Source: a virus
Length of the DNA stretch: 34,787 bases
Virus record (IMG/VR): IMGVR_UViG_3300010885_063252
Span: 1 to 34,787 of that record
Reading direction: 5' to 3' (one strand)
Shown here: positions 1 through 34,787 of the stretch, piece after piece
Position numbering within the stretch: position 1 is the first letter of the stretch
Layout: every line of letters begins with the position of its first letter
Made by a program: the position numbers and the translations under genes
The notes under the pieces: model-generated
The model's database searches: none
What the model was told of the DNA's origin: nothing
What the model saw: the letters and a program-made list of their open reading frames with translations, nothing else

Positions 1-1681
1 GATAAGAAGAATTATTTGAATTTATTGCAGCATTTGCATAGTTAGCAACATTTGCAGTATATGAAAAATTTGAATTGACTGCAAAAACAGCAGAATTTAC
101 TGATAAATTTTTCTCTTCTTTACCATAAGCATATGTTGAGTTATTTGCAGTGATCGTTGCAATGTATGCAGAGTTTACAAAAGTACCACTTGTATTAGCA
201 ATAATTCCAGTGTTGGCATTAACTTGATAGTGGGTATTATTTGATGATAATCCATATCCGGCACCTAAAGCAATAACTAAGCTATTTTCCCAATATATAC
301 CTGCACCATTTGAAAGTAGAACTTGCCCCAATCCACCAATTGAACCATTTGCAACCAATTTATTGATATAACTATTTGAACTTACAAAAGAATCGGTGAA
401 AGCTCCTTGATTAGCCGTCAGAGTACCAGTTGATGGAATGAATGATAATCGAGCATCAGAAATGACTGCGTTTGTCCAAGCGCCAGACGTGGCGTTTGAC
501 ATTGGTAAATAATATTTTGTCGAAGAAGTATTATCACTTGCAATAATGACAGGCGAATCAAGTGAGGTCCAAAAAGTGCCGCTATTTCCATTAGAAGCTA
601 GCACTTGACGATAATTGCCAATTGATCCGTTTGCAGTAACGGCATTAATTGTTAGTCTATTGACTGTTGCTGTATTGACTGTTGCTGTATTAATTGTTGC
701 TGTATTAGAAATTAATCTACCATCAATTGTAATATCACCATTTTCACTTGCAGTAAGGAAAGCAGTTTTTATATTAACATTTTGAGTATCGGTATAAACT
801 ACAGTATTGGCTGTACCAATAATAAGTTTTTTGGAAGCTTCATCCCAATATAATGCTATATTATAGTCATTTTGATTTAATAATGGTTTATAACGTTGAA
901 AAATGAATCCAACATCATTAAATGGAGTTTGTTGATAATCATTTAAAATAATAAAAGTATTATTTGTTGTCGTAACTGAAGTATTGACATATGTCAATGA
1001 TCCATTAACATATAGATTATTTAATACTTTTAAGTCATTAAAAATACCATTACTTGACGAAGAAGTACCAATATCACCGGGCGATGTCCATGTGCGACCA
1101 AGAAGATAAGAAGAATTATTGGCTGAATTTACGGAAAGTTGTGATTCCTGTTTACCGTATGCGTATGTTGAATTGTTTGCTGTTTGTGCGTATACAGCAT
1201 TAGCTACAGAAAGTTGAGTTTCTTGTTTGCCGTATGCGTATGTTGAATTGTTTGCTGTTTGTGCGTATACAGCATTAGCTACTGATAGCTGTGATTCTTG
1301 TTTGCCATATGCGTAAGAAGAATTGTTTGCAGTATATGAAAAATTTGAATTGACTGCAAAAACCGCCGAGTTTACTGATAAATTTTTCTCTTCTTTGCCG
1401 TATGCGTATGTTGAATTGTTTGCTGTTTGTGCATATACAGCATTTGCAACCGATAGTTGAGATTCCTGTTTGCCATATGCGTAAGAAGAATTGTTTGCAC
1501 TATATGAAAAATCTGATTTGGCAAAAATATTCCATGTACTTCCGTTTGAAAAATATATTTGTTTGTCAGTGCCATATATAATAGTACCTTCATAAAGTGC
1601 AGGATCAATTGTTGCCTTGTCTACGATAGTAGCTTGGCCGATTGAACTAGTTTTTCCTGAGTTATATTTTAATCCGCTCAC
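1..1681 (-). CDS. Repeat-rich tail fibre protein, partial (C-terminus beyond the left edge)
   Basis: An open frame of 560 codons starts at GTG 1681 and runs off the window at base 1. An in-frame TAA sits directly before the GTG, so no earlier start is possible, and GGAG lies 9 nt upstream. The N-terminus (about residues 1-55) looks like an attachment domain with an 'IIYGTDKQIYFSNGSTW' segment. Residues about 57-185 hold repeats built around 'ANNSTYAYGKQE' and 'LSVANAVYAQT', with a 25-residue period. A beta-rich part follows, with 'NGSLTYVNTSV' and 'NIALYWDEASKKLIIGT', a pattern common in phage fibres, and one repeat returns near the left edge. It is the last gene visible of the host-recognition cluster. 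A fibre role is inferred from repeats, composition and position; the receptor-binding end is not in the window. Confidence 0.75.
   Translation of the reverse strand, partial: MSGLKYNSGKTSSIGQATIVDKATIDPALYEGTIIYGTDKQIYFSNGSTWNIFAKSDFSYSANNSSYAYGKQESQLSVANAVYAQTANNSTYAYGKEEKNLSVNSAVFAVNSNFSYTANNSSYAYGKQESQLSVANAVYAQTANNSTYAYGKQETQLSVANAVYAQTANNSTYAYGKQESQLSVNSANNSSYLLGRTWTSPGDIGTSSSSNGIFNDLKVLNNLYVNGSLTYVNTSVTTTNNTFIILNDYQQTPFNDVGFIFQRYKPLLNQNDYNIALYWDEASKKLIIGTANTVVYTDTQNVNIKTAFLTASENGDITIDGRLISNTATINTATVNTATVNRLTINAVTANGSIGNYRQVLASNGNSGTFWTSLDSPVIIASDNTSSTKYYLPMSNATSGAWTNAVISDARLSFIPSTGTLTANQGAFTDSFVSSNSYINKLVANGSIGGLGQVLLSNGAGIYWENSLVIALGAGYGLSSNNTHYQVNANTGIIANTSGTFVNSAYIATITANNSTYAYGKEEKNLSVNSAVFAVNSNFSYTANVANYANAAINSNNSSY
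51..150 (-). repeat. Direct repeat, copy A (partner at 1326-1425)
   Basis: Same orientation, same frame, 1275 bp (425 codons) from copy B. The last 45 or so coding bases are identical between copies. Confidence 0.85.
1141..1512 (-). repeat. 75-bp-period coding repeats in the partial fibre gene
   Basis: An anchor sequence (GCATACGG-type on the coding strand) recurs at 1155, 1230, 1305, 1398 and 1473, spacings 75, 75, 93 and 75 bp. Each 75-bp unit encodes 25 residues around 'NNSTYAYGKQE' and 'VANAVYAQTA'; the 93-bp unit carries the variant ending 'KEEKNLSVNSAVFAVNSNFS'. Confidence 0.85.
1326..1425 (-). repeat. Direct repeat, copy B (partner at 51-150)
   Basis: About 100 bp matching 51-150 at 90 of 100 positions. 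The ten differences are all synonymous, and the encoded segment of about 33 residues is the same. Confidence 0.85.
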
Positions 1682-1684
1682 TTA

Positions 1685-2125
1685 TCAGTACTCCGGGTAT
1701 ACTTCACGCTGATTAATAATATATGAGAAGTGCACAGTAGCGTGATTTGCAGATGGGTTTGAATTACTATCGCAAGCAATTTGTAGTTTTTCGCCACTTA
1801 ATAGAACTTGTCTATCAAAAGAAATATAAAGAAAGTCATTTGTTGGAATAGGAGCAGATTTTAAAATAGTATATGAACGTGCATCTGTACTAATAATTTT
1901 CGCAGAGACTGTGATATCAGAAGTGTGTTGATTAGTTACTGTAAGACCTGTCATAATAGCAGCAGTATTTACATAACTTTCAGGAATTGGGCCATTAGCA
2001 CGAATTTTCCAACGAGGAACCTCAAGAATAGTGAAATAACCACTTCCTTGAAGTTCTTTGCGTGAAACTTCAAATAAGTTTAATGGTGGTTTTGCTGATT
2101 CAATTACTGTATTACTTAAAGCCAA
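1685..2125 (-). CDS. Small beta-rich virion-associated protein, unknown function
   Basis: 146 residues, starting at TTG 2125 behind a perfect AGGAGG five nt upstream. That Shine-Dalgarno sequence is embedded in the last codons of the preceding gene, whose TAA ends one nt before the TTG, so the two are probably translationally coupled. The sequence has alternating hydrophobic residues ('TGLTVTNQHTSDITVSAKI', 'DFLYISFDRQVLL') and suggests a beta sandwich. No signal peptide, membrane segment or catalytic motif is visible. Its place between the beta-helix protein and the repeat fibre suggests a connector or accessory adhesin, but the function is not recognised. Confidence 0.7.
   Translation of the reverse strand: MALSNTVIESAKPPLNLFEVSRKELQGSGYFTILEVPRWKIRANGPIPESYVNTAAIMTGLTVTNQHTSDITVSAKIISTDARSYTILKSAPIPTNDFLYISFDRQVLLSGEKLQIACDSNSNPSANHATVHFSYIINQREVYPEY
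1691..1694 (-). promoter_or_regulatory. Ribosome binding site fixing the GTG start at 1681
   Basis: GGAG nine nt before GTG 1681, inside the end of the preceding gene. An in-frame TAA directly before the GTG excludes a longer protein. Confidence 0.7.
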
Positions 2126-2126
2126 T

Positions 2127-4115
2127 TTAGCCTCCTATTCCGACGATTAATGGAAGAACAATATTCTGAACACCACGAGAAAAAGCTTGTCCTTCAATAA
2201 CGCTTCTTTCAAAATCTACTCTGATATCTTCACCAAGGTATGTATCACCTTGTTCTGTTGAAAATGTAGCAAACACAACGCCGCCGTCTGCTTTGTATAT
2301 AGCAGTTCTTGGATCAGGCGCATTAGTTGTACCACGTTGTGAGTATGGCAATGAATTATAGTTAACGCCAGAGCCAGCATATGAGAATTGTTCACCAGAT
2401 GCTTCAATGCGTGAACGGAATGTTGTTGTATATGGTGTTGGATTAGTAACAACAGTTTTGATAAGTGAAATAAGTTCTCCTACCATAGCTGGCGCACCAG
2501 CTTCACTGCCAGCATAACTAGGTGCTCTTGCCACAATTTCTTGACGAAGTTGTTCCCAACAATCAATATAAATTTGTTTATATGCTGTATTAGCAATAAA
2601 TTGTATTTGACCACTAGATGTGTTTGACGTATATAGACCATATGTAAAGAATATGGAACCTTTATCTTGTCCACTCTTTAAATCGTCAACCAATTCATTA
2701 AGAAGTGTATATGTGTCACGGCTAGTAAGATTTGCTAATGCAGGAGTATTTATATAGTTATTATATCCTGTGATTGTTGGATATCTCGTTGACATCAAAC
2801 TTGATACAATGCTATCAGAATCGTTTTTGAGATAATTAGCAAAAATAGGCGCAGATATTATATTACTAGGATTCAATACACTGTCAATTTTAACTGAATA
2901 ACGAAAGCCTGTAGATGCAAATGCATAGTCACCAAATGAACAGTTTGAGTTAGTAATTGTTACCTGACCGCCAAGATGGGTCCATACGCCTACTCTTGAC
3001 CAGTTAGTGAATACAGATACCAATTGTACCAATGAATCATTTACAACCGCATAACCAACGCCATTAGGATTGATAGCAGTAAAAGAGTCAACAACGACTG
3101 AACTTAATGGAGAATCTTTATCAAGAACCGAACCATCAGCATATAAATTTCCCTGACCCATTGGCATAAATGGATTGCCAGCATTGCGATCAATTGGAGC
3201 AGTCATTTGATTATAACTGAACTCGTGAATTGATGAACAATCTGCTAGATATGGTGAACGTGTAATATATGCACCAGGGTTAAATGCAAATGCATAGCCT
3301 TTTTTTGGTGGACCACTAAGAGCATCAGTAGCAAGTGATGACCATGCTGCCTTTTCATGTCGAAGGCCGCTGAATGAGAACCCACGAACCTTAACGCCAC
3401 TGTTAAGAAGAAACATAATATTTTCTTCTTGTCCAATAGGAAGTTTTAATTTAGTGACACGAAGATCATATCCATATAGGGCACAATTTTTTGGAATTTG
3501 TGTATTTGGTTGAACTACATATTCACCAGGGTGAACAATAACAATGCAACTTTCACCAACGGCAGCGGCAGCAGCTAAAGCAGCGCCAATAGTTGCCTTT
3601 GACTTATACACACTCGTGCCATTATTGCTATCATTTCCTCCCATTGTAACATAGAATGTACGTTCAATAGATTTATTTGGTGTAATTTGTGTTAGTAATG
3701 CTTGAAGAATGCCAGTATTTGACCATCTTCCTGATGCAGTACCACCAACTTTTAAATAAAAGTCATTTTTAAGAACAACTGGATCATTATAAACAAGCGC
3801 AAGTGAATCAGCAGCATAATTAAGATTATTATTAAGAATTTGTGTGTTGGCAACAAACCAATCAACTTTTCCAAGACCAGCAGCAGAAAGCACGTCAATG
3901 GCCGATTCAAGACCATTAACTTTTGGTAAATCTATATTACCATTAACAATTTTACCAAGTTTATCAACAGCAAACTTACTAAAACCTGCAATTTGCAGAT
4001 CAATAAGTCGTGAGTAAACAGCAGAGTTAATATCTGCTACATCCATTTTAATAGCGGTATACTGAAGACTATTATCGTCCCAAGTGTCCGTCATATTATA
4101 AATTTTAGTTGTCAC
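2127..4115 (-). CDS. Tail spike/fibre protein with predicted right-handed beta-helix domain
   Basis: 662 residues from GTG 4115, with AGAGGAAG five nt upstream and a late-promoter octamer at 4147-4154. Residues about 1-150 look like an attachment region. From about 153 there is the signature of phage beta-helix proteins: 'FYVTMGGNDSNNGTS', 'KATIGAALAAA', 'VIVHPGEYV', then 'IPKNCALYGYDLR' and 'LLNSGVKVRGFSFSGL' near 240-250, the start of stacked turns running to about 420. The last 200 residues are more helical. Similar proteins occur in T4-like phages of aquatic bacteria. Whether it has depolymerase activity cannot be read; no catalytic residues are recognised. It follows the fibre and chaperone genes, so it is probably another adhesin or tail-tip decoration. 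Confidence 0.75.
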   Translation of the reverse strand: MTTKIYNMTDTWDDNSLQYTAIKMDVADINSAVYSRLIDLQIAGFSKFAVDKLGKIVNGNIDLPKVNGLESAIDVLSAAGLGKVDWFVANTQILNNNLNYAADSLALVYNDPVVLKNDFYLKVGGTASGRWSNTGILQALLTQITPNKSIERTFYVTMGGNDSNNGTSVYKSKATIGAALAAAAAVGESCIVIVHPGEYVVQPNTQIPKNCALYGYDLRVTKLKLPIGQEENIMFLLNSGVKVRGFSFSGLRHEKAAWSSLATDALSGPPKKGYAFAFNPGAYITRSPYLADCSSIHEFSYNQMTAPIDRNAGNPFMPMGQGNLYADGSVLDKDSPLSSVVVDSFTAINPNGVGYAVVNDSLVQLVSVFTNWSRVGVWTHLGGQVTITNSNCSFGDYAFASTGFRYSVKIDSVLNPSNIISAPIFANYLKNDSDSIVSSLMSTRYPTITGYNNYINTPALANLTSRDTYTLLNELVDDLKSGQDKGSIFFTYGLYTSNTSSGQIQFIANTAYKQIYIDCWEQLRQEIVARAPSYAGSEAGAPAMVGELISLIKTVVTNPTPYTTTFRSRIEASGEQFSYAGSGVNYNSLPYSQRGTTNAPDPRTAIYKADGGVVFATFSTEQGDTYLGEDIRVDFERSVIEGQAFSRGVQNIVLPLIVGIGG
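2131..2136 (-). promoter_or_regulatory. Ribosome binding site fixing the TTG start at 2125
   Basis: A perfect AGGAGG inside the last codons of the beta-helix gene, five nt before TTG 2125. Confidence 0.85.
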
Positions 4116-4120
4116 TCGTA

Positions 4121-4128
4121 CTTCCTCT
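4121..4128 (-). promoter_or_regulatory. Ribosome binding site fixing the GTG start at 4115
   Basis: AGAGGAAG ends five nt before GTG 4115, and no ATG lies nearby in frame upstream. Confidence 0.8.
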
Positions 4129-4146
4129 TATTTTTTATTCTTTATG

Positions 4147-4154
4147 TATTTATT
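4147..4154 (-). promoter_or_regulatory. Predicted late promoter for the beta-helix tail gene (AATAAATA)
   Basis: AATAAATAC in the 48-base gap after the chaperone gene. The predicted start at about 4141 gives a 26-nt leader with AGAGGAAG before GTG 4115. It may start a separate transcript for the last three tail genes. Confidence 0.6.
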
Positions 4155-4163
4155 AAACTTATA

Positions 4164-4535
4164 TCAAGTATTCGGTGCTTTTGGCCAAACAACTTGATTA
4201 GGATCAGAAAAAGTTGATGGAATATCTCTTAAAGCCTGTCTATATTCCGCCCATATTGTTTTATCACCAACCCAATCAGCTAGTTGAGTATAGTCACATT
4301 GTAAAAGCATTTTATTTCTTTTTTGTCTAATAAAATTCCATGTATAAACAGGAACTCTATCAACAAGAATTAATTGCCCATTTTCAACTACTATTTCTTT
4401 ATTTTTATTATTAATGGCATTAATGAAATATTCATGTTGATCATTTGTAATTTCAATTAAATCATCTGGTAATGTCGGATAATTTAATTGTAAATCATAA
4501 AAACTTTTTTCACTATCACTATAAAAAATATTCAT
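4164..4535 (-). CDS. Probable tail fibre assembly chaperone (Phage_tail_APC-like)
   Basis: 123 residues, ATG 4535, one nt after the TAA of the fibre gene, so likely coupled to it. Residues 73-118 match the pattern of phage tail assembly chaperones: R-N-x-L-L, then 'CDYTQLADW', then 'WAEYRQALRDIP', ending in 'VVWP'. The N-terminal 60 residues probably make the fibre-specific contact. Fibre plus small APC-type chaperone directly downstream is the usual phage arrangement, so the client is inferred to be the 477-residue fibre. It has no transmembrane or signal sequence and would act in the cytoplasm during fibre folding. Confidence 0.75.
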   Translation of the reverse strand: MNIFYSDSEKSFYDLQLNYPTLPDDLIEITNDQHEYFINAINNKNKEIVVENGQLILVDRVPVYTWNFIRQKRNKMLLQCDYTQLADWVGDKTIWAEYRQALRDIPSTFSDPNQVVWPKAPNT

Positions 4536-4536
4536 A

Positions 4537-5970
4537 TTACCAACCTATTGCAATATACCTATATCCGTATCCGCTATTTCCGCCACTTGATGCAGAATAA
4601 AATAGTTTAAAATAATTTTCATAAATAAATGGTACTTGAACCCACATATCATTATTTACGTTATCAGAACCTCTAGGACTTGCGACTACAGATAGAACTT
4701 TATTAGGAAATCTAATTTTATAAAAGACATTAACAGAGCCTTCTCCAGAAGAAACAGTACCATCATTGCCCCATTGTATAATTAAACCATTTGGAAGCTG
4801 TGTATAACCTTGAGAAGTGCCTCCAATAATTGTAAATGGAAAATTGCTCATGCTGACATCATCTGAGCCAAAAACACTATTATTACTGAACTCTGTAAGT
4901 TTTACATATGAATTATTTGGGATCAAAATTTCCTTGGCATTAATTGTTCCATTTGACCCAAGAGTTATAGCACCTGTACCACCTTTATTTGCACTATAAA
5001 TTTTAACACCATTTGTGAAACGATGTGAAGCAAAACCATCATTTAAGTCTACAATGTCACCATCACCAGACAGAATAATACCACCACCAGAGGTATTGTC
5101 AGTCGATATGGATAGACTTTTTGCTAATGAGGCAGACGTAGCAGAAATACTATTGGACCATTCCCAATTTCCTAGATTATTAATTGTGGCAGTGCCATAA
5201 ACAGATTCTGCAAGATAATCAGTAATTCTTAATTTTGCAGTTCCACCATTTGCGGCACGAATATTTACGCCACCATATGCTCCTGTAGCAGGAGTGGTCG
5301 ATTCAATATAACCAAGAGTACGAAATTCAGTATTACTCAGTGTGAAAAAATTATCACCAGTAATAGAATATGTTGTTGATGTTAATGTAGTAAATGCACC
5401 AGTATTTGGAAAAAGATTGCCGATAGCAGCAGGAGATTGCCATGTTTTTGATAAAAGAGTTGCTGCATTGGCAGAATTTAGTGTGGCAATATATGCTGAA
5501 TTCACAGAAACGCCGCTGCCACTAACTGAAATGCCAGTAGCTGCTTTTACAGATAATAATCCAGTAGTTGTTATCTCACCACTAAGCCCATCGCCACCCT
5601 GAACTTTTGTAACAGTACCAAGACCAGAATTAGTCCAATATAGACCTGTTGTGCCGATAGCTAAGATTTGACCTGTTGTACCAATTGTGTTATTAGCAAC
5701 AATCTTAATATTTGGTCCAAAAGTAAATGATGTTGTATTTGCATAGATACCATCACCAACTTGAAAAGTTTCTGATGAATAAAATGTATTTGTATTAAAT
5801 CTACCATAAAGAGTAGAATTTCGTTTATTGGTAGGCGTACCAGTAACACCGCTAGTACTATTAGCAGTTAGAACTTCATTAGAAAATGCTTCTAAAAGTT
5901 GATTGGTACGTGAAATCCACGAACCAAATGTATCCACTTGAATGTCAACGTTCGCAACTTGTCTAGCCAT
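4537..5970 (-). CDS. Tail fibre protein with gp53-like C-terminal receptor-binding domain
   Basis: 477 residues, ATG 5970, overlapping the end of the small upstream gene by 8 nt. The N-terminus ('VDTFGSWISRTNQLLEAFSN') resembles the baseplate-attachment segment of fibres in marine T4-like phages. The middle is Gly/Ser/Thr/Asn-rich shaft, with 'LSKTWQSPAAIG' and 'GQILAIGTTGLYWTNSG'. Residues 389-477 match the gp53-like fibre tip: 'LPNGLIIQWG', a beta segment, 'IRFPNKVLSVVASP', and the end 'YRYIAIGW'. That domain usually forms a trimeric receptor-binding knob. This is the best candidate in the window for the main host-range determinant, and its chaperone follows directly. A late-promoter octamer at 6115-6122 could drive it. 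Confidence 0.85.
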   Translation of the reverse strand: MARQVANVDIQVDTFGSWISRTNQLLEAFSNEVLTANSTSGVTGTPTNKRNSTLYGRFNTNTFYSSETFQVGDGIYANTTSFTFGPNIKIVANNTIGTTGQILAIGTTGLYWTNSGLGTVTKVQGGDGLSGEITTTGLLSVKAATGISVSGSGVSVNSAYIATLNSANAATLLSKTWQSPAAIGNLFPNTGAFTTLTSTTYSITGDNFFTLSNTEFRTLGYIESTTPATGAYGGVNIRAANGGTAKLRITDYLAESVYGTATINNLGNWEWSNSISATSASLAKSLSISTDNTSGGGIILSGDGDIVDLNDGFASHRFTNGVKIYSANKGGTGAITLGSNGTINAKEILIPNNSYVKLTEFSNNSVFGSDDVSMSNFPFTIIGGTSQGYTQLPNGLIIQWGNDGTVSSGEGSVNVFYKIRFPNKVLSVVASPRGSDNVNNDMWVQVPFIYENYFKLFYSASSGGNSGYGYRYIAIGW

Positions 5971-6157
5971 AATTCTTTCCGTTTAATACTTGTTTAAGTA
6001 AATTTTTAATTTCTGTGAGTTCGCACTCTAGGCAATCCATTTTTTCCTGAAAGTTATCAGCTTTCTTTTTTTCTTCACGCCTTACCAAAATCATTTTATA
6101 ATAGTTATCATCTTTATTTATAATGGCTCCAGTACTGTCATCTCTTATAAATGTCAT
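5963..6157 (-). CDS. Small coiled-coil protein of the baseplate/fibre operon, unknown function
   Basis: 64 residues, coupled on both sides: its ATG overlaps the TGA of the preceding gene (ATGA at 6154-6157) and its end overlaps the fibre start by 8 nt. The N-terminus 'IRDDSTGAIINKDDNYY' is a pattern seen in small T4-like phage proteins. The rest is charged and helical ('LVRREEKKKADNF'), with a C-L-E-C pair and a leucine-spaced end ('ELTEIKNLLKQVL') that could form a coiled coil. The tight overlaps argue that it is a real gene. It could link the fibre to the baseplate; this is inference. Confidence 0.75.
   Translation of the reverse strand: MTFIRDDSTGAIINKDDNYYKMILVRREEKKKADNFQEKMDCLECELTEIKNLLKQVLNGKNYG
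6115..6122 (-). promoter_or_regulatory. Possible late promoter for the gp53-like-tip fibre (TATAAATA)
   Basis: Exact octamer inside the 64-residue gene. The predicted start at about 6109 is 139 nt before the fibre ATG at 5970. Confidence 0.45.
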
Positions 6158-8781
6158 GCTGAAACGCCTAATACTTGTATTTGATCAATCTTTGGAATGA
6201 TAAATGTTGAGTCTGATAAAAATACAATCTTGATTTGCATGGAATCAAAGCTATCAATCTCAACAAGAGCATCATTATAGTATCTTGAGATATTGTTGTT
6301 CATTGGATTATTGAACGCAATATTTGGATATTTAACCTTTGCAACTGTCATACCACTGCTAGCAACATTATTACTTGAGATTGCTGATCCAAGAATTATT
6401 GATCCAGTACCAACTTCTTTAGCAACTGCAATCGTATAATTCTGTGGAAAAATTGAACTATAAATTTTAACAACATCATTGTTTGCAAGATATGATGTTG
6501 GATTGACATTAGCAGCCAACACAGTCGCACTGGCATAGGTTGTTTTAAACACGCCAGGGATATCAATAGATTCTGAAGCAGCAGGAATTCCTAGTTCATA
6601 TTCAATGAAATCATTTTGATCTTCACTTGAGCTATAAATGTTTGTACTTGTAACATATTCAAGTGGTGTCCATGACTTGTCATCAAATGGCTCTGGGTCT
6701 TGTGAATTGTGCACCTTAGCATAGACCTTGATATCTGTTCCTAATGGACGATATGCTGTCATGAACATACGAATATCTTCAGCAAAATGTTCCTTGGTAA
6801 AATCAACCTTCTTGGCAATATGACGAGCAATAGCAGAACCATTGCCATTAACTTCGCTATCATATGATACGCCGCCTACAGACACAATATAATTATTTGA
6901 AACTAAATTCTTCATTGAATAAAGATCAATCTGTCCACTTTCGATTGAAGGCGAAGTATAGAAATTTGATTCTGATGTATTTAATTGGAGATGTGCATTA
7001 ATTTTAACAGACTTATTACTTAACAATAAGTTTGTATTGCTGTATAGATTATTATTAAAAATTTCTTGTGAGCGTGAAAGAATATGTGCATCATATTTAG
7101 TAAGATTCTTTACACGGACATCATTAATTTCAACTCTTTCCTCATTATTTGAGAAGCTATATGTGTCGCCAGATTTAGCAGCAGCCGAAAAGTTGATATC
7201 GACCTTACCAGCCGCAGATGTTTTGATGTCGCCCTTCATTTTAATTCTGTCAATAGAAAGTGCGTCAATAGAACTAATAGTAGCTGATGCATTTGAATCA
7301 ATTCCTACAAGCGTACTGGCCACATCAAAGTATGAAGTATTTGCTGTTGAATAATTCAAATAAAGCTTGTTATTCAACTCATCCTTATAATATACTTTAC
7401 CAACAACTGTATTGAGATAACTAGCATTGACATTTGTAAATGGAACTGGATTTTTTGTTGTCATAATTGTATTGTTTGATACAGATTTAACAAAAACAAC
7501 TTCTTTCTTGGTCCCATCACCAAAAACAACAATAGGATCACCCTCTACAAATGTAGTAAAGGTTGTTCCAGTGCCCTTAATAATATTTGAGCCTCTGACC
7601 ACTGATATAAGCCCACTATTGAATGTTCCATTTTTATATGCCCATTCACCACCAATAAAGTTGCCTGTACGACCACTTATTGTGAAGAATTCATAATTAG
7701 CATTAACAAATGTCTTGGTGGTTTGAGTTTCAGTATACTTAGCAGCATTTACCTTAAATTTAAGATCAGTATCAGATAATGATTTGAACACATTTGAATT
7801 ATTCTTAAGATAAATCTTGCCGTCCTTGACAATATTACTACCCGGTGAAGGATTATTAGTACCAACAAGCTTATCACCTGTCTTATTTACCCAGAATTCA
7901 TATGAAGGATCATCACATGAAATAACAATACCATAAAATTTACCTGTAGTAAGCTTAATTGGCTTATTGAAACCAAATGTTACAGGAGTAGAAGCATCGC
8001 CAAACGCATATATTTCATCATATTCTTTTCTTGATATTGATGAAATATAGCACTTTGAAAGAACTGGTTCATCATTTTCAACATCACAAATTTTTATAGT
8101 GACCCCAGGTTTTGGATTTCCTGAAATATTTTTTGTTGGGTTTGGCTTTGCCTTGACATAAAGATCAATTGATGTAATTGATACTTGACTTGACTTACCT
8201 ACAACATCAGGATCAGCATAGAATGTTTGGATTACATTATATTCTGGTGTAGTAAAGTAATCTGACATTGAGGTAGATGTTGACGTAGAAGTTGCAATAG
8301 GAGTATTCTGCAAAGCTACCTGACCAGCAACAGGGGTCTTCTTGAAGTATAAATCCATTGCTTCACGCACATATAAAGGAAGTACGATGTCAACAGTTGC
8401 AATAGAAGATTGATCTGATGTTTTTATTGTAAGCGTTTTTGGTCCAGCAATTAATGAAGCAATTGCTGCTGATTTTTCTATATCAGTTGTTGGAATGATC
8501 GATGGCGAAAAGTAGAAGGTAAATGTAATCATGCCAAATAGATTTGACAGAAGCCCTTCGCCCAATAGACGGCTATCCTGTTTACAAATATCAGTAACAT
8601 CTACGCCTTCAAGATATACTTTATGAATAGCGCCGGGTTTTAACCCATATAATGTGGTCTGAATTGCTTGTTCAGCAAGGATATAGTTAGAGTTAATAAA
8701 TTTTGTAGGAAACAACTTAGGAATACCATAGGCACCTAAGTTGTTATAATAATACAGTGAGTTTAAAATATTAATAGCCAT
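6154..8781 (-). CDS. Large virion structural protein, related to the C-terminal part of DUF4815-type proteins
   Basis: 875 residues, ATG 8781, 37 nt after the DUF4815-type gene. Residues about 40-65 read 'LYGLKPGAIHKVYLEGVDVT'. About 185-320 carry 'VIQTFYADPDVVG', 'ITSIDLYVKAKPN' and a stretch ending 'PIKLTTGKFYGIVI'. In other aquatic T4-like phages I associate this pattern with the C-terminal half of a single DUF4815 protein. The remainder is beta-rich with no enzyme motif. It probably belongs to the baseplate periphery or the fibre-attachment collar. The function is inferred from position and composition; there is no obvious T4 counterpart, although it occupies the region where T4 has genes 9-12. 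Confidence 0.7.
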   Translation of the reverse strand: MAINILNSLYYYNNLGAYGIPKLFPTKFINSNYILAEQAIQTTLYGLKPGAIHKVYLEGVDVTDICKQDSRLLGEGLLSNLFGMITFTFYFSPSIIPTTDIEKSAAIASLIAGPKTLTIKTSDQSSIATVDIVLPLYVREAMDLYFKKTPVAGQVALQNTPIATSTSTSTSMSDYFTTPEYNVIQTFYADPDVVGKSSQVSITSIDLYVKAKPNPTKNISGNPKPGVTIKICDVENDEPVLSKCYISSISRKEYDEIYAFGDASTPVTFGFNKPIKLTTGKFYGIVISCDDPSYEFWVNKTGDKLVGTNNPSPGSNIVKDGKIYLKNNSNVFKSLSDTDLKFKVNAAKYTETQTTKTFVNANYEFFTISGRTGNFIGGEWAYKNGTFNSGLISVVRGSNIIKGTGTTFTTFVEGDPIVVFGDGTKKEVVFVKSVSNNTIMTTKNPVPFTNVNASYLNTVVGKVYYKDELNNKLYLNYSTANTSYFDVASTLVGIDSNASATISSIDALSIDRIKMKGDIKTSAAGKVDINFSAAAKSGDTYSFSNNEERVEINDVRVKNLTKYDAHILSRSQEIFNNNLYSNTNLLLSNKSVKINAHLQLNTSESNFYTSPSIESGQIDLYSMKNLVSNNYIVSVGGVSYDSEVNGNGSAIARHIAKKVDFTKEHFAEDIRMFMTAYRPLGTDIKVYAKVHNSQDPEPFDDKSWTPLEYVTSTNIYSSSEDQNDFIEYELGIPAASESIDIPGVFKTTYASATVLAANVNPTSYLANNDVVKIYSSIFPQNYTIAVAKEVGTGSIILGSAISSNNVASSGMTVAKVKYPNIAFNNPMNNNISRYYNDALVEIDSFDSMQIKIVFLSDSTFIIPKIDQIQVLGVSA

Positions 8782-8818
8782 TGCTCTAACTTAACCTTTA
8801 TAGAAAATAATATGAATA

Positions 8819-11800
8819 TTATGGCAACACATAGCCATGTCCAAGATAACCTGATTGCGACTGAATATAATTTATATATGGTTCACGCAATAGAAGATTA
8901 ATCTCAGTATCTGATGGATATACTAGCTTATAACCAAATGTACCAGAAGCACCTTGTCCACCAAAGAAACCGCCATGATTTCGTCCTTTATATATTCTTA
9001 CCTTATAATATTGTCCCTTAGTAGGATCATGTGTGAACAATACCTTAAATTGATCTTCAATAAACCCGCCAACTGGTCCATAATTCTTTCTTTCCAGATA
9101 ACCTAGATGCTCAATATTTCTATTACCATTTAGGCTTAGCTGACGATTTATGATATCTGTGCTGGTAATTGCAGCGGCATTAAATGATGATTTTACAGAT
9201 AACCATGGACCATCTGAAGTCTTACTCTGGAAGAATTCAGCAGCAATATTATTATCACGTGAATTGATATAAAACTCTACAGGACCAGTTAATGAAGAGA
9301 AGGTATAAAAGAATTCTTCATAAACATATGGTGATTTATCACTATTTGCACGGTTACGTTCGTTCTGTACCACTCCGACAATTCTCTGTGTTACAGTTGG
9401 AACTGGAGGAACTGCTACTACAGGACCATCAGTTGCACGTGTCTGAGCAGTAAATACAATTTCATTATATGGAAGTTCTAGAGTTGAATCAGGTGTTTGT
9501 GTAATAATATTAATTTCATCTAGAGGTGGCGATAGATATCCATCAACAATAGTTGCTCTATATGCAGGATTTGAAAGATCGGAATATTTATAGTCTTCAA
9601 ACCCATCGACAAAGAAACCGAATTTGAAACGATCAGTGCCATCAAAACTAGGAATTACACGCTTTTGAGCAAGCGCCTCAGTAAGAGTTAGTGAAGTATA
9701 ATATTCTAGGTCTTGAATTCTTTTTTCAAGCTTACCAATTTGCTCCATGGTATAACCACGTGGCTGTGTAATCAGGTTATCAACCGCAGTTAAGGTAGTC
9801 TTAATTCTGTAGTTTTCAAGACGATTAGAAGAATATTTTTCATTTGCAATTTTTGTATCTACTATCGCAACAGTTTCTGGTGATAACTGATATGGAACTG
9901 AAGGATACGGTGGAACCTTTAGAAGATTGACAGTAAGTGCATTATCTGGCTGTGATGGCTCAATATTAGTACCAGCTTGACCTTTAATAACGTGAAATGC
10001 GTTTGTTTCGTCAATTACAACACGATCAATACGACCTTGATAGTATTCAACAATAGAAGTTAACTGAGAATCTGGCGCAGGAAAAAACTTGTTTGTTGTA
10101 TTTGAAAAACGTAAACCAGCAGTCTGTTCTAGTGGATTGACTGGAGCTGAAGCTGGAAGTACAGTTGGAGTTGCAGTTTTAACTGAATATGGACGGAAAT
10201 CAAACTGATCACGAAGATCATAATATGTTCCTCTATTGCCATATACTTCAGGAATTTCAAGAGTATTTATTGTTGTTGTCGAACCGTTCAAAGAAAGAGC
10301 ATCATTAATAAAGTATGTACCAGAATCTCCTCCAACTTTTACACCTTCACTTGTCACTGAGAAGTAATTAATAGAAGCTAGAAGAAAATCATTGATGTCA
10401 ATTACCAAACTTGAATTTGGTTTTTTTACAAGGTATGAAATGCCGTAAAAGTCTTCATTTTGATTATGATCAACATAGAAATGCTGTGTTACATCTTCAA
10501 CATTAGCGTCAGTTGGAGTAAAAATTGGATTTTTTCCTTTATACACCTTATTCAGGCGATAAACATCAGGAACTCCAAGTGCCCATGGTCCACTGTTTGC
10601 ACTAACGTTTGTGGCCGTATTAATACGAACATACTTATCTTTATTAACAGTCTTAGCAACAGCAGTTGCATTCTGCCTAACATTATATGAGACAGATGCT
10701 TGAACTGCAACATTTGTTGTCATATTCATTGTGACTGTTAGAAGCTTATTTGTTGCATCGACAACCATTGTTCTATCAGTACGATCAAACGAAATTGGAA
10801 CATTTTTAGGGAACATTAAGCTATATGTGCCAGTTGTAATAGCAGTAGCAGCATTTGATACTAAAACAAGCTGGGTTGAATTTGCAACGTAACTAACTTG
10901 ACCAAGATAACCAGTACTTACGGTCAAGAAGTCTCCAGCACGAATTTGATTTACAAAATTGGTAGAAGTGCCATTGACAAAAGTTGATGTAGTCAATGAT
11001 GTGACACTACCAGTAAGATCAGTAGTATTCTTAAATGTTGCAAGTGGAGTAATAATTACTTCTTTTTCTTGCACACTATTAAGTGATCCAGTATAAGGAA
11101 AAACACCATCTGCAAGTGAAATGGTCATCTGACCAGTTGTAGCAAGATTAAAGTTATTAACAGTGCGATAGATATATGAAATGTTATTTGCCTTCTTCAC
11201 CGCTGGATTACCAGCATAGAAGATAAGTGAAGAAATATCATTGTCCTTTAGAACGGCATTGCCATTCTCTAAAACGATGTCGGCAATTCCCTTATTTGTT
11301 CCATTATAAAAGATTGAACGAAGTGATGAGAAGTTTGTGCCGACAGATAGATTGATATCAAATAGATAAATTCTATATGAACCAGAAGCACTGCCAATAG
11401 TTCCAGAATCATAAACAACCGAACGAATACGTGCAGTACCAACTGATGCTGATGGTGCAGAAGGAGTTGAACCAGCAAGACCAGCAGTATAATATTGATA
11501 TGCAGTGGTATGCAGAGTTACAAGATCGCCATAATTAAACTGGAAACTTCCCCCATATTCTTTAACAGTAACATAGTTGCCATAGTTAAGTGAGATATTT
11601 GCAGGATTAGCTGCATAGTAATCAGTACCTTTATCTACACCAATTTCATAGTTATTATTTGTTGATACACGCTTACCATTGATATAAGCAACGCCGGGGT
11701 CAATAAACACACTAAATTGTGATGCTTCTGAAGCAAAATTAGTAGGAGACTTAGTATTTAATAAGAATTTATCAATTACATAGTTGCCAGATGTCTCATA

Positions 11801-13222
11801 TTGACGTTGAGCAATATAGTTACCAATCTTGTTATATACTGTCTGACGATTTTGCTTATATGGTTCTCCACCACTAAATTCTGCAATGTATAGAAAATCT
11901 TCACGTAAGTCAGCTTCAGCCTTTGTCAATGTGACAAGCTTAGGAGTTAGTTGCAGACGATTAGCACCCGGCGCACTATAGTTAGGCGCACCAGTTGCAT
12001 TGTCAAGCAGCGAAGTATCTTGATTAGAATTAATGATTGCTTCATTAGTTTCAAAACCAACCGAAACACCATCAGGCGCATTTGAGTATTTTTCAACGAT
12101 AACCAATTCAGGCGCAACACGTGAGAAATAGCCCTTCTGATAGATAACACCTTCACCAACAGTTATAGCATAACCAGAACCAACAGGTATTTCACCAGCG
12201 CCAGCAATAGTAATATTTGTTAGATAATTCTGTGCTGTAAAATTGGCAATTGAAATTTGATTTTGAGGTGCTGTAGTTGATGAAACGGCAACATAAGGTT
12301 GAATGTAATAACCACTGCCCTTCTGTGTTACGTTCACACTCTTGATAATTCCTAAAGGACCAAGAACAAGAGATGCACGTGCACCATTACCAATAACCTC
12401 AGTAATAGTAGCAAGGCTTGATGGAGTTGGATTAGTTGTCTGTACTATGTTTCCAGAACCAAATGTCCATTTGGCAGAATCACCTGCTGCAAGATCAGAT
12501 GCTTTTGGTTTAATCTTTAGAATGACCGCTTGGTTGTTTGTTGTTGTATCAATAGCAATAATCTGACAGTTTGCAGTGCCGTTAGTGACATAATCACCTA
12601 CATAGAAATTATTTGTAAATGTTGTGCCAAATGTGCTATTCTGAATAGCAATAGCACTAACAATGGCAATACTATCACTTGTTGAAAACCCTTGTGCGCC
12701 ATCATTAACTATAATTTTTTCAATTACATTATCTGAATCATAAACAGTCAGAACTTCATCTGGATTGAACTTAAGTTGTTCAACAGTACCGCCCATGCCA
12801 TCAGATTTAAAACCTGAATTTACATAGCGAATGTATAGTGTATTGAGGTCTGGTGATTGAGATTCATAACCAGCAACAGCAGTAACAACTGTACCCACAA
12901 GAGGAACAACGTCTGCGGAATTTTTTACGTTGTATCCTTTGTATTTTGAAACTACGACAGGAGTTTGATCAGTTTCAGCATCCTTAATCTTAACAAACTG
13001 AAAATTATTATTGAAGATGATATCACACCCATCAACAATTGTACCAGCTTTGAAGATATTGTCACCGAAGCGTTCGATCTGCTTTTGTAGGAGTGTCTGA
13101 AGCTGATTTAGTTCACGAGCCTGAACAGACACGCCTGGGCGGAAAAGAATTTTATAGAAATCCTTTGTCTCGCTGTAATCGTCAAAATATGGTGACACAC
13201 TTAAGTCTGTTTGAATAGACAT
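8819..13222 (-). CDS. DUF4815-type virion structural protein
   Basis: 1467 residues, ATG 13222. Residues about 10-62 show the DUF4815 start signature: 'SPYFDDYSETKDFYKILFRP', 'VSVQARELNQLQTLLQKQIE', 'RFGDNIFKAGTIVDG'. The body is beta-rich, with a GxGY motif ('KGSGYYIQPYVAV', about 302-315) and a VGDYV segment near 206. A helical segment lies near 1165-1200 ('MEQIGKLEKRIQDLEYYTS'). The C-terminus is Gly/Tyr-rich ('NHGGFFGGQGASGTFGYKL'). Proteins of this type are large baseplate/tail components in cyanophages and related T4-like phages and are encoded next to gp8, as here. This copy seems to lack the usual C-terminal module, which lies in the next gene. Confidence 0.8.
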   Translation of the reverse strand: MSIQTDLSVSPYFDDYSETKDFYKILFRPGVSVQARELNQLQTLLQKQIERFGDNIFKAGTIVDGCDIIFNNNFQFVKIKDAETDQTPVVVSKYKGYNVKNSADVVPLVGTVVTAVAGYESQSPDLNTLYIRYVNSGFKSDGMGGTVEQLKFNPDEVLTVYDSDNVIEKIIVNDGAQGFSTSDSIAIVSAIAIQNSTFGTTFTNNFYVGDYVTNGTANCQIIAIDTTTNNQAVILKIKPKASDLAAGDSAKWTFGSGNIVQTTNPTPSSLATITEVIGNGARASLVLGPLGIIKSVNVTQKGSGYYIQPYVAVSSTTAPQNQISIANFTAQNYLTNITIAGAGEIPVGSGYAITVGEGVIYQKGYFSRVAPELVIVEKYSNAPDGVSVGFETNEAIINSNQDTSLLDNATGAPNYSAPGANRLQLTPKLVTLTKAEADLREDFLYIAEFSGGEPYKQNRQTVYNKIGNYIAQRQYETSGNYVIDKFLLNTKSPTNFASEASQFSVFIDPGVAYINGKRVSTNNNYEIGVDKGTDYYAANPANISLNYGNYVTVKEYGGSFQFNYGDLVTLHTTAYQYYTAGLAGSTPSAPSASVGTARIRSVVYDSGTIGSASGSYRIYLFDINLSVGTNFSSLRSIFYNGTNKGIADIVLENGNAVLKDNDISSLIFYAGNPAVKKANNISYIYRTVNNFNLATTGQMTISLADGVFPYTGSLNSVQEKEVIITPLATFKNTTDLTGSVTSLTTSTFVNGTSTNFVNQIRAGDFLTVSTGYLGQVSYVANSTQLVLVSNAATAITTGTYSLMFPKNVPISFDRTDRTMVVDATNKLLTVTMNMTTNVAVQASVSYNVRQNATAVAKTVNKDKYVRINTATNVSANSGPWALGVPDVYRLNKVYKGKNPIFTPTDANVEDVTQHFYVDHNQNEDFYGISYLVKKPNSSLVIDINDFLLASINYFSVTSEGVKVGGDSGTYFINDALSLNGSTTTINTLEIPEVYGNRGTYYDLRDQFDFRPYSVKTATPTVLPASAPVNPLEQTAGLRFSNTTNKFFPAPDSQLTSIVEYYQGRIDRVVIDETNAFHVIKGQAGTNIEPSQPDNALTVNLLKVPPYPSVPYQLSPETVAIVDTKIANEKYSSNRLENYRIKTTLTAVDNLITQPRGYTMEQIGKLEKRIQDLEYYTSLTLTEALAQKRVIPSFDGTDRFKFGFFVDGFEDYKYSDLSNPAYRATIVDGYLSPPLDEINIITQTPDSTLELPYNEIVFTAQTRATDGPVVAVPPVPTVTQRIVGVVQNERNRANSDKSPYVYEEFFYTFSSLTGPVEFYINSRDNNIAAEFFQSKTSDGPWLSVKSSFNAAAITSTDIINRQLSLNGNRNIEHLGYLERKNYGPVGGFIEDQFKVLFTHDPTKGQYYKVRIYKGRNHGGFFGGQGASGTFGYKLVYPSDTEINLLLREPYINYIQSQSGYLGHGYVLP

Positions 13223-13239
13223 TTAATTAAAGACTCCGC

Positions 13240-15294
13240 TTAAAATTCTAGTACAAGTTTGACAACTTCTGTCTGATTAGCTTTACGTGTAATTGGATTT
13301 AGGTTTTCCAGATAAAGGATTTCTCCACTGTCTGTGATCAATTCTCCATCGTATTTATTTGATACAATAAAGTATGAATTTGAAGTAAGACCTTTAATTG
13401 TGCCGTCACTTCCATAACTAGCAGTAAGGAATGAGTTCTTTACGTTAGTAACATACATTGTATCATCTAGACCACCAATACTATCAATAATAGAATGGAA
13501 GCTTGCTTGTGGCTGAGCAAATCCAGTAACCGCTTCTTGTGCAATTATTTCATCATCAATGAACCCAGCCTTACTCACACTACCAACAAACTTGGTTAGT
13601 TGATTAAATCCACTAAACTCATCTGCATCTCTTTCGTTGATGAATACGAATGGACGTGCTATAGTATTAGCTGCCGCTGTGCAAAATGAATCTTGACCAA
13701 TAATATTTGAACCAATACTTAGATTTTTTGCTAATACATTTGTTAAATTCAAACTATTAAATGAATATGAAGAAACTTTTCCATATAATTCAGTTTCTGC
13801 TAAAGTAATAGAGCAATTAGACCCAGTAAAGTTTGAAGATGAACTGACCGTCATTATGCTATTAGAAGAAATTGAAGAAATAGTAGCAAAGAAGTTAGAT
13901 GAACCATCATTGATAATAATTTGATCATTTGTTCTCAGTGCTTCTTCAAAGTTTACTCCTGAAGAATAAACAAGATTATTAGCAGCTACATTTACAGTTC
14001 CTGCTAATTTAATTGGTTTATAGCGATAAACATTTTCACCAATAATAAATTGTCCGACAGTTTTTGTCATATCAAGAAGAATAGATACATTCGCAAATAA
14101 TGGGTCTTTAATTAAACCAATTGTTCTATAATCATTAGCAATTGATAAAGGTATTTCATCACCAATAAAATATGTATTAATTCCCACATACTTAGCAAAT
14201 AGTTCATTGTTTATACTTATACCATGACCGCCTTCAGGTGAAAGAATAGTCCTCAAAGATGCCTCAATGGTAACAGGAACAATATCATTAACCTGAATAA
14301 TAGCAATAGCCGAACGATACCCTGAACCAGAATTAAGTATTTCTACCTTACCAATAGAGTTGCCACTAGTAGGGTCAATAATCGCACGAGCATAACAGTC
14401 AGTGATCTTTGTGCCACTTGTGTCATAAATGAATACATTTGGATAAATTTCATATGTATCACCAACTTTAACAGTGCCGTTAAAGCTATTTTCTAAAGTA
14501 ATAATCTTTTTATTATTTTCAACATCAATCTGATAGTTTGTAATAACTCTATATTGGCCATTTGCTTCACCAGATGTAATTTTAATGATACATCCATTAT
14601 AGAAATTATTAAGGCTGGATGCGCTCAAACCAATTCCATATAGTAGAGTATTTTCACCAATACGAACACTTTCAAACTCACCTTCAGGGATATAATTATC
14701 ATAACCTTTACCAGCATCAGTAATGCTGATGACATCAATTGCTCCTGACTTTGCACTAGCAGTAACTTTACTGTCAATGACTACAGGCATATAATCAATT
14801 GTTGAAAACTTATTCATGGTATATTCATCAACAGAGAACATGTATTTCCAAATATAACCATCATTAGGAGTTTCAAATGCATCAGTATCTGTTCCATATG
14901 GTTCTACAGTTGATTTAGCGCCATTATTATTGAACAAACATTTATATACATAAGTATATGTGCCAGAATTGACAGCTACATAGAATTTTTTGTCTATTAG
15001 ATTAGCATCATCGTCATCATACATATCATAGACAGTATCAACCATCCAATCATAACGACGAATCATATTAGTCACATCATTGTACTTGACTTTTTTACCA
15101 AAAATCATATCATTATAGATATTAATCTGTTCTTTTGTTGTGTCAGATGGCATAGGAATGATGACATCCCCATTTTCATAAGGAGTATGTCTTGCTGCAA
15201 AGACATAATAACTCGACCCGCTTTGTATACTACGTACAAACGTTTCAGAGGTTTCGACATTGAGTTTTTTTGTAACAATTTGTTTTGTGATCAT
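13240..15294 (-). CDS. 8: Baseplate wedge protein, gp8 family
   Basis: 684 residues, ATG 15294, about twice the length of T4 gp8 (334 aa). The N-terminal half has the family marks: an early 'SSYYVFAARHTPYENGD', 'YVAVNSGTYTYVYKCL' near 105-120, 'DGYIWKYMFSV' at 146-156, and 'SPEGGHG' near 352-358. Two GxGY segments ('DAGKGYDNYIP', 'NSGSGYRSAIAI') look like small inserted beta modules, and the extra C-terminal region is beta-rich. gp8 joins neighbouring wedges in the T4 baseplate. The upstream gap carries a late-promoter octamer (15330-15337). The family assignment is good; what the extra length does is unknown. Confidence 0.85.
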   Translation of the reverse strand: MITKQIVTKKLNVETSETFVRSIQSGSSYYVFAARHTPYENGDVIIPMPSDTTKEQINIYNDMIFGKKVKYNDVTNMIRRYDWMVDTVYDMYDDDDANLIDKKFYVAVNSGTYTYVYKCLFNNNGAKSTVEPYGTDTDAFETPNDGYIWKYMFSVDEYTMNKFSTIDYMPVVIDSKVTASAKSGAIDVISITDAGKGYDNYIPEGEFESVRIGENTLLYGIGLSASSLNNFYNGCIIKITSGEANGQYRVITNYQIDVENNKKIITLENSFNGTVKVGDTYEIYPNVFIYDTSGTKITDCYARAIIDPTSGNSIGKVEILNSGSGYRSAIAIIQVNDIVPVTIEASLRTILSPEGGHGISINNELFAKYVGINTYFIGDEIPLSIANDYRTIGLIKDPLFANVSILLDMTKTVGQFIIGENVYRYKPIKLAGTVNVAANNLVYSSGVNFEEALRTNDQIIINDGSSNFFATISSISSNSIMTVSSSSNFTGSNCSITLAETELYGKVSSYSFNSLNLTNVLAKNLSIGSNIIGQDSFCTAAANTIARPFVFINERDADEFSGFNQLTKFVGSVSKAGFIDDEIIAQEAVTGFAQPQASFHSIIDSIGGLDDTMYVTNVKNSFLTASYGSDGTIKGLTSNSYFIVSNKYDGELITDSGEILYLENLNPITRKANQTEVVKLVLEF
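13352..13359 (-). promoter_or_regulatory. Possible late promoter for the DUF4815-type gene (AATAAATA)
   Basis: AATAAATAC inside the end of gp8, about 124 nt from predicted start site to ATG 13222. It could be a chance match, since it is within coding sequence. Confidence 0.35.
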
Positions 15295-15329
15295 AACTTA
15301 TATTTATGTCTCTTGTATTGGTTATAAGG

Positions 15330-15337
15330 TATTTATT
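15330..15337 (-). promoter_or_regulatory. Predicted late promoter for gp8 (AATAAATA)
   Basis: AATAAATAC in the 50-base gap between the gp7-like gene and gp8. The predicted start at about 15324 gives a 30-nt leader to ATG 15294. Confidence 0.6.
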
Positions 15338-15344
15338 AGTGTAA

Positions 15345-18300
15345 TTAATCTCTAATTTCTATATATGAAGGACTATATGAAGGACTACGATCCTGAACAT
15401 AGATATTTTTACGATCTTGAATAGTCAATGGTGATACTGGTAGAATTTCAACTGATGAATTTGCGATTTTAACACTAGCATTTGAAACAGTATCAATAAC
15501 GACTGTACCAAAGAAACGAGTACCAGCAGTATGCATAACCTTTTTAAACATATCAGCATATTTGTCTATCGGTAATCTTGACATGATATCATATGAGTAT
15601 TCCTGATAATAATCACCATCATGAATTTTTGATATGTTGCTTAGAAACCCTTTAGAAGTCTTGTAATATCCACTACCAGTACCAGCGCCTTTGACAATAG
15701 CACGTGCAGTGCCTGATCGTATTCCATCCTCAGAGGTAAAAATTAGCGTCTGATTATTGGAATATCCATAGCCAGAATCTACCACTTGTAATGCCGTTAC
15801 AACTCCTTTTGCGCTAAAGGTAGAGCCGTCGATTTTTGAATTGAATCCTATTTGGGAGCTATCATCAAATTCTTGGACCTCAATTAAAGTTGAAGTCACG
15901 CCAGATGATTTTCCTGTCAAGGTTTTATTTAATTCAAATTTATTATTAAATTGCTGTCTTTTAACATAAATTGTGTTAGCACTTACTCCAAATACCAATC
16001 CTTTGGCAACAGTTGGGACTGTAATAGATGCAACATTTAATACTCGTGTCGTGCTTGTTGGTGAACTATAGCTATATAGAGCACCTCCAGACGCAACATT
16101 AAATGCTCCATTTGATGCCTGATTAACAACAATGACATTTGATGTGGGATAATTAACTGAATATACAGTACCAACAGCACCTGATATAAATTGAAATATT
16201 TTTTCCCCAACTCTAAAAACTTGTGGATTTATAACTTCTATATTATAACGTAAATCGGGAATTGATTGTTGTACTTGCTCACCAACAATATATGGATTGG
16301 TAGCATCTTTTACGGTAAAAATATAATCTTTATAATTATAATTAGCAATATATGGCTGATATGCTCTTACAACAGGAGGAGTAGCATAATTAAGGCCAGG
16401 GTTAATATCAGATAATGTGCTAATAGTACCAATAGAAAGATTGGCAAAACTCATGCATGAAAAAATTGATGATGATACATTTCCGCTTGGTTTTTGTTTA
16501 AAACCAAAATTTTGTGAATTTAACTGAATTGAAGAAAATGATTGATTAGCTCCAGCAATAGGATAATTATTGCTTCCAATTAAATTAGAATTTATTTGAA
16601 TTGTTTCTGCTTCTGTGATACTGCCAATTTTAAATGAAGCGCCACTTCCACTAGAAATAGAGACTATATCAGAAATAGTGCCTGTCTGACTTCCAACGAG
16701 TTTTGAAAGTTTAGAGACATTATATTTATTTTGTGTATCGTATACAGATACAAAAAAACTTACATTTGTAACAATAGCAGAAGTTTCTGGTTTATTCACT
16801 ACACTTAATGGCATACCATTCTTAAAAAATCCTGACATATTGGATAATCCCAGAATTCCATTAGTAGTATTTAAATCAATTCGTGTAATTTTTGCTCGGC
16901 CAATTTCAATCCCTTCATTATTAAGCTGATATATTTCATCATAATTATTAATAATACCCAAAATATTACTAATATTCATGGTAGCGATACCAGAAATATC
17001 AAGCACCGACCCCGAAGCAGAAGTATCCTGTGACTGTGAAACAGTAGCTACTATTGATGGGTTATTAGTTTGACGAATTTTATTACCAACAGATGTAGTA
17101 TGGTTATTAGATACTACCATGACAATCTGTCCATTACTATAGACATTTACACGATTTTCAATAATTTCACCAAAAGCAAGTAAATTATTAGTGCTACTGA
17201 CAATGCTTATTACATCCCCAACAGCAAATTGTGATCCATCAGCAATACCAGTATATTCAATAGTAGCACGATTTTGCTTTAGGTCTTCAAATACTTTATA
17301 ATATCCGCTTATGTATGATTCTTTGAATAATGGGGTTAAAGAAGCCCTAACTCCACGTTCTGAATTAAATTCAATATTATAATTATTGCCAAAAAATCCG
17401 CCACTCTGAAACATCAGAGCGGTCGTTGTGACTCTTCCCCCAGCATCTGTAATAGGTCTAAATTTAGCATAACCATATGTAGATTTGATTATAATAAAAT
17501 CATTGTTACTATAAAAACGACCCTGATTGGTGATTATAATATCACCGACTGAGTTTGATGTTGTTACATTAGAAACTAAAATTGTATTATCTGTGATTAG
17601 AGATTGTGTTCTGTTTAATGCCTCATCGCCAGTAATCTCATGTGATACAGAATAACCATATCCACCTTCTAGTAGAATAAATTCAACAACACCACGTTCA
17701 TCATCAAAAACTGAAGCAACACGTGCCTGTCCATAGTCACCAGTTTCTGTTACGAATGATACAATATCACCAACAGCAAACTCTTTTGACCCTGTAATAA
17801 CATCGACAGAAGTTAATGACCCTAAAACACGTGGAGAATCAGAAAAAGGAGTTTCACTCTTACGATATATTGTTTCACGATTTTCAAATTCACCCTGAAC
17901 ATTTGACAGATAGAGAATGTGAACAAACCCGTTATTGACTTTTCTTTTGATATATCGTTCAACAAATGCTTCAGCGCCAGAAGTAATGCCTCTGACTAAT
18001 GTACCGACAAGTGTTACCGCTCTCTGTGGATTACTACCAGTAATTTCCAAATATTGTGGCTTTACCCATTTGCTTTCAGATGGCTTGAATAGATTATCAC
18101 CAGGGTAAACTACCTGACTATTATATCCATATACTAGACGAAAGAATAGATCAATTGAGCGAGAAGTGCCCTTAGAACGATATAGATCAAGAGAGTTCTT
18201 GACCAACATACGTTTATTTGATTGAGTATCAAATTCAATATTTTTTAAATATTTTTCTTTGAATTGAGTGATGAATAGATCAAGTGTGGTATCAATATCA

Positions 18301-18689
18301 CGAATATTTGATAGATTGCGTGACAAGAAGATATTGCCCAATCTCTTAGTTGCACCGCCCCTTAGAATATATGTATTTCCACCGCTTGAACTTGTTATTG
18401 GAATAAGTTCTGAGCAAATATTAAAGCATTTAAAAGTTTCTAGCCCATCAACCTTGACAAGAATATCAGCCCCAACATAAGCAACAACTGTACCAGTAAC
18501 ATTATCTTGTGTAACAACATCACCAACATTAAAATTGGCCATGTCTTCTAACTGAAGAAGTTGATGATTAGTTTCTAGCCATTCATAATAAGCTTTAACA
18601 AATGCAATAAAATTCTGTCCCTCATCCTTATAAAAGGATGGAAACATACTCTCAATTAATGGGGATATCTTTTGTTCAATATCTTGCAT
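15345..18689 (-). CDS. 7: Baseplate wedge protein, gp7-like (tail protein I relative)
   Basis: 1114 residues, ATG 18689, three nt after the gp6 stop. T4 gp7 is 1032 aa and sits in the same place, between gp6 and gp8. The N-terminus 'IESMFPSFYKDEGQNFIAFV' and 'KAYYEWLE' is typical of long wedge proteins in aquatic T4-like phages. Residues 131-190 hold 'RDIDTTLDLFITQFKEKYL' and 'LDLYRSKGTSRSIDLFFRL'; the KGT motif resembles P2 gpI-type tail proteins, to which gp7 is related. The rest contains at least five 'VGD/VGE ... G ... V' beta modules (near 52, 302, 488, 826, 918) and a 'GYGYS' motif near 343-347. The wedge role is inferred from order and the KGT region; direct similarity to T4 gp7 is not certain. 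Confidence 0.7.
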   Translation of the reverse strand: MQDIEQKISPLIESMFPSFYKDEGQNFIAFVKAYYEWLETNHQLLQLEDMANFNVGDVVTQDNVTGTVVAYVGADILVKVDGLETFKCFNICSELIPITSSSGGNTYILRGGATKRLGNIFLSRNLSNIRDIDTTLDLFITQFKEKYLKNIEFDTQSNKRMLVKNSLDLYRSKGTSRSIDLFFRLVYGYNSQVVYPGDNLFKPSESKWVKPQYLEITGSNPQRAVTLVGTLVRGITSGAEAFVERYIKRKVNNGFVHILYLSNVQGEFENRETIYRKSETPFSDSPRVLGSLTSVDVITGSKEFAVGDIVSFVTETGDYGQARVASVFDDERGVVEFILLEGGYGYSVSHEITGDEALNRTQSLITDNTILVSNVTTSNSVGDIIITNQGRFYSNNDFIIIKSTYGYAKFRPITDAGGRVTTTALMFQSGGFFGNNYNIEFNSERGVRASLTPLFKESYISGYYKVFEDLKQNRATIEYTGIADGSQFAVGDVISIVSSTNNLLAFGEIIENRVNVYSNGQIVMVVSNNHTTSVGNKIRQTNNPSIVATVSQSQDTSASGSVLDISGIATMNISNILGIINNYDEIYQLNNEGIEIGRAKITRIDLNTTNGILGLSNMSGFFKNGMPLSVVNKPETSAIVTNVSFFVSVYDTQNKYNVSKLSKLVGSQTGTISDIVSISSGSGASFKIGSITEAETIQINSNLIGSNNYPIAGANQSFSSIQLNSQNFGFKQKPSGNVSSSIFSCMSFANLSIGTISTLSDINPGLNYATPPVVRAYQPYIANYNYKDYIFTVKDATNPYIVGEQVQQSIPDLRYNIEVINPQVFRVGEKIFQFISGAVGTVYSVNYPTSNVIVVNQASNGAFNVASGGALYSYSSPTSTTRVLNVASITVPTVAKGLVFGVSANTIYVKRQQFNNKFELNKTLTGKSSGVTSTLIEVQEFDDSSQIGFNSKIDGSTFSAKGVVTALQVVDSGYGYSNNQTLIFTSEDGIRSGTARAIVKGAGTGSGYYKTSKGFLSNISKIHDGDYYQEYSYDIMSRLPIDKYADMFKKVMHTAGTRFFGTVVIDTVSNASVKIANSSVEILPVSPLTIQDRKNIYVQDRSPSYSPSYIEIRD

Positions 18690-18692
18690 TCA

Positions 18693-20480
18693 TTATGCCC
18701 TAACAGCGACTGCGTTTACTTCAATGTCTTCTTCAATGATATTTAGAATAACATTATTTATGGTTGAAATATCTTTGTGCTTTGGTGACGCATAGATTTT
18801 AATACCAGAACCATCATAAGAATCTATTTTAAAATTAGAAAACTGTAATAATCCCGTAGTATAATCAATCTTTCCGACAGTATCAATAAACTGTCCAGAT
18901 GAAGCTGAATATACTTGAATAGCACTAATGCCATCATCTTTAAGAATGACCTTATTATTTCGATAGTTAAATACGCTTGAAGAAATTGAATACCCTCTTC
19001 CGTCTGCGCTATAAATGATCCCCAACGGAATGCGGAAATTGACATCAAATGTCAATGAAGTTCCAGTATTTGGTATGATTAATTTAATAACATTGATATC
19101 AGTGTCATTAGAAATAATTGATGCCTGAGAACTATCAATCGAATGTACTAGTTTAGAATAACGGAAAATGCGATTAAAGTTATTCAGATTTTGTAAAGCA
19201 TAATCAATGATAGCTGACTTTGTGATTGTCTTAATATCTTCTGTTGTCAGACGAGTAATATTTACGTTATAATTGACATTTGATTTAACCTGAATGTATG
19301 TGTATTCAGGATCGACAAATACTGGATCAATAGAAACGGGTGAACGTGGTTTTAAGAAGTTATAATACTGATCTATTTTTACCTGTGGTAGACGATCAAC
19401 TTCCTTAAGGTCAACAGCAACAAATACTTTACCAAATTGTGGTGGAGTAAGGTTTTCTCCTCCATATGCAGTAACAGCATTGACTTCAGGAAAATTAATC
19501 TTCAGTAATGTTTCATAGTCTTCAGTAGTAATTGCACGTTCTTGTGTATTAAAGTGTCGTGGAGCATTATATTTAATTGATTCAAGATTTTCACTTACTG
19601 CACCGCCAGAAGCACTCTGATTAGTAGTCACCGTAATTTTTGTTTCATCATCAATTGTTGTATCAGGTGTGAATGTATTACACCCATTAGGTAGTTCGCC
19701 ATTAGATACACGATACTCAACAGTAATTACTGAATTGTTCTTTGGCATTCTACCATTTATACCATCACCAAATACTATTTCATAACTGTCATTTTCTGCA
19801 CCTTGTACAAAGAATACTTGTGAAGAAGAGTTAAGATCAAATAATGATTGTGCTCTATTATATACTAGAATTGTTGCGCCAACATCTTCAATTACAGTAA
19901 CAGTAATAGATGATATATCAACATTCTTATTAGATATAATAAAACGTTGTGGATTGTCTGATGAATATGTATAGTTGTCTGCTACATAATATCCTTCATA
20001 GATAGGAATATTAGTGCCCGTAAAAGTTAATTGTGTGCGATCAGCATTCTGTGTATAATTGGAAATAATGATATTTTCAGCAGTAGAAAATACAAAGTTT
20101 TTAGGTCCAAAACGTGAAGTGAATGTATAACCTTTTGGAATGACCACTGAACGCTTATTAATTACATCACTAATAACACTAACATTTACATTAGCTTGTG
20201 CAGATGTGAAAGAACGTGGAGTGTAATTAAGTTCTTTGGCATGAGATACTACGCTATCACGAAGCTGAGCAGAATCAAGAAACATCTCACTGCCAATCAT
20301 GTTTAGATAAAAGGCATTGTGAAATGTATTATATGATAAAATATCAAGCAGAACAGACATGTTGCTGCCATCAAAATCATAATCTTTAAATCTATCCTGT
20401 GTTTTTAGATACGATTTGAACGTATTCTTGATCGTATCAAAGTCAAGACTTGATAGAACAATTGAAGAATTAGCTGACAT
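18693..20480 (-). CDS. 6: Baseplate wedge protein gp6 (gpJ-like)
   Basis: 595 residues (T4 gp6: 660). The ATG overlaps the gp25 stop by one nt (TAATG), so it is coupled to gp25. The N-terminus 'LSSLDFDTIKNTFKSYLK', 'DGSNMSVLLDILSYNTFHNA' and 'KELNYTPRSFTSAQANV' is characteristic of gp6. Residues 233-246 ('YEIVFGDGINGRMP') and 309-350 ('FNTQERAITTEDYETLL' through 'GGENLTPPQFGKV') are the baseplate J core shared with P2 gpJ. gp6 forms the inner ring of the baseplate that opens during sheath contraction. A perfect late-promoter octamer inside gp25 (20527-20534) gives a 41-nt leader. Confidence 0.93.
   Translation of the reverse strand: MSANSSIVLSSLDFDTIKNTFKSYLKTQDRFKDYDFDGSNMSVLLDILSYNTFHNAFYLNMIGSEMFLDSAQLRDSVVSHAKELNYTPRSFTSAQANVNVSVISDVINKRSVVIPKGYTFTSRFGPKNFVFSTAENIIISNYTQNADRTQLTFTGTNIPIYEGYYVADNYTYSSDNPQRFIISNKNVDISSITVTVIEDVGATILVYNRAQSLFDLNSSSQVFFVQGAENDSYEIVFGDGINGRMPKNNSVITVEYRVSNGELPNGCNTFTPDTTIDDETKITVTTNQSASGGAVSENLESIKYNAPRHFNTQERAITTEDYETLLKINFPEVNAVTAYGGENLTPPQFGKVFVAVDLKEVDRLPQVKIDQYYNFLKPRSPVSIDPVFVDPEYTYIQVKSNVNYNVNITRLTTEDIKTITKSAIIDYALQNLNNFNRIFRYSKLVHSIDSSQASIISNDTDINVIKLIIPNTGTSLTFDVNFRIPLGIIYSADGRGYSISSSVFNYRNNKVILKDDGISAIQVYSASSGQFIDTVGKIDYTTGLLQFSNFKIDSYDGSGIKIYASPKHKDISTINNVILNIIEEDIEVNAVAVRA
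18755..18762 (-). promoter_or_regulatory. Predicted late promoter for the gp7-like gene (CATAAATA)
   Basis: Near-consensus octamer in the 3' end of gp6. The predicted start at about 18749 is 60 nt upstream of ATG 18689. Confidence 0.4.
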
Positions 20481-20902
20481 TACCTGATCCTGTCGAGTGC
20501 AATATTAAATGAAATTGGGTCTTGTTTATTTATAACCATCACTACGATGCTTACGATATAACGATGATTTTCTTCATCTGATATGACGTTTACTGAAATA
20601 ACTTTTGCACGTGGCTCAAAATTTTTAATTGTTTCTTGTACAAATATAGAAATATTTTGTGAAGTTTCTGAACTGATCGGCTCAAACAACATTTTGTAAA
20701 TGTTAGTGCCAATAGTTGGTTGATATAGACGATCAAACTTATTAGTAAGTAAAAGATTGCGAATAGAACGAATAACTGCATTCTCATTAGTATACTTAAC
20801 AATATCTCCCGAAACAGGATGTGGATTTAGATCAGTAAGAAAGTCACTATATGTTTGACTTTCTCTATTCATTGATGCAAATCTATCTGGTGTTTTAACC
20901 AT
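20480..20902 (-). CDS. 25: Baseplate wedge protein gp25 (GPW/gp25 family)
   Basis: 140 residues (T4 gp25: 132). It contains 'NENAVIRSIRNLLLTNKFDR', 'LYQPTIGTNIYKMLFEP' and the family's conserved E-P-R in 'IKNFEPRAKVISVNV'. It links the wedge core to the first sheath ring and pairs with gp6, whose gene starts on its stop codon. The start at ATG 20902 follows AGAGAG and lies 11 nt after the stop of the Ig-domain gene. Confidence 0.95.
   Translation of the reverse strand: MVKTPDRFASMNRESQTYSDFLTDLNPHPVSGDIVKYTNENAVIRSIRNLLLTNKFDRLYQPTIGTNIYKMLFEPISSETSQNISIFVQETIKNFEPRAKVISVNVISDEENHRYIVSIVVMVINKQDPISFNIALDRIR
20527..20534 (-). promoter_or_regulatory. Predicted late promoter for gp6 (TATAAATA, inside gp25)
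   Basis: Exact T4 late octamer on the coding strand near the end of gp25. The predicted start at about 20521 leaves a 41-nt leader to the gp6 ATG. Confidence 0.6.
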
Positions 20903-20913
20903 TTGTTCTCTCT

Positions 20914-22413
20914 TTATGGAATTGTTACTGGATCAGAATCAATCGCCAGTGTGTAACGAGCAGACGAAGCAATTACTTTACATTTAATTTGTCTTCCAAT
21001 ATCACTATACGTTATTACATATGAATTGTTAGATGATGATACCATATCAGTTCCTCTGAACCACTGATAATCATATTTGGTGGGAGTAAAACCTGTCCAT
21101 ACGCCTGTTGAACATTGTAATGTGCTACCAACTGATAGCGAACCAGAGATAACTGGTAAATTAGCAGCAGGAACGCTATAAACAACAGGACCAACCTCAT
21201 TTGACTTGACTTCAATATAACCAGCCTTATTCTCACCAACCACCTGACAATAGATATTAAGATCAATGTCATCAATAGATGGTGAATAAGTGAATGAGTT
21301 GGCATTGTAGATTGGATTGCCTTCACGATACCACTGAGCACTGTATGTCATAGCAGCATTGCTTGTCCATACGCCTGTGTTGCAGGTTACAGTATTACCA
21401 ACAATAGCATAACCTGAAGCAACTGGTAATTCATCATTCACTGGTGGAAGAGTATTAACAAACTCTTCGTTCTGAGCTTTATAGGTTTCAAATGCACCAC
21501 TGTTAACACTTGCTTCAAAGTTCTCTAGGCTATCAGTAGCAATTGCAGGTGGTATGCCTGTGATGCCCTGCATTTGTGTCTGTGCCTGAGAAATCTGTCC
21601 AAGGCTATTATTAGCATCACCAACGAGTGTATTCTTTAATTCTTTAGCGGCCTTCAGAGTATCTTCAACTAAATTAAAAGCAGTAACAGCATCTCCAAGA
21701 GCCTGAATTCCAGAAGCACCAATACCCTGACAAATGAATTTTGCAATAGCTCCAGAAATCTTTTTTTCAAGTGTTTTTACAGCTTGATTAATTTCATTCT
21801 TAAGGTCTGCCTTAGTTTCTTGGTAAATCTGTATAGCACATGCCTTTAGTCTAGGTATTACTTCTTCAACTGCTTTAATTAGTTCAGTGACTGCTTTAAT
21901 TAATCCAAGTATTTCTACTGTATATTTGATAAAGGCTTCAAGCTGTGGAATGACTGTACCAGTAACAAACCTACCCAACCACTTGACAATACCCCAAGGC
22001 GTAGGACTTGGCAATGATGTAATAGGTAAATATTGTTTTAAAAGTTCTAATTGTTCTTTAACCGCTGCCTTTGCAGCTTTTTTAATATCATCTAAATGTT
22101 GCTTGACAATAAGTTTAAGAGCATCACAATCAACAGTTGATCTAATCTGTTGTGTTAGTTCTTTAATACGTTTTGTATTAACAACCAACGTATCTTCTTG
22201 ATTGATTTCAATCTTGTTATTGATTTTATCTGCACATGGATTAGGCAAATCATCAATAGTTGGTGGCGGCAACTTTGGCACTTCTATTTGAGCAATTAAT
22301 GCTTCAAGATTTACTTCATTAACAGTTGCAATAGGTGCAACTGACCCAATAGACCCTAAGTCATTGAGAAGTGATGATGGTCCAGCGCCTGTTTGTGGTG
22401 GCATACTTGCCAT
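20914..22413 (-). CDS. Baseplate-operon protein with long helical part and two C-terminal Ig-like domains
   Basis: 499 residues from ATG 22413. A TTG at 22419 is also in frame, but AAGGA sits directly against it and six nt before the ATG, so the ATG is preferred. Residues 1-60 are Pro-rich. About 60-300 are mostly helical, with charged segments ('KAAVKEQLELLKQYL', 'EINQAVKTLEKKISGA') and a hydrophobic helix stretch ('YTVEILGLIKAVTELIKAVE'). The C-terminus has two Ig-like domains of about 80 residues (near 331-412 and 415-496), each with 'VGxTxxCxTGVWT', a 'QW(Y/F)RG'-type strand, and a 'YCQV' or 'KCKV' strand. Such domains on phage surfaces often bind weakly to cell glycans. It lies between gp5 and gp25; no T4 equivalent is recognised. 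Confidence 0.75.
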   Translation of the reverse strand: MASMPPQTGAGPSSLLNDLGSIGSVAPIATVNEVNLEALIAQIEVPKLPPPTIDDLPNPCADKINNKIEINQEDTLVVNTKRIKELTQQIRSTVDCDALKLIVKQHLDDIKKAAKAAVKEQLELLKQYLPITSLPSPTPWGIVKWLGRFVTGTVIPQLEAFIKYTVEILGLIKAVTELIKAVEEVIPRLKACAIQIYQETKADLKNEINQAVKTLEKKISGAIAKFICQGIGASGIQALGDAVTAFNLVEDTLKAAKELKNTLVGDANNSLGQISQAQTQMQGITGIPPAIATDSLENFEASVNSGAFETYKAQNEEFVNTLPPVNDELPVASGYAIVGNTVTCNTGVWTSNAAMTYSAQWYREGNPIYNANSFTYSPSIDDIDLNIYCQVVGENKAGYIEVKSNEVGPVVYSVPAANLPVISGSLSVGSTLQCSTGVWTGFTPTKYDYQWFRGTDMVSSSNNSYVITYSDIGRQIKCKVIASSARYTLAIDSDPVTIP

Positions 22414-22422
22414 ATTCAATCC

Positions 22423-23319
22423 TTAACCAATTTTTGTTACTACGCCCTTATTGACATGTACTGTTTTACCAGAAGGCGTTGAAAATGTTTGTGTAACTCC
22501 AGTAGCCATTGATACAGTACCAATGGTAGTAAAGCTTCCTTCAGTCTGAATAAGACCGCCGGGTGATTTAATATTGATACTTGTGCCAGAATTAATATTC
22601 ACGCCAAGAGCACCATTGATACTAATCTTTCCAGCAGAACCTAATAGAATATCACCTTCGCCAGTAATCTTTGTTGTGCCTTGTACAATAGAATTTAAAT
22701 TGCCTTTTACCTGAATGTTTGCATTGCCTTCGATATGTATGTTTTTATTCTTACCGACAATTTCAAAGCTATCATCAACACTTTTAATAATCATACGTCC
22801 ATCTTTATTTATTTCGACATATGAACCCTTGTTATGACGAATATGAAGTCTTTCATTATCTGGGGTATCATCGATTTCAATAATATGCCCAGAACGAGTA
22901 ACAATTGCTCTATTGTATGGATATTTGGCAGCATAAGATGATTCTGGTTCATTACCAATTTTATTATTGACAACAGTCTGTTTTTCTCTAGCAAGAAATG
23001 GCACAGAATTTTGGTTCTCATCCTCCCCTGGCAAATAAGGAATTGTGCCCAAAATCATTGGATACTTCTTTGCAGCACCATCCATAAAGAAACCAAATAC
23101 AAATGAACCTGCTAGCAAGCCAGGCGTATCGCCAATTCCTTTAACGCCACCACTAGTTGTAGGCATCATTACAATAGCATCAGGAAGCCTCTCAGTAGCT
23201 AAATCCTCATGAATACCAAAGGCACGTACCTTAACACCACCAAGCTTCATCGTATCTGTTGTATTATCTTCTACAACGCCAACAAACCAATAAAAACCAG
23301 ATTGTCCCATTTTAAACAT
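22423..23319 (-). CDS. 5: Baseplate central spike gp5 lacking the lysozyme domain
   Basis: 298 residues against 575 in T4 gp5. The ATG overlaps the gp27 stop (TAATG) with GGAG seven nt upstream. Residues about 8-108 form the OB-fold domain ('GFYWFVGVVEDN', 'LGGVKVRAFGIHED', 'SFVFGFFMDGAAKKYPMILG'). A linker follows, then 'RSGHIIEIDDTPDNERLHI', and from about 165 to the end a repetitive beta-prism/triple beta-helix ('HIEGNANIQVKGNLNSIV', 'KISINGALGVNINSG', 'SINIKSPGG'). The muramidase that T4 inserts between OB-fold and beta-helix is absent. The spike pierces the outer membrane during contraction; peptidoglycan cutting must come from another protein, probably the one at 31599-33635. Confidence 0.92.
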   Translation of the reverse strand: MFKMGQSGFYWFVGVVEDNTTDTMKLGGVKVRAFGIHEDLATERLPDAIVMMPTTSGGVKGIGDTPGLLAGSFVFGFFMDGAAKKYPMILGTIPYLPGEDENQNSVPFLAREKQTVVNNKIGNEPESSYAAKYPYNRAIVTRSGHIIEIDDTPDNERLHIRHNKGSYVEINKDGRMIIKSVDDSFEIVGKNKNIHIEGNANIQVKGNLNSIVQGTTKITGEGDILLGSAGKISINGALGVNINSGTSINIKSPGGLIQTEGSFTTIGTVSMATGVTQTFSTPSGKTVHVNKGVVTKIG

Positions 23320-24677
23320 TATGCAGTCTCCAATAAATCATTTTTAACAATTTCAAGTGACATGGTATGCTGTGGTCTATCACCCATTAAAATAATATGT
23401 CTTAATCTAGTAATTAAATAATTACCACTATCAAGTCGGGACACACCTGTCTGGTCATCAAAACTTGAGGAAGATGGAAATGTACATTTGATCATGTCAC
23501 CAACAGTAAGTTCGCTGTCACCATAGATATGAATTTGAGTAATATTCTGTGTTAAATATTGTAAAAAAGCTTGTCGTGATGCAAATGCTTCTGTCAGAGG
23601 TGTTTTAGAGCGTTTTGAAAAAATTGGTAATAGATTGAATGTAGTTGGGCGTTTAGTCTTACCAGCCGCACGAACTTCGCTTGTGCTGTTTGGCGCTGCA
23701 CCATTTTCATCCATCTTTTGGAATTTATCATTGCCAATATTTGCAACATATACTGCTTGTTTTTGCCCAGCGGATTGCATATCAACAGTTGTTGCAGTGC
23801 CAGAAAAAGAACCACCAGTTCTTTTAGAGATAGCAGTGGCTTGTCCAACTTGATTATATGCAATAATATTACGAATATTCACATCTTCAATTCGTTCTTT
23901 TCTTGCAGTGTCATAAAAGAATTCTTTGTCTGAAAGACCTTGAGACAGTTGCTTTCTTCCCTGTTCAATTAGCTTTTCATATGTGGTAAAGTGATAGCCA
24001 TGTCTGTTTTCAAAGAATACATATGCATGAGATAGATATCTATCAGATATTGAATACTCTAAAAATGAGTGAATTGCTTTGAATGGTTCAAGATTAAAAA
24101 CAGGATATTCATCAACCCCCACCGTTTTATCAATTTCGACCTTCTTCTTTGTTCCAATCTTCTCATCCATAATATTCTTTACAATATTTGAAATATTATC
24201 ATTGAAATCCTTATCAACAAATACGTCTGCATTGGTTACTAATTCAACGCTTATACATTGAAGTGTGCAAGTCATTGTTTTTTGGTTTTCATTAGGAACT
24301 CTGTTTTTTACTTCATTAACATGAAAAACATACTGCGTAGGATTACCAGGATTGTTTGGAGTCTCAAATGAAAGTGTTATAATTTCTTCTAATATGATAG
24401 GAAAGTCTTGATAAATGCGTCTACTGTCTGCAATGTTTATTTCACAGAAAATGCCCGGAACATGAATGCTTTCAAAAATATCAATACTTGTACATACACC
24501 AATTAACGTTTCTTTACGCTGATGATCTTTACTAGACAAAGTAATATCAATAATTTTAATATCTCCAGCGACAACATCAACATCAGCGCCTTTGTCTACA
24601 ATAATAGGCTGTGAAGCAGCTATACTACTTCGCATAATATCTTCAACGCCCTGAAATACGTCTTTAATAAAACTCAT
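23319..24677 (-). CDS. 27: Baseplate hub protein gp27-like
   Basis: 452 residues (T4 gp27: 391). The ATG overlaps the gp53 stop by one nt and the stop overlaps the gp5 start, so 53-27-5 form a coupled set. Features typical of hub proteins are 'TSIDIFESIHVPGIFCEINI', 'FHVNEVKNR', 'SDRYLSHAYVFFENRHGYHF' and a C-terminal 'LTVGDMIKCTFPSSS' with 'GNYLITRLRHIILMG'. gp27 trimers cap the tail tube and hold the gp5 spike, consistent with gp5 directly downstream. The assignment rests on motifs and order; overall identity to T4 is expected to be low. Confidence 0.85.
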   Translation of the reverse strand: MSFIKDVFQGVEDIMRSSIAASQPIIVDKGADVDVVAGDIKIIDITLSSKDHQRKETLIGVCTSIDIFESIHVPGIFCEINIADSRRIYQDFPIILEEIITLSFETPNNPGNPTQYVFHVNEVKNRVPNENQKTMTCTLQCISVELVTNADVFVDKDFNDNISNIVKNIMDEKIGTKKKVEIDKTVGVDEYPVFNLEPFKAIHSFLEYSISDRYLSHAYVFFENRHGYHFTTYEKLIEQGRKQLSQGLSDKEFFYDTARKERIEDVNIRNIIAYNQVGQATAISKRTGGSFSGTATTVDMQSAGQKQAVYVANIGNDKFQKMDENGAAPNSTSEVRAAGKTKRPTTFNLLPIFSKRSKTPLTEAFASRQAFLQYLTQNITQIHIYGDSELTVGDMIKCTFPSSSSFDDQTGVSRLDSGNYLITRLRHIILMGDRPQHTMSLEIVKNDLLETA

Positions 24678-25519
24678 TAATTAATACTCATCAATCTTTT
24701 AAGTTCTGATTCCGCTTGACCCTTATAACGAGAATCGAGCAACTTAATTTGTTTTTTACCTTCATTTATTTCACGTTCATAATCATAATATGTAATTGCC
24801 TCCCAATAGGCAGAATCAGTAAATGCAATTGTTTCTACAAGAGTATTTACCGAAGCAACCCTGCCATATGCGCCGCTATCCTGACCAGTAATTGTATTTC
24901 CAACTTGAAATGATCCATTGACATGCTGACAAGTAACTGTTGTGCCATCGACAAGTGTGACAAATGCATAGTTAGTGCCATTTACTTGAATTTCTTCTCC
25001 AACTGTAAAGTTTCCATTGACAGTTGCCAAAGTCATTGTCACAATTTTATTTGTGTTTGTGATATCTGGGTCAGCTTTTATTTTATATTGATTTACATTT
25101 CCATTAATATCTAAAATTGGATCATAATATTTCATAAAACGAGGAATTAATGAATTATATGCCGAAACGCTGATGCGTGTATCGCTATTGTATATAGTTC
25201 TATAATAGACAATCTTTCTCATTGCCTTTGCAGTGCTGCCGTACTTATTGATTATATAATTATTAAAGTTTTCTTCAGTCATAGTCATTGAATAATATGG
25301 ATCGATTGTATTATTTGACATCCATATCAGCCATGTGTAATTAGGACTATCATAATAATGATGAGATAGCGTATCAGCACGATCAGTTTCATCCATGATA
25401 TATGGATAAAATGCTGTCTTATTTTTCATAGTACTATTAGATAGCTTTGCACGAGCTAGCAAGTTCTTTGCTACCTGACCATTGTAAATGATTGTTGGAA
25501 TTTTGTTAAAATAATTCAT
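24677..25519 (-). CDS. 53: Baseplate wedge protein gp53 with a beta-module insertion
   Basis: 280 residues (T4 gp53: 196), ATG 25519 immediately after the gp48 stop. The N-terminal 150 residues carry the gp53 family pattern: 'FNKIPTIIYNG', 'DRADTLSHHYYDSPNYTWLI', 'WMSNNTIDPYYSMTMTEENF', 'YYDPILDINGN'. Residues about 155-230 are an apparent insertion with two 'VGE/VGN ... G' segments ('NFTVGEEIQVNGTNYAF', 'SFQVGNTITGQDSGAYGRV') like those in the gp7-like protein. The family C-terminus follows ('YWEAITYYDYEREINEGKKQ', 'IKLLD'). gp53 clamps the wedge to the hub; the insertion explains the extra length. Confidence 0.92.
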   Translation of the reverse strand: MNYFNKIPTIIYNGQVAKNLLARAKLSNSTMKNKTAFYPYIMDETDRADTLSHHYYDSPNYTWLIWMSNNTIDPYYSMTMTEENFNNYIINKYGSTAKAMRKIVYYRTIYNSDTRISVSAYNSLIPRFMKYYDPILDINGNVNQYKIKADPDITNTNKIVTMTLATVNGNFTVGEEIQVNGTNYAFVTLVDGTTVTCQHVNGSFQVGNTITGQDSGAYGRVASVNTLVETIAFTDSAYWEAITYYDYEREINEGKKQIKLLDSRYKGQAESELKRLMSIN

Positions 25520-26506
25520 TTATAGTTGCCACCCAGCCGTGTTTGAACTAAATTTTTCTATACTAAATGCTGACGCAACATCAGCAACAGTTTCTCCAAT
25601 TGCCTGTATTAAATTAACGCCTTTTCTATCACTTCCCCAATCGCTTGAAAGCATATATTCAATTTCACTAAATCCAATTGAAATTCTAATAGCAACAGGC
25701 ATAGTATTTTTAAAGAAGCCAGGCGCATTTGACGGATTATAATCTACGCTCACATTATTCATTACGCACTTTTTAATTTTGATAATGCCATTTTCACCCC
25801 ATCCCCAATCACCAGATGGATTTACTCCGTCCCATGGGAAAAAATTTATTTGTACTATGTCTGGATAGTTAAGAATTGCGCCTGATTGAGTTATTTTATT
25901 TGATGGTAATGATGCTTGCTTAAGAACCTTGATGATAGTTTGTATATTTGCACTTTCATTTTCTCTTGTTGGAAAAAATGTCCATGTTAATTGAAATTCA
26001 CGGAGATTTGGGCCTTGGAAAGCAACAGATGGATTTGGGTTTGGCGCAGCCTTAACTAATTGTTCAAATGCAGTTTGAATTTTATCAGCAGGAAAAGCAT
26101 TTTCTGCACCTTGCTGAACTGCTCCACCTAATATATCTCCTAATGATGCAGTTCCACCCATTGCTTCTACTGCCGTGCCGACAGCAGCGCCAGCACCTTT
26201 ACTAAGTAATCCTGATGCAAACGCACCAACATTTCTTCCTGCAATACCAGCAAATCCACTACCAACATTTCCATTGACAAAATCACCAACAGAATCTAAC
26301 TCAACCCCACTATATTTTACAGAAGTATCATCATGCAAAATATCTGGTAATGGTAAATTAATCATTGTTTTTATGTCCCATTTAGATGGTCTAAATGGAG
26401 TTGGTCTTAAGTAAGGACCAATACTCAGGCGGCAATAATATTTGCCAAGCATTGAGTTTTTTGGACCTTTTGGAGGATTGTCATCAGGAGAAATTGTTGT
26501 TGCCAT
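25520..26506 (-). CDS. 48: Baseplate tube cap gp48-like
   Basis: 328 residues when started at ATG 26506, one nt after the upstream gene's TAA (T4 gp48: 364). A longer frame begins at 26581, but its first 25 residues overlap the previous gene and are Arg/Leu-rich unlike the family, so the internal start is preferred. Residues include 'LGKYYCRLSIGPYLRPTPFR', a Gly/Ala-rich segment, 'NPSVAFQGPNLREFQLTWTF' with 'FPTRENES' (the tail-cap signature), and 'DIVQINFFPWDG'. gp48 sits on the hub as the platform from which the tail tube grows, with gp54. The tail-cap motif and position next to gp53 and gp27 support the call. Confidence 0.85.
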   Translation of the reverse strand: MATTISPDDNPPKGPKNSMLGKYYCRLSIGPYLRPTPFRPSKWDIKTMINLPLPDILHDDTSVKYSGVELDSVGDFVNGNVGSGFAGIAGRNVGAFASGLLSKGAGAAVGTAVEAMGGTASLGDILGGAVQQGAENAFPADKIQTAFEQLVKAAPNPNPSVAFQGPNLREFQLTWTFFPTRENESANIQTIIKVLKQASLPSNKITQSGAILNYPDIVQINFFPWDGVNPSGDWGWGENGIIKIKKCVMNNVSVDYNPSNAPGFFKNTMPVAIRISIGFSEIEYMLSSDWGSDRKGVNLIQAIGETVADVASAFSIEKFSSNTAGWQL

Positions 26507-26507
26507 C

Positions 26508-26903
26508 TTATATCGCCGTAAATGAAATAAATTCTTGGTTGCTCTTTGCATTAGCAACCTTAGTCTGTGGATTGGCATCATTCATATAAGACTGTGCACT
26601 TTCATTCCCTGTTCTGCGAAGTGCAGGAAGACCGCCAGCAGCAACCCTTGATGGAGATTTGCCAGCAATTGCAAAGTATTCATCTGATGAACCTGATAGA
26701 ATAGTATCAGTTTTTTGTGTTGAGAATGCTTCTACACTATCAAATGATGCACCAATATTAAATAGTGACTGTGCTGTATTCTTAGCAATAAGTTGTGCAT
26801 TACGTGCACCACCAGAAATAGCAGTAGTTGTTGCGTTGTCAACTACACGTCCTGTAAAACTTTTTGATGTGCTTTTGACAAAATTGCTTACATTGAAAGC
26901 CAT
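26508..26903 (-). CDS. Small protein at the head of the minus-strand baseplate operon, unknown function
   Basis: 131 residues, ATG 26903, first gene behind the perfect late promoter at 26945-26952 and one nt before gp48. The N-terminus ('VSNFVKSTSKSFTGRV') and the middle are Ala/Ser-rich and probably helical; the end is 'SNQEFISFTAI'. No membrane segment or catalytic motif is visible. Position suggests a baseplate or tube-assembly factor made with gp48, but I do not recognise the family. Confidence 0.75.
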   Translation of the reverse strand: MAFNVSNFVKSTSKSFTGRVVDNATTTAISGGARNAQLIAKNTAQSLFNIGASFDSVEAFSTQKTDTILSGSSDEYFAIAGKSPSRVAAGGLPALRRTGNESAQSYMNDANPQTKVANAKSNQEFISFTAI

Positions 26904-26925
26904 TGTCTAATCCTTAAAAATGTTT

Positions 26926-26933
26926 GATAAATA
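26926..26933 (+). promoter_or_regulatory. Predicted T4-type late promoter (GATAAATA) for the gp4 operon
   Basis: GATAAATA differs from the T4 late consensus only at the variable first base. Assuming T4 spacing, the start site falls near 26939, giving about a 52-nt leader to ATG 26991. It faces the minus-strand promoter at 26945-26952. Confidence 0.65.
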
Positions 26934-26944
26934 TACTCATGATG

Positions 26945-26952
26945 TATTTATA
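26945..26952 (-). promoter_or_regulatory. Predicted T4-type late promoter (TATAAATA) for the gp48-gp53-gp27-gp5 operon
   Basis: An exact match to the T4 late -10 element on the minus strand, continued as TATAAATAC. The predicted start is near 26939, 36 nt upstream of ATG 26903. With the plus-strand octamer it forms a 7-bp inverted repeat (ATAAATA / TATTTAT) separated by 11 nt. Confidence 0.75.
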
Positions 26953-26990
26953 TGACTTTTTTAGAAGTCAATAAAATAAATGGAAGTAAT

Positions 26991-27431
26991 ATGGCATATA
27001 AAGGACCGTTTCAACCAAAGAATCCAGCTAAATATAAAGGCGACCCTACTAAGATTATTTATCGTTCGCGCTGGGAATTAATGGTGATGCAAAGACTTGA
27101 TAGTCATCCTGATGTTTTACAATGGTCTTCTGAAGAGGTTGTAATACCCTATGTTAGTCCTATTGATAATAGATATCATAGGTACTTTATGGACTTTTAT
27201 ATGAAGCGTAAGAATAAACAAGGTAAGATCGAAGAAATATTGATTGAAGTCAAGCCTCTTGCTCAAACAAAGCCACCTACTGTTCAGAATAAACCAACAA
27301 AGCGTTATATTACTGAAGTTCAAACATGGGGTGTCAATTCCGCTAAGTGGGAGGCGGCTCGTGAATACTGTAAAGATCGTGGATGGCAATTTCAGATCAT
27401 AACCGAAAAAGAATTAGGACTGACCTTTTAG
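26991..27431 (+). CDS. 4: Head completion protein gp4 (PD-(D/E)XK nuclease-like)
   Basis: 146 residues from ATG 26991 (GGAAG four nt upstream), close to T4 gp4 (150). An ATG at 26952 would add 13 residues but lies only about 13 nt from the predicted transcript start and lacks a ribosome site. The family signature 'MAYKGPFQPKNPAKYKGDP' is at the N-terminus. A TnsA-like nuclease pattern is visible: E29 in 'RSRWELMVM', D68 in 'HRYFMDFYMK', and E86-V-K88 in 'ILIEVKPL'. gp4 acts after packaging to prepare heads for tail joining. It is the first gene of the plus-strand late operon. Confidence 0.9.
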   Translation: MAYKGPFQPKNPAKYKGDPTKIIYRSRWELMVMQRLDSHPDVLQWSSEEVVIPYVSPIDNRYHRYFMDFYMKRKNKQGKIEEILIEVKPLAQTKPPTVQNKPTKRYITEVQTWGVNSAKWEAAREYCKDRGWQFQIITEKELGLTF

Positions 27432-27439
27432 GAATTTAA

Positions 27440-28045
27440 ATGGCAAACATTTTTGATAAAGTATTGGACGATGGCGTAAGACGTGGGATGATTCCTGCGA
27501 AGACTGAGGCTGCTCGTAAATGGTACAGAGATGCTGCACAGGAATATACTCGCTATCGTGGCGAAGTAGGTCTTATGCGTTCAAACACCAATCGTCTCAC
27601 TAGGCGTATTAGACCAGGCAATATGTATATGTACTTCTATGATGCCAAGACAAAGGATGATCTACCATATTGGGATAGATTTCCAATGATATTTCCATTT
27701 CGTGTACAATCGGATAGATTTTGGGGCATAAATCTCCATTATCTTCCTTTGCTATATCGTGCTAAGCTAATGGATGCTTTGTATCAAACTAGAACAAATA
27801 GTCGTTATGATGAAACAACAAAACTTCGTATTAACTATCAAATTTTACAAAGTGCTGCAAAATTTAGATACTTTGAGCCTTGTGTCAAGCAATATCTTTT
27901 CTCACAGATGAAATCACAATTCTTTTATATACAGCCTGAAGAATGGGATGTTGCTCTATTCCTACCACTCGAAAGATTCCAGAAAGCAACTAAAACACAA
28001 GTATTTGCTGAATCAAGAAGAAAGATTGCTGGAGGAGGCAGATAA
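27440..28045 (+). CDS. 2: DNA end protector protein, gp2-like
   Basis: 201 residues, ATG 27440, nine nt after gp4. Motifs: 'RPGNMYMYFYDAKTKDDLPY', 'WDRFPMIFPF', 'FWGINLHYLPLLYRAKLMDA', 'FLPLERFQKATK'. I associate this pattern with the T4-like protein that protects packaged DNA ends from RecBCD and completes the head. In T4, genes 2 and 4 are neighbours, which agrees. The stop overlaps the next ATG (TAATG). The assignment depends on recalled family pattern plus synteny and is moderately sure. Confidence 0.6.
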   Translation: MANIFDKVLDDGVRRGMIPAKTEAARKWYRDAAQEYTRYRGEVGLMRSNTNRLTRRIRPGNMYMYFYDAKTKDDLPYWDRFPMIFPFRVQSDRFWGINLHYLPLLYRAKLMDALYQTRTNSRYDETTKLRINYQILQSAAKFRYFEPCVKQYLFSQMKSQFFYIQPEEWDVALFLPLERFQKATKTQVFAESRRKIAGGGR

Positions 28046-28779
28046 TGCATAACATTAAGGACTTCAGATCAGAAATTAATAAAAACGGCATAATAAAACC
28101 TAATAGGTTTATGGTCAACTTTAGACCACCAAATACATTAAAAGGTAGATCAACTAAAGAAGTTATATTGCGTTGTGAAGCACTTCAATGGCCCGGCGTA
28201 TCATTTACTACATTAGATGCGCCGCCAAGAGCAGGATATGGTGCAGGTGAAGTCATTCCTTTTGCTCCAATTTTTGAAGATATTACATTAAGCTTTATTG
28301 TCGATAAAAATTCAGATATACATAAATTCTTCTTTAATTGGATTAATAGTGTAATTAATCTTCGTAGTGAAGGGCAATCAAGATTTAAAGATGGCGCATT
28401 TGAAGTTGGCTATAAGGATGATTATTCAACTGACATAAATATCAGCGTATATAACGAAACTGGAACCTCAGATGAAGGAGGCGATAGTCCTATGACGGCA
28501 ACTCTTTATAGAGCATATCCAAGGGCATTGCCGGGGTTTGATTTGAATTGGAATATTACTGATGAAATGTTGAGATTGCCAGTTCAGTTTACATATACTG
28601 ATTATTTTATTACGTATCGTTCAGACACTCCTGTGGAACAAAAAAATGAACCGAAAATGAGAACTCAACAATCACTACCAGCAAAAACACCATCGGTTCG
28701 AATTGGTACACAATTACCACCTCCATTTGAAGGTGGCGGCGGTAGCTTTGGCGGTGGCGGTGCTAGTGGAAGTTTTTAA
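28045..28779 (+). CDS. 54: Tail tube-fold protein, probably baseplate-tail tube initiator gp54
   Basis: 244 residues, ATG 28045 behind GGAGGAGG, coupled to the previous stop. Residues 15-110 look like the T4 tube fold: 'IKPNRFMVNFRPP', 'VILRCEALQWPGVSF', 'DITLSFIVDKNSDIHKFFFN', 'WINSVI'. It is shorter than T4 gp54 (320 aa) but longer than gp19 (163 aa). The last 20 residues are Gly/Ser/Phe-rich, a flexible tail absent from a plain tube subunit. A major tube protein would normally be next to the sheath gene, which is not here, so the initiator role is preferred. Confidence 0.55.
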   Translation: MHNIKDFRSEINKNGIIKPNRFMVNFRPPNTLKGRSTKEVILRCEALQWPGVSFTTLDAPPRAGYGAGEVIPFAPIFEDITLSFIVDKNSDIHKFFFNWINSVINLRSEGQSRFKDGAFEVGYKDDYSTDINISVYNETGTSDEGGDSPMTATLYRAYPRALPGFDLNWNITDEMLRLPVQFTYTDYFITYRSDTPVEQKNEPKMRTQQSLPAKTPSVRIGTQLPPPFEGGGGSFGGGGASGSF

Positions 28780-28798
28780 TTAAAAGTGAGGAAAGATT

Positions 28799-29506
28799 AT
28801 GACATTACCTAAAATACAAAAACCATTATTTGATCTATTTGTACCATCAATGAATAAGTCAGTAAGAGCACGTCCATTTGTCGTGCGTGAAGAAAAAATT
28901 CTATTGACTGCCCAACAATCTGGTAACGAAAAAGATATTGTCCTTGCAATCAAGCAAGTTTTAAACAATTGTATTGTTGATGAATTCAATGTTGATGATT
29001 TGGCTACATTTGATTTGGAATATATGTTTCTTAAGTTACGTTCACGTTCAGTAAGTAATGTGATTGATGTATCTTATCGTGATAACGAAGATGATAAAGT
29101 ATATGATTTTCAAATCGACTTGGATGAAGTCGAACTTAAAATTGAAAAGGATATCTCAAACATCATCAAGGTCACTGATACCATTGGTATTAAGATGAAG
29201 TATCCATCAGTCACTATTCTTGATAATGTTCCAGAAACTGATAATACTAGTGATATAGTTGATTATCTTATCAAGAGTTGTGTTGACCAGATTTTTGATG
29301 AAGATAGTGTATATCCTGCTAGTGATCATACAGACGAAGAACTTAATGAGTTTCTTGATAGTATTGATATTGAAACATTTAATAAAATTCGTGATTTTTT
29401 TGAAAATCTTCCGCAAATGTACCATAAGCTTGAATATACCAATTCTAACGGCAATGTTCGTACAATTGAACTTACTACGTTAAGTGATTTTTTTATCTGG
29501 GGCTGA
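28799..29506 (+). CDS. 26: Baseplate hub assembly protein gp26-like (zero-frame product)
   Basis: 235 residues (T4 gp26: 208), ATG 28799 with GAGGAAAG upstream. The family pattern of T4-type baseplate proteins (PF12322) is visible: 'SVRARPFVVREEKILLTAQQ', 'VLNNCIVDEFNVDDLATFDL', 'EYMFLKLRSRSVSN', 'IGIKMKYPS', and the end 'TTLSDFFIWG'. In T4 it helps assemble the hub. It ends six bases after a run of seven T that forms a perfect T TTT TTT slippery site, followed by a -1 frame open to 29673. Confidence 0.82.
   Translation: MTLPKIQKPLFDLFVPSMNKSVRARPFVVREEKILLTAQQSGNEKDIVLAIKQVLNNCIVDEFNVDDLATFDLEYMFLKLRSRSVSNVIDVSYRDNEDDKVYDFQIDLDEVELKIEKDISNIIKVTDTIGIKMKYPSVTILDNVPETDNTSDIVDYLIKSCVDQIFDEDSVYPASDHTDEELNEFLDSIDIETFNKIRDFFENLPQMYHKLEYTNSNGNVRTIELTTLSDFFIWG
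29488..29494 (+). other. Candidate -1 ribosomal frameshift site (T TTT TTT)
   Basis: The zero frame reads GAT TTT TTT ATC TGG GGC TGA. The heptamer T TTT TTT is in the correct phase for tandem -1 slippage, and after slipping the ribosome reads TAT CTG GGG CTG AGC and continues to TAA 29671-29673. Six nt downstream, GGC-TGA-GCC can form only a 3-bp hairpin with the zero-frame stop in its loop, so a strong stimulator is not evident. Transcriptional slippage on the T run is an alternative. Confidence 0.6.
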
Positions 29507-29673
29507 GCCATAATACTCTTACAAACTATTATACAACTACGTTTGCATTGGTTCAGCACCACAAATATTCTATTACTGAAGTTGAAGATTTGATGCCTTA
29601 TGAAAGAGATTTGTATGTAGATATGTTATTAATACATCTTGAAAAAGAAAAAGAAGAGATGAAAAAGGGATAA
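29494..29673 (+). CDS. -1 frame extension of gp26 (59 codons; fused product about 291 aa)
   Basis: This frame has no plausible start of its own: the only ATGs are deep inside and no ribosome site is near. It encodes 'LTNYYTTTFALVQHHKYSIT', then 'EVEDLMPYERDLYVDMLLIH' and a charged end rich in Glu and Lys. The 'FALVQHH ... E..MPYERDIY' pattern resembles the downstream part of tail assembly chaperones made by frameshift in other phages. Joined to gp26 at the slippery site, it gives residues 1-232 plus 59. It otherwise fills a gap of about 170 bases before the next gene, in the place where T4 has gene 51. Confidence 0.65.
   Translation, partial: YLGLSHNTLTNYYTTTFALVQHHKYSITEVEDLMPYERDLYVDMLLIHLEKEKEEMKKG
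29665..29670 (+). promoter_or_regulatory. Ribosome binding site for the TTG start at 29680
   Basis: AAGGGA nine nt before TTG 29680, overlapping the final Lys-Gly codons of the -1 frame extension. Confidence 0.7.
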
Positions 29674-29679
29674 TATCAC

Positions 29680-31602
29680 TTGGCTGAAAAATCTGGCCCT
29701 AAAAAACCTAAAATGGATCGTAATAGCCCTGAATACAAGGAAAAACTTGAAAGCAGGGTGAAAAGACGTGACGATTATAGGAAAAAAAGAGATAAGAACA
29801 AACTAAAAAAGAATTTTGCTGAGCGTATGCTGGGCGCGTATGGGTTTGGGGAAGAGAATTTTAAAAAAGGCGGTCTTATTAAAGGCAAGCTTGGTTTGTT
29901 TGCTGGTGCTATGCAGCAAGGAAGAGAAGAAAGCGATACTTTTGCTCAACCTAAAATGGAAACTCCAAAGGTTGAACGCGAAAAACAAAATCCTAATATT
30001 TCAGTAATTATGGAGCAATTAAATTCTTTAATTGAAGTTGTCAAAAAAATTGGTGCAATTACTGAACAACAGCAAGAACAACTACAACAGCAATTTTCTC
30101 AAGCAGCGCGTAATTCTGAAGAAGCTTCCATGGAAAGAGGCAGTGGACCCAATGCATCTGGTCTTGGTGGACCTAATTTAAATTCCTTAAATGAAGAACT
30201 TGGCACTCTTATAGAGAAGTCACTTAGACCATTTAAAAAAATTATTGATGAAAAAGTCGAAGAACAAGAAGAAGAGCAGGGACCAAAAGGTTTCATGCAA
30301 AGACTTGCTGAAAATTATGGTGTTGGTGATGAATATGAAAAATTTGCAAAGCGTAGAGCTGCTAAAGCCGCCAGAATAAAAACAAAACCTGGTTATAAAA
30401 GAATTTTAGGCAGAGATGGTAGAATAACTTATCGTGGTCCAAATGGTAGAATAGTTTCTGCTGCTGATGCCATTGCTGAAAAATCAAGCAAACTTGCAAA
30501 AGTTGGCGGCATGGTTAAAAATGCTGGCGCAGGTCTTCTCAATATTGCCAAAAAAGCAACTAGTGGCGCTGGACGCATAGCATCAAAAATTAGTGGTGCT
30601 AGAATTGCATCAGGCATAGGTTCTGTAACAAAAAATATTTCTTCTTTGCTTGGTAAAGGTGTCAAAAGCGCAAATGTTGCTGCCAGTGCTGCAAGAAAAG
30701 TTGGTGCTTCTACTATCAAACGTATTGCTGGTCCAATCATCAAAAAAGCACTAGGCTCTACTGTATTAAAATCAATTCCAATTATTGGCGGTGCTGTTGG
30801 TGGTCTGTTTGCTGCAAAAAAATTATTAGAAGGCGATCCTGTTGGTGCTGGTCTAGAAGCTGCATCTGGTCTTGGTGGACCAATCACAGCTATTCCAGCG
30901 TTGGTTGCTTCTGCTTCACGTGATACCTATTCTTCTGTTTTTGATGTTCAACCAGAACAAGACCCAATGTTTGGCATCAGAATGAAGCTCATTACTGGTG
31001 TAATTGGTGGATTGGTAACTGCATATTTTGCATCAAGAATAGAAAAGAAGCCAACACCAACAAAAGATAATATTGATAAAATTTCAATTCCACCAAAGCC
31101 AGCACAAAAAACTGCGGGACAAACTGCAACTGGTATGCCAGCAATTCCAAATGCGCCAGCACCATCTCCTGCTAAATCAACATCGCCTTCGACTCCAACT
31201 TCAACACCAACTCCAAATTCAACACCAACTCCAAATTCAACTTCGTCTTCTAGCACATCAAGTTCTGCCACAAAAAAAAGCACGTCTGAATCAAAAAAAC
31301 AAGTTGCGGCTAGTAACGATAAAAATGATGCGGTAAAAAAGGAATCCAGTAAAGCTCAAAGTATGGTCAATAACGCTCCTAATACTGGTGCGGATATTTC
31401 TAAGATGACTGCTGAAGTTGAAGCTGCTGTAAATCAACCAAATGTTATTGATCTTAGTAGTAAGCGTCCATTACCTTCAAGTGCACCACCATCAAAAAGT
31501 GGTGTGTCTGGTGCAGGAAATGTACCTGATCCAAATTATTATGGTATGGGTGAAGTTTTCACACAAATGTACTTTAACCCTAATCCGATTACGCTAACAT
31601 GA
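29680..31602 (+). CDS. Membrane-active/tape-measure-like tail protein, unknown exact role
   Basis: 640 residues from TTG 29680 with AAGGGA nine nt upstream. Residues 1-60 are very basic and helical, 105-200 charged and Gln-rich helix. About 280-455 are Gly/Ala-rich and amphipathic to hydrophobic ('IPIIGGAVGGLFAAKKLLEG', 'KLITGVIGGLVTAYFASRI'), as expected of a segment that might enter a membrane. A low-complexity Pro/Thr/Ser linker follows (about 480-545), with an 18-bp tandem duplication at 31201-31236. Its length is near T4 gp29 (590), and its position after gp26 matches the hub/tape-measure genes, but no direct similarity to gp29 is clear. Its stop overlaps the next ATG (ATGA), so the two products are probably made together. 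Confidence 0.6.
   Translation: MAEKSGPKKPKMDRNSPEYKEKLESRVKRRDDYRKKRDKNKLKKNFAERMLGAYGFGEENFKKGGLIKGKLGLFAGAMQQGREESDTFAQPKMETPKVEREKQNPNISVIMEQLNSLIEVVKKIGAITEQQQEQLQQQFSQAARNSEEASMERGSGPNASGLGGPNLNSLNEELGTLIEKSLRPFKKIIDEKVEEQEEEQGPKGFMQRLAENYGVGDEYEKFAKRRAAKAARIKTKPGYKRILGRDGRITYRGPNGRIVSAADAIAEKSSKLAKVGGMVKNAGAGLLNIAKKATSGAGRIASKISGARIASGIGSVTKNISSLLGKGVKSANVAASAARKVGASTIKRIAGPIIKKALGSTVLKSIPIIGGAVGGLFAAKKLLEGDPVGAGLEAASGLGGPITAIPALVASASRDTYSSVFDVQPEQDPMFGIRMKLITGVIGGLVTAYFASRIEKKPTPTKDNIDKISIPPKPAQKTAGQTATGMPAIPNAPAPSPAKSTSPSTPTSTPTPNSTPTPNSTSSSSTSSSATKKSTSESKKQVAASNDKNDAVKKESSKAQSMVNNAPNTGADISKMTAEVEAAVNQPNVIDLSSKRPLPSSAPPSKSGVSGAGNVPDPNYYGMGEVFTQMYFNPNPITLT
31201..31236 (+). repeat. 18-bp tandem duplication in the Pro/Thr/Ser linker
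   Basis: Two exact copies of an 18-base unit encode S-T-P-T-P-N twice, within a longer Pro/Thr/Ser linker. It is probably slippage-prone and of variable length among relatives. Confidence 0.85.
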
Positions 31603-33635
31603 TAAAAGCACTAAAAAATATTGATGGAAATGAATTAAATAATCTGGCTAAAAAGACCAGTGTCATTCGTATGTCAAATCAAAATAAACAAGATTCTCAA
31701 CAATATACTTTGACTAAAAAAACAACTGCTACTATGTCTAATAATTTTACAACACTTTATAATTCTTTTAATAAAATATTATCAAACACTAAAAATGTGA
31801 AAGAATTACAAAAAGTTCAGACAAAAAGTAATCAGAATAAAAATACTACTATCATTGCTGCTCCTGTACAAATTATTGGTGTAGAAAAGTTAACTGGAAA
31901 TATAAAAATTCTTGGTAAATATTTTGAAAACTTAGCCAAATTAATGAAAAAGCTTGATTTAAATCCAGATGAAAATGATCAGGATGAAGATAGCGGTGAT
32001 GATACGACAATCATTGATGCTGATGAAAAAAAGAAAAAGAAAACTAAAGGCAAGAAAAAGGGCAGAGGAAAAACAAAACTAAAAGGTCGTGGTCGTGGTC
32101 TTGGTGGTAAAGCTCTTGGTATCTTTGCGGCTGGCATGGACATGTTTGATAGACTTGGTGATGGAGAAAGCATCACAGAGGCTGGCGTAGGCGTTGCTGG
32201 TGGCGTTGCTGGTGGTTTCGCTGGTGCAGAGGCAGGTGCTGCTTTAGGCGCTCTAGGCGGTGTCGCTGCGCCAATTACAGTGCCTCTTGGTGGTCTTATC
32301 GGTGGTGCTATTGGTTATTTTGCTGGTGGAAAGATTGCAGATACAGCATATGATGCTGCCACAAAGGTATCACCTGCTGATAAGAGACTTGAAAGTGCTG
32401 CTGCTAAAGCATCTGTAGTACCTGCTAGACGTGAACCATCAGAAATTAGTAATAATAGTTATTCAAGTCGTTTTGCTGATTATCTTAGCGATACATTTGA
32501 TAATGTAAAAAGTTATGTTAGTGGAATAATTGGATATGTTCTTGGTCCAGATATTGGCGGTGGTGGTGATGGTGGTCAACAAGGACCATTAAGTGGCAAC
32601 ACTAATGAAAATTTTCAAAAAATCATGGATATTGCTTCTAGATATGGCGATCCACACCCAGAATTAACTGCCGCACAATGGGCGCACGAATCTGGAAGTG
32701 GAACATCTCGTATGGCAAGAGAATTGAATAATCCATTTGGGCAAACTACAAATAATCCAAATGATGGAGAAACTGTTGTAGGAAAAGATGGTGTAACTCG
32801 TATTTTTAAAAGATATAATTCAATTGAGGATGCCATTAAACACCACGTAGAAAGATGGAATAAAAGATATACAGATTCTAAACAAACACCAAGACAAGCT
32901 CTGAGTCAAATTCTTAATAATAGATACACAACTGAAGCAGAAAAGCCAGGTTATTATGCTGCTATTGGACAACATCTTGCATCAAATAATATTTCTTATG
33001 ACAGTCCATACACACCAACTGGTCCATTAACTGGCGGTCAATTAATGAACCCTGTTCCTAGTGGTCGATTTAAAAGTGGTTTTGGTGATTCACGCGAAGG
33101 TGGACGTAAGCACAAAGGGATTGATCTTGCCGCACCAATTGGAACCCCAATTATGGCTTCTGCTGCTGGTAAAGTGGTGCTTGTTGGTTGGAGCGGCGCA
33201 TATGGCGGCAATAGAGTTCGAATAGACCATGGCAACGGGCTATGGACAAGTTATGAACATATGAGTAGATTTGCTGTCCGCGAAGGCCAAGATGTAGTTG
33301 CTGGACAAATTATTGGGGCAGTAGGCAATACAGGCATTGGAACTGGACCCCATGTTCATTTTACAGTCTGGAGAGATGGTAAAGAGACTGACCCTATTCC
33401 TTATATTTCTGCACCAAACCCAGCGCCAAGACCTGAAATGAAAAAATCTGCTAAATGGCAGAAAGCAGCAGAAACTTTATATGGTCCGAAAAAAACAAAA
33501 AAACCTAGTTTGTTGATTGTCCCTTCATCACCACAACAACAACAAATTCCATATCAATTTAATTTTGGCACACAAAGACCAAAGCAACAAAATTCAAATT
33601 CTAAAAGTCAATATTTAAACTACCACAACCAATAA
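31599..33635 (+). CDS. Tail-associated lysin with glucosaminidase and M23 endopeptidase domains
   Basis: 678 residues, ATG 31599 overlapping the previous stop by four nt. Residues 124-142 are acidic and 143-168 strongly basic. About 168-255 are Gly/Ala-rich and hydrophobic ('GVGVAGGVAGGFAGAEAGAA', 'PLGGLIGGAIGYFAGGKIAD'), possibly membrane-inserting. Residues 340-465 match a FlgJ/glucosaminidase fold, with E364 in 'TAAQWAHESGSG' and 'NNPFG'. Residues 493-600 are an M23 peptidase with all key residues: H505 and D509 ('HKGIDLA'), H554 ('SYEHMS'), and H585/H587 ('GTGPHVHF'). The protein would cut both glycan and peptide bonds at the tail tip on entry, replacing the lysozyme missing from gp5. It may also be the tape measure or hub protein; the C-terminus is Gln/Pro/Asn-rich and flexible. 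Confidence 0.85.
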   Translation: MIKALKNIDGNELNNLAKKTSVIRMSNQNKQDSQQYTLTKKTTATMSNNFTTLYNSFNKILSNTKNVKELQKVQTKSNQNKNTTIIAAPVQIIGVEKLTGNIKILGKYFENLAKLMKKLDLNPDENDQDEDSGDDTTIIDADEKKKKKTKGKKKGRGKTKLKGRGRGLGGKALGIFAAGMDMFDRLGDGESITEAGVGVAGGVAGGFAGAEAGAALGALGGVAAPITVPLGGLIGGAIGYFAGGKIADTAYDAATKVSPADKRLESAAAKASVVPARREPSEISNNSYSSRFADYLSDTFDNVKSYVSGIIGYVLGPDIGGGGDGGQQGPLSGNTNENFQKIMDIASRYGDPHPELTAAQWAHESGSGTSRMARELNNPFGQTTNNPNDGETVVGKDGVTRIFKRYNSIEDAIKHHVERWNKRYTDSKQTPRQALSQILNNRYTTEAEKPGYYAAIGQHLASNNISYDSPYTPTGPLTGGQLMNPVPSGRFKSGFGDSREGGRKHKGIDLAAPIGTPIMASAAGKVVLVGWSGAYGGNRVRIDHGNGLWTSYEHMSRFAVREGQDVVAGQIIGAVGNTGIGTGPHVHFTVWRDGKETDPIPYISAPNPAPRPEMKKSAKWQKAAETLYGPKKTKKPSLLIVPSSPQQQQIPYQFNFGTQRPKQQNSNSKSQYLNYHNQ

Positions 33636-33661
33636 AAAGAGGGGGGATTTCTCCCCCCTCA
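33630..33661 (-). terminator. Rho-independent terminator of gene 32
   Basis: A perfect 9-bp stem (33639-33647 with 33652-33660, mostly G-C) is closed on the minus strand by a GAAA tetraloop and followed by TTTTTATT. It starts seven bases after the gp32 stop. On the plus strand the same hairpin follows the lysin gene but has no T run after it, so it is a good terminator in one direction only. Confidence 0.92.
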
Positions 33662-33666
33662 GTCTA

Positions 33667-34578
33667 TTAGTCTTCTTCGTTCATACTATTGAAGAATGCT
33701 AGATCATCATCGTCATCATCAGATGCAGCGGCAAAGTTTGGCGCTGGCTTAGACTTGAATGAAGGCTCTGATTTGCTTTCAGCAAAGCTTTCTTCCTGCT
33801 TAGAAGAAGCCTTTGGAGTAGCACCCTTGATACCAAGAACAAGATTTAGACGTGCTTCAAGCTGTTCATAACTCTTGAACTTATCGGGAGTTACCAAATC
33901 CTTGAGAGAGTATTCCTTCTTGTATACTTCTTCAAGTTTGTCATCATCATTGAACAGCGGTGCTGGCTTTTCAAACTCAGACAGATCATAGTTGGCGTTG
34001 CCATCAACTGCACGAATGCGAAGCTTGAAGTTGGCACCCCCCCATAGATCGAATGGGTTGAAAGGCTGCATATCTGGGAATGGAGGGAACATGGCATTCT
34101 TCAGCTTGTCAAAAATCTTTGAACCATAGCGGAAGAGGAATACCTTACCTTCATTCTCAGGATTAGCAGGGTCACTTACAACATAAATGTTTGAGTGATA
34201 GTTAAGCTGGCGCTTCTGCTCACGTGCCTGAGTACGCTCTGGACCCTTATCATTTTCTGAAGAGTTCCAAAGAATGGTATTATAATCCAAACAAGGATCG
34301 GGGAGACCAATTGTCGATAGACAATTTTCGATATACCATTGACCAGATGGCCCCTTAAAACCATGAGTAAAGATACGTGCCCAAGGATCAGCATCATCAC
34401 CATCGATTTCAGGAGTTGGAAGGAAGCGAATGACTGCATAGCCATTCTTGGCCTTGTCTGTAGCACACAGCCAGTAGCGTTCATCTTTATAACTAGCCTT
34501 TGAGTTAAGCTTGTTAACCTGATCGGCTAGCTTGTCGAGTGAGTTCTGTGACGAACGCTTTAGATTTGCAAATGACAT
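33667..34578 (-). CDS. 32: Single-stranded DNA-binding protein gp32
   Basis: 303 residues (T4 gp32: 301), ATG 34578 with GGAG seven nt upstream. The N-terminus has K-R-S-S (residues 7-10), like the T4 LAST motif for cooperative binding. The core shows 'YAVIRFLPTPE', 'HGFKGPSGQWYIENC', 'NIYVVSDPANPENEGKVFLF' and 'RYGSKIFDK', all close to T4. The C-terminus is an acidic tail, with D-rich residues 287-292 and the end 'NSMNEED', which in T4 contacts replication and recombination proteins. Of the four T4 zinc ligands, H72, C86 and C96 are present, but the fourth is Tyr99. It is expressed behind gp59 as in T4, with its own late promoter, a 5' hairpin leader and a terminator. Confidence 0.96.
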   Translation of the reverse strand: MSFANLKRSSQNSLDKLADQVNKLNSKASYKDERYWLCATDKAKNGYAVIRFLPTPEIDGDDADPWARIFTHGFKGPSGQWYIENCLSTIGLPDPCLDYNTILWNSSENDKGPERTQAREQKRQLNYHSNIYVVSDPANPENEGKVFLFRYGSKIFDKLKNAMFPPFPDMQPFNPFDLWGGANFKLRIRAVDGNANYDLSEFEKPAPLFNDDDKLEEVYKKEYSLKDLVTPDKFKSYEQLEARLNLVLGIKGATPKASSKQEESFAESKSEPSFKSKPAPNFAAASDDDDDDLAFFNSMNEED

Positions 34579-34647
34579 ATATTTTCTCCGTATGTTTGCG
34601 TGTATTTAAGTTTTTTTGTCGTATTGTTATGGTGAAAAATATCCACC
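34579..34647 (-). promoter_or_regulatory. gp32 mRNA leader with 5' hairpin and possible pseudoknot
   Basis: A transcript from the late promoter would begin at about 34647 with GGTG, which pairs with CACC at 34634-34631 around a 9-nt loop (5 bp if the base at 34648 is transcribed). The loop ends in five U that could pair with the run of seven A at 34617-34611, an H-type pseudoknot. The rest of the leader is A-rich and unstructured up to the ribosome site. T4 gp32 represses its own translation by binding such a leader from a 5' pseudoknot. The same control here is inferred. Confidence 0.5.
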
Positions 34648-34652
34648 AATTT

Positions 34653-34660
34653 TATTTATA
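34653..34660 (-). promoter_or_regulatory. Predicted late promoter of gene 32 (TATAAATA)
   Basis: An exact T4 late octamer on the minus strand, overlapping the gp59 stop codon. The predicted start at about 34647 gives a 69-nt leader. Upstream TTGTCA lies 15 bp from TATAAA, so weak early sigma-70 use is also possible. Confidence 0.7.
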
Positions 34661-34787
34661 CAGTAAGAATATCTTTGACAATCTTTTTCATCTTAGATTT
34701 ATCATAATTGATAAACTCACTATATTTTAGACACCTATCTCTAGTTTTTGGCCATAGAATGGTATCTGTTATCTTCTTGTCCCAATA
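34656..34787 (-). CDS. 59: Helicase loader gp59, C-terminal fragment (starts beyond the right edge)
   Basis: 43 codons plus TAA enter from the right edge in frame. The end reads 'DTILWPKTRDRCLKYSEFIN' then 'YDKSKMKKIVKDILTV'. It aligns by eye with the T4 gp59 C-terminus around 'NLVWNNYSIKLKAYRKILN' and 'IDSQKAKNVFIETVK', with matching spacing of the Leu-Trp, Tyr and Lys residues. In T4, gene 59 lies directly upstream of gene 32 in the same direction, as here. gp59 loads the gp41 helicase onto gp32-coated forks. Only the tail of the protein is seen. Confidence 0.7.
   Translation of the reverse strand, partial: YWDKKITDTILWPKTRDRCLKYSEFINYDKSKMKKIVKDILTV

Follow-up and report, generated by a model that had tools for sequence, protein, structure and literature searches.

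Organization of the gene 26 locus

The window (i.e., the whole 34.8-kb stretch of DNA analyzed) comes from a virus record and represents part of a T4-like phage genome. Its gene 26 lies immediately downstream of the tail tube protein gene and runs into an open -1 frame, and the locus includes the following features, all on the + strand.

28045..28779, +, tail tube protein gene, immediately upstream of gene 26 (phrog_45, 8.3e-29; PF23849, 3e-15)
28799..29506, +, gp26, the short form (TAC-N-like), 235 aa (PF12322 T4_baseplate, 1e-55; phrog_150, 4.6e-59)
29488..29494, +, slippery heptamer T TTT TTT, in phase (direct reading; conserved position)
29494..29673, +, -1 frame extension, 59 codons plus TAA at 29671-29673 (phrog_634, 2.5e-23; pN/pS; gp51-type profile)
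29498..29561, +, predicted RNA stem, a likely 3' stimulator (29498-29500 and 29502-29510 pair with 29549-29557 and 29559-29561)
29504..29506, +, zero-frame stop TGA, inside the predicted stem (direct reading)
29680..31602, +, next gene, 640 aa, TTG start, tape measure candidate (position only)

The gene 26 product scored 189.2 bits against the PF12322 profile over residues 15 to 232 (curated cut-off, 24.5), which places it in that family. The 3' end of the gene reads GAT TTT TTT ATC TGG GGC TGA, with nine bases between the end of the T run and the TGA. After a -1 slip on this run, the reading becomes TAT CTG GGG and continues for 59 codons, up to a TAA that ends seven bases before the next gene. 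The upstream limit of the -1 frame is a TGA abutting the T run, and its first ATG, GTG, or TTG is a TTG at 29548, 18 codons in and well within the conserved domain. A sequence-only reading of the same DNA had pointed to seven T in phase near the gp26 stop, to a -1 frame open for 59 codons with no start of its own, and to two products of about 235 and 291 aa. All three points were borne out, the computed lengths being 235 aa for gp26 and 291 aa for the fused long form (both predicted products), whose predicted junction reads SDFFYLGLSH.

The extension alone matched phrog_634 ("baseplate hub assembly catalyst," gp51; 2.5e-23), which answers the search against phage proteins that had been proposed for it, and it is present in 564 public phage records. 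This match, together with the retention of site and frame in relatives (see below), indicates that the extension is not a chance open frame.

A second in-phase T TTT TTT lies within gene 26 at 29394-29400 (GAT TTT TTT GAA), where a -1 slip meets a TGA at once. Only the nearest relatives (L001, L002, and L039) retain this copy; thus, a heptamer alone is weak evidence, and conservation is what counts.

Conservation of the slippery site and the -1 frame

A profile was used to locate the extension in 278 gene 26 loci that we gathered from IMG/VR and GenBank. It was found in 270 loci, always in the -1 frame (270/270), and the junction carried T TTT TTY in 268 of these, with T TTT TTA in one further locus (L201). 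In a non-redundant set of 109 representatives at 75% protein identity, 107 had T TTT TTY (64 TTTTTTC and 43 TTTTTTT); the loci share descent, so these counts do not stand for independent events, and the 75% reduction only lessens kinship. The remaining Phe-Phe pairs in these genes served as an internal control and were slippery (i.e., preceded by T and with TTT as the first codon) in 1 of 102 cases. That single case is the window's own pair at 29394-29400; the family otherwise avoids this spelling. The arrangement is kept in S-PM2, P-SSM2, P-SSM4, phiN3, HTVC008M, KVP40, PX29, LPCS28, Melnitz, and others.

Selection on the extension was read from pN/pS, which was 0.22 in the -1 frame versus 1.28 and 2.01 in the other two frames; gp26 itself has an equal value (0.23). 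Only in the -1 frame does the extension evolve as a protein. The conservation of heptamer and frame among related gene 26 loci, the purifying selection in the -1 frame, and the downstream RNA stem described below support the programmed -1 frameshift that the sequence-only reading had suggested for this gene.

Some loci depart from this pattern. In a Kuttervirus (L095:1960-2160) and in Vibrio phage D533 (L096:1890-2100), an extension-like -1 frame follows gene 26 without a canonical heptamer (GAG ATT TTC ATT TAA and TCA CTT TTC AAG TAATG, respectively), and these distant groups may reach the long form by another mechanism or use a separate start. In L063 (3640-3720), gene 26 is interrupted by an in-frame TAG that precedes the usual stop by 36 bases, and the slippery site beyond this TAG is intact; the TAG represents either a nonsense change or a sequence error.

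Putative stimulatory elements

The predicted stem begins 3 nt after the heptamer, comprises 12 bp with interruptions, and encloses the zero-frame stop. Folding of 29495-29562 gave a minimum free energy of -18.2 kcal/mol, and none of 200 shuffles was as stable. Since the stem region codes for conserved residues, synonymous codons were also shuffled with the gp26 overlap held fixed, and the stem again stood out (z, -4.3; 0/300 as stable). Downstream structure beyond coding need (synonymous shuffles, p 0.05) was detected in 71 of 106 representatives. The stem was found in 21 relatives by RNAalifold consensus, and sliding the stem partners lowered the pairing from 96% to at most 44%. Covariation in the stem did not rise above that of shuffles (88/500 reached the observed value); the 12-bp stem is thus likely but not proven. 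It is absent in a few relatives (L010, L019, and L231).

In cyanophage-type loci, a GAGG/GGAG-like element precedes the heptamer by 8 to 9 nt, with a mean duplex energy of -7.25 versus a background of -1.0 kcal/mol. Such an upstream Shine-Dalgarno-like element was sought in the window's clade and not found there (mean, -0.97 versus a background of -0.75 kcal/mol). Where Glu-Gly is encoded at the element site, GAG is preferred over GAA (49/63), whereas GAA dominates elsewhere (47/61), which argues that the element has been chosen beyond the requirements of the protein sequence. In S-PM2, the element reads GGAGGGA and lies about 23 nt from the annotated gp51 start; its distance from annotated gp51 starts is too great for an ordinary ribosome site. 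An upstream Shine-Dalgarno-like sequence combined with a downstream stem is the arrangement of dnaX. The presence of the upstream element in most T4-like lineages and its absence from the window's clade have possibly gone unreported so far.

Relationship to T4 gp26 and gp51

In T4, genes 26 and 51 are separate and lie on opposite strands (i.e., they are divergently transcribed). Residues 1 to 201 of T4 gp51 match PF12322 and its C terminus corresponds to the extension domain, all in one frame. A profile built from 196 frameshift-type extensions alone ranked 6 of 6 gp51 proteins above 1,600 shuffled sequences (with E-values from this small set), and it gave no match to T4 gp26. In the model of a T4-type gp51, strands and helices follow one another largely as in the gp26 model, with three additional helices at 206 to 248. 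By PF12322 and extension homology and by comparison of the predicted structures, T4 gp51 is the counterpart of the long form, and T4 gp26 is that of the short form. The homology of the extension to the C terminus of T4 gp51 also lends support to the earlier proposal that the long form does the job of T4 gp51.

The two systems differ in that T4 has two divergent genes without a slippery site, whereas the window has one gene with such a site. T4 gp26 still ends in Phe-Phe, but its spelling there (GAG TTC TTT) is non-slippery; Aeromonas phage 31 has lost the heptamer motif. The state of the site in these two phages fits a loss of frameshifting where two genes exist.

Predicted fold and neighboring genes

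The AlphaFold2 model of gp26 (pLDDT, 85) matched three solved chaperone-like chains over residues 1 to 94, namely 3fgx (Z, 8.0), the HK97 tail-assembly chaperone gp13 (2ob9; Z, 6.9), and YqbN (3klu; Z, 6.6), the next and unrelated chain having a Z of 2.9. YqbN is a prophage chaperone of the XkdN kind. The comparison suggests a tail-assembly chaperone-like fold for gp26, a prediction of middling strength since Foldseek alone gave a weak match between the model and 2ob9 (E, 0.98). Sequence searches of solved structures with gp26 and with T4 gp51 returned no matches, and no chaperone was among the matches listed for the T4-type gp51 model.

The G and GT proteins of lambda attach to the tape measure protein, and the tail tube protein is bound through the T part (PMC5009743). 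With its chaperone-like predicted fold and a tail tube gene directly upstream, the window's locus looks like a lambda G/GT module, and a chaperone action would follow by analogy. It shares with gpG/gpGT a predicted short form and -1 long form, a position beside the tail tube gene, and a predicted chaperone-like fold; it differs in its heptamer and in that the window's phage has a contractile T4-type tail. The predicted fold and the conserved -1 extension thus agree with the chaperone pair of lambda G/GT type that had been put forward from the sequence. A further likeness is to the tail-assembly chaperone of Vandenendeviridae (phage Adele; PMC12846349), which has a conserved -1 shift at a T-rich site but belongs to another family and uses the motif GTTTTT.

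The tape measure candidate (29680..31602) is a low-complexity protein. The adjacent 678-aa protein (31599-33635) carries Peptidase_M23 (3.8e-34) and glucosaminidase (4.2e-14) domains and is probably a tail-associated wall-degrading protein. The 640-aa protein showed no BLAST similarity to the annotated tape measures of Cr30 or HTVC008M, and neither of the two proteins (640 and 678 aa) resembled annotated tape measures. Further upstream, 26952-27431 encodes a T4 gp4-type head closure protein (phrog_218, 3.2e-61) whose N-terminal domain is TnsA endonuclease-like (PF08722, 4e-26).

Probable origin of the long form

Public cyanophage annotations draw the extension as a separate small gene (gp51, about 55 aa), which would be expressed by translational coupling near the gp26 stop. 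An ATG does lie at or just after that stop in several phages (e.g., Cr30 and KVP40) and near the junction in 64 of the 109 representative loci, and databases annotate a short gp51 there. However, the window offers no start before the TTG inside the domain. Near the junction, 45 of the 109 loci have no ATG and 22 have no ATG, GTG, or TTG at all, but the heptamer is kept in 107; sequence conservation sets in at the slip point, before those starts are reached, and T4 gp51 is the full fusion. We therefore consider a separate gene to be an improbable explanation for the extension.

Slippage of RNA polymerase, yielding mRNAs with altered T counts that fuse the two frames, would draw on the same homopolymer of seven T, and bacterial examples of transcriptional slippage are known at stretches of about nine A or T (PMC5009743). 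Against this, the run in 64 of the 109 loci is just six T and then a C, the codon phase and tRNA re-pairing are kept rather than the run length, and a downstream stem or an upstream Shine-Dalgarno-like element fits ribosomal shifting. Transcriptional slippage was rejected as the main route because of the six T plus C in most lineages, and we rate it even lower than a separate gene. Homopolymers are also error-prone, and a sequencing or assembly error might have split one continuous gene; yet the seven T and the -1 arrangement are identical in dozens of independent contigs, the -1 arrangement recurs in cultured phage genomes, and other lineages read TTTTTTC. With an in-frame fusion of gp26 and the extension in none of the 270 loci, the comparison excludes such an error, to which we assign a negligible probability. 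A +1 shift was rejected, as the extension is always in the -1 frame.

It is thus very probable that gene 26 makes a short and a long tail-assembly chaperone by a programmed -1 slip at T TTT TTT, presumably aided by the stem, with the long form equivalent to T4 gp51. Most ribosomes would stop at 29506 and release the 235-aa short form (T4 gp26). A fraction would slip back by one base, with two Phe tRNAs on T TTT TTT and with help from the RNA stem that begins 3 nt downstream, and would go on for 59 codons to make the 291-aa long form. If lambda G/GT is taken as the model, a coat of many short and few long molecules may form on the tape measure protein and recruit tail tube subunits to it while the hub and tail are assembled. 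Some phages might additionally make a short gp51 by separate initiation, given that an ATG lies near the junction in 64 of the 109 loci.

Discussion

The sequence-only reading knew of no described frameshift in a T4-type gene 26. This view does not hold, since Vladimirov et al. (2022), as represented in citing papers, had already described these chaperone genes, together with poly-T signals for frameshifting, from T4-like phages. As far as that account goes, the window is a clear new example of a reported arrangement and not a new phenomenon. Frameshifting is reportedly conserved in several T4-like groups, with T4 itself said in the abstract of that report to use genes 26 and 51. What sets the window apart is that it represents an uncultivated clade without the upstream Shine-Dalgarno-like element and with the downstream 12-bp stem.

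Sullivan et al. (2010) found that cyanophage and marine vibriophage gp51 lacks the first ~200 residues, cyanophage gp51 being ~20% of the length of T4 gp51 (PMC3037559); the relevant passages of that paper give no explanation for the short protein. Frameshifting would account for this puzzle, with the missing ~200 residues coming from gp26. In GenBank, the extension is unannotated in Synechococcus phage ACG-2014e (L083:1501-1680), and in other cyanophages it is annotated as a separate gp51 gene. A re-annotation is due for many public genomes, in which the extension either appears as an independent "baseplate hub assembly catalyst" or is missing.

We tentatively propose, as a possibility somewhat short of an even chance, that T4-like chaperone genes set the ratio of short to long form with exchangeable stimulators. 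Most lineages would use an upstream Shine-Dalgarno-like sequence at 8 to 9 nt, whereas the window's clade would have lost it and would rely on T TTT TTT and the 12-bp stem enclosing the zero-frame stop. Lineages that have either a single shifting gene (cyanophage type) or two separate genes (T4 type), and either an upstream or a downstream stimulator, would offer a natural series in which the setting of the chaperone ratio can be examined.
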